NCBI RefSeq assembly: GCF_030065545.1
Contig: NZ_JASJNC010000004.1
Coordinates: 62,001 to 126,000, forward strand
Reading direction: 5' to 3'
DNA from: Marinicella marina
Lineage (GTDB): Bacteria > Pseudomonadota > Gammaproteobacteria > Xanthomonadales > Marinicellaceae
DNA length: 64,000 bases
A program made the translations under genes and the position numbers. The first letter of the stretch is position 1. Every line of letters starts with the position of its first letter. The notes under the pieces were generated by a model that saw nothing but the letters and a program-made list of their open reading frames with translations, searched no databases and had not been told where the DNA came from. Below are positions 1 through 64,000 of this stretch, in pieces.

Positions 1-223
1 TATTTAAACAGGAAAACTCATCTGCTGTGCCGTTGGTGCAGTTTTGCGCCCCTTTGAATTGATAGCCTGTGTAAGGTTGACTGTGAGCGGCATGCATCAA
101 TTTCACAAAATCTGCATCGGGGTATTTTTTCCCAATAATGGCAGATCTGGCAGGCGTATGACAGGCTTCAACCGGTAGCCATACCAGTAATATCAGTGAG
201 ATGCATAGGTGTTTGATGTTCAT
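1..223 (-). CDS. Choice-of-anchor-B-like secreted protein, N-terminal part (runs off window)
   Basis: The reading frame opens at an ATG at 223 and continues past the left edge, so only about 74 residues are visible. It begins with a signal peptide (MNIKHLCISLILLVWLP followed by VEAC), then carries YTGYQFKGAQNC, NGTADEFSC and LN. A Cys-x-Asn-Gly-x-Ala-x-x-x-x-Cys stretch near the N-terminus is typical of choice-of-anchor B proteins, exported beta-propeller-like LVIVD-repeat proteins whose C-terminal anchor varies. VEAC could be a poor lipobox, but Glu at -2 is unusual. It is the last gene of the minus-strand directon starting at trpS, 22 bases after the amidohydrolase. The family call rests on one motif. 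Confidence 0.55.
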   Translation of the reverse strand, partial: MNIKHLCISLILLVWLPVEACHTPARSAIIGKKYPDADFVKLMHAAHSQPYTGYQFKGAQNCTNGTADEFSCLN

Positions 224-245
224 AGGCTTACATTTGACCTGTCTG

Positions 246-1535
246 TTATTGTTCGCGGGATTTTGCCACCTTACCACCTTTGATGACCGCCTGTATATCA
301 TTCATTACTTCAATATTTTCAAGCGGATTCTCAGCAACAACCACCATATCAGCATAGAAGCCAGCCTTGACTTGACCCAATGAGTCAGTCTGTCCCAGTA
401 GCTTTGCTGCCTCAACTGTAGCAGCCTGTAAGGCTTCAGCTGGACTCATGCCATTGCTGACCATCAGGGCAAATTCTTCGGCATTCCTGCCGTGTTCAGA
501 AACCCCACTGTCGGTACCGAAAGCGATGTTAACACCGGCTTCATAAGCACGGTTAAAAGAGCCTGCAATCAAAGGTCCTATGGTGGCAGCTTTGTTGGCA
601 ACCACTTCAGGAAAAAAACCAGCTATTTTTGACTTTTCAGTGACCCAATCACCAGCAATCAGTGTCGGTACCAAGTAAGTGCCATGCTTTTTCATGGCTT
701 TAATGACTTCTTTATCCAAATAAGTGCCATGTTCAATGCTGGCCACTCCTGCCTCAATGGCCCTAAGCATGCCCGCTTTACCATGTGCATGGGCTGCTAC
801 TTTGAAACCATAATCATCAGCGGTGGCAATCAATGCCTTCAATTCATCATCACTGAATTGTGCATTATCACCACTGGCTGCTTGACTCAAAACCCCACCA
901 GTGGCAGTGATTTTAATCAGATCGGCACCATCTTGATAACGTTGTCTGACTGCCCGCCTGGCATCAGCAACGCCATTGAGTACCCCATGTTCAGGTGTGG
1001 TGTGTGGAAACAAACCATGGCGATAACCATTACTGGGATCAGCATGGCCACCGGTGGTAGCCAAGGATTTGGCAGTGGTGAAGATACGGGGACCTTTGAC
1101 TTTACCTTGGTTGATGGCTTTTTTTAGTGCCACTGACACATTGAAAGCATCCCCAACATCTCTGATTGTAGTGAATCCTGCCATCAGGGTTCTCTCAGCA
1201 AAAACCACTGAATTAAACGCCACATCAGCTTCGTTGTGTTGGAACTTCTCAATGTACCTGGTTTTACTGTTTTCATGGGTGATGTGGGTATGCATATCCA
1301 TCAAACCTGGCAAGCAGAATTGATCTGAAAAATCTAAGTCTATTTTGTGATCAGCAAAATCCTCAACTGCTTGGACCTTTTCTCCCTGCATGATCACCAC
1401 TTGATTTTGTTTCATTTCGCCGCTCAACGCATCAAACAAAGCACCACAACGGATGTTCATGGCAGTGGCTTGAAAGCCTATCATGGTAGTTGTCGCTAGC
1501 ATCAAATGAATGCAACTGAATTTCTTATAAGTCAT
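246..1535 (-). CDS. Secreted metal-dependent amidohydrolase (Xaa-Pro dipeptidase/imidazolonepropionase-like)
   Basis: A 429-residue protein of the amidohydrolase superfamily with an N-terminal signal-like segment (residues 1-25), so probably periplasmic. The metal-site motifs appear in order: MDMHTHITHE near residue 80, the probable carboxylated lysine in LIKITATGG near 208, AAHAHG near 247, IEHGTYLD near 268 and FGTDSG near 340. This is the arrangement of the binuclear-metal subfamily that includes Xaa-Pro dipeptidases and prolidase-like amidohydrolases. It starts 4 bases after the stop of pepP, so the two are probably co-translated and may both act on proline-containing or modified peptides. 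Substrate cannot be read from sequence. Confidence 0.88.
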   Translation of the reverse strand: MTYKKFSCIHLMLATTTMIGFQATAMNIRCGALFDALSGEMKQNQVVIMQGEKVQAVEDFADHKIDLDFSDQFCLPGLMDMHTHITHENSKTRYIEKFQHNEADVAFNSVVFAERTLMAGFTTIRDVGDAFNVSVALKKAINQGKVKGPRIFTTAKSLATTGGHADPSNGYRHGLFPHTTPEHGVLNGVADARRAVRQRYQDGADLIKITATGGVLSQAASGDNAQFSDDELKALIATADDYGFKVAAHAHGKAGMLRAIEAGVASIEHGTYLDKEVIKAMKKHGTYLVPTLIAGDWVTEKSKIAGFFPEVVANKAATIGPLIAGSFNRAYEAGVNIAFGTDSGVSEHGRNAEEFALMVSNGMSPAEALQAATVEAAKLLGQTDSLGQVKAGFYADMVVVAENPLENIEVMNDIQAVIKGGKVAKSREQ

Positions 1536-1539
1536 TTTT

Positions 1540-2844
1540 TTAACCCCTCATGGTATGTTCGATTTCTGCGACCGTCTTCGGTGCACTTTTACTTAATATA
1601 ACTGGACCTTTTTTACTGACTTGAACGTCATCCTCTATCCTGACTCCCATCCCACGCCACTTTTTAGGTGCTTTGGAGTTTTCACTGATGTATAAGCCGG
1701 GTTCTACCGTTAACACCATATTTTCCTCCAATTCGACCCACAGGTCATCAACCCGGTAATCACCCACATCATGCACATCTAATCCTAACCAATGGCCAGT
1801 CATGTGCATATAGTATTGGGTATAAGTCTTCTCCTCTAAAACCTGATCTAAGCTGCCTTTCAATATCTTCAAATCTAATAAGCCTTGACTGATGGTTTTG
1901 GCGGCAGCATCGTGAAAATCAATCCAATGTTTACCCACTTTCACTTGATCTATGGCATCAGACTGGGCCTGTAACACCAACTCATAAAGGTCTTTTTGCC
2001 GTGCATTGAATGTGCCGTTGACCGGATATGTTCTGGTGACATCAGATGCATAAAAGTCATATTCCGCACCAGCATCAACCAACACCAACTCACCATCGTT
2101 CATGCGTTTGTTGTTGTTGATGTAATGCATGATGTTGTTATTTTCACCACTACCAATGATGGGTGGATAACTGCTATGACTGTTGTTATTCATCAGCTCA
2201 TATTGGTATTCAGCCTGCAATTGATACTCAAACATAGCAGGCTGACAATTTTGCATCATCCTGATGTGGGCTTGTGCTGCTATCTCTGCAGATTTTTTCA
2301 TGCACCTGATTTCGGCGTGGCTTTTGTAAAGGCGCATGTCATGAATGATGTGACTGATTGACATGAATTCTTCAGGTGCATTTGACTTAACCCCTGCCCT
2401 TGTATCAATGGCTTTTACCCATTGTGCCAGGTTGTGATCAAACTCATCGTTGTCACCAATTTTGAAGCAAACCTTTTCACAACCGGCCATCAGCAGCGGC
2501 AAGCGGCGATTGATTTCATTGATGTCATAGGCTTCATCGAAACCATAATCATCAACCATACCTTGAACCCCGGCCATGGGTCCATCCCATATAATTTTTT
2601 TCGGGTCTGCCTCTCGACAGAACATAATTTGTTGTTGGTTTGAACCATCTGACAACAAAACCATCACTGCCTCAGGCTCATTGAAACCACTTAAATAATA
2701 AAAATCACTGTCTTGTCGATAGTAGTGATGAACATCTCCGTTGCGTATTTTAACTGGCGCACTGCTGAGGATGGTAATGGTGTTTTTACCCGCAATTCTC
2801 ATCAACTGTTTGCGACGTTTGATGTACTCAGTGGTTTTTATCAT
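1540..2844 (-). CDS. pepP: Xaa-Pro aminopeptidase, M24B family
   Basis: A 434-residue cytosolic aminopeptidase P that removes N-terminal residues preceding proline. The N-terminal creatinase-like domain covers about residues 1-165. The C-terminal pita-bread domain shows the dinuclear Mn ligands: Asp in LVLVDAGAEYDFYASDVTRTY, His in HMTGHWLGLDVHD, Glu in TVEPGLYI and Glu in RGMGVRIEDDV. Length matches the E. coli enzyme closely. Only 6 bases separate it from the upstream alkyltransferase-like gene and 4 from the amidohydrolase, so it sits inside an operon. I see nothing degraded. Confidence 0.95.
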   Translation of the reverse strand: MIKTTEYIKRRKQLMRIAGKNTITILSSAPVKIRNGDVHHYYRQDSDFYYLSGFNEPEAVMVLLSDGSNQQQIMFCREADPKKIIWDGPMAGVQGMVDDYGFDEAYDINEINRRLPLLMAGCEKVCFKIGDNDEFDHNLAQWVKAIDTRAGVKSNAPEEFMSISHIIHDMRLYKSHAEIRCMKKSAEIAAQAHIRMMQNCQPAMFEYQLQAEYQYELMNNNSHSSYPPIIGSGENNNIMHYINNNKRMNDGELVLVDAGAEYDFYASDVTRTYPVNGTFNARQKDLYELVLQAQSDAIDQVKVGKHWIDFHDAAAKTISQGLLDLKILKGSLDQVLEEKTYTQYYMHMTGHWLGLDVHDVGDYRVDDLWVELEENMVLTVEPGLYISENSKAPKKWRGMGVRIEDDVQVSKKGPVILSKSAPKTVAEIEHTMRG

Positions 2845-2850
2845 GGGTGA

Positions 2851-3168
2851 TTATTTATTGTGGCCAGACCACCTGTATTGGTTTAAGTCTATTGTATCAC
2901 CCAAGCCAAATAACACACCCTCTTCTTCCAACTTTTTCTTTTGTTTGGTGTAACCTGGCTGATCTTTTGGAATTGAAATTTTGCCCGCTGCACCAATCAC
3001 TCGGTGCCAGGGCAGTTGGTATTTACTAGTGCAAGTATGTAAGACCCGAGAAACCTGTCTGGCAGCACGGTGATTACCAGCCATCGCTGCTATTTGACCA
3101 TAAGTAGCAACTTGGCCGGCAGGTATGGCCGCAATGAGTTCAATGATTCTCAGGCTTAATTCTTGCAA
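2851..3168 (-). CDS. Alkyltransferase-like protein (ATL), MGMT DNA-binding fold with Trp for Cys
   Basis: A 105-residue protein matching the DNA-binding domain of O6-methylguanine-DNA methyltransferase. The helix-turn-helix part contains VATYGQIAAMAG, and the arginine-finger region is RAARQVSRVL. The active-site signature, normally PCHRV, reads PWHRVIGAAGKIS here, so the alkyl-accepting cysteine is tryptophan. That substitution defines the ATL family (E. coli YbaZ-type, S. pombe Atl1), which flips out and flags O6-alkylguanine for nucleotide excision repair instead of repairing it. It lies 40 bases after the membrane-protein gene and 6 bases before pepP. Confidence 0.92.
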   Translation of the reverse strand: MQELSLRIIELIAAIPAGQVATYGQIAAMAGNHRAARQVSRVLHTCTSKYQLPWHRVIGAAGKISIPKDQPGYTKQKKKLEEEGVLFGLGDTIDLNQYRWSGHNK

Positions 3169-3208
3169 CTGGTTACTGCGCGCTGGTCGATACCAACGCG
3201 CGCTCGGT

Positions 3209-4198
3209 TTATTTTTGTTCTAATTGGTCCTTATCATCGTGACTTTTTCCACCAAACTTATTGCCGGCCCAGTTCATAGCTTTGTCTTTCAATGCCACAA
3301 ACTTTTTCGAACCGCGTTCTAGTTTTGCTTCCCACTCAGGATTGGGCTCTTGACCTTCGGTAACTTTGAAAAAGACTTGCATCAATGCCGTCATGGCAAT
3401 GGGGTCTATCAAAGCTGACTTGATGCCCCAAGCAGTGACCACAGCTAATATGATGATCCAAACATTACCGGTATAACCCACCAATGAGAACAATGCGGCC
3501 AATGGCCCGAACACGATCACTAAGACCAATAATGACAAGATCCAAGTGATGATGGTTAAAAACACTGCATTCTTTAAAAATGTCTTGTAATTTTGAGCAT
3601 ACAGCACCAATGCTTTGCGCGAATCTTCCCAAGGATTTTCCGAGTTGTTCCTGATGTAATAAGCCAAAATCACTTCATCCACATAGGTGAGTGACATGTT
3701 GACCACACCATTGATGAACTTCACCAGCGGCTGTGGGATGATGGGCAAGAATGACATGATACCAGCAAATATGCGGTTGAATGTTTTCAGTACACCTTTT
3801 ATCAATTGGTCCACGCCAAACAGCACCGATGATTCTTTGAATCGGTCTTTGACCACTTCTTGGGCGTATTTAATTTGCCCTTTACCATCAGGCATAGGCT
3901 CACCATCAAGGTGTTTAACAATCACTGCAATGTGACCGGCTTTGACCAAATACAGTAAATACTCACGTACGTAATAAAGTACGCCACTGACCAAGGTAAA
4001 ACCGCCAACCATGCCGTAAAAAAGACCCGTTTCTTTGCCTTCACCGACACTGCCTATCATATAGCCTAAGCCGCCACCGGTTCCGGTCCCAATGATGTAG
4101 GCCAAAGTAATTCCCATGTAAATTAAGAATCTGAATAAAACAAATTCTTTGGTCTTCCATAAGGTGGACATCACTTGTCCAAATTTAAAGTCTATCAT
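3209..4198 (-). CDS. Uncharacterised polytopic membrane protein
   Basis: A 329-residue protein of no family I recognise. About five hydrophobic segments are visible: residues 20-50 (glycine-rich, GTGTGGGLGYMIGS), 60-90, 135-160, 210-235 and 240-280. A charged soluble stretch containing HLDGEPMPDGKGQIKYAQ lies between the second and third. The last 50 residues are highly charged and end in a Lys/Asp/Gln-rich tail (GKSHDDKDQLEQK), probably cytoplasmic. The order of segments is unlike a standard transporter. It lies 28 bases after trpS and before the ATL gene, so it should be co-transcribed. No catalytic motif is evident. Confidence 0.8.
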   Translation of the reverse strand: MIDFKFGQVMSTLWKTKEFVLFRFLIYMGITLAYIIGTGTGGGLGYMIGSVGEGKETGLFYGMVGGFTLVSGVLYYVREYLLYLVKAGHIAVIVKHLDGEPMPDGKGQIKYAQEVVKDRFKESSVLFGVDQLIKGVLKTFNRIFAGIMSFLPIIPQPLVKFINGVVNMSLTYVDEVILAYYIRNNSENPWEDSRKALVLYAQNYKTFLKNAVFLTIITWILSLLVLVIVFGPLAALFSLVGYTGNVWIIILAVVTAWGIKSALIDPIAMTALMQVFFKVTEGQEPNPEWEAKLERGSKKFVALKDKAMNWAGNKFGGKSHDDKDQLEQK

Positions 4199-4226
4199 TC
4201 AATACCTCCCCACAATTTATGGTTTG

Positions 4227-5231
4227 TTAACTGATTGGCCGAATGCCTACTGCTGCTTTAAGTTCTGCTAAAAACGGCGTCGCATACTCGCGGGCTTTGG
4301 CCGCACCCTTGTTTAATTCCTGTTCAATTATATCTGGGTTATTCATCAGCTCGTTGTATTTTTCACGAGCAACTTGTAATTCTGTGTTGATCATCTCAAA
4401 AAGATGTTGTTTGGCGGTGCCCCATGCGATGCCGTTCGCAAATTCAACCTTCATCTCATTAATCTGTTGTTCAGATGCGAACGCTTTGAAGATATCAAAG
4501 ACAAAAGAATCATTTGGATCTTTCGGTTCACCTGGCTCTAATGAGTTGGTTTTGATCTTCATGATGTGTTTTCTGAGCTTCTTTTCAGGTAACCATAAAG
4601 GAATCGTGTTGTTGTATGATTTACTCATTTTTCGCCCATCTAAGCCTGGCAATACAGCGACTTTTTCATCGACCACTGTTTTCGGCATCACGAAATGCTC
4701 ACCAAAGTGATGATTAAAGCGCGCACCAATATCACGAGCCATTTCTAGGTGTTGTGTTTGGTCTTTGCCCACTGGCACTTCAGTGGCATTGAACATCAAT
4801 ATATCGGCAGCCATCAACACCGGATAACTGTACAGCCCCATGGTGATGCCTTTATCAGGGTCATCACTGCCCTGCTCAGTGTTTTCAGCCACTTGCGCTT
4901 TGTAGGCATGTGATCGGTTCATCAATCCTTTAGCCGCCATGCAGGTCAGCAGCCAAGTTAACTCCGGAATTTCAGGAATATCTGATTGGCGATAGAAAAC
5001 CGCTTTATCAGTATCCAGGCCCAATGCCATCCAAGTGGCCGCAATCTCTTTGGTAGATTGAGCCACCCTTTCGGGTTCCCAACATTTAATCAAGGCATGA
5101 AAATCAGCCAAAAAGAAATAACTTTTATAGGCTGGATCGGTACTGCGTTGAATCGCTGGCTTTATAGCGCCAACATAATTTCCAAGATGTGGCGAACCTG
5201 TGGTGGTTATTCCTGTTAAAACAGTGCTCAT
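4227..5231 (-). CDS. trpS: Tryptophan--tRNA ligase
   Basis: A 334-residue class Ic aminoacyl-tRNA synthetase that charges tRNA(Trp). The HIGH-equivalent is GSPHLGNYVG near residue 12, and the KMSKS loop is intact (GLDGRKMSKSYNNT, near residue 200). The N-terminus STVLTGITTTGSPHLG matches bacterial TrpS. It is the first gene of the minus-strand directon; its start at 5231 faces a divergent small secreted-protein gene, so the promoter lies in 5232-5300. No Trp-rich leader peptide or T-box is visible. Confidence 0.97.
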   Translation of the reverse strand: MSTVLTGITTTGSPHLGNYVGAIKPAIQRSTDPAYKSYFFLADFHALIKCWEPERVAQSTKEIAATWMALGLDTDKAVFYRQSDIPEIPELTWLLTCMAAKGLMNRSHAYKAQVAENTEQGSDDPDKGITMGLYSYPVLMAADILMFNATEVPVGKDQTQHLEMARDIGARFNHHFGEHFVMPKTVVDEKVAVLPGLDGRKMSKSYNNTIPLWLPEKKLRKHIMKIKTNSLEPGEPKDPNDSFVFDIFKAFASEQQINEMKVEFANGIAWGTAKQHLFEMINTELQVAREKYNELMNNPDIIEQELNKGAAKAREYATPFLAELKAAVGIRPIS

Positions 5232-5257
5232 TGATTATCCAAAGATTAAAATGCACT

Positions 5258-5288
5258 ATTGTATTCAAGGCTCAGAACTAAATACAAT
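5258..5288. repeat. 8-bp perfect inverted repeat between trpS and the divergent small gene
   Basis: ATTGTATT (5258-5265) and AATACAAT (5281-5288) are exact inverse complements separated by 15 bases. They lie in the divergent intergenic region 5232-5320. No T-run follows on either strand, so this is more likely an operator or chance palindrome than a terminator. In AT-rich DNA such a repeat can arise by chance. Confidence 0.35.
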
Positions 5289-5320
5289 GGTCTGTAACAA
5301 TTTAATTCAGGAGTGGTGAT

Positions 5321-5593
5321 ATGAAATACTTATTGATGATGATACTGGGGCTGTCATGCCTTAATGCAATGGCTGCAACTGAAGCTGAAAAAGCCGCAAA
5401 AAAATCACTCAAAGCAGTGACGATTTTTATAGATGTCAGTATCATGAGTCGAAAAAAAGCGGCAGCCAAACAAATGACCCAATCACACAATGAGTTTGCT
5501 GCGTTAGGTTATGAGTTGGTGGATGTTAATCCTTACACCGAAAATGGTGACTTAGAGGGTTTCTTTGTTTCATACAAAATACAACAACATTGA
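5321..5593 (+). CDS. Small exported protein of unknown function
   Basis: A 90-residue protein with a clear signal peptide (MKYLLMMILGLSCLNAMA, cleavage predicted after NAMA). The mature part is about 72 residues: a Lys/Ala-rich helix (TEAEKAAKKSLKAV), a middle helix with RKKAAAKQMTQSHNEFAALGYEL, and a C-terminal strand-like part (FFVSYKI). A good Shine-Dalgarno (AGGAG, 5309-5313) precedes the ATG. I recognise no family. Its stop codon lies within the -35 element of the putative metJ promoter, so the two genes are adjacent but probably have separate promoters. Confidence 0.75.
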   Translation: MKYLLMMILGLSCLNAMAATEAEKAAKKSLKAVTIFIDVSIMSRKKAAAKQMTQSHNEFAALGYELVDVNPYTENGDLEGFFVSYKIQQH

Positions 5594-5620
5594 AATTACA
5601 GTGCTTCATGCTATGATAAT
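5590..5620 (+). promoter_or_regulatory. Candidate metJ promoter
   Basis: TTGAAA (5590-5595) is followed after 16 bases by TATGAT (5612-5617); an overlapping alternative -10, GATAAT, is at 5615-5620. Transcription would begin near 5625, leaving a leader of about 20 bases with no recognisable Shine-Dalgarno before the metJ ATG at 5644. Confidence 0.45.
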
Positions 5621-5625
5621 GTTTT

Positions 5626-5649
5626 AACACTCTAGACGTTTATATGGCT
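5626..5649 (+). promoter_or_regulatory. Candidate met boxes overlapping the metJ start codon
   Basis: MetJ dimers bind tandem 8-bp met boxes with consensus AGACGTCT. The 8-mer AGACGTTT at 5634-5641 matches 7 of 8 positions. In register, the preceding 8-mer (5626-5633) matches 4 of 8 and the following one (5642-5649, which includes the start codon) matches 5 of 8. Cooperative binding of MetJ here would block transcription and initiation of its own gene. This is inference from consensus matching. Confidence 0.45.
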
Positions 5650-5934
5650 TGGAATGGCAAATACATCAATCCCTATGTTGAGCATGGTAAAAAAAGTGAT
5701 AAGGTAAAAAAAATCACGGTATCGATTCCGTTCGATGTACTGAAAGTATTGACTGATGAACGCACACGCAGACAAGTGAAAAACCTCAAACACGCCACCA
5801 ACAGTGAATTACTTTGCGAAGCCTTTCTTCACGCTTATACCGGTCAACCGCTGCCCACTGATGAGGAATTATCAAAAACCAACACCTCTTATGAAACTTT
5901 GCTTAAAAGCAATCAATCCGAAACAACAGAATAA
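5644..5934 (+). CDS. metJ: Methionine repressor MetJ
   Basis: A 96-residue ribbon-helix-helix repressor of methionine biosynthesis that uses S-adenosylmethionine as corepressor. It begins [21 protein letters not shown] and continues with the DNA-contacting strand [15 protein letters not shown] and the [30 protein letters not shown] core, nearly the same as E. coli MetJ (about 105 residues). The C-terminus is slightly shorter. The 3' end overlaps the convergent MBL-fold gene by 22 bases. Regulation is likely autogenous through the met-box-like sites at the start codon. Confidence 0.96.
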
Positions 5935-6971
5935 GATTCTCCCACCTTTAAAGTCATAAAGGGATGAACTGGTTGTTGATCAAGCAAAGCCTTTTCAAGT
6001 AAGTTTTTGGGTTCCCAGAAGGGTTCATGAGTCAGTTGAAAAGTACCCCAATGAATGCCCAAAGACAATTCAGATTTAACGTCTAAATGCGTCTGTAGCG
6101 CTTGTGCTGGATCAACGTGTTGTGGCAACATGAAATATTTAGGTGCGTATGCACCAATCGGAATCAAAGCCAAGTCATGAGGACCCAGTTCTTCCCCTAT
6201 TCTTTGGAATGCTTTCTTAGCATAACCAGTGTCACCAGCAAACCAAGTTTTAAAACCATCAATATCAACGTGCCAGCTGGCCCACAATGATTTATTGGTA
6301 TCAAACGGTGTGCGTTTCGACCAGTGTTGTGATGGTGTGGCTGTGATGCTGACATTTTCAGCGTATTGCCAACGTTGCCACCAGTCCAGTTCAACAATAT
6401 TGGCCTCATTGATGTCTCTTTTCATCAGCCATTGTTTCAAGCCCATGGGAACAAGCCATGTGGTGGTGTTACCAATAGCCACCACAGTTTCATGGTCCAA
6501 ATGATCATAGTGGTTGTGAGAAATGACCACAAAATCAATTTTAGGCAATTGTTCAACATTGAGTGCTGCTGGGATAATTCTTTTTGGGCCGAAATACTTC
6601 ACTGGTGATGCATATTGGCTGAGGTGTGGGTCGGTCAAAAAATTGACGCCTTTATGCTGTACCAATACCGTAGCATGTCCTAGCCAGGTTAACTGTGGTT
6701 GTATTGGGGGTTGGGCAATCAAAGCAGTTTGAATCGGCACAGTCAGCTGTGCCCTAACATCTGCGGGGATTTCAGGCATACCACCTTCTTTGATGCGCAT
6801 CTTAAGGTATGAGAAAAGTGGTGATGTTTTTTGTGCCTTACTGATGAAATTATCCTCACCATGATGAGCGGCAGCAACCTTTGGCTTGATGTAACTGACC
6901 GATCGCCAACAAGCGGTTAACATGGCAAATGCCACAATCAAAACGAGTAATGTAATGCTTTTCTTGAACAT
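5913..6971 (-). CDS. MBL-fold metal-dependent hydrolase, probable lipoprotein (UlaG/NAPE-PLD-like)
   Basis: About 352 residues. It starts with a hydrophobic segment ending in the lipobox LTAC ([21 protein letters not shown]), so it is probably a periplasm-facing lipoprotein. The beta-lactamase-fold core is clear: [26 protein letters not shown], the zinc motif [16 protein letters not shown] and a late [19 protein letters not shown]. This layout is that of the UlaG/NAPE-phospholipase D-like group, some of which hydrolyse phospholipid-type phosphodiesters. I chose the ATG at 6971; an in-frame TTG at 6983 would add four residues. The last 22 bases overlap the 3' end of metJ on the other strand. 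Confidence 0.88.
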
Positions 6972-7036
6972 CAATTGATTCAACTATTATTTTCTAACAG
7001 GGTATCAATAAAGCGATGAATGATTCGTCAATTAAA

Positions 7037-7822
7037 TCAGTTACTCTCAAGCAGAACCAAGTCTGATTGGCTATTAAAATAAAACCACCAACCACTGGTG
7101 AGGCCATCTGGTCCCAAGTCTCGGTCATCACCTTCAGAACAAGAGTTTCCTCCAGGAAGTAGATCAAACAATGTTTGACCGCCCACCAGTGGTACATCAT
7201 TCGGAAATTCTATGGTTTGGGCCACCGCCTCAGAAATAAACCCCCTGTGCAGACCCTGATCTAAGGTGAGGCCGCCTGAGTAGCGTGCAGCTTGCTGATA
7301 ATCTTCTAACTCAATGTTGATACCATTTAAGATCAAAGTGGTGCTGACTGGTGCAGTTGAATAACAAGGCGCTTGGGTAGATTCAACCGCAGGGCTGTAA
7401 CCAGAGGTGGTACCATCAATAGTAGCTAAACATGAATCCACTTGATTGGCCTCAGTACTGATACCAGACACTGCAACAACACCCGTTGTACATGTCAGAG
7501 AGTCAATACACAAGCCGTTTATTAAGCTGGAACTGAGACTTTTGCTGTTAATATACTGTGGTTGATCGGTATTGAATTGGGTATTCAAACTGGTATCTAG
7601 AAAACCGTCTCCATCACCGTCTTGTTCAATTTGAGTCAATAAAATACCATTGAGTGTGTCAGTGATGTCATTACAACCAAAAAAATCAGTAAATAAGTGA
7701 GGGTCCATTAAGCTCAAAGCGTTTACTCTGGTTGCTATTAATGTCTCAAACTCATTGGTAAAAATATCTTCAGCATTTGTGTGGCTGCTGATTATCAACA
7801 ACATAACAAACAGTTTTTTCAT
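7037..7822 (-). CDS. Exported protein of unknown function with a DIFTNEFE motif after the signal peptide
   Basis: A 261-residue protein with a signal peptide (MKKLFVMLLIISSHTNA). The mature N-terminus begins EDIFTNEFE, which resembles the tag found on other exported proteins in this window (LIYLNGFE, FIFLSSFD, LIFADGFD), although those are at or nearer the C-terminus. A calcium-binding-like DGDGDGFLD stretch is near residue 70. Several cysteines (GCN, LCIDSLTC, SCLA, PCYS, SCSEG) suggest disulfides in the periplasm or outside. The protein ends with SGWWFYFNSQSDLVLLESN. No family recognised. The next gene in the same direction is over 60 bases away, so it may be monocistronic. Confidence 0.78.
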   Translation of the reverse strand: MKKLFVMLLIISSHTNAEDIFTNEFETLIATRVNALSLMDPHLFTDFFGCNDITDTLNGILLTQIEQDGDGDGFLDTSLNTQFNTDQPQYINSKSLSSSLINGLCIDSLTCTTGVVAVSGISTEANQVDSCLATIDGTTSGYSPAVESTQAPCYSTAPVSTTLILNGINIELEDYQQAARYSGGLTLDQGLHRGFISEAVAQTIEFPNDVPLVGGQTLFDLLPGGNSCSEGDDRDLGPDGLTSGWWFYFNSQSDLVLLESN

Positions 7823-7956
7823 GGCAGTTCCAGCAAATTAAACAATCATGATTGTAGATTAAAATACTTTAAATGACCACCGCCTGCATTCTCTATAACA
7901 AGCCCATCCGATTGTTAACTAGACCTCAGAATAAACACCTATACGCACACCACATA

Positions 7957-8958
7957 TCAGTCAGAAACAACATCTAAAACCAACTTCTCAGCTGCGCTGT
8001 AACCAAAATCCTCCCTATCTGAATGATAGGAGCTGATTTCTGGCAAAGCCTCTAAATCAATCATTCGCATAACTTCAGGGTGAATGTAATAATCTTTACA
8101 TACATTTGGGGTGTTGCCAATTTCATCTGCCACAATCCGGATCAAGATATTAGTCATTTTCTTTTGCGGGTTGTGTTTTTTTTCTTCGACTGCAGCAGGA
8201 TAATAATCGACCGCCAAACGAGTTGCCACCCAAGTTCTGAAATCTTTGCTGTAATAACCAGTGCCGGCAATGCCCTGTATGTATGAATTAACGTCATCAC
8301 TATCGATGTTTTCCCAGGTTGAGTCATTGTTTTGATATCGAAAAATTTCATACCCAGGTTGTTCAGCGGCAGTTTTGATGAACTTGACTAAAGCCTCATC
8401 ATTTATATGCACCGACCTGAGCTGGTTGCTTTTTCCGCTGTAACTGAACAGCAAAGAATCCTCTTTGAGCTCAAGATGCTTTCTTCTTAAAGTGGTCAAA
8501 CCGTAGGTATTATTTTCTTCTGTGTACCTCTTGTTGCCAATCCTTATACCTGTATCATCTAAAATCAAAACCAATAAACCCAAAACTTTTTTTTTGCACC
8601 ACTCTTCTCGCTGGCAATCGGCCATGGCTTTTTTCCTGAATGTTGGCAGCTTTTTACCAAAGCTGTGCATGCGACTGAATTTTTCTTGTTGTTGTTGTCG
8701 CTCCCATTCACTGTGGTAGATGTATTGCTTCCTGCCCTTGCTGTCTCTGCCTGTGGCCTGGATGTGCCCGTCATCCCACTCACAAATCAATACATCACGC
8801 CACATGGGTGGAATGACCAATTTCTCGATTCGTTCGAGTTGTTTGTTTGACAATTTTTTACCGTTGTTATCTACAAACTTAAAACCATCATCCAAGCGAA
8901 CCCTCTTGATGTTAAAACTGGAATCATTTGCATGCTTTAGCTGCGAAGTACCACTCAT
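7957..8958 (-). CDS. DNA topoisomerase IB (poxvirus type)
   Basis: A 333-residue type IB topoisomerase that relaxes supercoils through a 3'-phosphotyrosine intermediate. The N-terminal beta-rich domain (about 1-90) contains IPPMWRDVLICEWDDGHIQATGRD and GRKQYIYH. The catalytic domain shows GIRIGNKRY, the Arg-Lys pair in TLRRKHLEL, KDFRTWVATRLAV and the nucleophile region GNTPNVCKDYYIHP. Bacterial members are usually about 330-350 residues, so it is full length. Its ATG overlaps the stop of the upstream aldehyde dehydrogenase (ATGA), indicating translational coupling. Confidence 0.93.
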   Translation of the reverse strand: MSGTSQLKHANDSSFNIKRVRLDDGFKFVDNNGKKLSNKQLERIEKLVIPPMWRDVLICEWDDGHIQATGRDSKGRKQYIYHSEWERQQQQEKFSRMHSFGKKLPTFRKKAMADCQREEWCKKKVLGLLVLILDDTGIRIGNKRYTEENNTYGLTTLRRKHLELKEDSLLFSYSGKSNQLRSVHINDEALVKFIKTAAEQPGYEIFRYQNNDSTWENIDSDDVNSYIQGIAGTGYYSKDFRTWVATRLAVDYYPAAVEEKKHNPQKKMTNILIRIVADEIGNTPNVCKDYYIHPEVMRMIDLEALPEISSYHSDREDFGYSAAEKLVLDVVSD

Positions 8959-10331
8959 TTTGTATGTTGTCTGGTTTTGATATAAACAGTCTTTTCATTA
9001 ACGAAAGCTTTGATGCCTTGCTCAGCAAGTTCTCTACCATAACCAGAAATTCCCGTACCACCAAAAGGTAGCCGCGGATCTGATTTGACCATTTCATTAA
9101 CAAAAACTGCACCATCCTTGATGTCTGCTATGTTTCGTTCAATAAAATCAATGTCCTGGGTACATACAGTCATGCCCAAACCAAAGGGCGTATCGGCAGC
9201 AATTGCCAACGCTTCTTCTCTCGATGCCACCGCCATCAAAGGCGCTAAAGGACCAAAGGTTTCCTCCTGCATGATGCGCATTGAGGCACTTACATTGGTA
9301 ACAACTGTGGGCTCAAATTGAGCACCCTTGTGCTTACCACCCAATTCCACTTTCGCACCCGCAACTATGGCCTGTTGTAATTGTTCATTCAACTCCTCTG
9401 CCAAATCAACCCTAGCCATTGGGCCAATTTTCGTGTCCTCGTCCATGGGGTTACCTGAGTTAAGGTTTTTCACTTGAGTGAGGAAGTGCCCCTTAAACTC
9501 ATCAAACACTGTAGCCTCAATAATGAACCTTTTTGCTGCAATACAACTTTGACCTGTGTTTTGGAATCGTGCTTTGGCAGCCAATGCCGCGGCTGATGGT
9601 ATGTCCGCATCGTTCAACACAACAAATGCATTGCTGCCGCCCAGTTCCAACAAACTGCTCTTGATATGTTCACCGGCAGCTGCCGCAACAGCACTGCCCG
9701 CTTTCTCACTGCCAGTTAATGTGACTGCTTTAATATGTGGGTTTTTTATTACTTGGTTGACTTGTTCATGGCTGATAACCAACGACTGAAAAACACCTGC
9801 AGGAAAACCAGCTGCAGTGAACACATCTTCAATGTCTTGACTGCATTGCAAAACATTGCTGGCATGTTTCAGAACCCCTACATTACCGGCCATTAAAGTC
9901 GGTGCTGCGAACCTAAAAACTTGCCAAAAAGGGTAATTCCAAGGCATCACCGCCAGTACTGCACCAATGGGGTCAAAGCGAACGCAGGAACTTTCGGCAT
10001 CAGTTTCAATCTTCTTTGGCGCTAAAAACCCCGCCCCACGTTTCGCATAGAACTCACAAACCCAGGCACACTTTTCAATTTCACTGACTGATTCACTGAT
10101 GGGCTTACCCATTTCTTGGGTGATGTGTTCAGCGAATTTACGCTTATTTTTTAACAGCACTTTTGCGGCAGCATTGAGTAACTGCGCTCGCCTATCAAGT
10201 GATGTTTCACGCCAATTGAGAAAGGCTTGATGACTGTCATCGATGCGTGCTTCAAGTGTCTCGTTTGATATATAGTAAAAAGTATTTAATACTTCTTGGT
10301 TATATGGGTTGGTGGTTTTAACATCTGCCAT
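8955..10331 (-). CDS. NAD(P)-dependent aldehyde dehydrogenase, succinate-semialdehyde dehydrogenase type
   Basis: A 458-residue ALDH-superfamily enzyme that oxidises an aldehyde to the acid in the cytosol. Visible motifs: PWNYPFWQVFR near residue 130, the cofactor-site Gly motif LTGSEKAGSAVA, the general-base Glu in LLELGGSN, the nucleophilic Cys in GQSCIAAKRF near 265, and EETFGPLAPL. Overall length and the PWNYPFWQ block match the Sad/GabD2-type succinate-semialdehyde dehydrogenases. The exact substrate is inferred. It is translationally coupled to topoisomerase IB, with no obvious functional link. Confidence 0.9.
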   Translation of the reverse strand: MADVKTTNPYNQEVLNTFYYISNETLEARIDDSHQAFLNWRETSLDRRAQLLNAAAKVLLKNKRKFAEHITQEMGKPISESVSEIEKCAWVCEFYAKRGAGFLAPKKIETDAESSCVRFDPIGAVLAVMPWNYPFWQVFRFAAPTLMAGNVGVLKHASNVLQCSQDIEDVFTAAGFPAGVFQSLVISHEQVNQVIKNPHIKAVTLTGSEKAGSAVAAAAGEHIKSSLLELGGSNAFVVLNDADIPSAAALAAKARFQNTGQSCIAAKRFIIEATVFDEFKGHFLTQVKNLNSGNPMDEDTKIGPMARVDLAEELNEQLQQAIVAGAKVELGGKHKGAQFEPTVVTNVSASMRIMQEETFGPLAPLMAVASREEALAIAADTPFGLGMTVCTQDIDFIERNIADIKDGAVFVNEMVKSDPRLPFGGTGISGYGRELAEQGIKAFVNEKTVYIKTRQHTK

Positions 10332-10481
10332 GATAACTGTGTCTCGATTAAAATATAATAAGTTATCATTTTGGTTATCAACACCAAGTGAAAGCCTGAA
10401 TTAACACCGCCAAAAAAGCAGTTACATAATTGCTGCATGACCATGCAATGATTCATGTAAATCTCTGAACAAGGTCACGAG

Positions 10482-13400
10482 TTACCTCGCATAGACCGTC
10501 ATATTGCGGCCTTTGGTTTTACCTTCATAAAGGGCTTTATCGGCACAATTAATGGCGTCAATTAAGTCCATTTCACTATTGAATTGGCACATGCCAAATG
10601 TCAATGATATCTGCAACTGATTATTCTCATATAAATAACTACCAGAGGCCATCTTCTGCCTCAATGCTTCAATCATTGAGGTAGCAGCTTGAGCATCACT
10701 TTCGTTAAGGAGTAAAATAAATTCCTCACCGCCCCAACGTGCAATCATGTCACCTGCGGCCATGTTATTTTGCAAATCCCTGGCCACCGACTTAAGCAAT
10801 TCATCACCTGCGCTGTGGCCATATTTATCATTGATTGACTTAAAATAATCAATATCAGCCAATACAAGATGCCCAATAAATTTTGCTTGCTCTGATTTGG
10901 CATTCACTTCACTGATAAAAGCCAATCGATTGGGTAAGTTGGTTAAAAAGTCAGTATTAGCCGCTTTCTCAAGCTTTACGTTCAGACCTTGTAATTCCTC
11001 AGTTCTTTTTGAAACTTCTCTCTCAAGAATTAAATTTTGTTTTCTGATGGCACGAGTTCGGCGGAAGTGAATGGCATAGGCCAGCACAATCAAACCGATA
11101 AAAAACAACACTTTTATCCATGTTTGATTCCACCATGCTGGTTTCACTGATAATTGGTAACTGATGTTTTTTTCATTCCAACTGTCATTGTTGTTCCCTG
11201 CTCTTATGTCCAACTGATATTGGCCCGGTTTCAAAGCCTTCAGCTCTACATACCGATCTTTTGAGATATCAATCCATTCATCATTAACGCCCTTCAAACG
11301 GTAGGCGTATTTGATTTGTTCTGGCGCCAAGTAATCAGAGACAGCAAATTTAAACTGGATGGATTGATCGTTGTGATTTAATTCAAATTCGGTCTGATCA
11401 ATGGTCAATGCGGGAGTCATGATGTCTTTGTTATTGACTTTGAGTTCAGTGACATTGAGCTCAGGTTGGTACACCAGACTTTGGAGGTTGTTATTTGGAT
11501 TGAATTCATAATAACCATGCGTACTACCTAAATAAATCACATCATTGGCATCAATAAAACCTGAATGGGTAACAGTCCCCCCTTTTCTGATTGACTGTTT
11601 GAATACATATGAAGAGAACGAATTCTCCTGAGCGTTTAATTTTGATAGACCGTACCTATGCCCTAACCATATATTCTGTTTTGAGTCCTCCAAGATGATG
11701 TTGATGTTGTCGTCTAGAAGCCCGTCAGACTGAGCATACCGGACAAAATTATCACTTTCAGGACGGAACAAATTAAGTCCTCTTGCCGTTGCGACCCAAA
11801 TTCGCCCTTGCGTATCTTCATGAACATCTTTGATTCGATTTGATGAGAGGCTATTAAGGTCTGAAAAATCATGCGCAAAAAGTCGCCATTGATCGTTTGG
11901 CAAATCAAACTGAATCAAACCGACCAAACTACTGGCTATCCAAATACGACCTTGACTGTCCTCCAGTAAGTTGATCAGATTCAAGTCAGTCAATGCTTGA
12001 CCTTGAATGGATTGATATAAAATTGCGTTCTGTTGCGCAGGGCGCCAGCGCAAAACCCCTACATTATAAAGTGCCAGCCAAATCTCACCACTGTTGGTTT
12101 CATAGACTGAAAACACATCAGTTGGATCCATCCCCGCTAATTGGAATGGCTCGGCTACAATTTCAGCCACATTGGCTTGTTGATCCAAATAATACAAACC
12201 GTCACTGCCACCCACCCAAAAGCCACCATCAGAGGCTTTTATGATGTCTCTTATGATGCCTGGAATAGATTCAGATGAAGTTGTGCCTATGCGCTGGTAA
12301 TCTCTAACTGATGTGCGCTTTAAAACCGTATCAGAAGTGGCTAAGAGTAATTCTTGATTGTTAGTCTCTGCGAAAGTCCAAATTTTTTCTGCTTTTTCAT
12401 TGGCATCATCCAAAGGCATCAAATTCTTATGATAACTGAATAATCCACCCGTTGAATCAACTTTATAAACACCACTGTTGCGGGAAGCCAACCACATGAT
12501 TTTTGTATCATCAATAAAAATATCCCTGATATCTGCAAATTGATAAGCCCGCCACTGTTGGCCCGATGCGTCAGTCACGAAACTGTTGTTATCAGTATCA
12601 AATAAATAGACACCTGCCATACTGGCTATCAATAATTGGCTTTCATTCAAACGCTCGATGTCATTGACTTTGATGAACTGATCATTGCTGCCATGAAAGC
12701 CAAATGATTCATTACTGGGATTAAAGCTATACAGACCACTGGATGAACCAATCCAAACCAAGCCACTTTGGGTATAAATGGTTCTGAATTGTGTGGAGGT
12801 GATATCAAAGATTAATTCAGTTGGAAGCTTGTGATGACTGAATTGCTTAGATGAGGTATCAAAATGAAATAAGCCATTTGAGGTACCAAGCCATAAATTA
12901 TTGTCACCGGCCGAGTGAATGTCCCAAATTCGGTTATGAAGCAATTCACCTGATTTTTTACCGTGCACATCAAAATGTTCAAACACACCCTCGAAAAAAC
13001 TATATAAACCGGTACCCGTTCCTATCCACAAAACTCCGTCTTTATCCTCATAAAATGTTTGAACATTTTCTGAAATCATGTTTTCCGCTTCTTGACTTGA
13101 ATACGGGAACCTGATGATTTTATTGTCATCAATATCTATGGCATTCAAACCACCACCAAAAGTGCCCACCCAGAGGATGTTTTGACTGTCCAAGTAAAGA
13201 TTGCCGGCATTGTTATTGGACAGGGTATTTGGGTCAGCACCATCGTGGGTTAAATTGAGGAATTCATAGCCATCATAGCGAGACACGCCGCTGGTTGTTC
13301 CAAACCAGATAAACCCTGACTGGTCCTGAACGACAGAATAGACGGTTGATTGCGGCAAGCCATCTTCAACTTGAAGTTGGATGGTGTTCCACTCTTCTGG

Positions 13401-13529
13401 TACAGAGGCCAATGCGATTTGAACGCTCAGTAATATAAGTGCCCAACTGCCTATTAAAAATATGAAACACGCATTATTTTGGCCTCTTCCTGAGTTGGGA
13501 GGATGTTTGATTTTTTGGTTTTCTATCAC
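10482..13529 (-). CDS. Membrane diguanylate cyclase with two-component-type beta-propeller sensor
   Basis: A 1015-residue sensor. The N-terminal hydrophobic segment (residues 20-42) is followed by a large periplasmic region of Reg_prop repeats with recurring WIGT, WLGT and WVAT motifs (about 45-700), then a Y_Y_Y domain (about 735-800). Next come a transmembrane helix (about 806-828), a short coiled coil, and a GGDEF domain (about 855-1015) with active-site GGEEF near residue 931. It should make cyclic di-GMP in response to a periplasmic ligand. The residues five before GGEEF read AAGD and not RxxD, so the product-inhibition I-site is missing. The start is GTG; no internal Met precedes the membrane segment. 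Confidence 0.9.
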   Translation of the reverse strand: MIENQKIKHPPNSGRGQNNACFIFLIGSWALILLSVQIALASVPEEWNTIQLQVEDGLPQSTVYSVVQDQSGFIWFGTTSGVSRYDGYEFLNLTHDGADPNTLSNNNAGNLYLDSQNILWVGTFGGGLNAIDIDDNKIIRFPYSSQEAENMISENVQTFYEDKDGVLWIGTGTGLYSFFEGVFEHFDVHGKKSGELLHNRIWDIHSAGDNNLWLGTSNGLFHFDTSSKQFSHHKLPTELIFDITSTQFRTIYTQSGLVWIGSSSGLYSFNPSNESFGFHGSNDQFIKVNDIERLNESQLLIASMAGVYLFDTDNNSFVTDASGQQWRAYQFADIRDIFIDDTKIMWLASRNSGVYKVDSTGGLFSYHKNLMPLDDANEKAEKIWTFAETNNQELLLATSDTVLKRTSVRDYQRIGTTSSESIPGIIRDIIKASDGGFWVGGSDGLYYLDQQANVAEIVAEPFQLAGMDPTDVFSVYETNSGEIWLALYNVGVLRWRPAQQNAILYQSIQGQALTDLNLINLLEDSQGRIWIASSLVGLIQFDLPNDQWRLFAHDFSDLNSLSSNRIKDVHEDTQGRIWVATARGLNLFRPESDNFVRYAQSDGLLDDNINIILEDSKQNIWLGHRYGLSKLNAQENSFSSYVFKQSIRKGGTVTHSGFIDANDVIYLGSTHGYYEFNPNNNLQSLVYQPELNVTELKVNNKDIMTPALTIDQTEFELNHNDQSIQFKFAVSDYLAPEQIKYAYRLKGVNDEWIDISKDRYVELKALKPGQYQLDIRAGNNNDSWNEKNISYQLSVKPAWWNQTWIKVLFFIGLIVLAYAIHFRRTRAIRKQNLILEREVSKRTEELQGLNVKLEKAANTDFLTNLPNRLAFISEVNAKSEQAKFIGHLVLADIDYFKSINDKYGHSAGDELLKSVARDLQNNMAAGDMIARWGGEEFILLLNESDAQAATSMIEALRQKMASGSYLYENNQLQISLTFGMCQFNSEMDLIDAINCADKALYEGKTKGRNMTVYAR

Positions 13530-13667
13530 AACAATTCAAATGAGTCATTCACAGACTCAATAGCAACACACGTGAACATCATAGCATGAAGCCATTGGCC
13601 ACATGGTCAACAAATGTCAACAATGTGATACATTTGGCATTATCAGCGAGTCCACTATAGATTGTTG

Positions 13668-14516
13668 TTATTCAGCCAATTTGATGTGGTCTTTGTGAAT
13701 TTCAATTTTTCGTTGTTTGTACAAGGCACCGATGGCTTTTTTATAACTGCCTTTACTGACATGCCATTTCAGTTTTATTTCCTCGGGACTGCTTTTGTCA
13801 GTCAAAAAGCTCACACCAGAACCTGCCTCTAATTCAGCCAGAATTTGACTGGCCAAATCACCCAATTGGGCTTTGTTGGGAATGTGCAATGTCAGGTTAA
13901 TTTTACCATCAGCATTGATGGATTTAATGTAGGCTTGAAGCTGTTGTCCAATTTTGATGTTTTTATAAACATCACTGTGATGAAGCAGCGCCAAGTGGGT
14001 GTTATTAATAACCGCTTTATAACCCAGTTCACTGTGACCACAAAACAGCGCATCAACTGCATCACCGGGTTTGAAAGCCCCATCTCCAGCGGTGACATTG
14101 TATTCTTGTAAATGTTTATCCAGTCTTGCTGATGCAACAATCCGTTTTGAAGCTTTATCAATATAGGCACATACCACTTTGTGCATGCCAGCCCTTAAAG
14201 GTTTGGGTTGTTCTGAATAAGGCAACAACAAATCTTTAGGCAAACCCCAGTCCAGAAAAGCGCCAACCTCATTAACTTCTATGACCTTTAAATAAGCACA
14301 TTGCCCCACCGTGATCTTTGGTTTTTCAGTCGTCGCTGTCAACAAACCATCAGAATCCAAGTATAAAAAAACTTCGATTTGACTGCCTACTTGCAGGGAA
14401 TCAGGCATGTGTTTTCTTGGTAATAAAATATCACCGCTGTTGTCACCATCCAAAGTGGCACCCATGGTTAAAATGTTTTTCACTGTGAGGTGGTTGTGTT
14501 GTCCTAGTTTAACCAT
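13668..14516 (-). CDS. S1-type RNA-binding protein, CvfB/YitL family
   Basis: About 282 residues. Three S1-like OB-fold repeats are visible: near 1-60, 65-130 (VNEVGAFLDWGLPKDLLLP is the classical CvfB block) and 145-210. A C-terminal winged-helix domain follows (SPEEIKLKWHVSKGSYKKAIGALYKQRKI). CvfB proteins bind RNA and affect virulence-factor or stress expression in Staphylococcus; the role here is unproven. I chose the ATG at 14516, giving an 8-base overlap with the serC stop; a TTG at 14528 would lengthen it by four residues. Confidence 0.88.
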   Translation of the reverse strand: MVKLGQHNHLTVKNILTMGATLDGDNSGDILLPRKHMPDSLQVGSQIEVFLYLDSDGLLTATTEKPKITVGQCAYLKVIEVNEVGAFLDWGLPKDLLLPYSEQPKPLRAGMHKVVCAYIDKASKRIVASARLDKHLQEYNVTAGDGAFKPGDAVDALFCGHSELGYKAVINNTHLALLHHSDVYKNIKIGQQLQAYIKSINADGKINLTLHIPNKAQLGDLASQILAELEAGSGVSFLTDKSSPEEIKLKWHVSKGSYKKAIGALYKQRKIEIHKDHIKLAE

Positions 14517-15588
14517 GGGTGCGTTCAAACTCCTGCATAAAGGTAATTAAAGTCTCGATGCCGCTGAGCGGAATCGCGTTGTAAATACTGGCGCGCATAC
14601 CGCCTACAGCCATATGTCCTTTCAAAGCTTTTAAGCCTGCTGCTGAGCTTTGTTCAAGAAAAACCTGGTTGAGGTTCTCGTCGGCCAGCCAAAAAGGGAC
14701 ATTGACCTCAGAGCGACAATTTTTTGCCACTTTATTCATATACAAACCACTTTGATCAACATAATCATAAAGTGTACTTGATTTGGTCTGATTGGCCGCT
14801 TGAATTGCGCCCACACCCCCTTGTGCTTTAACCCAGCGCAGAACCAGTAACATCACATACCAAGGAAATGTGGGTGGTGTGTTATAGAAAGATCGGGTAT
14901 CGGCATAAGTCTTATAATCAGTCATGGTAGGTATGAGATTTTTAGATTGGCCAATCATATTGCGCTTCATCAGCACAAAAGTAATGCCTGCAATGCCCAT
15001 ATTTTTCTGGGCACTGGCATAAATCATCGAATAATCATCAACATCAAACTCTCTGGTTAACAAGTCTGAAGTCATGTCACAACACAATGGGATGCCATTT
15101 GTTTCAGGTAGTTTGTGCCATTGCACACCTTCCAAAGTTTCGTTGCTGGTAAAATGGAAATAATCTGCATTGGGGTTTAATGTTGCTGCATCATAGTCTG
15201 GAATATCAGCGTAAACCTCATCACTGATTGGTGCTGTACTGACAGTTTGAGTAAATCGAGAAGCTTCTTTGATGGCTTGCTTACCCCAATGACCATTGAT
15301 CGCATAGACAGCACTGCCTTGCGGTGATGATACATTGATAGGCAGCATTGAGTACTGCAGACGCGCACCACCAGGGATCAGCATCACTGCATAATCATCT
15401 GAAATGTTCAATAACTCCCTGGCCAAAGCTTCATTTTCATCGGCCATGTCTTTGAATTCTTGGCTGCGGTGGGACATTTCCATCACAGAACAACCGGTGC
15501 CATTCCAATCATATAAATCAGCTTCGATTTGTTGTTTGACTTCAATGGGCAGTGCTGCTGGACCAGCAGAAAAATTATATACCGTCAT
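14509..15588 (-). CDS. serC: Phosphoserine aminotransferase
   Basis: A 359-residue PLP enzyme of class V converting 3-phosphohydroxypyruvate to phosphoserine, and also serving pyridoxal-phosphate synthesis. It begins with the family signature YNFSAGPAALPIEV. The Schiff-base lysine lies in IYASAQKNMGIAGITFVLM near residue 197. GGMRASIYNAIP is at the C-terminus, where the phosphate-binding Arg sits. Length equals E. coli SerC (362). It overlaps the downstream cvfB gene and is divergent from msrP. Confidence 0.96.
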   Translation of the reverse strand: MTVYNFSAGPAALPIEVKQQIEADLYDWNGTGCSVMEMSHRSQEFKDMADENEALARELLNISDDYAVMLIPGGARLQYSMLPINVSSPQGSAVYAINGHWGKQAIKEASRFTQTVSTAPISDEVYADIPDYDAATLNPNADYFHFTSNETLEGVQWHKLPETNGIPLCCDMTSDLLTREFDVDDYSMIYASAQKNMGIAGITFVLMKRNMIGQSKNLIPTMTDYKTYADTRSFYNTPPTFPWYVMLLVLRWVKAQGGVGAIQAANQTKSSTLYDYVDQSGLYMNKVAKNCRSEVNVPFWLADENLNQVFLEQSSAAGLKALKGHMAVGGMRASIYNAIPLSGIETLITFMQEFERTHG

Positions 15589-15662
15589 TTATTTGAAAGA
15601 TTATTCACATTTGAGTGTCTAGAATTGTAGTATATTTAAAAAAAATACCAAGTTAATTAACC

Positions 15663-16598
15663 ATGAAATTCAAAAACACCCACAAAGACCATCAAGTAAC
15701 CGATGAAAGCATTTATAAAAGTCGCCGTAAATTAATCAAAGCTGGGTTGATTGGGGGGGCCAGTGTGCTCTCTGGAAGCTCAATGGCTTTGACCTTACCA
15801 AAACATAAAACCAACCCCTCATTTGTGATTGATGAATTGACTGAGGAAAGAGATGCCACCACCTACAACAATTTCTATGAGTTTGGCTTATCAAAATCGG
15901 CTCCAGCTGAAAATGCAGGGTCGATGAAAACAGAGCCGTGGACCGTTGAGATAGGCGGCTTATGTGAAAAACAAGGCCCAGTTGATTTAGAAAAGCTGAT
16001 CAGTAACTTTCAGATAGAAGAACGGGTTTATCGCATGCGCTGTGTGGAAGCTTGGTCTATGGTCATTCCTTGGATGGGTTTCAAACTGGCGGATTTGGTT
16101 AAATACTGTCAGCCTACCAGTGATGCCAAATATGTCTATTTTGAGACGTTATATGATCCGCAACAAATGCCTGGCCAAAAAGGCCGCTCTATTCCATGGC
16201 CCTATCGCGAAGGTCTGCGCATGGATGAAGCGATGAATGAGCTGACTTTGATGACTGTAGGTATGTACGGTAAAAAATTACCCAACCAAAATGGCGCGCC
16301 ATTGCGACTGATTGTGCCTTGGAAATATGGTTTTAAAGGCATCAAATCAATTGTAAAAATCAAGTTTTTGGATAAACAGCCAGTTAATTCTTGGCAGGCC
16401 ATAGCACCGCAAGAATACGGCTTTTATGCCAATGTCAATCCCAATGTAGATCATCCGCGCTGGTCACAAGCCACTGAAAGGCGAATCACCGGCGGATTTT
16501 CGTTGTTTAACAGCCGCATCAAAACCCAAATGTTTAACGGCTATGAAGACTATGTGGCGGATATGTATCAAGGCATGGACCTGACTAAATACTATTGA
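15663..16598 (+). CDS. msrP: Periplasmic protein-methionine-sulfoxide reductase, molybdopterin subunit
   Basis: A 311-residue molybdoenzyme that repairs oxidised methionine in periplasmic proteins. The N-terminus holds a twin-arginine signal ([15 protein letters not shown], residues 20-34), so it is exported folded by Tat. The molybdenum-ligand cysteine is in [15 protein letters not shown], at about residue 127. The C-terminal [12 protein letters not shown] block is characteristic of MsrP (YedY). It is directly followed by msrQ with a one-base overlap. Confidence 0.95.
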
Positions 16599-17230
16599 TG
16601 TTTAAATATGTAAAAACAATCAAAGTAGTGGTTTTTTTGTTTTGCTTGTTGCCTTTGGGCATCATGGTTTATGACGGCTTTCAGAGGAATCTCACCGCCG
16701 ACCCGATTGATGAGTTGTTACACCGAACTGGTATTTGGTCATTGCGCTTGTTGTTGCTAACTCTGGCCATGACACCGTTAAAAATCCTCACCGGACAGGT
16801 TGGTTTCATCAGATTTCGTCGCATGCTTGGGCTGTTCACCTTCTTTTATGCTACCTTGCATTTAATCATCTACACCTGGCTTGACTTGGGTTTGGCTTGG
16901 GGACACTTGTGGGAAGATATAGTTAAACGCCCCTACATAACAGTTGGTATGCTGGCTTGGTTGTTGATGCTGCCCATGGCTGTCACCTCCAACCGTTACA
17001 TGATCAGGAAAATGGGCAAGAAATGGAAACGACTGCACCAGACTATATATCTGGTGATTGGCTTGGCATGCTTACATTTTATATGGTTGGTTAAATCTGA
17101 TATAACAGAACCCTTGATATATCTGTTAATCGGGTTAATATTGCTGCTTATCAGAATTATTCATCACTATTATGGCCAGCATACTGTCAATCAGAGAAAG
17201 TTCAAAAAGGGATCGAACCACACGGCGTAA
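16598..17230 (+). CDS. msrQ: Heme-binding membrane subunit of the MsrPQ system
   Basis: About 210 residues with six hydrophobic segments and the ferric-reductase-like fold of MsrQ. Motifs include GIWSLRLLLLTLAMTPL, RRMLGLFTFFYATLHLIIYTW (His ligand), MVTSNRYMIRKMGKKWKRLH-like text and LHFIWLVKSD. It passes electrons from the quinone pool or flavin to MsrP. The ATG at 16598 shares its A with the msrP stop TGA; an in-frame TTG at 16595 is possible but less likely. Its 3' end overlaps the next gene by 59 bases. Confidence 0.93.
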   Translation: MFKYVKTIKVVVFLFCLLPLGIMVYDGFQRNLTADPIDELLHRTGIWSLRLLLLTLAMTPLKILTGQVGFIRFRRMLGLFTFFYATLHLIIYTWLDLGLAWGHLWEDIVKRPYITVGMLAWLLMLPMAVTSNRYMIRKMGKKWKRLHQTIYLVIGLACLHFIWLVKSDITEPLIYLLIGLILLLIRIIHHYYGQHTVNQRKFKKGSNHTA

Positions 17231-18425
17231 ACAAGCCAATATCTTGTTGCACATATGCCGAGCCATCTCAGAAGCTGGTGCACCCGCCCATCGACTTGAG
17301 TCATACATGCAAGTCATCTCAGATAAATTCAATTTAGAGGCCAGTTTTTTTGCCATGCCCACAGCAGTCTTGGCCAGCATTGGGGAAGATGAATACTCAC
17401 AACGTTCATACATGATTAAAACCAATCCCAATGACATCAACCTGACGACACTGCACACCATCAATGCAGTAATAAATGAATTAGAGAATAATGAAATCAG
17501 TTTAGACGATGCACTGAAATCAATCAAAGCCATCACCAGCCAACCAGCCAGCTACCCAAATTGGTTGTTTGCATTGTGTTTTGGCTTGGTTGGCGGTGGT
17601 TTTACTACTTTGTTTGCAGGCAGTTGGTTTGATGTGGCAGCAGCATCTTTGTTGGGCTTAATCACCGGCATCATCACTATTTATAGTGCTCCTTATAAAT
17701 ACTTATCACAGTTATTGGCACCTTTAGCGGCCATGATAGTGGGCTTTACCGCCATCACCATCAGTCATTTCACCGAAAACATTGATCATTTTTTGGTTTC
17801 TTTGGCTGGCTTAATCATACTGGTTCCTGGTTTAGGCATCACGGTGGCTATGCGTGAATTATCCACTGGTCACTTGGTCTCCGGCAGCAGCCGCATGGCG
17901 GGCGCGGTTACCAACCTATTCCTTTTATCTTTTGGTCTGGCCTTGGGTTATTTGATCGCACAAAGCATTTATGGAGAAACAACAGTTCATAAGGTTGATG
18001 CCATTCCTGCCTGGTTCAACTATTGTGCCTTGGCAGTCACCGCCTTGTGCTTTGGGGTGTTATTCAAAGCGCGCTTGGCTGATACTTTTTGGATCTTTCT
18101 CTCTATCGGCATTGCTTTCGCGGGTTCCAGTTTGATTGGTGTATGGATGGAACAGCCCTTCAAGTCCCTGGCTGCAGTCTTATTGGTCTCAATGGCGGGC
18201 AATATATACTCAAGAATCAGCTCAAACCCAGCATCAGTGATGCACATACCCGGCATCATTTTATTGGTTCCAGGCAGTATTGGCTTCAATTCCCTCTCTG
18301 CCATGTATACCAACGACACCATGACTGGTGTCCAAGCGGCATTTAATGCAGTATTAATTGCAGTCGCCATTTCGGTTGGCTTGTTGGTTGGAAATCTGAT
18401 CGTTCCTCCGAAAAAGGATTTGTAA
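17172..18425 (+). CDS. Threonine/serine exporter family membrane protein (ThrE-like, fused two-domain form)
   Basis: A 417-residue integral membrane protein. The soluble N-terminal part (about 1-115) contains ISEAGAPAHRLESYMQ and SFFAMPTAVLASI, typical of the ThrE N-domain (former DUF1212). About ten membrane segments follow, including LILVPGLGITVAMRELSTGHLVSGSSR and a second-domain repeat with HIPGIILLVPGSIGF. Family members export threonine and serine in Corynebacterium; function here is inferred. The ATG lies inside msrQ, giving a 59-base overlap, unusually long for coupled genes, so the two are very probably co-translated. Confidence 0.9.
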   Translation: MASILSIRESSKRDRTTRRKQANILLHICRAISEAGAPAHRLESYMQVISDKFNLEASFFAMPTAVLASIGEDEYSQRSYMIKTNPNDINLTTLHTINAVINELENNEISLDDALKSIKAITSQPASYPNWLFALCFGLVGGGFTTLFAGSWFDVAAASLLGLITGIITIYSAPYKYLSQLLAPLAAMIVGFTAITISHFTENIDHFLVSLAGLIILVPGLGITVAMRELSTGHLVSGSSRMAGAVTNLFLLSFGLALGYLIAQSIYGETTVHKVDAIPAWFNYCALAVTALCFGVLFKARLADTFWIFLSIGIAFAGSSLIGVWMEQPFKSLAAVLLVSMAGNIYSRISSNPASVMHIPGIILLVPGSIGFNSLSAMYTNDTMTGVQAAFNAVLIAVAISVGLLVGNLIVPPKKDL

Positions 18426-18529
18426 CAAACCCCTGATTTAATTTGTTATTAAAGTGTCATAAATTAATTACAAAATTTTAACATTTGCACTTTATATAAA
18501 AAAAATCTAAATTAAAGTAGAGTTCTTTC

Positions 18530-18558
18530 TTGATATTCATATTCCATCAATTTATCAT
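18530..18558 (+). promoter_or_regulatory. Candidate sigma70 promoter of the Asp-box exoprotein gene
   Basis: TTGATA (18530-18535) and TATCAT (18553-18558) are each one mismatch from consensus and are separated by exactly 17 bases. Transcription would start near 18565, leaving a 24-base leader with the Shine-Dalgarno AAGAGG just before the ATG at 18589. Confidence 0.55.
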
Positions 18559-18588
18559 CTCATTACTATTATAAAAAAGAGGTATTCA

Positions 18589-21462
18589 ATGAAATTTATT
18601 ATCATGTTCGTTGTGATGTTCACAGCGAGTTTATCTGCCGTTGCAGATGTCAAACAAGAATTAGGTGCGGATCAGCGCGTTGATTACACCAAGCTCGTCG
18701 AACAATATGGCGGACCTTGGGATGACCGTAACTACCAACTCACAGCTGATGACTTATCAGTTATTCCTGAAAACGACCAAGTTTTGAGAAATGTTCCATT
18801 GTTTTTCAAAGTTTTAGTAAGAAAGAATGCACCACATTTAGGTGACTTTTATAACAGAGAGACTTACCAATCATTTTTGAGTATGTATGGTGGATTAATT
18901 GTAGACGGACACTGGTACAAAGAGGGCTTGGGCTTATTCAGGCATCCTAATGACTTGAATGGCAAATCAGATCCAGAATTCAGAGGTGGCATCGTTGATC
19001 CAGACTTCGAAATCTTGGTTGACCAAGGTGCAGAAACCACACTTGAATTTAATCCTGATAACAACATGCAAGTCGTTGCTGGTGCTAACGCCAACGGTGG
19101 ACAAAGTATGTATTATTCTACTGATGGTGGTGAAAATTGGACTCTATCGCAAGTAAACCCTGATGATTCGTGTTGTGATCCGACTGTTGATTGGTCTACC
19201 ACAGACGTAGTTCCACAACGGGTTTATCAAGCCGAATTAGAAGGTTGTGGATTTGGCGGATGTAATATTCGTGCCACATTTTCAGAAGACGGAGGACAGA
19301 CTTGGGCGCCAATGGTTGTTATTGATGGTGATGCTGCCAATGACAAAGAGTTCATCCACGTCGATAGGTCACCATCTTCTCCATACAAGGACAATGTTTA
19401 CATAACATACCACAAAGGAAATGTTATGCAATTTGCAAAATCTGAAGACTTTGGAGCCACGTGGACAACTCCAGTTGCGGTAGGTACTGATACCGGAATT
19501 GGTTCTGACATCACTACTGACTCTGCCGGTAACGTTTACTATTTTTATCCTGGTTTAAATGGTTCTGGAATTAACTTGCTTAAATCTACCGATGGAGGTG
19601 ACTCATTCGAACCTGTGGTTCAAGTTACTCCGATTCGAGGCAGATTTGATTTCCCAATTCCTGCCATGGAAACAAGGGAGGTGTTCATTTATACATCGGT
19701 TGATGTTGACTCAAATGATAACATCTATGTTGCAATCACCGATGAAACTGCCGATAGTACTGGCGGTGGAACAGGCGCTGCTGCAGCAAACCGTGGAGAA
19801 ATCAGGGTGTTTAAATCAACTGATGCGGGAGCTACATGGTCTGAATTACCTAAGCCACATCCTGAAGACGGTGAGCTATCCGGTGGTTCTGATAATGCCA
19901 TTGATAGATTTCACCCATGGTTGATGGTTGCTGAAAATGATGCTATTCATATTGGTTTTTATGACACCAGGAACTCAACCAATCGTACAGGTGTTGACTT
20001 TTATTACAATGTGTCTCTTGATGGTGGTGCTTCATGGTTACCACAAGGAGCACAACGATACTCTACTCAGACTTCATCAAACATTGGTGATAATTTTGAA
20101 TGGGGTGATTACAACGGACTGTCAGTTGTTTTAGATAAAATCGCATTCAGTTGGACTGATAACCGTGCTAGCTCAGTTGATTTCGTGGTTGGACTTTCAA
20201 ACAACCAATTCGGCGAACCAACATTTACATTGGCGGCAAGTCCAACCTCAATTGAAGTTTGTTCTGGTGATGTCGACAACACTGTAACGGTAACAGCCAA
20301 CGATATTCAAGGCTATCCTGGAACCATCACTTTAAGCGAGAGCGCTACCCCTGGTTACGTTCTTAATGGTGCTTTCTCGACTAATGCAACTACAGCTCCG
20401 TTCAGTTCAGATTACACGTTTGATGTTGATGGCAGTGGAACAGTGGGTACTGAAACCATAACAATCTTAGCCTCTGGCGATGATATGGGTACAATTACTG
20501 AAAGAACTGTCGATATTGACGTTACTTATTCTCCAGGCACTGCAGGTGCATCTACACTGATGATGCCTTCAGATGGTTCTACAGGTGTTAATCCAACACC
20601 TACATTTACTTGGTCGGCTGATGCAAATGCCACCAATTATCTGATCGAGGTTGCTACTGACGATTTGTTCAACAACATTGTAGTTTCAGAGACTGTTGCA
20701 ACTAACTCATACACTGCTGACAGTGATTTAGCGACCAGTACAGATCATTATTGGAGAGTAACTTCACAGAGCCCATGTGGTGATTCTGTGAGTTCTGTAT
20801 TCATCTTTACCACACAGGTAGCACCAGGCGATTGTCCAATTGGTACTTCACAGGTCGATGTCTACTCATATATATTTGACGATATTGTAGAACCTGCAGC
20901 TGATTTGATTTTCGCTGATGGTTTTGATGGCCCAATTGCTACACCTTGGGAAATCCAAACTGCCAGTGGTGAAACTAACTGGTCACTACAACCTGTTGGC
21001 GAAGGTGGAAGCTTAGCGTATCAAGCTGATGACCTACCAGTAGTAAATGACACATCTTTGGTTTCTCCAGTCATGTCATTACCAGTAGGAGTTGGCCCAT
21101 TGACATTGAGGTTCTGGAATACACAGACTATTGAAGATAATGCTGGTACTCAATGTTACGATTCTGCAATGTTAGAAATATCAGTTGATGGTGGTCCTTT
21201 TGTTCAAGTTACAAATGCAGACATCATCAATGATGCATATGACGGTCCAATTACCGGTGGATTCGATCACCCAATTTCAGATAATAGAAATGCTTGGTGT
21301 GGAGACCCACGCCCAGAGACTGTTTTCAATGTCAATGCAGATGACAATGCTGGCAGTGATGTCCAGTACCGCTTCAGAATGACTTCAGATTCGTCTGTTG
21401 GTCGCCCTGAAGGCTGGGCCATTGATAATGTTAGAATCACTGGCTGTGAATTGCCAGACTGA
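18589..21462 (+). CDS. Large secreted Asp-box (BNR/sialidase-repeat) protein with FN3-like and jelly-roll-like regions
   Basis: A 957-residue protein with a signal peptide (MKFIIMFVVMFTASLSAVA). Six Asp-box motifs (S-x-D-x-G-x-x-W type) lie between residues about 180 and 500: STDGGENW, SEDGGQTW, SEDFGATW, STDGGDSF, STDAGATW and SLDGGASW. This indicates a six-bladed sialidase-like propeller; sialidase catalytic residues cannot be assigned, so enzymatic activity is not claimed. A FN3-like domain (about 660-745) begins MMPSDGSTGVNPTPTFTW. After ADLIFADGFDGP comes a jelly-roll-like C-terminal region (about 785-957). It is flanked by its own promoter and a strong terminator, so it is monocistronic. 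Confidence 0.82.
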   Translation: MKFIIMFVVMFTASLSAVADVKQELGADQRVDYTKLVEQYGGPWDDRNYQLTADDLSVIPENDQVLRNVPLFFKVLVRKNAPHLGDFYNRETYQSFLSMYGGLIVDGHWYKEGLGLFRHPNDLNGKSDPEFRGGIVDPDFEILVDQGAETTLEFNPDNNMQVVAGANANGGQSMYYSTDGGENWTLSQVNPDDSCCDPTVDWSTTDVVPQRVYQAELEGCGFGGCNIRATFSEDGGQTWAPMVVIDGDAANDKEFIHVDRSPSSPYKDNVYITYHKGNVMQFAKSEDFGATWTTPVAVGTDTGIGSDITTDSAGNVYYFYPGLNGSGINLLKSTDGGDSFEPVVQVTPIRGRFDFPIPAMETREVFIYTSVDVDSNDNIYVAITDETADSTGGGTGAAAANRGEIRVFKSTDAGATWSELPKPHPEDGELSGGSDNAIDRFHPWLMVAENDAIHIGFYDTRNSTNRTGVDFYYNVSLDGGASWLPQGAQRYSTQTSSNIGDNFEWGDYNGLSVVLDKIAFSWTDNRASSVDFVVGLSNNQFGEPTFTLAASPTSIEVCSGDVDNTVTVTANDIQGYPGTITLSESATPGYVLNGAFSTNATTAPFSSDYTFDVDGSGTVGTETITILASGDDMGTITERTVDIDVTYSPGTAGASTLMMPSDGSTGVNPTPTFTWSADANATNYLIEVATDDLFNNIVVSETVATNSYTADSDLATSTDHYWRVTSQSPCGDSVSSVFIFTTQVAPGDCPIGTSQVDVYSYIFDDIVEPAADLIFADGFDGPIATPWEIQTASGETNWSLQPVGEGGSLAYQADDLPVVNDTSLVSPVMSLPVGVGPLTLRFWNTQTIEDNAGTQCYDSAMLEISVDGGPFVQVTNADIINDAYDGPITGGFDHPISDNRNAWCGDPRPETVFNVNADDNAGSDVQYRFRMTSDSSVGRPEGWAIDNVRITGCELPD

Positions 21463-21486
21463 TTAATTTCATTTAAAAAGTAACAC

Positions 21487-21513
21487 AGGGCGTCTTTAAG
21501 GCGCCCTTTTTTA
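21487..21513 (+). terminator. Rho-independent terminator after the Asp-box exoprotein gene
   Basis: AGGGCG (21487-21492) pairs with CGCCCT (21502-21507) across a 9-base loop and is followed by a run of T to about 21512. It lies 25 bases after the stop codon. Confidence 0.8.
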
Positions 21514-21522
21514 TGGCATAAT
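21514..21522 (+). promoter_or_regulatory. Extended -10 element close to the hslR start
   Basis: TGGCATAAT (21514-21522) is a TGn-extended -10 with CATAAT. The expected transcription start, about 6-8 bases downstream, coincides with the hslR ATG at 21529, and there is no Shine-Dalgarno. A leaderless transcript is therefore plausible. Confidence 0.4.
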
Positions 21523-21528
21523 ATTTGT

Positions 21529-21903
21529 ATGGTTAGAATCGATAAATGGCTGTGGGCTGCGCGTTTTTTCAAGACTCGCTCACTGGCAAAAAAACAGGTA
21601 GAACAAGGCAAAATCAAAATCGCAGCACAAAAGATTAAGCCCTCAAGAAACGTTCAAATTGGTGATTTCATCAGCATCAAAAAAAATGACGTGTTGTGGG
21701 AAGTAGAAGTTTTGGGCTTGGCTGAAAAACGAGGCTCTGCCACCATAGCGCAACAACTCTATCAAGAAACAGATGAGAGCATCAAAAACCGTGAAGCTAA
21801 AACACTGCTGAAGAAAATGGAGTACCACAGCACGCCGAAGCCCGATGGCAGACCCACCAAAAAACAACGCCGAGACATCAAGTCACTGAAAAACAAATTG
21901 TAG
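21529..21903 (+). CDS. hslR: Ribosome-associated heat-shock protein 15 (S4 domain)
   Basis: A 124-residue RNA-binding protein. The S4 domain occupies residues 1-65 (VRIDKWLWAARFFKTRSLAKKQVEQGKI and RNVQIGDFISI). The basic tail has GRPTKKQRRDIKSLK, typical of Hsp15. It binds stalled 50S subunits carrying peptidyl-tRNA and helps recycle them. Gene length matches E. coli HslR (133). It sits alone between a terminator and the convergent cysQ gene. Confidence 0.94.
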   Translation: MVRIDKWLWAARFFKTRSLAKKQVEQGKIKIAAQKIKPSRNVQIGDFISIKKNDVLWEVEVLGLAEKRGSATIAQQLYQETDESIKNREAKTLLKKMEYHSTPKPDGRPTKKQRRDIKSLKNKL

Positions 21904-21908
21904 CCCAC

Positions 21909-21932
21909 AAAAAAGGGCTGATAACCAGCCCT
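21909..21932 (-). terminator. Terminator of the sulfotransferase-rfb-manC-cysQ directon
   Basis: AGGGCTG (21914-21920) and CAGCCCT (21926-21932) form a perfect 7-bp stem. Read on the minus strand the hairpin is followed by six T. It lies between the convergent ends of hslR and cysQ and serves the minus-strand genes. Confidence 0.75.
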
Positions 21933-21957
21933 CAATAGCATATCTATTTTTGAATAA

Positions 21958-22740
21958 TCAGATGTTAACCCAATCCCTGCTTTTATCGCCAAAAACCATA
22001 AAATGCGGATTCAACAGTGAATCTTTGGTGTTATACATTAAGGGCTCTCCCTCTAATGTAACCACCTGTCCACCCGCTTGTTCTACGATGCATTGTGCGG
22101 CGGCAGTGTCCCATTCTGAGGTTAGACCCAAACGCGGGTATAAATCTGCTTTTCCTTCAGCCACCAAGCAAAACTTCAATGAACTACCCATGCTAACCAG
22201 CTCATGTTGACCCAAACGCTCAAGGTAGGCTTTTACCTCATCACTCATGTGCGAACGACTGCCAACAATGGTCGGTTTGAAACGACTATTTTTCATCACA
22301 CATATAGAAGATTTTTTTCCACCCTCACGCTTAAATACGCCTTCGCCAACAGCAGCCGAGTAACTCACTTCAGTGACTGGCACATAAACCACCGATAAAA
22401 TGGCTTTTCCAGCTTTAATCAGAGCAATATTAACTGTGAATTCGCCATTGCGTTTAATGAATTCCTTGGTTCCATCTAATGGATCGACCAACCAGTATTG
22501 ATTCCACTGTTGCCTTTCCTCAAATGGGATATCAGCAGATTCCTCAGATAAAACTGGGATTTCTGGAGTTAATTTTTTCAAGCCTGCAACAATCACCTCG
22601 TGGGCGGCCAAATCAGCTTTAGTCAATGGTGAGTCATCAGCTTTGTGATCAACCCCAAAGTCATCTGACTCATAAACTTCCATAATGGCAGCGCCTGCGG
22701 CTGCTGCCAGAGACTCTATATCTTTTAACAATTCATTCAT
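21958..22740 (-). CDS. cysQ: 3'(2'),5'-bisphosphate nucleotidase
   Basis: A 260-residue enzyme of the inositol-monophosphatase superfamily. Signature sites: LTKADLAAHEVI, LSEESADIPF, the metal motif YWLVDPLDGTKEFIKRNGEFTVNIALI, GSRSHMSDE, and WDTAAAQCIVEQAGGQV. The LDGTKEFIKRNGEFTVNIA block is diagnostic of CysQ, which converts PAP to AMP. PAP is released by PAPS reductase and by sulfotransferases, and a sulfotransferase is encoded at the head of this same directon. It overlaps the preceding IMPase-family gene by 8 bases. Confidence 0.93.
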   Translation of the reverse strand: MNELLKDIESLAAAAGAAIMEVYESDDFGVDHKADDSPLTKADLAAHEVIVAGLKKLTPEIPVLSEESADIPFEERQQWNQYWLVDPLDGTKEFIKRNGEFTVNIALIKAGKAILSVVYVPVTEVSYSAAVGEGVFKREGGKKSSICVMKNSRFKPTIVGSRSHMSDEVKAYLERLGQHELVSMGSSLKFCLVAEGKADLYPRLGLTSEWDTAAAQCIVEQAGGQVVTLEGEPLMYNTKDSLLNPHFMVFGDKSRDWVNI

Positions 22741-23530
22741 TTAATAATTCCAATCCCAATGCATGGGTTTTTGTCGTTCCTGCCAATATACTTGTGGTAT
22801 CCAAGTTGATTGGCTTCCCTGATAAATCACTTATTACGCCACCAGATTCTTTGACAATCAAAGACAAAGCAGCAATGTCTAATATGTTGACATCTGATTC
22901 GACAATTAAGTCAATTTTTCCGGCAGCCAACAAATGATAATGATAGAAATCCCCGTAACCTCTTATTTTACTGAATTTTGCTAGCAATTGACCTAATCTT
23001 TGCCAATTATTGTTAATTAATGTTTGGATGTTGCCAGTTGAGACACAGGAACTGTGCGCTAAAAATTCGTCACTGACGTTGATTTTATTACCATTCAAGA
23101 AAGCGCCACCACCAAATGTGGCCCATGCCATTTCACCAAATACAGGTGCATTGGAAACCCCCATAACAATTTCATCTCGATACATCAAGGCGATTTGTGT
23201 TGAAAAGAAAGGGTATTCACGAACAAAACTTTTGGTACCATCAATGGGATCTATCAACCACAAATAATCACTGTCTTCATTATCTGAGCGGCCAAATTCT
23301 TCTCCAAATATGCCATGCCCTGGAAATGCTTCTGAAATGGCTTCCCTGATGACTTTTTCACAGGCTTTATCAGCAACAGTTACAGGCGTCAAATCACCCT
23401 TTACCTCGGTACTGAGCTCACCACCTTGGTAGTATTTTTTGATCACTGTTTCGGCTTTTTTTGCCGCTTTTTGGGCCACATCAAGTGCAGCAGTCAAAAA
23501 TTCAGGGTCAAGAGTTGGCTTGTTTGTCAT
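22733..23530 (-). CDS. Inositol-monophosphatase-family phosphatase, probably histidinol-phosphatase type (HisN-like)
   Basis: A 265-residue Mg-dependent, Li-sensitive-type phosphatase. Metal-site motifs are VTVADKACEKVI, FGEEFGR and WLIDPIDGTKSFVREYPFFSTQIAL. The RGYGDFYHYHLLAAGKIDL block near residue 185 is the form seen in HisN-type histidinol phosphatases rather than SuhB. In this cluster an alternative is dephosphorylation of a sugar or inositol phosphate. It overlaps manC by 23 bases and cysQ by 8, so translation is coupled. Family is certain; substrate is not. Confidence 0.85.
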   Translation of the reverse strand: MTNKPTLDPEFLTAALDVAQKAAKKAETVIKKYYQGGELSTEVKGDLTPVTVADKACEKVIREAISEAFPGHGIFGEEFGRSDNEDSDYLWLIDPIDGTKSFVREYPFFSTQIALMYRDEIVMGVSNAPVFGEMAWATFGGGAFLNGNKINVSDEFLAHSSCVSTGNIQTLINNNWQRLGQLLAKFSKIRGYGDFYHYHLLAAGKIDLIVESDVNILDIAALSLIVKESGGVISDLSGKPINLDTTSILAGTTKTHALGLELLNE

Positions 23531-24953
23531 CTATTCTTCCGTAAATGTCTTCAAACCGTTCAATGTCGTCTTCACCAAAATAACTGCCGCATTGAACTTC
23601 TATCAGAGCAATGTCGGTATCAGTTGGATTTTCTAAGCGATGCAATGTCTCAACCGGGATGTACACAGATTTATTTTCCTCAAGCATGAACTCTTCATCA
23701 CCAATTCTGACTTTGGCTGTACCACTGACTACTGTCCAGTGTTCGCTGCGCTTATGGTGTAATTGCAGAGACAATACCTGGCCAGGTTTAACCACCAACC
23801 TTTTGACTTTACAATCATCTTCATCCTCTAGGATGGTATAGCTGCCCCAAGGGCGATGGACTGTTTTATGAAAAACAGCTGCTTCATGGTCTTTGGCTTT
23901 TAAAAACTGCACCACATCTTTAACGCCTTGTGATTTGTCTTTGTGCGCGATCAATACGGCATCGGTGGTATCTACAACCATCAAATCATTAACACCTACT
24001 GCAGCAACCAATCGGTCTCCAGCACGAATGTAACAATTTTCAGAGTCTACAGTGATGGCTTTGCCTTCAATCCGATTGCCGGCCTCATCCGATTCCAACA
24101 AACCTGCCATGGCATTCCAAGATCCAATGTCATTCCAATCAAAGCGAGAATCGACCACTGCCCGCTTCTCAGCTCTTTCCATAACTGCATAATCTATCGA
24201 AATATCAGGTAGTTGCATAAAATGATCTAAAGCAAATTCTATTTGATTACCGTTGGTATTGGTGGACTCGAAACAAACTTTAGATTGTTTCACCACATCA
24301 CTGGCTGTGGCTTCCATGGCATCAAGTAAGGTTCCGACTCGAAAGGCAAACATGCCTGAATTCCAACTGTAATCACCTGAAGCAACATATGATTTGGCTG
24401 TTTCCAGATCAGGCTTTTCTACAAATTGATCAATCACTGCGGCTTGTTCATTGAGCTTTTCGCCTGCCTTAATATAGCCATAGCCAGTTTCAGGTGCGGT
24501 TGGATAAATACCAAAGGTGGTTAAATACCCATCAGCAGCCAGTGCTGAGGCTTGTTGAACAGTGTGCTTGAAAACCTCAATGTCCTTGATCAAATGATCC
24601 GATGGCATAATGACCATGATGGCATCATCGCCGTGTGTTTGTTGCACCTTCATGGCGGCCAAAGCGATTGCTGGTGCTGTATTGCGCCCCGCTGGTTCCA
24701 GTAAAAACGTTTGTTTTTCTATGTCACACTGAGGGTTTTTGCGGTATATGTCTTTGCATAAAAAGAAATAGTCTCTTGAAGTGACTGTTACCACCTCTCC
24801 TTCAGTGGCTAAGTCCAAAGCACGGTTGAAGGTCAATTCAGCCAAGGTTTTACCATCAGCCAACTGCATGAATGGCTTTGGGTAGGCTTTTCGTGACACA
24901 GGCCATAATCGAGTCCCTGCCCCACCTGACAATATAACGGGTATAATTTTCAT
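23508..24953 (-). CDS. manC: Mannose-1-phosphate guanylyltransferase / mannose-6-phosphate isomerase
   Basis: About 481 residues, bifunctional type II (ManC/AlgA). The nucleotidyltransferase domain begins MKIIPVILSGGAGTRLWPVS, followed by KAYPKPFMQL, VIMPSDHLI and ETGYGYI. The C-terminal cupin (isomerase) domain shows VHRPWGSYTILEDEDDCKVKRL, LQLHHKRSEHWTVVSG and YIPVETLHRLENP. Together they supply GDP-mannose for polysaccharide, or GDP-fucose after further steps. The ATG at 24953 overlaps the rfbD stop as ATGA; the 14 residues read upstream are not part of the gene. Confidence 0.95.
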   Translation of the reverse strand: MKIIPVILSGGAGTRLWPVSRKAYPKPFMQLADGKTLAELTFNRALDLATEGEVVTVTSRDYFFLCKDIYRKNPQCDIEKQTFLLEPAGRNTAPAIALAAMKVQQTHGDDAIMVIMPSDHLIKDIEVFKHTVQQASALAADGYLTTFGIYPTAPETGYGYIKAGEKLNEQAAVIDQFVEKPDLETAKSYVASGDYSWNSGMFAFRVGTLLDAMEATASDVVKQSKVCFESTNTNGNQIEFALDHFMQLPDISIDYAVMERAEKRAVVDSRFDWNDIGSWNAMAGLLESDEAGNRIEGKAITVDSENCYIRAGDRLVAAVGVNDLMVVDTTDAVLIAHKDKSQGVKDVVQFLKAKDHEAAVFHKTVHRPWGSYTILEDEDDCKVKRLVVKPGQVLSLQLHHKRSEHWTVVSGTAKVRIGDEEFMLEENKSVYIPVETLHRLENPTDTDIALIEVQCGSYFGEDDIERFEDIYGRIDDKQANS

Positions 24954-25840
24954 GGTTTCATCCTTTGCATACATAGTTGTAAAGCGGTTTGCCAATGCGG
25001 TAGTTTAACATTAAAAACACCCTCAAATTGACGACAATTAAGGACTGAATACTTCGGTCGTTGTGCTGCTGTTGGAAAGTCCTTGGTAGAAATAGGTACC
25101 AACTCAGGCTGCTGTTCAATCAAGCCAATCTTTTCAGCTTGAGAGAATATTTTTTTGGCAAAACCAAACCAAGTGGTGGCACCATTAGATGTTAAATGAT
25201 ACAAACCTGTTTCCGGAATATTCAGTGCCAGCATGGTTGCCAATGCTATGGTCGTGGCCCAGGTCGGTGCCCCTTGTTGGTCATTAACAATTTTCAATTG
25301 TTGGTTGTTTTCAGCCAAACGCAACATGGTTTTCAAAAAGTTCTGGCGGCGATTTGAAAACACCCATGCGGTGCGAAAAATCATATATTCACAACCACTG
25401 GCAAGGATGGCTTGCTCACCATCAAGCTTAGTTTGGCCGTACACTGAGGTTGGATTAGGTCGGTCTTTTTCTTTCCAAGGCACCTTGTGGTCGCCTGAGA
25501 ACACATAATCGGTTGAATAATGAACCAATAAACACTTATTACGCCTCGCAGCATCAGCCATTACAGCCACTGCTTCATGATTGATGCTCTTGGCTGCCTC
25601 TGTTTCGGCTTCTGCTTGGTCTACTTGGGTATATGCTGCAGCATTACAAATCACATCGGGTTTGATGTTATCGATTTTTTTACTGATGTCTTGGGCATCA
25701 CTTAAGTCAAGTTTAATGGTGGTCATGCCACCCACATCACGTCCATCAGAGGTGGTGGGAATCACTTCACGATTGAACTGCAACGCATGCCACAATTCAT
25801 ACCCCACTTGACCTTCAGCACCAATAAGCAGCACTTTCAT
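24950..25840 (-). CDS. rfbD: dTDP-4-dehydrorhamnose reductase
   Basis: A 296-residue extended SDR that performs the last step of dTDP-L-rhamnose synthesis. The NAD(P) motif is GAEGQVGYEL at the N-terminus. The catalytic Thr/Tyr/Lys region shows LVHYSTDYVFSGDHKVPW and SVYGQTKLDGEQAIL. Length fits the family (about 300). Four-base overlaps on both sides (rfbC and manC) mark it as part of a tightly coupled operon. Confidence 0.96.
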   Translation of the reverse strand: MKVLLIGAEGQVGYELWHALQFNREVIPTTSDGRDVGGMTTIKLDLSDAQDISKKIDNIKPDVICNAAAYTQVDQAEAETEAAKSINHEAVAVMADAARRNKCLLVHYSTDYVFSGDHKVPWKEKDRPNPTSVYGQTKLDGEQAILASGCEYMIFRTAWVFSNRRQNFLKTMLRLAENNQQLKIVNDQQGAPTWATTIALATMLALNIPETGLYHLTSNGATTWFGFAKKIFSQAEKIGLIEQQPELVPISTKDFPTAAQRPKYSVLNCRQFEGVFNVKLPHWQTALQLCMQRMKP

Positions 25841-26394
25841 GGCTTAAACCTAGGAAGTTCATCGACACATATATCGTTTAATTTCAATGCTTTAGCATCT
25901 TTTTCTGATAATTTAGGTGACCTTATTGGCCAATCAATTGATATGTCTTCATCGCTCCATAAAATTGAATGATCAGCCGCGGCATCATAATAATTGGTAC
26001 ACAGATAGGCGAATGTTACTGATTCTGAGAGCACACAAAACCCATGCGCAAATCCTTCAGGTACGTAAAACTGTTTGTGGTTTTCTTCACTCAGGATAAT
26101 TGACTCATACTGGCCAAATGTGGGTGAACCCAACCTGATATCAACAGCCACATCATATACCTCGCCTTGTGTCACATAAACCAGCTTGCCTTGAGGATTA
26201 GGATTTTGAAAGTGCAAGCCTCGTAACACGCCCTGTTGTGATTTTGAAACGTTGCTTTGCACAAAGTCTTCAGTGATGCCAGCATCGCGGTACCTTTGTT
26301 GTGACCAAGACTCCATGAAATAGCCGCGCTGATCGCCAAAAACTTGTGGTTCTATGATTAAGACACCAGGTAGTTTGCTGTTCGTAACCTTCAT
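25837..26394 (-). CDS. rfbC: dTDP-4-dehydrorhamnose 3,5-epimerase
   Basis: A 185-residue cupin epimerase, third step of dTDP-L-rhamnose synthesis. Motifs: GVLIIEPQVFGDQRGYFMESW, QSNVSKSQQGVLRGLHFQ with the catalytic His, VYDVAVDIRLGSPTFG, FYVPEGFAHGFCVLSE and the active-site Tyr region YLCTNYYDAAADHSILW. Standard length. It follows rfbA after 3 bases and overlaps rfbD by 4. Confidence 0.96.
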   Translation of the reverse strand: MKVTNSKLPGVLIIEPQVFGDQRGYFMESWSQQRYRDAGITEDFVQSNVSKSQQGVLRGLHFQNPNPQGKLVYVTQGEVYDVAVDIRLGSPTFGQYESIILSEENHKQFYVPEGFAHGFCVLSESVTFAYLCTNYYDAAADHSILWSDEDISIDWPIRSPKLSEKDAKALKLNDICVDELPRFKP

Positions 26395-26397
26395 TGA

Positions 26398-27276
26398 TTA
26401 ACCTTTTTCTTTGATCAGTGAAATCAAGTATTGGCCATAACCGTTTTTAGCAATGGGTTGGGCCAACTGCATCACTTCATCGGCAGTGATCCAACCTTGG
26501 TTGAATGCAATTTCCTCAGGACATGCCACTTTGATTCCCTGTCGTTTTTCTATGGTTGAGATGAAATTTGTGGCCTCGGCCAATGAGTCGTGTGTGCCTG
26601 TATCCAACCAAGCATAACCCCTGCCCATCAATTCAACATTCAGGGCTTGCTGTTGTAGATAGACTTTATTCAGGTCTGTGATTTCTAACTCTCCACGTGG
26701 CGAAGGCTGTAAAGCTTTTGCGATGTCTGTGGCTTGACTGTCATAAAAATACAATCCGGTAACGGCATAGTTAGATTTCGGTTTCAATGGTTTTTCTTCT
26801 AAATCCACCACCTTGCCTTGAGCATCAAAAGCAGCCACACCATAGCGTTCAGGGTCGTGAACCCGATATCCAAAGACAGTGGCACCAGATGTTCTGGCAC
26901 TGGCATTGGCCATCAGCTGTCGCATGCCATTGCCGTGATAGATGTTATCACCCAAAATCAAACATGACTCATCACCGCCAACAAAATCAGCACCAATTAG
27001 ATAGGCTTGCGCCAATCCACCCGGATCAGGTTGAACCGCGTATTGTAAGTTCATACCCCATTGTGAACCATCGCCTAATAGCTGTTGGAACAAAGGCTGC
27101 TCATGCGGCGTATTGATGATCAGTACATCCCTTATCCCTGCCTCCATCAACGTACTCAGAGGGTAATAAATCATGGGTTTATCATAAACAGGCAGTAACT
27201 GTTTACTGACAGAATGTGTTAATGGGTATAGTCTGGTACCTGAACCACCAGCTAATATAATGCCTTTTCTGCTCAT
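26398..27276 (-). CDS. rfbA: Glucose-1-phosphate thymidylyltransferase
   Basis: A 292-residue nucleotidyltransferase that makes dTDP-glucose. The signature [16 protein letters not shown] is at the N-terminus, followed by [51 protein letters not shown] and [13 protein letters not shown]. Length matches E. coli RmlA (about 293). Its ATG overlaps the rfbB stop (ATGA). Confidence 0.97.
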
Positions 27277-28346
27277 GCTTGATTGACTCCTTGAATACTC
27301 TGACCGAGTCTCTGGCCTTGATAACTACCATCTTTAACCCTTTCAACCCAGTCTCGGTTATCTAGATACCACTGAATGGTGCGTCGAATACCTGATTCAA
27401 ATGTTTCTTTGGGCTGCCAGTTCAATTCATTGAGTAATTTGCTGGCATCAATCGCATAACGGCGGTCATGCCCTGGTCGGTCATCGACATAGGTGATTTG
27501 TGCTCTTGTGCTTTGTTCTGTTGGCTGTATATCATCTATCAGGTCACAAATGGTATGCACGATTTCAATGTTTTGTTTTTCTTCGTTACCACCGACGTTA
27601 TACACTTCACCCAAACGGCCCTTTTCAATAACTGTTTCAATCGCACGACAATGATCTTCAACAAACAACCAATCCCTGACATTTTTACCATCACCGTATA
27701 TCGGCAAGTCTTCACCTGACAAGGCTTTTTCTATCATCAAAGGAATCAGTTTTTCTGGAAATTGAAAGGGACCATAGTTGTTTGAACAATTGGTGGTCAA
27801 TACCGGTAAATTATAGGTGTGGTGGTATGCCCTGACCAAATGATCAGAAGCCGCTTTAGAAGCTGAATAAGGTGAATTCGGGGCGTAAGGTGTAGTTTCA
27901 GTAAAAGATCCAGTTTCTCCCAATGAACCATAAACTTCATCAGTGGAAACATGCAAGAACCTGAATTCTTGTTTTTTATCGCCCTGTAAAGTTTGATAAT
28001 AATTCAAAGCATGTTGCAATAAGTTAAAAGTACCCATGACATTGGTTTCAATGAATACTTCCGGTCCTTCTATGGACCTATCTACATGCGATTCGGCAGC
28101 AAAATGCACAATGACATCTGGCTGTTCTCTGGCAATCAACTCAGACAGTAATGCGCTGTCATTGATATCACCATGAATGAATTTGTGATTGGGATTTCCA
28201 GCCAGTTGTTGCAAAGTATCTAGGTTGCCAGCATAGCTGAGTTTGTCCAAGTTGATGACTTGTCTGTTATTTTTTAAGACTTGGCGCAAAACAAAATTGC
28301 CGCCTATAAAACCAGCCCCACCGGTAACCAACCACTTTTCAGTCAT
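27273..28346 (-). CDS. rfbB: dTDP-glucose 4,6-dehydratase
   Basis: A 357-residue extended SDR converting dTDP-glucose to the 4-keto-6-deoxy sugar. The NAD motif is [12 protein letters not shown], the catalytic triad is in [10 protein letters not shown] and [19 protein letters not shown], with [18 protein letters not shown] and [13 protein letters not shown] beyond. It follows the sulfotransferase gene after 56 bases, so it may have its own promoter or be read through. Confidence 0.97.
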
Positions 28347-28402
28347 ATATTTATGTTTTGAAAAAGCCGCTTATTATAACAGAATCAGAAATTAATAAAT
28401 GG

Positions 28403-29041
28403 TTAGGATGCCACCTTGTCGAATTGATAATCAAAGTTTCTGATGTCATCAAACCAAAGCGAACCCACCCTTGATACCAGGTCATCATCATAGTAATTGC
28501 GATAATCACGCCGTTGGATTTTGTTGATGTGTGGTAAATGCTCAAAGTTTAAACCAGTAAACTTCGCAATGACCTCAAGAGATTCATCAAGTGTTTCTAA
28601 TTTACCGATGTAATCACAGCCAATTTCGCCGCTTTTTAACCGCAATGCATTGACTTGATGGGCTGCAGGCCGCTTGGCCTGAAACTCAACAAATTCAGCA
28701 AAACTGAAAGCCTTCAGACGCTTAAATCGGGAATGTGTGGGCTGGGTTTTGATGTATTCGTACTCGGAAACCAGGCGATCCCATGGATTTCTGACCACAG
28801 CAAACTTGAAGTAACTTGTAAATTTATCTGCAGGCATGCTGCGCTCAGCCTCAACCAAATTGGCATGTTTACGGTATGAATAGTTGTGATAATCAATCGC
28901 TAAGCCACCTCGGCTCAGTAATTTGTACCACCAATGGTTGTTCTTAGGCAGTGACACTTGCTCTAATATTTGCCGCAAACTGGTTCCAGCTGCTTTGCGG
29001 ATGTGCACAAAAACAAATTGATGACTGTCAGATATAAGCAT
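28403..29041 (-). CDS. PAPS-dependent sulfotransferase, family 2 type
   Basis: A 212-residue protein with the two PAPS-binding signatures of carbohydrate sulfotransferases: the 5'-phosphosulfate loop FVHIRKAAGTSLRQIL (residues 10-25) and the 3'-phosphate motif FAVVRNPWDRLVSEYEYI (near 80-97). A late Asp/Tyr/Glu-rich segment (GCDYIGKLETLDESL) matches the family C-terminus. There is no signal or transmembrane segment, so it acts in the cytosol on an activated sugar, lipid-linked glycan or glycolipid. It heads a directon that makes dTDP-rhamnose and GDP-mannose and ends with the PAP-removing CysQ. Confidence 0.87.
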   Translation of the reverse strand: MLISDSHQFVFVHIRKAAGTSLRQILEQVSLPKNNHWWYKLLSRGGLAIDYHNYSYRKHANLVEAERSMPADKFTSYFKFAVVRNPWDRLVSEYEYIKTQPTHSRFKRLKAFSFAEFVEFQAKRPAAHQVNALRLKSGEIGCDYIGKLETLDESLEVIAKFTGLNFEHLPHINKIQRRDYRNYYDDDLVSRVGSLWFDDIRNFDYQFDKVAS

Positions 29042-29208
29042 TGAATTGCTGGTTATTGAGATGGACTCATTTAACTACATTTCAATCAGCAAAACAAATA
29101 ACCCTTTGTCTATCACCAACCGTATTTACAGTAATCAAAATTAATACATTTAATATGAACCATCTTTCGTAGATTGTGTCCGACTTATTACTACTGAGGA
29201 GAAAAACT

Positions 29209-30594
29209 ATGAATTTAAGAACATTAATAACCCTGCTGTTGCTCACTTTTGTCCTGACGCCTCAGGCCCTGGTGGTTCAATCTACAGACGCCCTAGTCAT
29301 CAAAGAGATAAAAGGCAAGCTTTATCAAATGTCCCGTGAACAATGGTATGATTTTGAGGAATATGTCTATCCTGATGCTTCAGAATTGAAGGCGCATGAA
29401 GTCAAGCCTGAGCAATGGCATCACACCATCAGCAAAGGCCAACCAGAAGCAGCTGTGGCACTGCTTTGGACTCTCGCACAGTATGTTTCTAATGATGAGT
29501 TACAAGCTTATTTGACGACTGCCTTGAAGCGAAAGTTCAATCACAACGAAGCACAGTTTCACGTTGCCCAAACTGCCTACGAAATCTGGCAACGAAAGTA
29601 TGGTTGGCAATCCGCATATCGAATTCGCATCAATCAATACGTCAGAAAAAATTTAAGACCAGATGTTATCTGGAAAAATTTGTTTGTGTTTCAAAATGAT
29701 CATTTCAAACACATCAATGATGCCATTGAATTCCTCAAGAAAGACAAGCCACTGAAAGAATTAAGCACCAATAACCACCTCATCAAGGCTGCCATCAATA
29801 CAATTTACCAACACTCGGATGTGGATGATTTGAAACTCTGGATGCATGACGATGAGTTTTCAGTTGCTTTAGGTAGTTGGCTGGCGCTGCATCGCATTGC
29901 CCCGGAACAAGTTGCGACGGAAGTATTTGAAAAGGCTTTGTGGTGGCAAAGTGAATTAAGCTACACATATGGCTCTGGTTGTGTGCGGATGACTGGTGAG
30001 TTAACTCCGATTATTGCCGCGCTGGATTTATTCAGTGATTATCTTTCAAAGGACCAAATCTACACAGCTTTATCAGATGTTCCTGAATTTTGGCAGTCCA
30101 ATACATCATACGATTTTAAAATACCAAACCCTCAAACTTATCATGCTCTGAACAGGTTCGGCGGCCAAGCATTGGATTTGTACAGTATGAAAAAAATTCA
30201 ACTACGGCAAAATTACCAACAGCTGACCGGTCAAGAATTTGTTAGTTTTCTGGATGAAGAAAAGAATATTTATCATTTAGGCTCAATCAACTTCAATCAG
30301 AAGCTGATCAATTATTTGAGTGAAAACCTTAAAAATCGCTCGGACATTGATTACCAGCATTTTGTATTTCAGGCATTTGATTCGAAGAACAGTTTTGCCA
30401 AACAATTCCTGACTGAGTTTATTGATACTCGCTTGGAACTCATGTCAGCCAATGAAATTGACAGACTACTTTTTGATATTGTTTCAGTCTGGCCACGAAA
30501 TTGGCAAGACTTGAAACAACAAACCACAAACAAGCTAAAACCGCATATGATGCAAATCAAGCACCCTTCTCTTGTTTTAAAGCTGGCTGATTAA
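29209..30594 (+). CDS. Exported protein of unknown function, helix-rich
   Basis: 461 residues from the ATG at 29209, which is preceded by a GAGGAG Shine-Dalgarno; an upstream in-frame GTG at 29176 is not needed. A signal peptide is evident (MNLRTLITLLLLTFVLTPQALV). The mature protein is rich in amphipathic helices (for example AAVALLWTLAQYVSNDELQAYL and SVALGSWLALHRIAPEQVATEVF), which could be HEAT-like, but I recognise no family. Few cysteines and no catalytic motif. It stands alone between the divergent sulfotransferase and the etf operon. Confidence 0.8.
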   Translation: MNLRTLITLLLLTFVLTPQALVVQSTDALVIKEIKGKLYQMSREQWYDFEEYVYPDASELKAHEVKPEQWHHTISKGQPEAAVALLWTLAQYVSNDELQAYLTTALKRKFNHNEAQFHVAQTAYEIWQRKYGWQSAYRIRINQYVRKNLRPDVIWKNLFVFQNDHFKHINDAIEFLKKDKPLKELSTNNHLIKAAINTIYQHSDVDDLKLWMHDDEFSVALGSWLALHRIAPEQVATEVFEKALWWQSELSYTYGSGCVRMTGELTPIIAALDLFSDYLSKDQIYTALSDVPEFWQSNTSYDFKIPNPQTYHALNRFGGQALDLYSMKKIQLRQNYQQLTGQEFVSFLDEEKNIYHLGSINFNQKLINYLSENLKNRSDIDYQHFVFQAFDSKNSFAKQFLTEFIDTRLELMSANEIDRLLFDIVSVWPRNWQDLKQQTTNKLKPHMMQIKHPSLVLKLAD

Positions 30595-30611
30595 AAAACC
30601 ATTTATACCAC

Positions 30612-30645
30612 CGCTGGCTCAGACATAGTCGTCAATGAGTCAGCG
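30612..30645. repeat. Imperfect inverted repeat between the unknown exported protein and etfB
   Basis: CGCTGGCTCA (30612-30621) pairs with TGAGTCAGCG (30636-30645), nine Watson-Crick pairs plus one G-T. No T-run follows, so a factor-independent terminator is not supported on this strand. It could be an operator or a weak transcript end. Confidence 0.35.
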
Positions 30646-30741
30646 ACCACATGAAACAGCGATTAACTCAGAACCCCTTAAATCAATCCACAAATCATTC
30701 AAATATCAACCGCACTAATGATGAAATCTACCCACTAATAG

Positions 30742-30750
30742 TGATATAAT
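30742..30750 (+). promoter_or_regulatory. Extended -10 promoter element upstream of etfB
   Basis: TGATATAAT at 30742-30750 is a perfect TATAAT with an upstream TGn extension. It places the transcription start near 30757 and the etfB ATG 27 bases later. No good -35 is visible, as expected for extended -10 promoters. Confidence 0.5.
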
Positions 30751-30783
30751 CCGACGCCTTTTAACAGACCGTAAATAACTCAC

Positions 30784-31539
30784 ATGAAAATTCTTGTAGC
30801 TATCAAACGCGTTGTTGATTACAACGTCCGTGTACAGGTCAAGCCTGATGGTTCTGGTGTGGCCACCGATGGTGTCAAAATGAGTATCAACCCATTTGAC
30901 GAAATTGCCATCGAAGAAGCCCTGCGCATCAAAGAACAAGGCAAAGCCGATGAAGTCGTCGTGGTTACCATTGGTAACAGTGACTCACAACAACAACTGA
31001 GAACAGCCATGGCCATGGGTGCCGATCGAGCCGTCTTGGTTGAAACAGATTCAGCGGTTCAACCTTTACAAGCAGCTCAAGTGTTGTTAAAAATCATCGA
31101 AGAAGAGCAGCCCGGTTTGGTAATCACCGGCAAACAGGCCATTGATGATGACAACAACCAAACGCCACAAATGTTGGCCACCCTGTGGAATCGCCCACAA
31201 GCCACATTTGCATCTCAGGTAGAGTTCACCGGCGACAACAAACTCAACGTAACCCGCGAAGTCGATGCTGGCCTGGAAACCATCCAAGTTGAATTGCCAG
31301 CGGTGGTCTCAACAGACTTGCGCTTGAACGAGCCACGGTTTGTTAAATTACCTGACATCATGAAAGCCAAACGCAAACCATTGGAAACCAAGGTTCTGGC
31401 AGATGTCGCACCCGATTTACAAGGTCAAATGATTGAGGTTTTATCACATGAAGCACCTCAGCCACGTTCAAAAGGAGTGATGGTTGAGTCAGTTGATGAA
31501 TTAATAAACATTTTAAAAGACAAGGGGTTAGTGGGATGA
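30784..31539 (+). CDS. etfB: Electron transfer flavoprotein beta subunit
   Basis: A 251-residue AMP-binding subunit of ETF. It begins MKILVAIKRVVDYNVRV and shows NPFDEIAIEEALRIKE and the beta-ETF signature VEFTGDNKLNVTREVDAGLE followed by LPAVVSTDLRLNEPRFVKLPDIMKAKRKP. ETF accepts electrons from acyl-CoA and other flavin dehydrogenases and passes them to ETF-quinone oxidoreductase. It is coupled to etfA by an ATGA overlap. Confidence 0.97.
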   Translation: MKILVAIKRVVDYNVRVQVKPDGSGVATDGVKMSINPFDEIAIEEALRIKEQGKADEVVVVTIGNSDSQQQLRTAMAMGADRAVLVETDSAVQPLQAAQVLLKIIEEEQPGLVITGKQAIDDDNNQTPQMLATLWNRPQATFASQVEFTGDNKLNVTREVDAGLETIQVELPAVVSTDLRLNEPRFVKLPDIMKAKRKPLETKVLADVAPDLQGQMIEVLSHEAPQPRSKGVMVESVDELINILKDKGLVG

Positions 31540-32468
31540 GTAAAGTACTGATATTAGCCGAACACAATGGCGATACAATCAACCAATCAACAGCCAAAGT
31601 ATTAACCGCTGCCAAACAATTGGGCGCTGATACCATCGATGTGGTGTTATTCGCTAACAATGCTGAACTGGCTGCACAACTAGCCACCCTCGCGGGCATC
31701 AACGAAGTGAAGTTCGTTGCATCAGCAGATAATCACGATCAATTGGCGGCGTCCATTGCACCTGCAATTGCTGAAATGGGTAAAGACTACAGCCATGTTT
31801 GGGGGCCATCAACCACTTTTGGTAAAGACGTGATGCCACGTGTGGCTGCCTTACTTGGCGTTAACCAAGTCAGCGACATCATGGAAATCATTGATGCCAA
31901 CACTTTCAAACGCCCCATCTATGCCGGTAATGCCATCATCACAGTTAAAACTGACACCCCGCAAATCGTGGCCACAGTACGTACTGCATCTTTTGCTGCT
32001 GATAAATCTACCGATGGCAATGCCACGGTCAGCGAACATGCTTTATCTACGGCTGCTGAACATACATCGTTTGTGGAACTGTCATCAGGTAATTCTGATC
32101 GTCCTGACTTACAAACCGCAAGCAAAGTGATTTCTGGTGGACGCGGTGTTGGTTCTGAAGAGAATTTTGAGATTGTTTATAACCTGGCTGACAAAATTGG
32201 TGCGGCCACTGGTGCCTCGCGTGCTGCTGTCGATGCGGGTTACGTTCCAAATGACATGCAAGTGGGTCAAACCGGTAAGATCATTGCACCCGATTTGTAT
32301 ATGTGTTTTGGTATCTCTGGTGCCATTCAGCATTTAACGGGTATCAAAGATGCAGGCACCATTGTTGCGATTAACAAAGACGGTGATGCCCCGATATTCG
32401 AAGTAGCTGATGTGGGATTGGTCGGTGACTTATTTAAAATTATTCCTGAAATGATGGAAAAACTCTAA
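31536..32468 (+). CDS. etfA: Electron transfer flavoprotein alpha subunit
   Basis: A 310-residue FAD-binding subunit. The FAD-binding C-terminal domain contains [52 protein letters not shown] and [20 protein letters not shown], all hallmarks of alpha-ETF. Length is standard. It follows etfB with a 4-base overlap and precedes an ALDH7 gene by 11 bases with a clear Shine-Dalgarno, forming a three-gene operon. Confidence 0.97.
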
Positions 32469-32479
32469 AGGAGAAAATC

Positions 32480-33997
32480 ATGGATTTTTTGAAAGAACTG
32501 GGCCTGAAGGACGTTAATTACGGTACTTATACAGGTTCAAACGGTTGGTCAACTGATGACTCAGCTGGTTTAATCGAGTCACACAACCCTGCCACTGGTG
32601 AGTTGTTGGGTAAAGTGGTTTCTGCATCGAACGCTGACTATGAAAAAGTCATGTCTGAAGCTGTTACTGTTGCTAAAGAATGGCGCACTGTACCGGGTCC
32701 GTTGCGTGGTGAAGCAGTACGCTTGGTCGGTGATGCATTAAGAAAACACAAAGATGCCTTAGGCTCATTGGTGGCCGCTGAGATGGGTAAAATCAAATCT
32801 GAAGGTGACGGCGAAGTACAAGAAATGATTGACATGGCTGATTTTGCTGTTGGCCAATCACGCATGATGTACGGTAACACCATGCATTCAGAACGCCCGG
32901 GTCATCGCATGTATGATCAATGGCACCCACTCGGTGTGGTTGGTATTATCTCTGCCTTTAACTTTCCGGTAGCGGTTTGGTCATGGAACGCTTTTGTGGC
33001 GGCCATTTGTGGCAACGTTTCTGTTTGGAAACCTTCTCAGAAAGTGCCCCTGTGTTCTGTTGCGGTACAAAACATCTGTAACGAAGCACTGAAAGATGCC
33101 GGCTTCCCACCGATTTTCTTGCTATTTAATGATGACAGCAATGAACTGGCCAAAGAATTTGTCGATGATCGTCGAGTTAATCTGGTTTCATTCACTGGTT
33201 CGACCCAAGTCGGTCGCCAAGTGGGTGTTCAAGTGGCTAAGCGCATGGGTCGTTCACTGTTAGAGTTGGGCGGAAACAATGCGCTGATAGTTGATAAATC
33301 AGCTGATTTGAAACTGGCCGTTCCTGCGATTGTATTTGGCGCAGTGGGCACAGCAGGACAACGCTGCACCACCACCCGTCGTTTATTCGTGCATGAGGAC
33401 ATTGCTGAGGAATTAACCGCCTCTGTGGTCAAAGCATACAAACAAGTGCCCATTGGTAACCCATTGAATGCAGAAACCTTGATGGGTCCATTGATTGATG
33501 AAGCATCAGTTCAGATGTACCTGGATGCGGTTGAACGTGCCAAAGCAGCTGGTGGTGAAGTACTCACCGGTGGAAACCGTGTCGATGGCCCAGGTAACTT
33601 TGTTGAACCATGTGTGATCAAAGCCCAAGGTGATTGGGATGTGGTTAAAACTGAAACCTTCGCACCGATTCTGTACGTTATGACTTACAGTGATTTGGAT
33701 GCTGTGATTGAATCACAAAATGATGTCGCCCATGGCTTATCATCCGCCATCTTCACCAATGACCTGCGTCAAGCAGAGCAGTTCCTGTCTCCTGCCGGAT
33801 CAGATTGTGGTATTGCCAACGTCAACATTGGTACTTCAGGTGCTGAAATTGGTGGCGCTTTCGGTGGTGAAAAAGACACTGGCGGCGGCCGCGAAGCCGG
33901 TTCTGATGCATGGAAAGCTTACATGCGCAGACAAACCAACACCATCAACTATTCTACTGAGTTACCATTGGCACAAGGTATTAAATTTGATATTTAG
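32480..33997 (+). CDS. ALDH7-type aldehyde dehydrogenase (antiquitin / L-aminoadipate-semialdehyde or piperideine-6-carboxylate dehydrogenase)
   Basis: A 505-residue cytosolic ALDH. The family-7 features are visible: [51 protein letters not shown] with the base Glu, [17 protein letters not shown] with the nucleophilic Cys (near residue 295), and [21 protein letters not shown] near the C-terminus. ALDH7 enzymes oxidise alpha-aminoadipic semialdehyde in lysine or pipecolate breakdown. Its co-transcription with etfBA suggests it belongs to a flavin-dehydrogenase-linked catabolic route. The start has a strong Shine-Dalgarno (AAAGGAG). Confidence 0.92.
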
Positions 33998-34020
33998 AAT
34001 TTACTTGTGAGTTGATTTGA

Positions 34021-34046
34021 AAAAGGGCCTGCGGGCCCTTTTTTTG
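34021..34046 (+). terminator. Terminator of the etfBA-ALDH7 operon
   Basis: AAGGGCC and GGCCCTT flank a 4-base loop (TGCG) and are followed by seven T. It starts 24 bases after the ALDH7 stop. Confidence 0.88.
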
Positions 34047-34069
34047 TTTGTATTTGATTGGAATAATTG

Positions 34070-34224
34070 TAGGTTGGGCTGATCGAAGCGAAGCCCAACA
34101 TCAAACCTATAATTTAAAGAGCTTGAAGATTAAATCCTACCTTCTAACTTTAAATTTACAAAGCCATAAAATTCAATACATAATAAAATAAAGTGTTGAG
34201 CTTCGCGTTGCTCAGCCCAACCTA
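34070..34224. repeat. Inverted pair of REP-like palindromes (BIME-like)
   Basis: The left copy begins GTAGGTTGGGCTGATCGAAG (34070) and continues through GCGAAGCCCAACA to about 34100. The right copy, read on the minus strand from 34224, begins GTAGGTTGGGCTGAGCAACG and continues GCGAAGCTCAACA. The two agree at about 28 of 32 positions and point towards each other around a 90-base AT-rich centre. Each copy can also fold on itself (GTTGGGCT with AGCCCAAC). The right copy contains the TAG stop of the CPBP protease gene. No REP-associated transposase is in the window. Confidence 0.75.
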
Positions 34225-35076
34225 CTTGCTTTTGTTCAAACAATCAAACTCAACCCTTCCCTTGCGCCAGTAAATAAGCGCAAAAACCACAGCAACAGAG
34301 GCAGGAATCAAGCCAAATTCATCGGTAAACCAATTTGAATTGGTCGTTTCGACAGTTAATGGTGCGTAAAACTTTTGAATGAAGACATTGTTGCTCATGT
34401 GAAAAATCACAGCGGTCCAAATACCACCGGATTTCAATCGATAGTAAGCCATGACTACAGAGATCGAAGTGATGAATACTGTAAAAACAATTAACTGAAA
34501 CACCAGTGGTGTTCCATCATTGCCGTATAAACCCAAAACTATCAATGGAAAATGCCAAAACGACCACAGCAGGCCACTGATTAAAGAGACTCCAGTGAAG
34601 CCCATGAACTTTGAAAGTTCAGGCACCAGCAGACCACGCCAAGCAACCTCTTCTCCCAGTACCGAAGGTAAGGTCATAATAAAAGTCATTGTAGCTGTTA
34701 TTAGAAAATGAAAAATTATCACTTGATAATCAGACCATTCTAAAAGGTTGTAATCACTTTTCATTTCATTAACTGACTCTAAATTATACCAACCAGCAAA
34801 GCCCAAAAACCAAATAGTTAAATAGGCACAAGTGGCTAGAAACAATGGAATAAAATAACTCATCCATTGATGCTTTGAATGGCCCCAGGCCCACCCTAGC
34901 GAATTCAAATTTCTAGACCTTATCAGTACCGTAAGCAATGCAGCCAAACCAACAGACAGCATCAATGGCGTTGCTTTACCCGTTCTATATATCAACCAAA
35001 ATCCAACAAAATACAGAAGCACTGTAAAAATTGCGAATATTGACAAGGTAAGTAAAGAGTCTTTTGAAATTTTCAT
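34222..35076 (-). CDS. CPBP-family intramembrane metalloprotease
   Basis: A 284-residue polytopic membrane protein with about seven hydrophobic segments. The Abi/CAAX-protease motifs are present: EEVAWRG (EExxxR, near residue 141), WSFWHFPLIVLG (FxxxH) and a later SNNVFIQ with the H/N ligand region. Bacterial members are implicated in peptide processing or self-immunity to bacteriocins; no bacteriocin gene is nearby, so the role is unknown. The stop codon lies in a REP-like palindrome, hinting that the original C-terminus may have been altered. Confidence 0.88.
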   Translation of the reverse strand: MKISKDSLLTLSIFAIFTVLLYFVGFWLIYRTGKATPLMLSVGLAALLTVLIRSRNLNSLGWAWGHSKHQWMSYFIPLFLATCAYLTIWFLGFAGWYNLESVNEMKSDYNLLEWSDYQVIIFHFLITATMTFIMTLPSVLGEEVAWRGLLVPELSKFMGFTGVSLISGLLWSFWHFPLIVLGLYGNDGTPLVFQLIVFTVFITSISVVMAYYRLKSGGIWTAVIFHMSNNVFIQKFYAPLTVETTNSNWFTDEFGLIPASVAVVFALIYWRKGRVEFDCLNKSK

Positions 35077-35220
35077 TTGAGTTGATGTATATTTAATACG
35101 ATGAATAAGCTAAAAACGTTCGCCACCAGAAATTGTTACTTTGTTTGTTTAACATTTCATACTAAATGCCACAAAATGATTTAAAATTCACCACTTATAT
35201 GACACCTAAAACGCTCAACC

Positions 35221-36249
35221 ATGCTCGAATTTTTCGCCCGCAAAACCCTACAAGCCCTACCCGCTGAACTGGCTCACGATTTAGCCATTCAGGCATTAGG
35301 TTCTCCTTTATCCATTTTCACCAAAACTAAGCAGATTCAAAACCCTGTTGAACTGATGGGCATTAAATTCCCAAACCCAGTTGGTCTGGCTGCAGGTTTT
35401 GATAAAAACGGCGATGCCATCCATGGCCTGAACAAACAAGGTTTTGGTTTTTTAGAAATAGGCACCATCACGCCCAAACCGCAAGCCGGTAACGACAAAC
35501 CGAGGTTATTCAGGTTATCTGCTGATGATGCCATCATCAACCGCATGGGTTTCAACAACAAAGGCATTGATTACTTAGTTAAACAGGTAAAAAAATCAGC
35601 TTACAAAGGAATATTGGGCATCAACATAGGCAAAAACAAAACCACACCCAACGAACAAGCACTGAATGATTATATCCATTGTTTTGAAAAAGCCAGAACA
35701 TGGTGTGATTACATCACGGTCAACATATCCTCTCCAAACACCCCTGATTTACGTGAATTACAAAACGACCAAGCCTTGATCGATTTACTATCAGGCATCA
35801 AAACCAAACAAACAGAATTAGCTGACAAAGATGGGCATTACACACCGGTGGTGGTCAAAATATCACCTGATCAGAATAAAGACCAACTTGAATTCATGGT
35901 CAAACAAATCGTTGAATCAGGCTTTGACGGCATCATTTGCACCAACACCACCATCGACCGGCCTGACAGCTTACAAAGCACTGCTGACGTGACGGCAGAA
36001 ATGGGTGGATTAAGTGGCAAGCCATTGTTGAAAAAATCCAATGAAACCCTACGCCTGGTGAGAAGTTTTGCTGGCAGGGATTTCCCAATTATCGCAGTTG
36101 GTGGTATCATAGATAAGGAAGGCGCCATGGAAAAATTTGCTTTGGGCGCTGATTTGATACAAATTTACACAGGTTTTGTACTCAAGGGTAACCGCCTCAT
36201 CAATGACATTAACAAACAACTGATCAGTGAAAATACTAGAAAACCATAA
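35221..36249 (+). CDS. pyrD: Dihydroorotate dehydrogenase (quinone), class 2
   Basis: A 342-residue FMN enzyme of pyrimidine synthesis that reduces the quinone pool. The N-terminal membrane-binding helix (LEFFARKTLQALPAELAHDLAI) marks class 2. FMN and catalytic motifs are GLAAGFDKNGDAI, GFLEIGTITPKPQ, TVNISSPNTPDLRELQ with the class-2 catalytic Ser, and IIAVGGI with GADLIQIYTGFV. Length matches E. coli PyrD (336). No Shine-Dalgarno precedes the ATG. Its 3' end overlaps murB by 23 bases. Confidence 0.97.
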   Translation: MLEFFARKTLQALPAELAHDLAIQALGSPLSIFTKTKQIQNPVELMGIKFPNPVGLAAGFDKNGDAIHGLNKQGFGFLEIGTITPKPQAGNDKPRLFRLSADDAIINRMGFNNKGIDYLVKQVKKSAYKGILGINIGKNKTTPNEQALNDYIHCFEKARTWCDYITVNISSPNTPDLRELQNDQALIDLLSGIKTKQTELADKDGHYTPVVVKISPDQNKDQLEFMVKQIVESGFDGIICTNTTIDRPDSLQSTADVTAEMGGLSGKPLLKKSNETLRLVRSFAGRDFPIIAVGGIIDKEGAMEKFALGADLIQIYTGFVLKGNRLINDINKQLISENTRKP

Positions 36250-37222
36250 TTTAAAAAAATACAATACCTTGGCCGTTGATTGCAGGTGTGATCAATTTGC
36301 TGAAATCAAATCACTGGCTGATCTAGAGGCTTTACCAAAGGACATAAAAATCACTGAAATGCTGATCATGGGCTGTGGCAGCAACATCCTTTTTACTGAA
36401 GATTTACATCGTTTTGTGGTGCGCTTTAAACCCAGAAAGCACATCACTGTAGTTGATGGTTTGGTGGTCGCTTGGGCAGGCACACCTTGGAATGACTTGG
36501 TCAACTGGGCAGTGGACAAAAACTTAGGGGGCATTGAAAACCTGGCCTTGATTCCAGGTCTGGTTGGCGCTGCACCTTTCCAAAATATTGGTGCTTATGG
36601 TACCGAACTACAAGATTCACTGGTGTGGGTAGAAGTTTATAATTGGCACACTGGCATGTACCACCGTTTAAGCAATGAGGAATGCATGTTCTCATACCGC
36701 CACAGCATCTTTAAATACCATGACCAGCCTTGGATCATCAGCCGCATCGGCCTCGATCTCAGGGCAGACAGTCCCATCAATATCAGTTATACCCCGTTAC
36801 AAGAAAAGTTCATCAACAGCAAAACTCAACCCACATTCAAACAAGTCGCTCAAGCAGTGACAGAAATCAGACAAAGTAAACTGCCTGATCCTTACGAGCT
36901 CCCCAACGCTGGCAGCTTCTTTAAGAATCCTGTGATCGAATCACAAATTGCCAAAAGAATTCAACGCAGGTTCAAAGACTTGCCTTTGTTTAAAAATAAA
37001 CACTCTGACGAAGAAAAAACCAGCGCCGCCTGGCTGTTAGAACAATGTGGATTCAAGGGCCATCGTGAGGGGGATGCTGGTTTTTACGACGAACATGCCC
37101 TCATTTTGGTGAACCACGGTGATGCCAGCGGTCAAGATTTATTGCGCATGACCAAAATGGCCAAGCGTGCCGTCAAAATCAAGTTTGGTATCGAATTAGA
37201 AGAAGAAGTGCGCGTTCTTTGA
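36227..37222 (+). CDS. murB: UDP-N-acetylenolpyruvoylglucosamine reductase
   Basis: A 331-residue FAD enzyme that completes UDP-MurNAc synthesis. Motifs: NLKKYNTLAVD at the start, MGCGSNILF for FAD, GLVGAAPFQNIGAYG, the type-I loop CMFSYRHSIFKYH with the substrate Tyr, PNAGSFFKNPV with the proton-donor Ser, and a final HRGEGDAGFY-like block (HREGDAGFYDEHALILVN). The start is GTG at 36227 inside pyrD; family alignment leaves no later start. Confidence 0.95.
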   Translation: MKILENHNLKKYNTLAVDCRCDQFAEIKSLADLEALPKDIKITEMLIMGCGSNILFTEDLHRFVVRFKPRKHITVVDGLVVAWAGTPWNDLVNWAVDKNLGGIENLALIPGLVGAAPFQNIGAYGTELQDSLVWVEVYNWHTGMYHRLSNEECMFSYRHSIFKYHDQPWIISRIGLDLRADSPINISYTPLQEKFINSKTQPTFKQVAQAVTEIRQSKLPDPYELPNAGSFFKNPVIESQIAKRIQRRFKDLPLFKNKHSDEEKTSAAWLLEQCGFKGHREGDAGFYDEHALILVNHGDASGQDLLRMTKMAKRAVKIKFGIELEEEVRVL

Positions 37223-37346
37223 TGCTTGAACAAGAACTTGATTCAGGTCAAACTTTAGATCTTAACCACACATAATTTACTTTAATTAACACATTCTCGG
37301 TGACATAAATGCTATGCTACGCGGAAATTTAAGACTGGATACAAAC

Positions 37347-37643
37347 ATGAAAAAAACCACCCTATTAATCACATTAATGCTTGCCTCTTTCAATACTTTT
37401 GCTGGTGACATAGAAGCCGGCAAAGCCAAATCTGCCGTTTGCGCTGCCTGCCATGGCCCTGAAGGCATCAGCATGAACCCAATTTGGCCCAACTTAGCTG
37501 GCCAAAAAGAAGCTTACTTGGTTAAACAAATCAAAGCTTTCAAAAGTGGCGAACGCAAAGACCCAAGCATGGCACCTATGGTCGCTAGCTTAACAGATGC
37601 TGATATTGAGAACATTGCTGCCTACTACGCCAGCTTGAAATAA
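37347..37643 (+). CDS. Periplasmic class I cytochrome c (c553/c5-like), copy 1
   Basis: 98 residues from the ATG at 37347 (an upstream in-frame start at 37314 would precede the signal peptide and is rejected). The signal peptide [20 protein letters not shown] is followed by [20 protein letters not shown] with the heme motif CAACH. The probable axial Met is in [27 protein letters not shown]. It is a small soluble electron carrier. It is the first of three related cytochrome genes and is separated from the next two by its own terminator. Confidence 0.92.
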
Positions 37644-37674
37644 AAAATAAAGCATCAACAAATTAGATTTTGGA

Positions 37675-37699
37675 AGGGTTGCATATGCAGCCCTTTTTT
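37675..37699 (+). terminator. Terminator after cytochrome c copy 1
   Basis: AGGGTTGCAT and ATGCAGCCCT form a 10-bp stem with one G-T pair and almost no loop, followed by six T. It ends about 100 bases before the second cytochrome gene. Confidence 0.8.
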
Positions 37700-37801
37700 G
37701 TGCCTAGATGATTGTTTGTTTTTTGCGTTAATCGACTCATTGGCATTGAGTCCACTGACTTAACTGATTATAATGTGTGCTTTTATTGAATCTGGATTAG
37801 G

Positions 37802-38119
37802 ATGAAAATAATTTCTTTACTGGCTCTGATGCTTTTATCATTCCAAATTGCCGCAGCAGGCAATGCCGAAACAGGCAAAAAAATAGCCTACACATGTTCT
37901 GGCTGTCATGGTATTCCATTTTATCAAAACAGTTACCCCAGCTATCATGTGCCCAGACTCGGTGGCCAAAACGAAGCCTACCTGGTAGCAGCCTTAAAGG
38001 CATACCGTTCTGGTGAAAGATCTCACCCAACCATGCAAGCACAAGCAGGCAGCTTATCTGATCAAGACATGGCTGATATTGCAGCGTTTTTTGCCAGCTA
38101 TAAAAAAGCCAAGGAGTGA
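37802..38119 (+). CDS. Periplasmic class I cytochrome c, copy 2
   Basis: 105 residues: signal peptide MKIISLLALMLLSFQIAAAG, heme motif CSGCH in IAYTCSGCHGIPFYQ, and axial-Met region HPTMQAQAGSLSDQDMADIAAFFASYKKAKE. It shares layout with copies 1 and 3 but has a distinct post-heme loop with FYQNSYPSYHVPRLGGQNEAYL. Two bases separate it from copy 3, so the pair is one transcription unit. Confidence 0.92.
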   Translation: MKIISLLALMLLSFQIAAAGNAETGKKIAYTCSGCHGIPFYQNSYPSYHVPRLGGQNEAYLVAALKAYRSGERSHPTMQAQAGSLSDQDMADIAAFFASYKKAKE

Positions 38120-38121
38120 AC

Positions 38122-38448
38122 ATGAAAAACACACTATTGATGATCCTTTTAACCTTCAGTGCCTTGAGCTTTGCTGGTGATGTTGAAATGGGTAAAGAAA
38201 AAGCAGCTCAAGTATGTACCGCTTGTCACGGCATGGACGGCGTGGGAATTGATGAGACTTATCCAATCTTGGCAGGCCAATATGCCGATTATTTAGAAAA
38301 AGCCTTAAAAGATTACCGTTCAGGTGCGCGAAAGAATGCCATCATGGCCGGTTTCGCAGCCACTTTAACTGATGAAGACATTGCCAATGTATCAGCGTAT
38401 TATGCCCAGTTAGAGAACAACCGCTTAACTGATACTAAATTTAAATAA
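38122..38448 (+). CDS. Periplasmic class I cytochrome c, copy 3
   Basis: 108 residues from ATG at 38122, which follows AAGGAG (38111-38116) at a good distance; a GTG at 38116 lies inside that Shine-Dalgarno and is rejected. Signal peptide MKNTLLMILLTFSALSFAG, heme motif CTACH in AAQVCTACHGMDGVG, and axial-Met region KNAIMAGFAATLTDEDIANVSAYYAQL. Probably arose by duplication with its neighbours and works as an electron shuttle to a terminal oxidase or peroxidase. Confidence 0.92.
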   Translation: MKNTLLMILLTFSALSFAGDVEMGKEKAAQVCTACHGMDGVGIDETYPILAGQYADYLEKALKDYRSGARKNAIMAGFAATLTDEDIANVSAYYAQLENNRLTDTKFK

Positions 38449-38471
38449 ATCAGTCATTTTATTGAAACAAC

Positions 38472-38510
38472 AAAAGCCAAATACTTTAATTAAGTATTTG
38501 GCTTTTTTTT
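38472..38510 (+). terminator. Strong terminator after the cytochrome pair
   Basis: AAAAGCCAAATACTT and AAGTATTTGGCTTTT form a perfect 15-bp stem around TAATT, followed by a T-run. It ends 12 bases before the start of the SDR gene. Confidence 0.9.
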
Positions 38511-38522
38511 GGATTGGAACTT

Positions 38523-39323
38523 ATGAATAATCAAAAATGGGCACTCATCACTGGTGCATCAGCTGGTATTGGTGCCGAATTTGCCCGACAATTGGCCGCC
38601 AAAGGCTGGTCATTGTTGTTGGTGGCCAGGCGAACTGACAAGTTAACAGCGCTGCAAACTGAAGTAACCAATCATAATCAAGTGGAATGCCAGATATTGG
38701 CTGTGGATTTGGCCGAAGTAAACGCCAATCAACTGGTGTTTAATTACTGTCATGAGCAAAAAATCAACATCTCTATGTTGGTCAATAACGCTGGATATGG
38801 AGTACCAGGCGATTTTGATGCAGTTGATTGGACAACCCACCAAGCCATGTTACAAGTCATGCTCATTTCATTGGTAGAACTGAGTCATTTGTTTTACCCG
38901 AACATGAAAAAAGAAAAACAAGGGTTTATTATTAATGTCGCATCCCTGGCAGGACTGACACCTCCAACTGCAGGTCATACCCTTTATGGTGCACTAAAAT
39001 CCTTTGTGATTAAATTCAGTCACTCCCTGCATTTAGAGGCCAAGGAACATGGCGTGCATGTATCTGCCCTTTGTCCTGGATTTACCTACACTGAATTCCA
39101 TGACGTCAACGGTACCCGCAGCATGGTCAGTCAAATGTCAAAAAAATTATGGATGACGGCATCTGATGTTGTCTCTCAAGGCATACAAGCTGTAGAAAAA
39201 AACCAAGCAGTCTATATCAATGGCAGACGCAATCGAATGATTGCAGGTTTGTGCAAATACCTACCAGAGGGGGTCGTTAGATTCCTCATGAAAGGCAGTG
39301 TGGCTAAATTCAGAAAAAGATAA
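38523..39323 (+). CDS. Short-chain dehydrogenase/reductase
   Basis: About 266 residues, classical SDR. The cofactor motif TGASAGIGAEFARQLAAKGW is at residues 10-30, LVNNAGYG near 90, the catalytic Ser in INVASLAG and the Tyr-Lys pair in YGALKSFVI. The RRTDKLTAL stretch after the second strand suggests NADPH preference. Substrate is unknown. The ATG at 38523 follows closely on the upstream terminator, so its promoter must overlap that hairpin or the gene relies on leakage through it. Confidence 0.9.
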   Translation: MNNQKWALITGASAGIGAEFARQLAAKGWSLLLVARRTDKLTALQTEVTNHNQVECQILAVDLAEVNANQLVFNYCHEQKINISMLVNNAGYGVPGDFDAVDWTTHQAMLQVMLISLVELSHLFYPNMKKEKQGFIINVASLAGLTPPTAGHTLYGALKSFVIKFSHSLHLEAKEHGVHVSALCPGFTYTEFHDVNGTRSMVSQMSKKLWMTASDVVSQGIQAVEKNQAVYINGRRNRMIAGLCKYLPEGVVRFLMKGSVAKFRKR

Positions 39324-39350
39324 ATACTGATTTCCACCGGCACCAACAAA

Positions 39351-39866
39351 TCAGCCAAAAAGTCTGGTCCAAAAACTTTTTTTCTTGTTTGGTGCTTGCA
39401 CCTTAGATGAGTAATTTTGATCAGGTTTTGAGGTTTTATCATCTGTTGTGGTGAATAGATTGAGCAGCTCCTCAATCATGTAATCATCGAATTCATAGGG
39501 GTTGAATTCATCCATACCAAATTTTTTCAATAATCCAGCCACCCTGTCTTTGGTTGCTACGTACTTCATAGACCAATCTGAAAATTGGCGTTTATAAACA
39601 CGTTTAACGGACAGTGTCTCTATGTCTTTGTGTCTGGGGTCAGTAGATATTTTTTGATACAGGGCATTGACCACGTCTTGTTCGCCCTCCAAACATTGGA
39701 AGAAAATATCATTGCTGAAATAAAGCACGCCTCCAACTTCTAGTTTGGGGTTGTTTTTCCTTGACTGCATCAGTATTCTTCCCACATCTATAGGTATTTC
39801 CGTACCTGCCTGATGTATTGGGTTGGTGGTGGTACTGACATAAACCATGCGTAATAAATGACTCAT
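39351..39866 (-). CDS. BLUF-domain blue-light sensor with short basic C-terminal tail
   Basis: A 171-residue protein. The BLUF domain (residues 1-95) shows the flavin-proximal Tyr in LLRMVYVSTT, Asn in MQSRKNNPKLEVGGVLYFS, the switch Gln in DIFFQCLEGEQDVV, and ISTDPRHKDI. BLUF proteins bind FAD and report blue light by hydrogen-bond switching. The C-terminal 70 residues hold no output enzyme and end in a basic aromatic tail (NKKKSFWTRLFG), which could bind membrane or a partner, so signalling is probably by protein-protein contact. Confidence 0.9.
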   Translation of the reverse strand: MSHLLRMVYVSTTTNPIHQAGTEIPIDVGRILMQSRKNNPKLEVGGVLYFSNDIFFQCLEGEQDVVNALYQKISTDPRHKDIETLSVKRVYKRQFSDWSMKYVATKDRVAGLLKKFGMDEFNPYEFDDYMIEELLNLFTTTDDKTSKPDQNYSSKVQAPNKKKSFWTRLFG

Positions 39867-39976
39867 AAGTGCTCTGTTGGACTGATAATTTAATCCAATT
39901 ATATTAAGTAATCATTTGTCGAGGCTGAGTGATTTTAGATGGGGATTTGCGTGAATGTATCACCTTGTAAAATAAT

Positions 39977-40005
39977 TAAAAAAAAGGGCGCCTGTGGCGC
40001 CCTTT
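39977..40005 (-). terminator. Terminator of the azurin gene
   Basis: AAAGGGCGCC (39983-39992) and GGCGCCCTTT (39996-40005) form a perfect 10-bp stem with a 3-base loop; on the minus strand a T-run follows immediately. It lies about 22 bases after the azurin stop. Confidence 0.88.
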
Positions 40006-40027
40006 GTCTACCAATTAATGGCAATGT

Positions 40028-40468
40028 TTAAATTAACTTAAATGTACCTTTCATGATGGCCCAGTGCCCAGGAAATGAACAAAAGAAAGTATACTCACCA
40101 TCCTTACTCAGACCTTTGGTCGAAAATGTCACTGAAGTTGATTCACCACCACCAATCACTTTACTATAGGCTAAAACACGTGCATCGCCTGGTGGTACAT
40201 ACTGATTATCCAAACCAGCTGACATGCCCGCAGTGGCTACTGCTTGAAAGTCTGCGGTTTTGGTTAATACCCAGTTATGCCCCATCACATTGGCTGCTAA
40301 TTGACCGGTGTGGTTCAATGTAACTGTGACTTCTTCACAACTGGCAGGTGCGCTCATTTCTGTCTTATCAAAACGCATCTGATCAGTACTGTTGACCACC
40401 AGTTCACATTCATTGGCCCATGCAAATGTGCTGGCCAGCAATAAAATAAAGGTTGTTGCTTTTTTCAT
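40028..40468 (-). CDS. azu: Azurin (blue copper electron carrier)
   Basis: A 146-residue periplasmic cupredoxin with signal peptide MKKATTFILLLASTFAWA and mature start NECELVVNSTDQMRFDK. Copper ligands: His in NVMGHNWVL, then Cys, His and Met in TFFCSFPGHWAIMKGTFKL. The disulfide partner cysteines (ECEL and SCEEV) are present. Azurin shuttles electrons to oxidases, nitrite reductase or peroxidase. It has its own terminator and lies close to three cytochromes c. Confidence 0.97.
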   Translation of the reverse strand: MKKATTFILLLASTFAWANECELVVNSTDQMRFDKTEMSAPASCEEVTVTLNHTGQLAANVMGHNWVLTKTADFQAVATAGMSAGLDNQYVPPGDARVLAYSKVIGGGESTSVTFSTKGLSKDGEYTFFCSFPGHWAIMKGTFKLI

Positions 40469-40607
40469 AGTTTTCTCTTTTGTGGGATTGGCTGTAATCC
40501 TACAAAAAGCACCATCAAATTCATGTAAAAAAACAGTGATTTCATGCCATTATTTGATCTAAAAGTAGCCAACGAAATAACCGTCCAAATTAAATGGTTT
40601 TTCTGTT

Positions 40608-40672
40608 AAGGGAGAAATTTTATGGCAGTGAATTGGGTCGCAGCACACAACCCCATTCATAAAGAGCTGTAA
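40608..40672 (+). other. Possible 16-residue peptide reading frame with strong Shine-Dalgarno
   Basis: AAGGGAG (40608-40614) is followed after 7 bases by ATG at 40622 and a frame MAVNWVAAHNPIHKEL ending TAA at 40672, 6 bases before the end of the convergent gdh gene. It lies in the 209-base gap between azurin and gdh. It may be a leader-type micro-ORF, a gene remnant or chance. Confidence 0.25.
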
Positions 40673-40677
40673 CACCT

Positions 40678-43600
40678 TCACTTAGTGGCATTCACCAATT
40701 GGCTCAAAGAATTAATTGCCACCATGATGGTCGGATAATCAACGTTCTTCTCATGCTTGATGGACATCATCATGTCTTTGACGTTTTTAACTTTATGCCC
40801 AAAATCTTCTGACCATGTTTGTAACGCGGCATCACTGTTTTTGCCATAACGTTTGATCAACGAAGCCGTGAGTTCGGCATGATAGGCAGTCAGATCGTCA
40901 CGCAAACCTCCTCGGGCATGAACATGCCATTGATTATTGACTTTTAATTTCTCAATCATGTTTTGTAACCAAATCAAGTTGAGCATCTTGCCAACAGGGA
41001 AATACATGTCCGCAGCATTTTTAACCGTAACCTTTTGTTCATTGGCCACTTTTACCACATCCAGTGCTGCGCTTAAGTAAGGTAGAGCTGCGATGTCTCG
41101 AGCCAAGGCCTCTGAAAAGCCTTGTTTGCTGATGGCGTTGATGACACGGTTCATGGCTGCCTGATCAACATCCGAAATGTATTTGCTGAATTCTTTGCGG
41201 AACTGATTGACCCCTTTATTCAACGCATTGATTTGTTTTTGAATATCCAAACCATGACCTAAATTATTCAAAACCCAGCGAATGGTTTGTCGCGCAAATT
41301 GCCAAATTGAGACAAAACTCTCAATCTGCTTTGAAACTTCAACTTGTCCATCATGAGCCTCAATGTCATGCCATAAATCATCCAGTTTAAACAGCTCAAC
41401 AACTATGTAAAAAGCCTTACATATGGCACCAACCCCTGCGCCAGTATCTTCCTGCATGCGCATCACAAAAGTAGCACCCATTCGATCAATGACCTGACTG
41501 GTCATAATGGTACCTATGATTTCTCGTTTCAATCGATGATTATCTAAATATTTGGCATCCACTTTTTGTAATTTTGAAGGGAAATAATTCACCATCAAAC
41601 GATTTAACCAAGGATCATTCAAGACTTTTGATTGCATCACCTGTTCGTACATGTCTAATTTCGAATAAGACAACAGGACACACAACTCAGGACGCGACAA
41701 CCCGTCATTATTTTTTCGTCGACGCTCCAATTCTGAATCGCTGGGTAAAAATTCAATGTCTCGGTCCAACAGCCCTTTACTTTCCAATAAGCGTATCAAA
41801 TGTGCTTTGGCCCCTACCCGCTTGGCACTGAGGTGCTCCATAAAACTCAATGTCTGGGTTTGCATGTAATTATTTTTTAACACCAAATCACTGACATTCT
41901 CAGTCATTGAAGCCAATAACTTATTGCGAGACTTCACATCATATTTACCATCTTCCATCATCGCTTTAAGCAATATTTTGATGTTAACTTCATGGTCGGA
42001 ACAATCGACGCCAGCTGAATTATCAATAAAATCAGTATTGACCTTACCGCCATTTTTGGCATACTCAATGCGACCTTTTTGCGTTAAACCAAGGTTACCA
42101 CCCTCGCCAACGACCTTACACCGCAATTGCTTACCATCAACCCTCAAAGCATTGTTGGCACTGTCACCGGCATCTGCGTGGGTTTCATCTGAGGCTTTGA
42201 CATAGGTTCCAATGCCCCCGTTCCAAATCAAATCTATTTCAGATAACAACAGGCGTTTGATTAAATCTTGTGGTGCCAGTTCATCTTCTTTAATACGTAA
42301 CCAAGCTTTTACTTCAGGTGAGATCGGAATGGCCTTATCAAACCTTGAGTAAATACCACCGCCTTTTGAAATTAACTCTTGGTTGTAGTCTTCCCAACTG
42401 GATCGAGGTAGTTTAAATAAACGCTCGCGTTCCTGCCAAGAGCTGGCAGAATCAGGGTTGGGGTCAAGGAAGATGTGTAGGTGATTGAATGCCGCTTTGA
42501 GACAAATGTGTTTAGACAATAACATGCCATTGCCAAAAACATCCCCCATCATGTCGCCAATACCAACCACAGAAAAATCTTCACGCTGACAATCCACACC
42601 CAGTTCCCTGAAATGTCGCTTAACTGACTCCCAAGCACCTTTGGCTGTGATACCCATGCCTTTGTGGTCATAACCAGCAGAACCACCTGATGCGAACGCA
42701 TCACCCAGCCAAAACCCCCTTTCTTCAGAAATACCATTGGCTATGTCTGAGAAAGTGGCCGTACCTTTATCAGCAGCAACCACCAGATAAGGATCATCCT
42801 CGTCATGTCTAACCACATTTTTAGGTGCAATGATACGTTTTCCTTTGATGTTATCGGTGATGTCGAGCATGCTACCAATAAAAATCTTATAACAACTGAT
42901 GACCTCAGCCATGACCTCTTCGCGTGAACCATTGGGCAGATTTTTTACCACAAATCCACCTTTTGAGCCCACCGGTACGATGATGGAGTTTTTTACATTT
43001 TGGGCTTTCATCAAACCCAATACTTCAGTTCGGAAATCTTCATACCTGTCAGACCAGCGCAATCCACCGCGCGCCACTTTGCCCATGCGTAAATGGATGG
43101 CTTCAACCCTGGGGGAGTAAACAAATATTTCTCTGAAAGGCACAGGTTTTGGTAGAAAGTCCAAAGCCGCTGAATCGACCTTGATACTGATGGCAGGTCT
43201 GAATTGGCCGTCACTGTCAGTCTGGTAATAATTGGTACGCAAGATGGCACCAATGGTGTCGACCATGTGTCTGATTATTCTGTCTTCATCTTGAGACTTA
43301 ACAGAATTTAATAACGCATTGATTACTTTAGTTATTTTCTCTGACATTAAGCCGCGAGAGAATTTACGACTGCGAATGTATTTATCGACACAATCTTGTT
43401 GGTACTGATTCAGTTCAACATTTAAATGCTGACATTGAATCACAAATTTCTTACCAAATGCATCCAAATAGCTTCTGGCTTCTTTGGCTTCAACATGGTC
43501 CAACTTAGGCAAAAACTTGACAGTGAACAATTCCACGATCCAACGAGAAATGTGCGAGTTTTGTATCATCGCTTTTTCTATGTAGTCTTTGCTGTAAGGC

Positions 43601-45588
43601 AAACCGGTTTGCAGCAAGTATTTGACCAAGCCACGCAGAAAGTTTATTTGACGCCATGTCAATCCACCAAGAATTATGAGTTTATTCAGCGGGTCAGATT
43701 CGAGTTCACCATTGACCACTTGAGCGAATGCTTCATGAAACCTACTTTTAACCAAATCCAACTCTAAACCCTGTCCTGAAGCCAAAGACAGATCAAAATC
43801 CTGCACCCAAATACTGTGACCATTGGCCATCTTTAATTCATAGGGTCGTTCACTCACTACATGTAAGCCCAGGTTTTCCAAATCTGGCAAAACCTCACTC
43901 AACGGGATGGTGTGATGGTGTCGAAAAACCTTGAATCTGAAATCACCTTGACGCTTTATTCGCGGTTGATAGAGACTCATCTCAATATCAGTATCGCCAT
44001 TGAGTTTATCTGCATTTTCAACATCAAATGAGGCCACCCAAGGACTGACATCTTCACGGTAAGCCACTGGAAAACTACCTTTAAACTTTGCCATCAATCG
44101 AGTGCTTTCATTAACACCCAAACGCTCTGTCAAAGTTTGAGCTAACTTGTCTTCCCATGTCGTAACCACTTCGATCACTTCATTTTTTATCGCCCCCAAC
44201 AGTTCAGCATTGAAATGCTTGATGTCTCTGATGACCACGTACAATCTGGCATAATGTGACTCATCAATGGCCACTGCATACTCAACCTCTACGCCACCCA
44301 CTGCATTGGCCAGCAATGCCTGAATTTTATGGCGTGTATTGGTGTTAAATAAATCTCGCGGCACATAAACCATGAATGAGCAAAAACGATTGAATTTATC
44401 TTGTCTGGCTGTGACTTGTGTGGTGATTTTTTCTTGAATGACCAAGGACTGATAAACTGCATTGAATAGCTCATTGGTATTGGACTGTAACACCTCATCT
44501 CGCGGCATGGTATCGATGATGTGCATCAACATCTTGCCGGAATGTGAATTGGAATCAAAACCAAACTGTTTGATTAACACTTTGATTTTGGTGTTGATGT
44601 AAGGTATTTTTAATACATTGGTATTGATCGCCACCGAAGTGAACAAACCAATGAAGCGATGTTCAGCCACCACCTGTCCTTTTTCATCTGTTTCTAACAA
44701 GCCAATATAATCCAAGTTACCTTTTCGGTGAATCTTTGAAATCACATTGAGCTTGGTGATAACCACCAAATCTGATTGTTTTTTGATTTGGTAATCTTCA
44801 ACAGACAACTGGCTGGCATCATTGGCCTCCGCATCCAATGTCGGACTTAATAAGCCTAATCCAGTATCAGCAACAGCACCCAGGTATTTGCGTTTGCGAT
44901 CGTACTTGCGGTAACCCAAAAAGGTGAAATTATCATCTGTTAACCAATCAACAAAAGCCTGTTGTTGTTGACGCACCGTGTCATCACCCAAGCTTCCTAA
45001 AACTGTTTTTGCATGTGCTATTTTTTCTAACATCGGTTGCCAATCGTTGACCGCAGTTCTGATTTGAGCGAACACTTTAACCAAATAATCCTTCAGTTGT
45101 TGGCTGATTGTTTTGTCTTCAATTCGTTTTATTTCAATGTATATCAACGATTTAGCTTGGGTTTCGCCTTTTTTGGGTTTTTCTATCAATACCCTTTTTT
45201 TATCTTCACCCTTGATTTGAATAATGGGGTGTGAAATTAATTTAATACTCAAGCCAAACTCTGCACAGGCCATGGTGGCAGAATCAACCAAAAATGGGAT
45301 GTTGTCATTAACCAAAATTATTTGTGTGACAGTTGGGTCAGATTTAGGGTTGACCACCTCTATAACAGGATTTCTCAGTTTTCTTGCCGACATGCTTCTG
45401 ATCATCAAATTAAAGGTATTCACCCAATAATCTATGTCATGCATCTCCATTTCTTCAATCGACATGTGAGTGAACATTTGTTTACCCAGTTGTTTGATGC
45501 TGTCTTTGTAGGCTGATTTGCCTTGGTTAACTTGGTTGGAAAACTTTTTGATGAACTTTTTATGTTCTGCCGTTAATAATGATTGCAT
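40678..45588 (-). CDS. gdh: NAD-specific glutamate dehydrogenase, large 180-kDa type
   Basis: 1636 residues, matching the L-GDH180 family (about 1600) first described in Streptomyces and Pseudomonas. The N-terminal half contains ACT-like regulatory segments (for example TQIILVNDNIPFLVDS). The catalytic part from about residue 720 shows RMGKVARGGLRWSDRYEDFR, VPVGSKGGFVVKN with the substrate Lys, GIGDMMGDVFGNGML and CKVVGEGGNLGLTQKGRIEYA. It deaminates glutamate to 2-oxoglutarate in catabolism and in Pseudomonas is allosterically controlled by arginine or aspartate. It has no operon partners. Confidence 0.96.
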   Translation of the reverse strand: MQSLLTAEHKKFIKKFSNQVNQGKSAYKDSIKQLGKQMFTHMSIEEMEMHDIDYWVNTFNLMIRSMSARKLRNPVIEVVNPKSDPTVTQIILVNDNIPFLVDSATMACAEFGLSIKLISHPIIQIKGEDKKRVLIEKPKKGETQAKSLIYIEIKRIEDKTISQQLKDYLVKVFAQIRTAVNDWQPMLEKIAHAKTVLGSLGDDTVRQQQQAFVDWLTDDNFTFLGYRKYDRKRKYLGAVADTGLGLLSPTLDAEANDASQLSVEDYQIKKQSDLVVITKLNVISKIHRKGNLDYIGLLETDEKGQVVAEHRFIGLFTSVAINTNVLKIPYINTKIKVLIKQFGFDSNSHSGKMLMHIIDTMPRDEVLQSNTNELFNAVYQSLVIQEKITTQVTARQDKFNRFCSFMVYVPRDLFNTNTRHKIQALLANAVGGVEVEYAVAIDESHYARLYVVIRDIKHFNAELLGAIKNEVIEVVTTWEDKLAQTLTERLGVNESTRLMAKFKGSFPVAYREDVSPWVASFDVENADKLNGDTDIEMSLYQPRIKRQGDFRFKVFRHHHTIPLSEVLPDLENLGLHVVSERPYELKMANGHSIWVQDFDLSLASGQGLELDLVKSRFHEAFAQVVNGELESDPLNKLIILGGLTWRQINFLRGLVKYLLQTGLPYSKDYIEKAMIQNSHISRWIVELFTVKFLPKLDHVEAKEARSYLDAFGKKFVIQCQHLNVELNQYQQDCVDKYIRSRKFSRGLMSEKITKVINALLNSVKSQDEDRIIRHMVDTIGAILRTNYYQTDSDGQFRPAISIKVDSAALDFLPKPVPFREIFVYSPRVEAIHLRMGKVARGGLRWSDRYEDFRTEVLGLMKAQNVKNSIIVPVGSKGGFVVKNLPNGSREEVMAEVISCYKIFIGSMLDITDNIKGKRIIAPKNVVRHDEDDPYLVVAADKGTATFSDIANGISEERGFWLGDAFASGGSAGYDHKGMGITAKGAWESVKRHFRELGVDCQREDFSVVGIGDMMGDVFGNGMLLSKHICLKAAFNHLHIFLDPNPDSASSWQERERLFKLPRSSWEDYNQELISKGGGIYSRFDKAIPISPEVKAWLRIKEDELAPQDLIKRLLLSEIDLIWNGGIGTYVKASDETHADAGDSANNALRVDGKQLRCKVVGEGGNLGLTQKGRIEYAKNGGKVNTDFIDNSAGVDCSDHEVNIKILLKAMMEDGKYDVKSRNKLLASMTENVSDLVLKNNYMQTQTLSFMEHLSAKRVGAKAHLIRLLESKGLLDRDIEFLPSDSELERRRKNNDGLSRPELCVLLSYSKLDMYEQVMQSKVLNDPWLNRLMVNYFPSKLQKVDAKYLDNHRLKREIIGTIMTSQVIDRMGATFVMRMQEDTGAGVGAICKAFYIVVELFKLDDLWHDIEAHDGQVEVSKQIESFVSIWQFARQTIRWVLNNLGHGLDIQKQINALNKGVNQFRKEFSKYISDVDQAAMNRVINAISKQGFSEALARDIAALPYLSAALDVVKVANEQKVTVKNAADMYFPVGKMLNLIWLQNMIEKLKVNNQWHVHARGGLRDDLTAYHAELTASLIKRYGKNSDAALQTWSEDFGHKVKNVKDMMMSIKHEKNVDYPTIMVAINSLSQLVNATK

Positions 45589-45841
45589 CTGATTCTCTGT
45601 ATCAATGTATCTTTCAGTGCGTCACTGGTCTGAAGTGACAACGTTAAAATTACCAAAAGGCGAGCACCCAGTTTTATCATCATTAATCATTTTTTTATGA
45701 GTCCCCGTCCATTAGCATGTGCACAAATTCATCATGAATGCGATGTGCAACATGGTTGAATTTTAACGGTTTAATGGCATGAATAACACCCTAATATTGA
45801 ATATTAAATCAGCCTTATTCCTTCAAGTATGACTACGTGTT
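45589..45841. other. 253-base gap upstream of gdh
   Basis: No coding frame seen. It holds one perfect short inverted repeat, GTCACT at 45621-45626 with AGTGAC at 45634-45639, which could be an operator for gdh. Otherwise AT-rich and unremarkable. Confidence 0.4.
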
Positions 45842-46456
45842 TTATTTGAGTCCATTGATAACAAATGGTTGCTGTAATAAGTGCTCGTACCAAAACTGGG
45901 TATTTGGGTGCTCTTTATTGATGATGTCATCACGCCAAAAATCAATGATTGGTAGAGCCGCCATATCAGCAATACTTAATTCATCACCAGCAATATAAGC
46001 CGACTCATTAAGCTGGGACTCAATTTCTTGACAAAAACGCAGGGCACGAGATTTAAGTACATTGGCAGCCTCAACTTGTGGTGGCTTGACCAAAGCTTTC
46101 AATAAAAAGTTGTTGAATACATTGACCCCAATATCTGTGGTTATAAAACTTAACCACTGTATGGTTTTGGCTCGCTGAGCTTGTTCTTGACTTAGAAACT
46201 TGCCGCTTTTTTCTGCCAAGTAAATCAATATGGCCGTGGTCTGTGACACTGTTAAGACTGGCTCTACTGATTGATCTACAATCACCGGAATTCTGCCTGA
46301 GGGATTGATGCTAAGAAATTCACTGCCGCGCTGTTCGCCATTCATTATATCTATGGTATGAGTCTCATGCGGTAAACGCATTGCGGCCAATGCCAGCGCC
46401 ACTGCCCTGCCATTGATGGTATTAAAGGTATAAAAATCTATCATGTCTTGGCTCAA
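45842..46456 (-). CDS. Glutathione S-transferase family protein
   Basis: 204 residues. The thioredoxin-fold N-terminal domain (1-80) contains DFYTFNTINGRAVALALAAM, the cis-Pro site NPSGRIPVIVD and the gamma-Glu-binding VSQTTAILIYLAEK. The helical C-domain (90-204) has ELSIADMAALPIIDFW. Most like the bacterial Nu/Theta-type GSTs; substrate unknown. It is divergent from the methionine regulator at 46565 and shares that 108-base intergenic region. Confidence 0.88.
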   Translation of the reverse strand: MSQDMIDFYTFNTINGRAVALALAAMRLPHETHTIDIMNGEQRGSEFLSINPSGRIPVIVDQSVEPVLTVSQTTAILIYLAEKSGKFLSQEQAQRAKTIQWLSFITTDIGVNVFNNFLLKALVKPPQVEAANVLKSRALRFCQEIESQLNESAYIAGDELSIADMAALPIIDFWRDDIINKEHPNTQFWYEHLLQQPFVINGLK

Positions 46457-46515
46457 TTTAAGTCACAAAAATATTATCATGCACACTCGAGATGCATTAA
46501 TACTTGTAATCTTTT

Positions 46516-46564
46516 TATAATAGCCTAAAATTTGATATATCTCTTAATCAAGATATAAAGATAT
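46516..46564 (+). promoter_or_regulatory. Candidate operator and -10 of the SahR-like/metH operon
   Basis: A perfect TATAAT is at 46516-46521. Downstream are an inverted repeat ATATCT (46537-46542) with AGATAT (46551-46556), separated by 8 bases, and a third AGATAT (46559-46564) that abuts the start codon at 46565. The arrangement suggests autoregulation by the ArsR-type protein encoded next. A recognisable Shine-Dalgarno is missing, because this space is taken by the repeats. Confidence 0.5.
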
Positions 46565-47485
46565 ATGCAACTCAATGAACTGTTCAAAATCTTATCAGAT
46601 GAATCACGGATTCGACTGGTACTGTTGCTCAACCAACAAGAACTTACGGTTGCAGAGCTGGCTGAAATCACCCGTCTAGCCCAGCCGCGGGTTTCCACCC
46701 ACCTATCGAACTTGAAAAATCACCAAATGGTTTTAGCCAGAAAACAAGGTGTCAGTGCGTATTATCGTCTAAATACTGAACATTTTGATGACAACTATCC
46801 AGAAATGTTGGACATATTGAACCAACACTACAACAACGTAGCAATCATCCAAGAAGACAACAAACAACTGGCTCAGGTATTGTCTGAACAAGCCGTCAGT
46901 AATCAATGGGTTGATGCAGTAGCTGGTGACATGGAAAGGCATTATTCTCCTGGCAGAACTTGGGAAGCCACCACTCGAGTGGTGGCCAAACTGGTTGATT
47001 TGGGGCAGGTTCTCGACTTGGGCTCTGGTGATGGGGTTTTGGCGGAATTATTGGCCAAAAATGCTGCTGAATATACCTGTGTTGATAACAACATGAAAGC
47101 CATAGATGCTGCTAAAAAACGTTTGCAAGGTTTAAAAAATGTTAAATTTCACCAAGGTGATATCCATCATTTGAATTTACCTGAAGGCAACTATGATTGT
47201 GTTTTGATGCTGCATGTTTTGACCTACTCAGAGCGGCCAGAAAAAGTTATCAAGGAAGCATTCAAAGTATGTAAAACCGGTGGCCATTTGTTGATATCAA
47301 CCCTTCACCTGCATCAACACCAAGACATATTGAAAGATTACGGCCACAAAAACCTCGGTTTTGAAACCAAACAACTTGAACAATGGTGCTTGGATGCTGG
47401 TTTCAGCACAGTCCAAGCCAGTATCAGCTCACAAGAACAACGTAAGCCCCATTTTAAAATCATCACAGTAGAAGCAAGTAAATAA
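46565..47485 (+). CDS. ArsR-family regulator fused to a SAM-methyltransferase-like domain (SahR type)
   Basis: 306 residues. The N-terminal winged helix (1-90) contains LSDESRIRLVLLLNQQELTVAELAEITRLAQPRVSTHL-type text and no obvious metal-site cysteines. The C-terminal Rossmann methyltransferase-like domain (about 130-306) has the SAM motif VLDLGSGDGVLAELLA near residue 150 and VLMLHVLTY. This two-domain layout, adjacent to metH (3 bases), fits SahR, a regulator of methionine-cycle genes that senses S-adenosylhomocysteine. Whether the domain binds SAH only or also methylates is not visible. The assignment to SahR combines domain layout and context. Confidence 0.82.
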   Translation: MQLNELFKILSDESRIRLVLLLNQQELTVAELAEITRLAQPRVSTHLSNLKNHQMVLARKQGVSAYYRLNTEHFDDNYPEMLDILNQHYNNVAIIQEDNKQLAQVLSEQAVSNQWVDAVAGDMERHYSPGRTWEATTRVVAKLVDLGQVLDLGSGDGVLAELLAKNAAEYTCVDNNMKAIDAAKKRLQGLKNVKFHQGDIHHLNLPEGNYDCVLMLHVLTYSERPEKVIKEAFKVCKTGGHLLISTLHLHQHQDILKDYGHKNLGFETKQLEQWCLDAGFSTVQASISSQEQRKPHFKIITVEASK

Positions 47486-47488
47486 ATA

Positions 47489-50400
47489 ATGAATAACAAG
47501 ACCAATACCCGCAGTCTAATCGAACAACACCTAAAACAACGAATCCTATTGTTGGACTCGGCCATGGGGACCAAGATACAAACATTGAAATTGCAAGAAG
47601 CAGACTACCGTGGAAGCTTACTTAAGGACCACAGTGATGATTTGAAAGGTAACAATGATATTTTATCATTAACCCAGCCACAAATTATCCAAAACATACA
47701 CGAGCAAAACCTGAATGCTGGCTCTGATTTTGTTGAAACCAATACCTTCAATGCCACCTGCATTGCTCAAGCTGACTACGCTTGTGAACATCTGACCTAT
47801 GAAATCAATAAACAATCAGCAGCCATTGCCAAAACCGCCTGTAATAAATACAACAGCGAAGACAAACCGCGCTGGGTTATTGGCGTGCTGGGTCCGACCA
47901 ATCGCACGGCCTCTATATCCCCCGATATCAACCGCCCAGAATACCGCAATGTGACCTTCGATGAATTGGTTTCGGCCTACACGGAAGCAACCAATGGTCT
48001 GATTGATGGTGGTGCTGATGTATTGATGGTTGAAACCATCTTCGATACATTGAATGCCCGCGCTGCATTATTTGCTTTACAGAGCGTATTGGATGCGCGC
48101 AACAGCGAAATACCCATCATGATATCAGGGACCATTGTTGATGCCAGTGGTCGCACCTTATCAGGTCAAACTTTGGCTGCCTTTTACCATTCAATCCGCC
48201 ACGTTAAACCCTTAGCAATTGGCCTGAACTGCGCGCTGGGTGCCGATGATTTGATTCCATATATCAAGGAATTATCCGACATTTGTGAGTGCTACGTCAG
48301 CATCCATCCGAATGCAGGCCTACCCAATGAGTTAGGCGAATACGACCACAGTCCATCTCACATGGCTAAAATCATGGAACAAATGGTATCCCATGGTCAC
48401 ATCAACATCATGGGCGGCTGTTGTGGCACTACCCCAGAACACATCACCGCACTGGCTGAGATGGCACAAAAATACGCCGTCAGAAAAATTCCTGAAACAC
48501 CTACTTACTGTCGATTGTCAGGTCTTGAGCCCCTGACCATTACACCGGAGTTAAACTTCGTGAATGTTGGTGAGCGCACCAATGTCACCGGCTCACTTAA
48601 ATTCAAAAGGCTGATCAAAGAAAACGACCTTCAAACGGCTTTGGAAGTGGCCCAAGAACAAGTTGATAACGGTGCTCAAATCATCGACATCAATATGGAT
48701 GAGGGCTTGATTGATTCGAAAGAAATGATGGTTACTTTTTTGAATTTAATTGGCTCTGAGCCCAATGTGGGCCGAGTACCCATCATGCTAGATTCATCCA
48801 AATGGGAAATCCTTGAAGCAGGTCTACAACACATTCAAGGCAAAGGTGTGGTTAACTCCATCAGCCTCAAGGAAGGTGAGGATGAATTCTTAGCGCATGC
48901 CAAACTGGCCCAAAAATATGGTGCAGCGGTGATTGTCATGGCATTTGATGAAACCGGTCAAGCTGACTCATATGAACGCAAAATTGAAATTTGTCAGCGT
49001 TCCTATGAATTATTAGTCAACAAAATTGGTTTCGCGCCTGAGGACATCATTTTTGACCCCAATATCTTTGCCATCGGTACCGGTATAGAAGCACACAACA
49101 ATTACGGCAAAGATTTCATTGAAGCCACAGCTTGGATCAAACAAAATTTGCCCCATGCCATGGTTTCAGGCGGTGTTTCAAATATCTCTTTCTCTTTTCG
49201 TGGCAACAACCCACTGCGTGAAGCCATTCATTCGGTGTTCCTTTACCATGCCATCAAGGCCGGCATGGACATGGGTATCGTTAATGCCGGCCAATTAACG
49301 GTTTATGATGACATCCCAACTGACATCAAGGATAAGATAGAGGACCTGTTGTTCAATCGCGATCCCAACGCCACTGAAGAGCTGCTGGATTTAGCACAGA
49401 ACATGCAGGGTCAAGCACAGGATGAAGGTGATAAATTGGCTTGGCGCGAAGGCGAAGTCAAAGACCGCATCAACCATTCATTGGTACATGGCATCATAGA
49501 TTTCATTGAAGAGGATGCGCAGGCTGCCATGGAAGTACACAATGATCCTTTGTCAGTGATTGAAGGCCCATTGATGGATGGCATGAATGTCGTGGGTGAT
49601 TTATTTGGTGAAGGTAAAATGTTTTTGCCCCAAGTGGTCAAATCAGCACGGGTTATGAAAAAAGCGGTGGCTTGGTTGACCCCTCACATTGAAGCACAAA
49701 AAGGCAAACAACAAGCCAAAGGCAAAATCATCATGGCCACTGTTAAAGGTGATGTGCATGATATTGGTAAGAACATTGTTGGCGTGGTCTTGGGCTGTAA
49801 TAATTATGAAATCATAGATTTGGGTGTTATGGTGCCGGCTGAAAACATCCTCAAAGCCGCACAAGAACACCATGCTGATATCATTGGTTTATCAGGCTTG
49901 ATTACACCCTCTTTGGATGAGATGTGTTATGTCGCTGAATTGATGCAAGAAAAAGGCATGGATTTACCGCTGCTCATAGGCGGAGCCACCACCTCAAGAA
50001 CCCACACCGCACTGAAAATTGAACCGGGATATGATAACGCCACCGTTTGGGTCAAAGATGCCTCACGTGCTGTAGGCGTGGTTGCCAACTTACTGTCTGA
50101 AGACAAGCAAGTAGAATACTGTAAAAGTATCAAACAAGAATACGATGAGATCAGGGAACGACGCAAAAACCGCAAGTCCAATAAAAATCTGATTCCACTG
50201 GCGCAAGCCAGAAACAACAGCCTGAAATTAGACTGGTCAGGATTTAAACCGGTTAAACCCCAATTCACAGGTGTCAAAGTTCTTGAAGATACCGCATTGA
50301 GTACATTACGAGAATATATCGATTGGACGCCGTTCTTTCAAACTTGGGAACTGCACGGTCGTTTTCCTGCCATTCTTACCGATGAAGTGGTCGGTGAAAG

Positions 50401-51145
50401 CGCCTCAGAGTTGTATCAAGATGCTTTAAAAATGCTTGATCAAATCATTGATGAAAAGTGGTTACAATGTAAGGCCGTGTTGGGCTTCTTTCCGGCCCAC
50501 TCAAGCGGCGATGATGTGATCATTCAACACAATGATGAACCACACCGCCTATTGAACCTGCGCCAACAAGCCAACAAGCCAAAGGCCAACCTGTGTTTGA
50601 GTGATTTCATAGCACCAGAAGAAGCTGGACTGAATGATCATATTGGCGCCTTTGCGGTGACCACTGGCATCGGGATAGAAGCACATGTTCAACGTTTTGA
50701 GGCCGCTGGTGATGATTACAACAGTATCATGCTCAAGGCCTTGGCTGACCGTTTGGCTGAAGCATACGCTGAATACCTACACCAACAAGTCAGAAAACAA
50801 TATTGGGGTTATGAAGCAGACGAACAATTAGATAATGAATCATTGATCAACGAGCAATACCGCAGCATCCGCCCTGCGCCTGGCTATCCAGCCTGTCCAG
50901 ACCACACCCAGAAAGAGTTGTTATTCGATTTACTCGATGTCACCAACAACACCGGCATTGAACTGACCTCAGGCTTAACCATGTACCCTGCTTCATCAGT
51001 CAGTGGTTTTTACTATGCTCATCCAGAATCACAGTATTTTGTGGTCGGTAAGATCAACGACGAACAAGTCGAGGACTATGCCCAAAGAAAAGGCGTTACT
51101 GTGGACGAGGCCAAGAAAAGCTTGCGACCGAATTTAGAGGAATAG
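47489..51145 (+). CDS. metH: Cobalamin-dependent methionine synthase
   Basis: 1218 residues with all four modules. The homocysteine domain (1-330) begins [11 protein letters not shown] and ends with the zinc cysteines in [12 protein letters not shown] (near 308). The methyltetrahydrofolate domain (about 355-620) starts [16 protein letters not shown]. The B12 domain (about 650-890) has [13 protein letters not shown] with the cobalt-ligand His near 757. The reactivation domain (about 900-1218) has [19 protein letters not shown]. It forms an operon with the SahR-like regulator and remethylates homocysteine, so SAH levels should feed back on it. Confidence 0.98.
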
Positions 51146-51179
51146 CTACCTGAAAACGGACAATTAAAACCTAACAGTG

Positions 51180-52415
51180 TCAATCAAAACTGCTGAGAAA
51201 GATAAAGTCATTGACCATTTCGACTGCCCCTTTGTCACACAATGCTGAGCCGTTGTTATCACCATCAAGTGGCCGTGCTTTACCTGATTGATCTTCATTG
51301 ATACAATCAAGCGGGTCAGCCGAGTCTATGGCAGGACTTTGATAACTCAATGGGTAATATTGTTGGTAATTACTGGCCAATCGAAGTGGCCCAAGCGCAG
51401 CATCAACACCCTCCACGTCTGCGGTTCCAACCAAACCACAACTGTCGTCATCAGAGAGGTTATAGCCATCACTGATGATGGAATTGGTAACCCTACAATT
51501 CCCCCCAACATTGGTAGCTAAAATAGAATTCTTGATGGTGACATTACCCACCACACCTATGGGCTCGTTAAAAGCAATTGTAGAGAAATGGACTTCGATG
51601 AAACCTGGGGTTGAAAATGGCAAGTCACTTGAAGCTGCAAATAAACCTCCATAACGGGAGGCTTGGTTGTTGGTAATGGTCGAGTTAATGATCAAAGCAT
51701 TACCGGATTCAACATAGATAGATCCGCCATCGGCACCACCACTGCCAATGGTGGCTTGGTTGCCACTGACTGTGGTTTTATCAAGCACCAACTCTGCGCC
51801 CAGATCGATGATAATTGCGCCGGCATATGACGCAGTGTTACTAATCAACAGTGATGATGTTACTTGGCACAAAGCTTGTGATTCGTAACAATACATGGCA
51901 CCCCCTTCAAAACTGGCCTCATTGTTTTCAACACGTACACGGTTCAAATTCAATACGCCATTGCTCGCAATGGCACCGCCTGAACCATCCACATTACCAC
52001 CTTGTAAAGTCAAATCATTCAAAGTCAATTGACCCGTTTCTTCAGGGGTGTCATTGACCGTGAAGAAACGCATCTGAGGCGCTGAATCGTCAATGCTTAA
52101 CACTGAATCGTTGCCTTCAATGATGATGGCAGTGGTTACTCGGGGCAATGCATTGTTGCCGATACCGTTATAATCAACTTGATTGAAAGTGATGGTGACA
52201 GCCGTGGGTAATACTATGGTATCTTGACCTGAACCGGCAGAACAGCCATAAAATGATGCATCTGACTCGGCGGCTCTGATCGCAGCCCGTAAAGTACAAA
52301 ATTGGTTGTTACCTAGACTGCCGCTGTTGGAATTAACCACTATGACAGCCGCATTGAGCTCAAATACTGCAATCATACTCAGGTACGCAAATACCACAAA
52401 CTTACTTGTTTTCAT
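51180..52415 (-). CDS. Secreted right-handed beta-helix protein (choice-of-anchor-Q-like) ending FIFLSSFD
   Basis: 411 residues with a signal peptide (MKTSKFVVFAYLSMIAVFELNA). The first part carries FCTLRAAIRAAESDAS, the CxLRxAIxxA element seen at the start of many extracellular parallel beta-helix proteins. Repeats follow, with GGAIASNGVLNLNRVRVENN and GGSIYVESGNALIINSTITNN. The end of the helix domain is RPLDGDNNGSALCDKGAVE. After that comes only MVNDFIFLSSFD and the stop, resembling the short tag on the M23 peptidase nearby. Function unknown; likely surface-associated or released. Confidence 0.85.
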   Translation of the reverse strand: MKTSKFVVFAYLSMIAVFELNAAVIVVNSNSGSLGNNQFCTLRAAIRAAESDASFYGCSAGSGQDTIVLPTAVTITFNQVDYNGIGNNALPRVTTAIIIEGNDSVLSIDDSAPQMRFFTVNDTPEETGQLTLNDLTLQGGNVDGSGGAIASNGVLNLNRVRVENNEASFEGGAMYCYESQALCQVTSSLLISNTASYAGAIIIDLGAELVLDKTTVSGNQATIGSGGADGGSIYVESGNALIINSTITNNQASRYGGLFAASSDLPFSTPGFIEVHFSTIAFNEPIGVVGNVTIKNSILATNVGGNCRVTNSIISDGYNLSDDDSCGLVGTADVEGVDAALGPLRLASNYQQYYPLSYQSPAIDSADPLDCINEDQSGKARPLDGDNNGSALCDKGAVEMVNDFIFLSSFD

Positions 52416-52495
52416 AAGAAACTCCTTGTCTTAATTGCATCATCAAAATGTTTATATATTTCGAAGACTGCATTGGTTATAAAATTTTTATCTGA

Positions 52496-53896
52496 TTAAA
52501 TTGGTTGAACCCCAGCGCCATAATCAAACACCACGGCCAGTACCAGCACCGCAGCAGCTGCTCCCATCAATTTTAATATCAACGGCAGACAAAACCTGAA
52601 CCAAGCGTTATAAGGGACACCGGCCATACCAATGATGCCCATCAATACCGCATTGGTTGGAATGATCATGTTAGAAAAACCATCACCAAATTGATAGGCC
52701 AAAACTGATATCTGACGATTTACCCCAATGATGTCACCCACTGGCGCCATTAACGGCATGGTGACATAGGCTTGACCACTGCCTGACGGGATAAATAGAT
52801 TCAGAACCGATTGCATGATGAACATGCCTACCGCAGCCAATTCAGCACCCAAATATGACAGAGGCATGGACATGGCATGTACCAAGGTATGCAGTATTTG
52901 ACCGTCTTCCATAATCAATGCAATACCACGAGCCACACCGATGAGGATGGCTGTGGTGGCCAATTCTTGCACCCCTTCGATGAATTTATTGGCAGCCATA
53001 TCCGCACTGAGCTTACCAACCACAGCAGCAAAAACACCCCAGACAATAAACATGGCGCCTAACTCATATAAATACCATCCTCTTTCAGATATGCCCCAAA
53101 CAGCAACCACAATGGTTGCCACCAAGCCAAATAATATCAAACGGTGTCTGTTATTGAGCTGTGGGTAATCATGTTGTTCCTTATCCTCCAGTGGACAAGC
53201 CAAACCATGCACATATGACTTTGATGGATCAACTTGAACCATTTTGGCGTATTTCCAAACATGGTGAAAACCAATCAACACAAAGGGCAAAAATATGGCC
53301 AAGCGCAGCCACAAACCAGAATACAACGGCACATCGGCGATTTGTTGTGCAATCATCACGGTGAAAGGGTTGAAAGCAGAAACGCCATAGCCAATACCAT
53401 AGCCAGTCACCACCATCCCCACCGCGGTCATGGCATCCAGCCGCATGGCCTTACACAAACCCACCAGTATGAGCACGAAAGGTATGTATTCCCCGGCTGT
53501 GCCAATGGCTCCTGAGGCCAGAGCAAAAACAAATATAACCATGAAAATGAGCATGTGTGGCTTTTCACCAAAACGCTCTAGCATGCTACCAATCAGTGCG
53601 TCGATGGTGCCAGTGGCCCTGGCAATTGCCAATACACCACCAATGATGAAAACAAAAAATATGATGTCTTGTGCCGCGGCCAATGCCCGCGGGATAGCAA
53701 TCAAAAAATCAAACAAAGACAAGCGCTTTTGTGTTTCAGCAACCTCATAAGTGCCTGCTACAACAGCTTCACGTCCGTTTTCCAAGGTGATTGTCTCAAA
53801 AAAGCCTTGCGGCACAATCCAAGTGGCGATGAAGGCAATAAACATCATGCCTAACAACAAAATAAGGGTATGCGGTACTTTAAATTCTTTTTTCAT
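52496..53896 (-). CDS. YfcC-family membrane transporter (C4-dicarboxylate/arginine-type carrier)
   Basis: A 466-residue protein with about 12 hydrophobic segments. It starts with KVPHTLILLLGMMFIAFIATWIVPQGFF, typical of the YfcC/DcuC-like superfamily. Other family blocks are FIIGGVLAIARATGTIDALI, ASGAIGTAGEYIPF, GIGYGVSAFNPFTVMIAQ, NLFIPSGSGQAYVTMPLMAPVGD and a final FGDGFSNMIIPTNAVLMGIIG. The family moves carboxylates or basic amino acids with ions; the substrate here is unknown. It is monocistronic between two exported-protein genes. Confidence 0.88.
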   Translation of the reverse strand: MKKEFKVPHTLILLLGMMFIAFIATWIVPQGFFETITLENGREAVVAGTYEVAETQKRLSLFDFLIAIPRALAAAQDIIFFVFIIGGVLAIARATGTIDALIGSMLERFGEKPHMLIFMVIFVFALASGAIGTAGEYIPFVLILVGLCKAMRLDAMTAVGMVVTGYGIGYGVSAFNPFTVMIAQQIADVPLYSGLWLRLAIFLPFVLIGFHHVWKYAKMVQVDPSKSYVHGLACPLEDKEQHDYPQLNNRHRLILFGLVATIVVAVWGISERGWYLYELGAMFIVWGVFAAVVGKLSADMAANKFIEGVQELATTAILIGVARGIALIMEDGQILHTLVHAMSMPLSYLGAELAAVGMFIMQSVLNLFIPSGSGQAYVTMPLMAPVGDIIGVNRQISVLAYQFGDGFSNMIIPTNAVLMGIIGMAGVPYNAWFRFCLPLILKLMGAAAAVLVLAVVFDYGAGVQPI

Positions 53897-53950
53897 TCAA
53901 TTTGACTCAAATATTATTGTATTCATAGAAAACCGATTTATTTAGCTGTC

Positions 53951-55042
53951 TTACTCAAAACCATTGAGATAGATTAAATCAATCAGTCCAGATGTGTTAT
54001 TGGGCAGATTCAACCAGCCGGGACAAACCACATTATTGGCGGGTAACATGGTGTAGTAGGAGGTGTCACAATCAAAATCATAATTCCCTTCGCCAGCATG
54101 ATGCATCCAACTGGTAAAATTAATGTTGGACTCATCAATCAAAACGGCATCACCAGCAGTGTCCCAAACCGCCACATGAACGTGCGGCCCAGTCGAGCCA
54201 CCACCGTTACACAAGGCTTGGGCTTCGTTGTCAGCATAATTGGCAAGCGCTTGGTTATCAATAACCGCGCTTTGATCGTTCACTTGTATGTTATCCAAAT
54301 GATAATAAGATGTTTCCCAACCATTGGGGTGTATCACGGTCATCGAACATGAAGACCAAACCCTGGCGATACCCGCTTGTGCAGCACTCACCCAATAAGC
54401 AGAGGTGTCATCGCCCCAATCATCGAACCCACCCCAAAAATCCAGTGCGTTTCTCACCGATCCAGAACCCCCATTTCTATGCACACCGCCGCCACCCCAA
54501 AACTCACCTCTTGGCCACGGCGGCTGTAAGTAATTAAATAAGGTTGCAGCGCCAGAAAAGTTTTCATCTGAGCTTTGGCGACTGCGGCTCAATTCAGCAC
54601 TGAATTCAGGCATCAGGCCAAAGCTGTTGCTCACAGAGCTGATGGCAATACTTGCAGCCAGTGGATTGCTCTTATTTTGAGCAAAAATTTCATCCAAACC
54701 AGCCGCAATTTGCCAAACCAGGTCTTTATTCTCCTGACTGGCAACCACCGCTTGGTTATTGAATGCAGCTTTTACCATGCCTATTAATACTTTGGGGTGT
54801 ATAGACTTCATCGCGGACCAAGCCGCTATGGTTTCATTCAATGGCATCAATTCAGGTGCTTGAGAACTTAAGTAGTCTAGGGGATCAAAACTCAGTTTTT
54901 CACTGCTGTTGAAGCGGAAGTGACTGTTATCAACAATGGTGGGGCCATCATAAACAGCCGACAGAATTGGGCCTTGGTAACTGAAGTCAGAAGCCATTGT
55001 AAATTGACTGACCACAAGGGATAACAAGAGCAACTTACGCAT
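53951..55042 (-). CDS. Secreted M23 metallopeptidase, LasA/beta-lytic type, with C-terminal LIYLNGFE
   Basis: 363 residues: signal peptide MRKLLLLSLVVSQFTMA, a propeptide-like region (about 20-165), then the peptidase domain. Zinc-site motifs are HRNGGSGSVRNALDFWGG (first His, near residue 187, and Asp), SYYHLDNI, and GPHVHVAVWD (near 287). The PWPRGEFWGGGG-type start is typical of beta-lytic/LasA peptidases, which cut glycine-containing peptides and lyse other bacteria's cell walls. The protein ends CPGWLNLPNNTSGLIDLIYLNGFE. The final 8 residues have no role in the fold and look like an appended tag. Confidence 0.88.
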   Translation of the reverse strand: MRKLLLLSLVVSQFTMASDFSYQGPILSAVYDGPTIVDNSHFRFNSSEKLSFDPLDYLSSQAPELMPLNETIAAWSAMKSIHPKVLIGMVKAAFNNQAVVASQENKDLVWQIAAGLDEIFAQNKSNPLAASIAISSVSNSFGLMPEFSAELSRSRQSSDENFSGAATLFNYLQPPWPRGEFWGGGGVHRNGGSGSVRNALDFWGGFDDWGDDTSAYWVSAAQAGIARVWSSCSMTVIHPNGWETSYYHLDNIQVNDQSAVIDNQALANYADNEAQALCNGGGSTGPHVHVAVWDTAGDAVLIDESNINFTSWMHHAGEGNYDFDCDTSYYTMLPANNVVCPGWLNLPNNTSGLIDLIYLNGFE

Positions 55043-55371
55043 GGATCAAATTAAGGCAGTGGTTATTAGGGTTTATCAACATGTTTTATTGGCACTGTGA
55101 GCATTTAAATACCCAACAGTTTAAATCAAATCAGACACAATTATAAATCTAAAACAATTGATAAGGCCAATTATCATCAAACTCTGAACATTCATTGAGC
55201 TCATTCTGATACCCGCATGATGCCAAAGTGATTTGCGCACGCTTTAATTCACCATGAGTATAATCCTCGGTCGGGCCACGCTCCCCTATTGAAAATGCCA
55301 TAGGTATGCATATTTCAGCTTTGATATAAAATCAACTGCAGTGGCATTGGCTAATGAGATTGAAAAACTAA
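55043..55371. other. 329-base gap between the M23 peptidase and MATE genes
   Basis: No large frame. It contains one 50-codon minus-strand frame (described separately) and AT-rich flanks. No terminator hairpin with a T-run is evident for the MATE gene. Confidence 0.5.
55149..55301 (-). CDS. Possible small protein or gene remnant (50 residues)
   Basis: ATG at 55301 opens a frame MAFSIGERGPTEDYTHGELK followed by RAQITLASCGYQNELNECSE and FDDNWPYQLF, ending TAG. The composition (balanced charge, few rare residues) looks like real protein more than random translation, but there is no convincing Shine-Dalgarno and no homologue I recognise. A stop lies 11 codons upstream in the same frame, so it could be the tail of a decayed gene. 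It lies on the strand of the neighbouring MATE and M23 genes. Confidence 0.3.
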   Translation of the reverse strand: MAFSIGERGPTEDYTHGELKRAQITLASCGYQNELNECSEFDDNWPYQLF

Positions 55372-56790
55372 TTAGTGAGTCAAGTTCAATCTCAGTTGGC
55401 CAGAGCATTCGTTGAGCTGGATTATTTTTTTAGCCATACATCCATCAGCAATTAATTTCTTCAATTGTCTGTTGGTATACAAATACAAAATCACAGCACT
55501 GACTGAAACCACCCCAACCAAAGCATAAAACAAGCTGTTGACGCCAAAGTCCCAATACACAACCAGCAGATAGTAAATACCTACGGGTATCAGAATCTGT
55601 CGAAACGCCCCAAGAATCATTGGGAAATTGGGTTGTTTGATGGCCTGCAAGGTACCAACACTGATGAAAAACACCACATAAGCAAAAAAGGCAATGGCAT
55701 CGATACGCATGTAGGAAATCCCGACAGTGGCCACTGACTCTGTATCACTGAAGCTATTGACCAACGAGGGCGAAGCAAATAACATCACCGGTATCATCAC
55801 CACCGCAACCACCATCCCAAGTTTCAGGGCTTTGTGGTAGGCATCTTTGATTCGTTGGTATTGGTCTACACCAAAGTTTTGGCCACCCATTGCCATCATG
55901 GCTGCATTCAATCCCAACGCTGGTAACAACAGGACTTGCTCTATTCGCAACCCAACTGAATATCCAGCAACCGCATCGTCACCAAATTCACCTACAAATT
56001 TGATCATCACAAAACTGCCCAAAATGATGATTATCATATTAAGACTGGCCGGTGCGATTTGGGCAAAAAGTTTTTGCCATCGCGCCCATTTAAATGCCGG
56101 TATAGGCCAATGAGCGGTGGTATTTTTTACTGCCACAATCAAATAAATAGCAGAAGCGATTTTGATCAGAATGGTGGCCCAAGCCAATCCAGCGATGCCA
56201 AAATCAAAGACAAAAATAAACAATGGGTTCAAGCCCAAGTTGACAAAAAAACCAACCATCAACACATTGCGATATGTCACGGTATCGCCATGGCCGACTA
56301 GAATACCTGCTGCCACACTGTTCATGGCAAAAACCACATTACTGAATAAAATAATAGACAAATATTCCCACGCCAAGTCCGCCACAGCTTGTTGCGACGC
56401 CAGATAAGACAACAGCATGGGACCAAATGCATATGCCAGAACAAAAACTATTGCAGCACTGATCAGTCCAATACCAAAGGCATTGTTTACCCAAGCCAAT
56501 ACTTCATCCTTTTTATCATTGCCTACGTCAGGAGCCACCATGGCTGAAGTACCGCTGCGCATGCCGTTACCAATACTGATGGTTAAAAAGAATATCAAAG
56601 AAGCAATGGACAAGGCTGCTAAGGCTTGGTCTGAAATTTGTCCCGCAAACCAGGTATCAGTGAGGTTATACAAAGTATTGAACATCATACCAAGAGCCGC
56701 TGGAGCAGCCAGTTTAATCAGTTGAGGATAGAGTTTGCCTGATTTAAGGTCCTTCTGTTGTGCCTGCGCATTTGACATTGCATCTGCCAT
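55372..56790 (-). CDS. MATE-family multidrug/sodium antiporter
   Basis: About 472 residues from the ATG at 56790 (another ATG lies at 56778). About 12 membrane segments. Family motifs: KLAAPAALGMMFNTLYNLTDTWFAGQIS at the start, SIGNGMRSGTSAMVAPDVGN, FVNLGLNPLFIFVFDFGIAGLAWATI in the middle and GLNAAMMAMGGQNFGVDQYQRI at the start of the second half. It exports organic cations or drugs using a Na+ or H+ gradient. The open frame extends upstream to 56973 but that would overlap the divergent gene at 56914 and adds a non-family sequence. Confidence 0.9.
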   Translation of the reverse strand: MADAMSNAQAQQKDLKSGKLYPQLIKLAAPAALGMMFNTLYNLTDTWFAGQISDQALAALSIASLIFFLTISIGNGMRSGTSAMVAPDVGNDKKDEVLAWVNNAFGIGLISAAIVFVLAYAFGPMLLSYLASQQAVADLAWEYLSIILFSNVVFAMNSVAAGILVGHGDTVTYRNVLMVGFFVNLGLNPLFIFVFDFGIAGLAWATILIKIASAIYLIVAVKNTTAHWPIPAFKWARWQKLFAQIAPASLNMIIIILGSFVMIKFVGEFGDDAVAGYSVGLRIEQVLLLPALGLNAAMMAMGGQNFGVDQYQRIKDAYHKALKLGMVVAVVMIPVMLFASPSLVNSFSDTESVATVGISYMRIDAIAFFAYVVFFISVGTLQAIKQPNFPMILGAFRQILIPVGIYYLLVVYWDFGVNSLFYALVGVVSVSAVILYLYTNRQLKKLIADGCMAKKIIQLNECSGQLRLNLTH

Positions 56791-56913
56791 GAAATTAAAA
56801 AAAACACATCTTAGAGCAAGGCAAGTAAAAAATGCGCGAAGCACATTGGTAACGGTTTTAATAAAACTTAAGGAATCGGGTACAATGTTGTTCTTTTTAT
56901 TATACCTAGATGC

Positions 56914-57507
56914 ATGAGTTGTTACGAAATTGACGGTGTTAAACCGGTTATAGATCCTAGTTCTTTCATTCACCCCACTGCCTCAATCATAGGCCATGTG
57001 GTGATTGGTAAAAATTGCTACATCGGTCCACACGCCAGTTTGCGTGGCGACTTCGGCAAAATCGTTTTAGAAGACGGCGTCAACTTTCAAGATGGATGCA
57101 TTGCTCATGGCTTTCCCGAGGGCGTGACCCGGGTGCGCAAAAATGGTCACATCAGCCATGGTGCAGTACTACACGGCTGCGACATTGGTGAAAACTGTAT
57201 GGTAGGCATCCAAACGGTGGTGATGGACAATGCCAAAATTGGTAAAGAATGCATGATCGCTGCGTTGAGTTACATCAAACCCAATTTCCAAGCCCCTGCC
57301 CGTTCAATCATAGCTGGTTCACCAGCCACAGTGAAAAAACAAGTTTCAGATGAGCAAATAAAATGGAAGACCGTTGGCACAGGCATCTACCAGAACTTAA
57401 GTAAACGCTGCCTAGAAACATTCAAGCCCTGTGAACCACTGACTGATGAAGCCGAGCAAGATGATGATGCCAAATTACGGGTCAAAGACTTTAAACCCTT
57501 GAAGTAA
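56914..57507 (+). CDS. Gamma-carbonic-anhydrase-like hexapeptide-repeat protein (PaaY/CaiE type)
   Basis: 197 residues with left-handed beta-helix repeats (IIGHVVIGKNCYIGPHASLRGDFGKIVLEDGVNFQDGC-type pattern). Candidate metal His residues are in CIAHGF, GHISHGAVLHGCDIG. The long C-terminal extension (QNLSKRCLETFKPCEPLT) is that of PaaY/CaiE rather than YrdA. PaaY is a thioesterase that rescues CoA in phenylacetate breakdown, but no paa genes are in the window, so that role is uncertain. No Shine-Dalgarno is visible, and a TATTAT at 56898-56903 suggests a very short leader. Confidence 0.88.
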   Translation: MSCYEIDGVKPVIDPSSFIHPTASIIGHVVIGKNCYIGPHASLRGDFGKIVLEDGVNFQDGCIAHGFPEGVTRVRKNGHISHGAVLHGCDIGENCMVGIQTVVMDNAKIGKECMIAALSYIKPNFQAPARSIIAGSPATVKKQVSDEQIKWKTVGTGIYQNLSKRCLETFKPCEPLTDEAEQDDDAKLRVKDFKPLK

Positions 57508-57509
57508 AA

Positions 57510-57529
57510 AAGGCGCATCACTGCGCCTT
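57510..57529 (-). terminator. Bidirectional-looking terminator between the PaaY-like and exported-protein genes
   Basis: AAGGCGCA (57510-57517) and TGCGCCTT (57522-57529) form a perfect 8-bp stem with a TCAC loop. On the minus strand it is followed by six T, so it mainly serves the minus-strand gene ending at 57553, but it can also stop the plus-strand transcript. Confidence 0.8.
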
Positions 57530-57552
57530 CTGTCAATCGCATTATCATTGTT

Positions 57553-58407
57553 TTATTTAAGTTTCCATCTTGTGTTCAACTGCGCAGTGGCTTGATACTC
57601 ATCACCGATGGTGAACTCAAACTCAGATGATTCTGGAACTGCGTATTTGATGATGTCAGTGAAAGCAAAAGTCAGAATTTTTTGACCGTCATTTTTGCGG
57701 TCATTACTGATGCTGACGGGTTTAATCGCTTTAGGTAATGGGTGACCGTCAACTGCTGTGATTTCAATGTTCCTGATTTTGTAATCCTCTGAATCAGTCA
57801 CTGTTACCATAAAGTCTTTACCCGTTTTACCTTTGCGGTAGTTGATTTTACTTTTGTATTCTTGAAACGCCACGGGAAAAGACTGCATGTCTTGTTGCGC
57901 AGGCTTATCAGCAGGTATCGCAGGTAAGTCATATTTACCATCCACTGTGATATCAAACTCGGTGTCGCGGAACATATAAGCAGCACGCCCCTTAGCAAAC
58001 AACCCCAATGGTCCCCACATCACAACATGTGCAACTGTCGCACCGGTTCTTTTGCGACCTTCTTGCGACAGCGGATTGCGTTCAAATTTAACTAACTCGC
58101 CGTTTGAGGCCACCAAGCTTCTGGGCACCAGGGTCAATACACCGCCTTTGCCCATGCTTTTTCTGCCTACGGCTTCCTGCACCATGCCCTTAACAAAAGT
58201 GCCAGCAGCAATCACCACATCAGAATCAACCATCACATCTTCAGTCACCTGGAAATACACGGTCTCACCAGTGAAGTTCATGTTGCCATTGACATTCTGC
58301 GCCAAACGCACAGGAATATCTATACCATCTTTAAGAACGGCAGCGGTCGAAAAAAAACAAACAAGAGAAAGTAAGGTGGCGAAAAAAAGCTTATGAGAAG
58401 AATTCAT
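57553..58407 (-). CDS. Exported protein of unknown function
   Basis: 284 residues with signal peptide MNSSHKLFFATLLSLVCFFSTAA. The mature part is beta-rich: IDIPVRLAQNVNGNMNFTGETVYFQVTEDV and VVIAAGTFVKGMVQEAVGRKSMGKGGVLTLVPRS. This resembles the pattern of small domains that store an allowed-range or default for a coating or pilus protein, but no family is certain. It ends with a sandwich-like stretch (EFEFTIGDEYQATAQLNTRWKLK). Probably periplasmic or outer-membrane associated. Monocistronic with its own terminator. Confidence 0.78.
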   Translation of the reverse strand: MNSSHKLFFATLLSLVCFFSTAAVLKDGIDIPVRLAQNVNGNMNFTGETVYFQVTEDVMVDSDVVIAAGTFVKGMVQEAVGRKSMGKGGVLTLVPRSLVASNGELVKFERNPLSQEGRKRTGATVAHVVMWGPLGLFAKGRAAYMFRDTEFDITVDGKYDLPAIPADKPAQQDMQSFPVAFQEYKSKINYRKGKTGKDFMVTVTDSEDYKIRNIEITAVDGHPLPKAIKPVSISNDRKNDGQKILTFAFTDIIKYAVPESSEFEFTIGDEYQATAQLNTRWKLK

Positions 58408-58542
58408 ATCAATTCCTTTTAATGAGAAATAGACATTATAAAACCATAATTTTTTTAAAAGGAATTAAAACACTGAATTAATGGTTAAAAAGTACAACCA
58501 TGTGCATTTACTGCGATTAAAGTGACTTTAACTACTTATTAA

Positions 58543-58875
58543 TTACAACAAGTCCACTTTTTTGGCACAAATGTAGTCATTTATGGTCAGGCCACCGGCT
58601 TCATGTGTGGTGAACAACACTTCACAATAGTTGTAACCAAACTTAACATCGGGGTGATGGCCTTCTTTATCAGCCAGATTGGCCAAGGCGTTAACAAAAA
58701 ACATGGTCTTGGCGAAATTTTTGAACTTGAAGCGGCGGTGTATTGACTTGGCGTCATCTGCCAACTGCCAAGCGCCATTGACGTGCTTATGGTAGTCTTG
58801 GGCTTCAGCAGCGGTCATCGCTGCCACGCCACCGTTACACGGTTCGCATTTGAGTTCTTTAAGTTGTTTATCCAT
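58543..58875 (-). CDS. phhB: Pterin-4a-carbinolamine dehydratase
   Basis: About 110 residues from the ATG at 58875. An upstream in-frame start at 58953 lies within phhA and is not used by the family. The N-terminus DKQLKELKCEPCNGGVAAMT has the family's CxxCxGG. The active-site block is FVNALANLADKEGHHPDVKFGYNYCEVLFTTHEAGGLT with the catalytic His pair. It regenerates the tetrahydropterin cofactor used by PhhA and lies 10 bases downstream of it. Confidence 0.94.
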   Translation of the reverse strand: MDKQLKELKCEPCNGGVAAMTAAEAQDYHKHVNGAWQLADDAKSIHRRFKFKNFAKTMFFVNALANLADKEGHHPDVKFGYNYCEVLFTTHEAGGLTINDYICAKKVDLL

Positions 58876-58885
58876 AGGTGCTAGT

Positions 58886-59689
58886 TTAACAGGCTTGAGC
58901 CAAAGCGGCGTGAGGCTGTTGTAGACCCTTTTCTTGAGCTGCTTTGATGTCACTGATTAAATCCCTCGCAGTGATTTCATTCAACTGTTCAAAATTATCC
59001 AGCACAAAATAAACCGGCTGTTTGATATCGATTCTGTAGGGCGTGGTCAATACGTCCATGATTTCAAACGGTCGGCGTTCAGGTTGCTTACTTTCAGCCG
59101 CATAAATCAACTCCGTTGGGGACGAAGCCAATCCTGATCCCATTGGTACGGTCTGGCCATGATTATTTTTAATCAAACCGAACTCAATGGTGAACCAATA
59201 CAATCTGGCCAACCAGGCATACTGATCTTTTGTCAGTTGGGTGCCAAGCTGTCCTATTTTTTGTGAAAATTCAGCCACAATGGGGTGGGTAAGAAGAGGT
59301 GTGTGTCCGAATATTTCATGAAAGATATCGGGTTCTTTCACATACAAAAAGTCATCTTTGTTGCGAATGAATGAAGCCGCAGGAAATGATTTATGGGCCA
59401 ACATATTAAAGAAACGATCATATCCAATCAGTGCTGGAACCGGCTTGACCTGCCAGCCTGTTATGCTTTTTAATTTTTCAGAGATTTCAGAACATTGAGG
59501 TATTCTGTGGCTGGGAAGATCAATATGATTCAATCCCTCTATATACTCGTTGATCATGTGCCGGTTGACCAGACTGATTTGCTCGTTATAAAGCTCAGCC
59601 CACATCTGATGTTCGTTGTGTGTGTATGCAATGGAACCATCATTGTTGGCTTGTTTCGCCTGATATTTAGTACTGACGTATCTGGACAT
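58886..59689 (-). CDS. phhA: Phenylalanine-4-hydroxylase
   Basis: A 267-residue iron- and pterin-dependent monooxygenase that converts phenylalanine to tyrosine. The iron-ligand region is DIFHEIFGHTPLLTHP (near residues 120-135), with the later Glu in LYWFTIEFGLI. GYDRFFNMLAHKSFPAASFIR matches the bacterial family. Length is close to the Pseudomonas enzyme (262). It forms an operon with phhB and is divergent from an Lrp-type regulator that probably controls it. Confidence 0.97.
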   Translation of the reverse strand: MSRYVSTKYQAKQANNDGSIAYTHNEHQMWAELYNEQISLVNRHMINEYIEGLNHIDLPSHRIPQCSEISEKLKSITGWQVKPVPALIGYDRFFNMLAHKSFPAASFIRNKDDFLYVKEPDIFHEIFGHTPLLTHPIVAEFSQKIGQLGTQLTKDQYAWLARLYWFTIEFGLIKNNHGQTVPMGSGLASSPTELIYAAESKQPERRPFEIMDVLTTPYRIDIKQPVYFVLDNFEQLNEITARDLISDIKAAQEKGLQQPHAALAQAC

Positions 59690-59829
59690 GTATTGCTTGC
59701 GTTTCTTTAATTTGTTGACGTGGGTCTATTTTAGATAGAATTGTTGAAATATTATTCTCAATATTCTTTATTTTTTGCTTTTTTTGGAATATAGTTTCAT
59801 TTAACAAAAGAATACAAGAAATTAATTCC
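59690..59829. promoter_or_regulatory. Divergent phhA / Lrp-family regulatory region
   Basis: A 140-base AT-rich intergenic region between two divergent starts. AATATT occurs at 59748-59753 and 59760-59765, 12 bases apart (about one helical turn), within an imperfect inverted pattern GAAATATT...AATATTC. This suits an Lrp-family multimer, but no site can be called with certainty. Confidence 0.4.
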
Positions 59830-60291
59830 ATGCAAGCACTAGATAAGCACGACATAGACATATTAAGGGTCCTACAAAAAGATTCCAGCATCAACACCCA
59901 AGAACTGGCTGATGCCGTTCATTTATCCAAAACTCCTTGCTGGCGCCGGGTCAGAAAGTTAGAGGAATTAGGCTACATCAAAAAGTATGTTGCCCTGCTC
60001 GACCCCAAACTACTGGACCTCTCGGTCATGGCTTACGTCCAAGTCTCAATGAACAGCCATGACTTAAGTGTGTTGAGGAAATTTGATGAGTTTGTAGATA
60101 GCAGTCCATATATTCTGGATTGTAATTCAACCGCAGGTAACTTTGATTATGTGATGAAAGTGATTGCACGTGACACCGAAGATTTAGAACACTTCATCAT
60201 GCGTGAACTGCTCAATACCGGTGTCATTCAGTCCACCAACACCAATCTCATCCTCAGACCCAAGAAAACCACCACTGAGTTTCCGCTGTGA
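59830..60291 (+). CDS. Lrp/AsnC-family transcriptional regulator
   Basis: 153 residues. The N-terminal helix-turn-helix is LDKHDIDILRVLQKDSSINTQELADAVHLSKTPCWRRVRKLEELGYI. The C-terminal RAM domain (about 65-150) contains VMAYVQVSMNSHDLSVLRKFDEFV and GNFDYVMKVIARDTEDLEHF. It is divergent from phhA-phhB, so it is probably an aromatic-amino-acid-responsive activator or repressor of those genes. Its stop is one base from that of the convergent SNF2 gene. Confidence 0.93.
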   Translation: MQALDKHDIDILRVLQKDSSINTQELADAVHLSKTPCWRRVRKLEELGYIKKYVALLDPKLLDLSVMAYVQVSMNSHDLSVLRKFDEFVDSSPYILDCNSTAGNFDYVMKVIARDTEDLEHFIMRELLNTGVIQSTNTNLILRPKKTTTEFPL

Positions 60292-60292
60292 A

Positions 60293-63200
60293 TTATGCTA
60301 TTGGCCCCAACATCTCCTGCCATTGGTGGGCACTGAGGATTTCGCTGATGTCGGCGGTCTTGGTGAGTAAGCCATCGGCCAGTTGTTGTTTGTGTTGTTG
60401 TAGCTGGTAAATTTTTTCCTCAACCGTACCGCGGGTGATCAGTTTATAGACAAACACCTGCTTGTCTTGTCCAATGCGGTGCACGCGGTCACTGGCTTGT
60501 TGTTCTGCTGCCGGATTCCACCAGGGATCATAATGAATAACCGTATCGGCCGCGGTTAAGTTAATGCCAGCACCACCGGCTTTTAAACTTATTAAGAACA
60601 CTGGCTTGTTCTCGGCTTGAAAATCAGCAATCATTTCGGTGCGCTTATTAGGCGGGGTTTGACCGGTGAGCTGGTAATGATCTATGGCCAGTTCGTCCAG
60701 TGTGGATGCGATCATGTCCAGCATCTTGGTGAATGAGGAAAAAATCAAAATGCGCCTGCCCTCTTCGACCAAACTGGGTAAAGCATTGCGCAACCAATCT
60801 AATTTGGCTGAACTGGTGTCGGTATCGATGCTCTTCAAATCAATCAGTCTGGGGTGACAGCAGACCTGGCGCAAACGCAACAACGCATTGCCAATCAAAA
60901 TTTGATTATTCTGTTGGTTTTTCATCGCTTGGCGAATTTCTTCGCTCATGGTCAAACGGATACTCTCATACACCGTGGCTTGTTCATCATGCAAATCAAT
61001 GTATTTGATGATTTCATTCTTCTCAGGCAGTTCTTTGGCCACTTCTGCTTTACTTCGACGCAAAATAAACGGTGCCAATCTGGCCTGTAACTGTTGTAAC
61101 TTCTCTGTGTCTTGTTGTTTCTCTATCGGCCATTGGTAGTGTTGTTGGAATTGTTTTTCAGAGCCGAGAAAGCCAGGCATCAAAAAATCAAAAATTGACC
61201 ACAGCTCACCCAAATGGTTTTCAACCGGCGTACCACTGAGGCACAAACGGTGCTTGGCGGTGAGTTTTTTAATGATTTGCGCCACTTGGGTTTTGCGGTT
61301 TTTAATCGCTTGGGCCTCATCCAGCACCAGTAGATGGATGTGCTTTTTATTCAAATCAACGAAGTCTCGACTGATGATGCCATAACTGACCACAATCAAA
61401 TCGTAATCCTCAAAGCGCTCGTACATGGCATCGCGATTGGGCCCAGTCATGATGCCTACTTTCAAGTCTGGGGTGAATTTACTGGCCTCAGCAGCCCAAT
61501 TACCCAACAAACTGGTCGGAGCCACAATCAAACTGGTTGGTTGTTTTCTTTGGGTGTCACCGGCTTGTTCTTTTTGTGCCTGAATGAATGCCAAGGTTTG
61601 TAGGGTTTTACCCAAACCCATGTCATCGGCCAGCAGTCCGTTAAAATCATGCTCGGCCAAAAACATCAACCAGGAAAAACCCACATGCTGATAAGGCCTT
61701 AATGTGGCCTTGAGGCCGTTGGGCAAGTCAGCTGGGTCCAATTGTTGGATGCCCTCGAGCTGTGAAGATTTGTCTTTTACTTCATCAAATCCCATCCAAT
61801 CAACGGTCTGATTATCTGCTGCCAGTTCACCCTGCCAGTCTTGTTGCTTTTGTACCACCGCCAGTAACTGGTTTTGATTCAACTTGATTTTTTCATCGCC
61901 TTGTTTGACCTCAAACAGTTCCTCAATGGTGCTGACAATTTGTGCCACTTGTTCCTTGGCTATGCCCACATGCGAACCATTATCCAATTGAATCATCAGT
62001 TCACTTTTTACTGCATCGAAGGCGCCATTCTTGATTGCTTTAATGAGGTAAGGTATTAGGTTGATTTTTTGTTGGTTCACTTCAATACCAAGCTGTAAAT
62101 CAAACCAACTTTCTTGTGAGGATGATTGATTCGATTGCACATCTACAAACCATTTCTCAATGCGGTTGCCGTTCAGTCTGAAATCAGCTTCAATGTTAAT
62201 TTGCCAACCATGTTCTGATAACGCCAGTAAACTGGGCGCCATTGCGGTGAAATCTTCACCCAGGTAACGGTCATTGACCTGGAAGTTGATGCTGATGGGG
62301 GGCTCAAAGGAGGCCTTCACCGAAGGTAACTTCTCCAGCTGGTAACAGGCAGTTGATATTTTTTCTAATTGTTGCGCACCAATCAGCACCGCACCGTCTA
62401 TCAAATCATCCAAGTCAAACAGCGCATCACCCGCTACAAAAGTCGGTTGGGCCACATCGAACACCACTTGTGGCTGATTGGACCAAGGCAAATCTATCAC
62501 TGCTGTGGTGATATTCAATACCGGTTGAATCTCAGCTGACTCATTCACTTTGACTGTTTTATCTTGGGCTTTTTGTAACCAGGCCACGGCATTTTCATGC
62601 TGAATCAAGGCCAAATTGGGACTCAGTTCGGTCTTGGCTTGCTGCGGTATTTCATTGACTTTGTGCAAGGTGATCGGTGGTCGGTAACAGGCTTTCCAAA
62701 AACAACGCCCCGTGTGTAACATCATCAATAAAACCGACTCGTCTCGCCGTCCATCCAAGTTGAAATGTTGAACCTTGGCCAAGCCATTTTGATTCATTTG
62801 ATAAAACACGTACTGATCAGCCAAACTCATGAATTTAGGTTGCTGTTTTTTGAAATACAAACTGCTGTCAATGTCACCTTTGACTTGGTACCGATCATCC
62901 TGGGATAAATAAGCTTTGTATATACTGATCTTTATCTGGCCCTCATCGCTGCGACTAAGGATATAAATCACGCGATGTCGAGCCATGTTCGGAAAAGGAT
63001 CATGCACTTGTCTGGTGATCCAGCTCATGAAGGTGTTGTTGATGTCTTGCAGGGCTTTGACTTGTTGGGTAAATGGCGGCAACAGATCTAACCTGGATTT
63101 GCTGTATATGGTCAAAGCCGCCAAGTGCTGACAATGACCTTGCTCAGCGCAGGAACATTTACCCACAAGTCCACCCTCATTGAGCTCAATTGGCCAATTC

Positions 63201-63436
63201 ATACTGAGGTGATGTGTTTGCGCACCATCGCTGTAAACTGCCCGGATCAGCTGTGATATATCGTTGTACTGCCAATGATTCAATTGACCGGCCAAAACTG
63301 CCTCAGTGGCTTTGAACACCATTTCTTCAGTGAAATGTTGTTGTAATTGACCGGCTGGTCCTTTCAAGCTGATGGGTGTTTTAAACATGTAATGGGTTGT
63401 GTGTTGTTTGGGCAAAAATCTATAACAGCCGTTCAT
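60293..63436 (-). CDS. SWIM-domain SNF2-family DNA-dependent ATPase
   Basis: 1047 residues. The N-terminal part has a SWIM zinc finger ([15 protein letters not shown], near residue 95). The C-terminal half is the SNF2 motor: Walker A [20 protein letters not shown] (near residue 605), [26 protein letters not shown] with the DEAQ box, [21 protein letters not shown], then helicase-C with [13 protein letters not shown] and [20 protein letters not shown] plus [10 protein letters not shown]. Bacterial members remodel protein-DNA or RNA-polymerase complexes; the target is unknown. An internal ATG ([10 protein letters not shown], residue 17) is an alternative start. Confidence 0.93.
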   Translation of the reverse strand: [1047 protein letters not shown]

Positions 63437-63623
63437 TATATGACAGCCGGATTTGATATTTGTGAATATCAGAAAGAATTATGAAAAAGGATGATGTGTG
63501 ATGATTAAAGACAGTTTTTTAGTCAATTGACTGGAATTCAGTTGCTGACTGAAACACCACACACACCGCTCTACACACTCACATGAAGGGATAGAGCGAT
63601 GTGTTTTTTAATGATAAACCAGC
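63437..63623. other. 187-base gap with several short palindromes
   Basis: AGTCAATTGACT (63521-63532) is a perfect 12-base palindrome; TTCAGT (63537-63542) pairs with ACTGAA (63548-63553); and the hairpin at 63561-63604 follows. Both flanking genes are on the minus strand. No reading frame of note is visible. Confidence 0.5.
63561..63609 (+). terminator. Orphan plus-strand terminator
   Basis: ACACACCGCTCTA (63561-63573) pairs with TAGAGCGATGTGT (63592-63604) at 12 of 13 positions around an 18-base loop, and six T follow (63604-63609). On the minus strand the hairpin is preceded by A-run but not followed by T, so it does not suit proC. No plus-strand gene ends here. Confidence 0.5.
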
Positions 63624-64000
63624 TCAGTCAAATTCTTTAGACAAAGTAACCGAGCGCTCGTTGGCAGCATGGACAGCTTGTTCTATGGTTTGGTCAATCT
63701 TAGAAGCAGCGAAACTGTCCAATGCGGCTGCGGTGGTACCATTGGGTGATGTCACTCGGTCTTTTAATTGGGTCAGGCTTTCAGGGCTGCGTTCTGCCAA
63801 CAAGGCTGCACCAATGGCGGTTTTTTTGGTCAGTAAAGCGGCATCTTCTGCACTCAAACCCAGTTTCTCAGCGGCTTGTTGTAAGTATTCCATAAACATG
63901 AAGAAATAAGCCGGGCCACTGCCTGAAAGTGCTGTGACTGCATCAATCTTGTATTCATCTTTGACCCAGATTGAGGTACCCACTGCATCCATGACTTGTT
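63624..64000 (-). CDS. proC: Pyrroline-5-carboxylate reductase, C-terminal part (runs off window)
   Basis: The C-terminal 125 residues or so are visible. The family signature is clear: KIDAVTALSGSGPAYFFMFMEYLQQAAEKLGLS, followed by SPESLTQLKDRVTSPNGTTAAAL, the ProC dimer/active-site helix block. It performs the final NADPH-dependent step of proline synthesis. The start lies beyond 64000. Confidence 0.96.
   Translation of the reverse strand, partial: QVMDAVGTSIWVKDEYKIDAVTALSGSGPAYFFMFMEYLQQAAEKLGLSAEDAALLTKKTAIGAALLAERSPESLTQLKDRVTSPNGTTAAALDSFAASKIDQTIEQAVHAANERSVTLSKEFD

Follow-up and report, generated by a model that had tools for sequence, protein, structure and literature searches.

A Transmembrane-free Peptide Tag on Exported Proteins of Marinicella marina and Its Association with a GspC-type T2SS

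Introduction

Two neighboring exported proteins of Marinicella marina, a right-handed β-helix protein and an M23-type protein, end in near-identical short hydrophobic-acidic segments, and the locus raises the question of what such a segment does on proteins of unrelated fold. The initial annotation of the window (the whole stretch of 64,000 nucleotides that was analyzed) suspected a sorting or attachment tag free of a transmembrane segment, and this is still the best reading, given the confinement of the tag to exported proteins, its replacement of known sorting tails, and its link to a T2SS. Because it takes the place of known surface-sorting tails and is nearly restricted to one T2SS type, the tag is probably an address label for the cell surface that has so far escaped description; no NCBIfam or Pfam model or paper describing it was found, and a literature search by motif string returned chance matches only, for example personal names. 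The choice of cargo by the T2SS is a long-standing puzzle, and recent papers state that a common linear cargo sequence does not exist (PMC7949064, PMC12369372).

Results

Tagged Proteins of the Window

Both C-termini read as initially described, and the two further occurrences pointed out at the time, inside an Asp-box protein and behind the signal peptide of a 261-residue protein, are present in the sequence. The protein cut at position 1, which had been predicted to bear the tag, is a choice-of-anchor B protein that does so at its full length.

1..223, (-): 5' part of the choice-of-anchor B gene, which is truncated where the window begins; the C-terminus of the protein, outside the window, is EVDLIFIDGFD
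7745..7771, (-): tag-like EDIFTNEFE, a weaker match, directly behind the signal peptide of the 261-residue protein (CDS 7037-7822)
20902..20928, (+): internal DLIFADGFD, residues 772-780 of the Asp-box protein (CDS 18589-21462), with a further C-terminal region behind it
51180..52415, (-): CDS of the exported right-handed β-helix protein, 411 amino acids with signal peptide, a tag carrier; stop codon at 51180-51182
51183..51209, (-): tag of the β-helix protein, DFIFLSSFD, from the sequence, and aligning with those of 15 further choice_anch_Q proteins
51216..51404, (-): choice_anch_Q domain, residues 338-400, immediately ahead of the tag (NF041518, E 4e-10)
53951..55042, (-): CDS of the exported M23-type protein, 363 amino acids, a tag carrier
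53954..53980, (-): tag of the M23-type protein, DLIYLNGFE, from the sequence
54161..54343, (-): M23 peptidase region, residues 234-294 (PF01551, E 1.1e-5)

The choice_anch_Q domain of the β-helix protein scores 39.8 bits with NF041518 against a cut-off of 25, and the PF01551 match of the M23-type protein, at 26 bits, lies slightly below the cut-off of 28.7. In the AlphaFold model of the β-helix protein the tag is a low-confidence coil; the model of the M23-type protein, with a mean pLDDT of 38 from four sequences, is too poor for use. An ortholog of the M23-type protein at 49% identity retains the tag as NIFANGFE with an altered linker, and no relatives of this protein were found in the named genomes searched. 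The internal tag of the Asp-box protein resembles an internal form present in Chloroflexota.

Sequence, Number, and Position of the Tag

The tag has the 9-residue consensus D-[LVI]-I-F-x-[DN]-G-F-[ED] and is carried by ~72 proteins of the M. marina genome, which was covered by pattern searches, the tag loci, and a 400-kb sample. The strict motif is present in 58 of these 72 carriers, and a slightly looser one gives the full 72; in the rough form D-L-I-F-x-D/N-G-F-E/D it also occurs on unrelated exported proteins of many relatives. The pattern first put forward stands far above chance genome-wide, although its second position, given as [LI], is freer in relatives (D-R/A/P/T-I-F...). A degenerate C-terminal pattern yields 52 genome-wide matches versus 6 with a reversed control, the stop-less pattern yields 64 versus 5, and shuffling leads one to expect ~0.17 strict motifs over all exported proteins of the genome. 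The 58 strict tags are encoded by 58 distinct DNA sequences, so it is the peptide that is conserved and under selection, and an origin as a DNA repeat is ruled out.

The view of the tag as a protein end holds for most carriers, with the tag forming the exact C-terminus in 45 of the ~72 and lying within the last 30 residues in 67, but 0-24 additional residues may follow it. Internal and N-terminal tags also occur in small number, and strict tags are found behind the signal peptides in loci L130 and L160.

Restriction to Exported Proteins

The anticipated enrichment on exported proteins is seen in a sample of the genome, where the tag is present on 5 of 84 soluble signal-peptide proteins and on 0 of 252 open reading frames without a signal peptide, as called with a home-made rule. 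The N-termini of the carriers are Sec- or Tat-type signals, and the carriers share with T2SS exoproteins the prior export to the periplasm. The rule is passed by 63 of the 72; of those failing it, one is cut at the locus end, and the remainder begin further downstream or, in the case of L109, have a twin-arginine signal by eye. The families listed for untagged exported proteins are housekeeping types, whereas the carriers are extracellular types.

Carrier Families and Replacement of Known Sorting Tails

The carriers have unrelated folds and are rich in choice-of-anchor families (Q with 11 members, J with 2, and I, B, and F) and in peptidases that elsewhere bear GlyGly-CTERM, MYXO-CTERM, LPXTG, or T9SS tails; some match M36 models named as rhombosortase-, myxosortase-, and T9SS-dependent. 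In the choice_anch_Q, J, I, B, F, and M36 carriers the tag thus stands behind surface-protein domains with a variable anchor. The choice_anch_Q domain is followed by the terminal tag in some genomes and by an IPTL-CTERM-like membrane tail in others, the one replacing the other at the same place.

As initially noted, a C-terminal helix with a basic tail is not apparent on the carriers, whose last 45 residues were examined by hydropathy and by eye. Neither known tail models nor a Por-secretion tail or Ig-like domain of ~70-80 residues are among the NCBIfam matches listed for them, and the tag comes straight after domains of unrelated kinds. The final tag residue is D or E and the carriers are soluble folds and not barrels, which differs from an outer-membrane β-signal. 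The last strand of a single domain, named at the outset as the finding that would speak against a tag, is ruled out by the unrelated folds of the carriers, by profiles that stop before the tag (2 residues ahead of it for choice_anch_Q and 6 for choice_anch_B), and by the coil in the β-helix model.

Association with a GspC-type T2SS

A transporter co-occurring with the tag across genomes had been predicted, and the GspC-type T2SS is such a system. Among 219 genomes of the order, GspC (detected as PF11356) is present in 56 of 59 tag-rich genomes versus 35 of 160 others, with a p value of 4e-24 that is inflated by the relatedness of the genomes and comes from a test set overlapping the discovery set. 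The contrast recurs inside the separate families f2, f3, and f189, and GspC is present in 11 of 11 Lysobacterales genomes reached via tag matches. Tag-rich genomes without a PF11356 match are G477, G412, and G427, two of which are fragmented MAGs, and Acidobacteriota with a longer C-terminal form of the tag have secretins and likewise lack a PF11356 match. A GspC-type T2SS is insufficient for the presence of tags, being found without them in genus g282 of family f190 and in some genomes of f2. In a class-wide search with a narrower pattern lacking TTR leucine codons, no other gammaproteobacterial family stands out.

The M. marina genome contains a complete T2SS, as is expected where T2SS exoproteins occur. 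The system termed T2SS-A is a gspCDEF operon whose GspC has HR and PDZ domains, and a complete Xps-like T2SS cluster is also present. No dedicated or conserved extra gene that could be a receptor candidate was seen adjoining T2SS-A.

Discussion

On the sequence evidence, the tag is best explained as a linear sorting signal that routes folded exoproteins via the GspC-type T2SS toward the cell surface, a reading we consider rather probable. The carriers would cross the inner membrane by Sec, with at least one appearing Tat-dependent, and, once folded in the periplasm, would display the tag as a short stretch without structure, in most cases at the C-terminus. T2SS-A (gspC, gspD, gspE, gspF) may recognize this segment, most likely through the periplasmic domains of GspC/GspD, and would direct the tagged folded protein over the outer membrane, with many carriers probably remaining at the cell surface. 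The tags that occur directly behind signal peptides make binding more probable than cleavage or transpeptidation. More tentatively, the tag could be a transferable T2SS signal, linear and read by the GspC/GspD periplasmic domains, which ~70 unrelated substrates in one species and many Lysobacterales genera have in common, with a longer C-terminal version in Acidobacteriota; this fuller statement is a distinct possibility.

Somewhat unlikely, though to be taken seriously, is that T2SS-A reads the domain structure of the carriers and that a putative surface or outer-membrane receptor then binds the tag non-covalently, perhaps through β-strand complementation. Choice-of-anchor domains elsewhere stand ahead of anchoring signals, the proteases of Wenzhouxiangella AB-CW3 are cell-bound, and the tag is similar to the opening of a longer Chloroflexota region, so a domain-less strand could complete a receptor; against this, no receptor was found and T2SS-A has no conserved extra neighbor. 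The tag might also be what evolution has left of a jelly-roll-like domain (IFADGFESG...W), namely its first strand, and not act in sorting by itself. Chloroflexota have full-length regions of this kind, Acidobacteriota and a single Marinicella litoralis protein have a longer terminal form, and the Asp-box protein of the window has the internal type. A remnant would decay, yet dozens of unrelated proteins hold the terminal tag with differing DNA, and neither the limitation to exported proteins nor the association with T2SS-A would be explained, making this origin very unlikely.

A role in quality control or protein stability instead of sorting, with the tag bound by a DegP/DegS/Prc-type chaperone or PDZ protease of the periplasm, is at least as improbable. 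PDZ domains suit short hydrophobic-acidic C-terminal peptides, and DegS and the Do proteases have PDZ domains akin to that of GspC. However, such proteases are near-universal and the tag is not, trailing residues and N-terminal tags are unsuited to a free-carboxylate signal, and the split between extracellular carriers and untagged housekeeping families does not fit a stability role. A disguised outer-membrane β-signal, type IX tail, or known CTERM class is scarcely credible; all of these signals are C-terminal, and hydrophobic residues alternate in the outer-membrane β-signal, but the carriers are soluble proteins with neither an apparent C-terminal membrane helix nor a 70-80 residue Ig-fold, the NCBIfam matches listed for them include no tail model, and the tag closes with an acidic and not an aromatic residue.

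If sorting through T2SS-A is correct, the tag would be a T2SS-linked linear signal of the kind held by the field not to exist. A short peptide makes the question of cargo choice directly testable, with one motif on dozens of exoproteins that is exchangeable with membrane-helix tails. The surface proteome of Marinicella, Dokdonella, Wenzhouxiangella, Tahibacter, and their relatives would become largely predictable from sequence, cell-bound proteases in the group, as published for Wenzhouxiangella AB-CW3, could be accounted for, and a compact tag for surface display would be available.

Among characterized T2SS substrates, an exposed flexible nine-residue loop of PelI touches the GspC PDZ and GspD, and secretion of VesB requires the EpsC PDZ (PMC7949064, PMC12369372). 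The proposed likeness of the tag to PelI/Pel3 and VesB is that folded substrates are recognized in the periplasm; their signals are composite and belong to single proteins, in contrast to one linear motif on ~70 proteins. In the GlyGly-CTERM/rhombosortase system, too, a tag marks the C-termini of numerous unrelated exoproteins, M36 peptidases and ExeM-type nucleases among them, and its carriers in Vibrio are T2SS cargo retained at the surface (PMC3237569). The Marinicella tag differs in having nine residues without a transmembrane helix or basic tail, up to 24 trailing residues, and sometimes an N-terminal position, which makes cleavage unlikely, unlike in GlyGly-CTERM. The PEP-CTERM/IPTL-CTERM exosortase tails (PMC1569441) occupy the same spot behind choice_anch_Q in related genomes and consist of a membrane helix with arginines, whereas the Marinicella tag is soluble. 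In the T9SS of Bacteroidota, a dedicated outer-membrane system, unrelated cargo proteins, M36 and choice-of-anchor proteins among them, likewise share a C-terminal secretion signal free of a transmembrane segment; this signal folds into an Ig-like domain of 70-80 residues and is cleaved off, whereas the Marinicella tag is a short peptide.

Tagged Proteins in the Window

Two neighboring exported proteins end in similar copies of a nine-residue motif, approximately D-[LVI]-I-F-x-[DN]-G-F-[ED], termed the tag, as the initial annotation had reported from the sequence.

51180-52415, minus strand: exported beta-helix protein, C terminus DFIFLSSFD
52496-53896: unrelated membrane transporter gene, between the two tagged genes
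53951-55042, minus strand: exported M23-type protein, C terminus DLIYLNGFE

The last profile domain of the right-handed beta-helix protein, choice_anch_Q (NF041518), stops at residue 400 of the 411, leaving two residues between it and DFIFLSSFD, and in the protein's AlphaFold model (mean pLDDT 71) the tag is of low confidence and without secondary structure. The M23 match of the protein ending DLIYLNGFE is borderline in the profile search. Two further copies noted in the annotation are present in the sequence, DLIFADGFD internally in the Asp-box protein and EDIFTNEFE behind the signal peptide of a 261-amino acid protein. The protein truncated at window position 1 belongs to the choice-of-anchor B family (TIGR04312 over residues 61-427 of 442), and its full-length C terminus is DLIFIDGFD, bearing the tag predicted for it.

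Conservation and Restriction to Exported Proteins

The genome (3.46 Mb, 23 contigs) contains 52 matches to the degenerate C-terminal pattern versus 6 for the reversed pattern, and 64 to the motif without the stop versus 5 for the control. From fetched loci, 72 tagged proteins (carriers) were recovered, with the tag forming the exact C terminus in 45, lying at most 30 residues from the end in 67, and located elsewhere in five. The consensus of the 58 strict copies (the others match a slightly looser motif) is D(57) [L37 V14 I7] I(57) [F53 Y5] x [D29 N20] G(49) F(58) [E33 D25]; shuffled exported proteins give a genome-wide expectation of ~0.17 strict motifs. All 58 differ in DNA and comprise 46 distinct peptides, so conservation is at the peptide level and not that of the DNA. 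One C terminus (L161:4918-6210, minus strand) has a tandem double tag, DLIFRNGFEDEFIFANGFEGTPQPPLCPSF, an arrangement also found in L222 from a different genome, IIFKNGFEDFIFADGFE. A near-identical tagged gene pair at contig ends (loci L027 and L028; G000 C7:3484-3509 and C12:346-371) is probably a recent duplication or a repeat that broke the assembly.

Among 391 sampled ORFs, drawn from 20 stretches of 20 kb and from the window itself, the tag occurs near the C terminus in 5 of 84 soluble signal-peptide proteins versus 0 of 252 proteins without a signal peptide (p = 9e-4). A simple, home-made signal-peptide rule was passed by 63 of the 72 carriers; one of the nine failing it is cut at the locus end, and visual inspection of the other eight shows a later start codon or a short signal, with a twin-arginine signal in L109. 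This DUF1501-type carrier (L109:301-1584, minus strand) has a Tat signal and would therefore arrive in the periplasm already folded. Tails of the PEP-CTERM, GlyGly-CTERM, and MYXO-CTERM type have a helix and a basic tail, a combination that does not show in the last 45 residues of the carriers, as the annotation had also observed.

Exchange with Known Sorting Tails

The carriers are unrelated, including FG-GAP repeats, beta-helices, S8, M14, M36, M64, and M23 peptidases, endonuclease I, GSDH, DUF1501, and others. NCBIfam assigns choice_anch_Q to 11, choice-of-anchor J to two, and I, B, and F to one each; the overlapping M36 matches comprise rhombosortase-dependent (5), myxosortase-dependent (4), and T9SS-dependent (2) models, and one carrier matches ExeM/NucH. 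The choice-of-anchor families are intended by their curators as domains preceding different surface-sorting signals. The sample also has 75 exported proteins without the tag; housekeeping families are the commonest in these, and the 25 families listed for them include no choice-of-anchor family.

Elsewhere in the order, choice_anch_Q proteins have the tag ends DAIFANGFEN, DVIFADGFEQG, DELFADGFD, DRIFSDGFEA, and NQVFRDGFE, but a choice_anch_Q locus of genome G393 ends in LPVPTLDRIGLIVGSGLLALMGLFGLRRRRQ instead, and in G628 and G737 the end is a similar helix-plus-arginine tail. An M23 ortholog (49% identity) keeps the tag with a changed linker before it, and more distant M23 homologs are without it. 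Since the same domain bears either the tag or another tail, and the tag is kept in the M23 ortholog and missing from distant homologs, the tag is, on sequence grounds, a module appended behind folded domains that takes the place of known sorting tails.

Co-occurrence with a GspC-type Secretion System

In a first survey of 53 genomes, the tagged ones had two GspD secretins above the cut-off, and many untagged ones only the longer, Xps-like GspD. The extra system in the genome of the window (T2SS-A) is encoded by an operon, gspC-gspD-gspE-gspF, and its GspC combines an HR (PF11356) with a PDZ domain; in the Xps-like cluster the corresponding small protein has no PF11356 match. The operon (L206:10776-16259) sits between tagged genes ~17 kb apart (L206:2452-4407 and L207:48-1376), and is followed by ftsE and ftsX here and in several relatives.

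A transporter co-occurring with the tag was found in this GspC-type system. The order was surveyed in 219 genomes with a completeness of 90% or more, using a tag counter that allows every synonymous codon; PF11356 was present in 56 of the 59 tag-rich ones (at least 5 matches) versus 35 of the 160 others (p = 4e-24, inflated by kinship, and with a test set overlapping the discovery set). Two of the three tag-rich genomes without a match are fragmented MAGs. The contrast is also seen inside single families: the sole two tag-rich genomes of family f2, G455 (27 matches) and G600 (18), hold its only strong GspC matches, and in family f3 GspC is in all 7 tag-rich genomes versus 2 of the others. All 11 Lysobacterales genomes reached through tag matches have GspC. 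Genus g282, whose member G393 has the IPTL-like tail, has GspC yet few tags, so a GspC-type system looks necessary but not sufficient for the tag. One complete 4.7-Mb genome of the family of the window genome (G384) has no tags, GspD secretin, or choice_anch_Q proteins, unlike the family as a whole.

Proposed Route of the Carriers

The simplest single path would have carriers exported across the inner membrane by Sec or Tat and folded in the periplasm, the flexible tag recognized by T2SS-A, the folded carrier transported by it, and many carriers kept on the cell surface. Type II systems transport folded proteins, the nine-residue loop of PelI is contacted by GspC and GspD, and VesB requires the EpsC PDZ (PMC7949064, PMC12369372). 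In Wenzhouxiangella AB-CW3 the proteases are cell-bound with no activity in the medium, and its authors assume outer-membrane anchoring (PMC7691419), which by analogy would fit surface retention of carriers. Two strict tags lie right behind signal peptides (residue 42 in L130:5893-9762 and residue 48 in L160:4677-5165, both minus strand), as more weakly does that of the 261-amino acid protein, which argues that the tag would act by binding and not by C-terminal cleavage. The main rival to recognition by T2SS-A has a separate surface receptor binding the tag in place of a component of that system.

No NCBIfam or Pfam model for the tag was among the matches listed for the carriers, and a literature search by motif found no paper printing it as a sorting tag. 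Type II cargo is held in the field to have no common linear sequence (PMC7949064, PMC12369372). The tag would belong with the exoprotein sorting tags, itself undescribed, with a real possibility that it represents a signal of a categorically new kind.

Distribution and Longer Forms

The genomes bearing D-x-IFADGFE at or near C termini include those of Dokdonella, Marinicella litoralis, Wenzhouxiangella, Pseudofulvimonas, Aquimonas, Tahibacter, Chiayiivirga, and Rudaea, every one of them in the Lysobacterales (Xanthomonadales). The C-terminal form is longer, IFADGFESGDTSAWTFAVP, in Acidobacteriota, Thermoanaerobaculia among them. This long form (IFADGFESG-x4-W-x4-P; L233, L255, L230, L213, and other loci) also occurs in one deltaproteobacterial MAG and in a single protein of Marinicella litoralis, whose end is IFADGFESGDVSSWSMTCP. 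The nine genomes with the long form, Acidobacteriota together with one deltaproteobacterial genome, all have secretins and none has a PF11356 match; the Chloroflexota have neither. In Chloroflexota the same words start an internal region at least 200 residues long. Because this region and the longer C-terminal forms open with the same words, the tag may have originated as the first strand of such a longer domain. The window's Asp-box protein has a copy similar to the Chloroflexota internal type.
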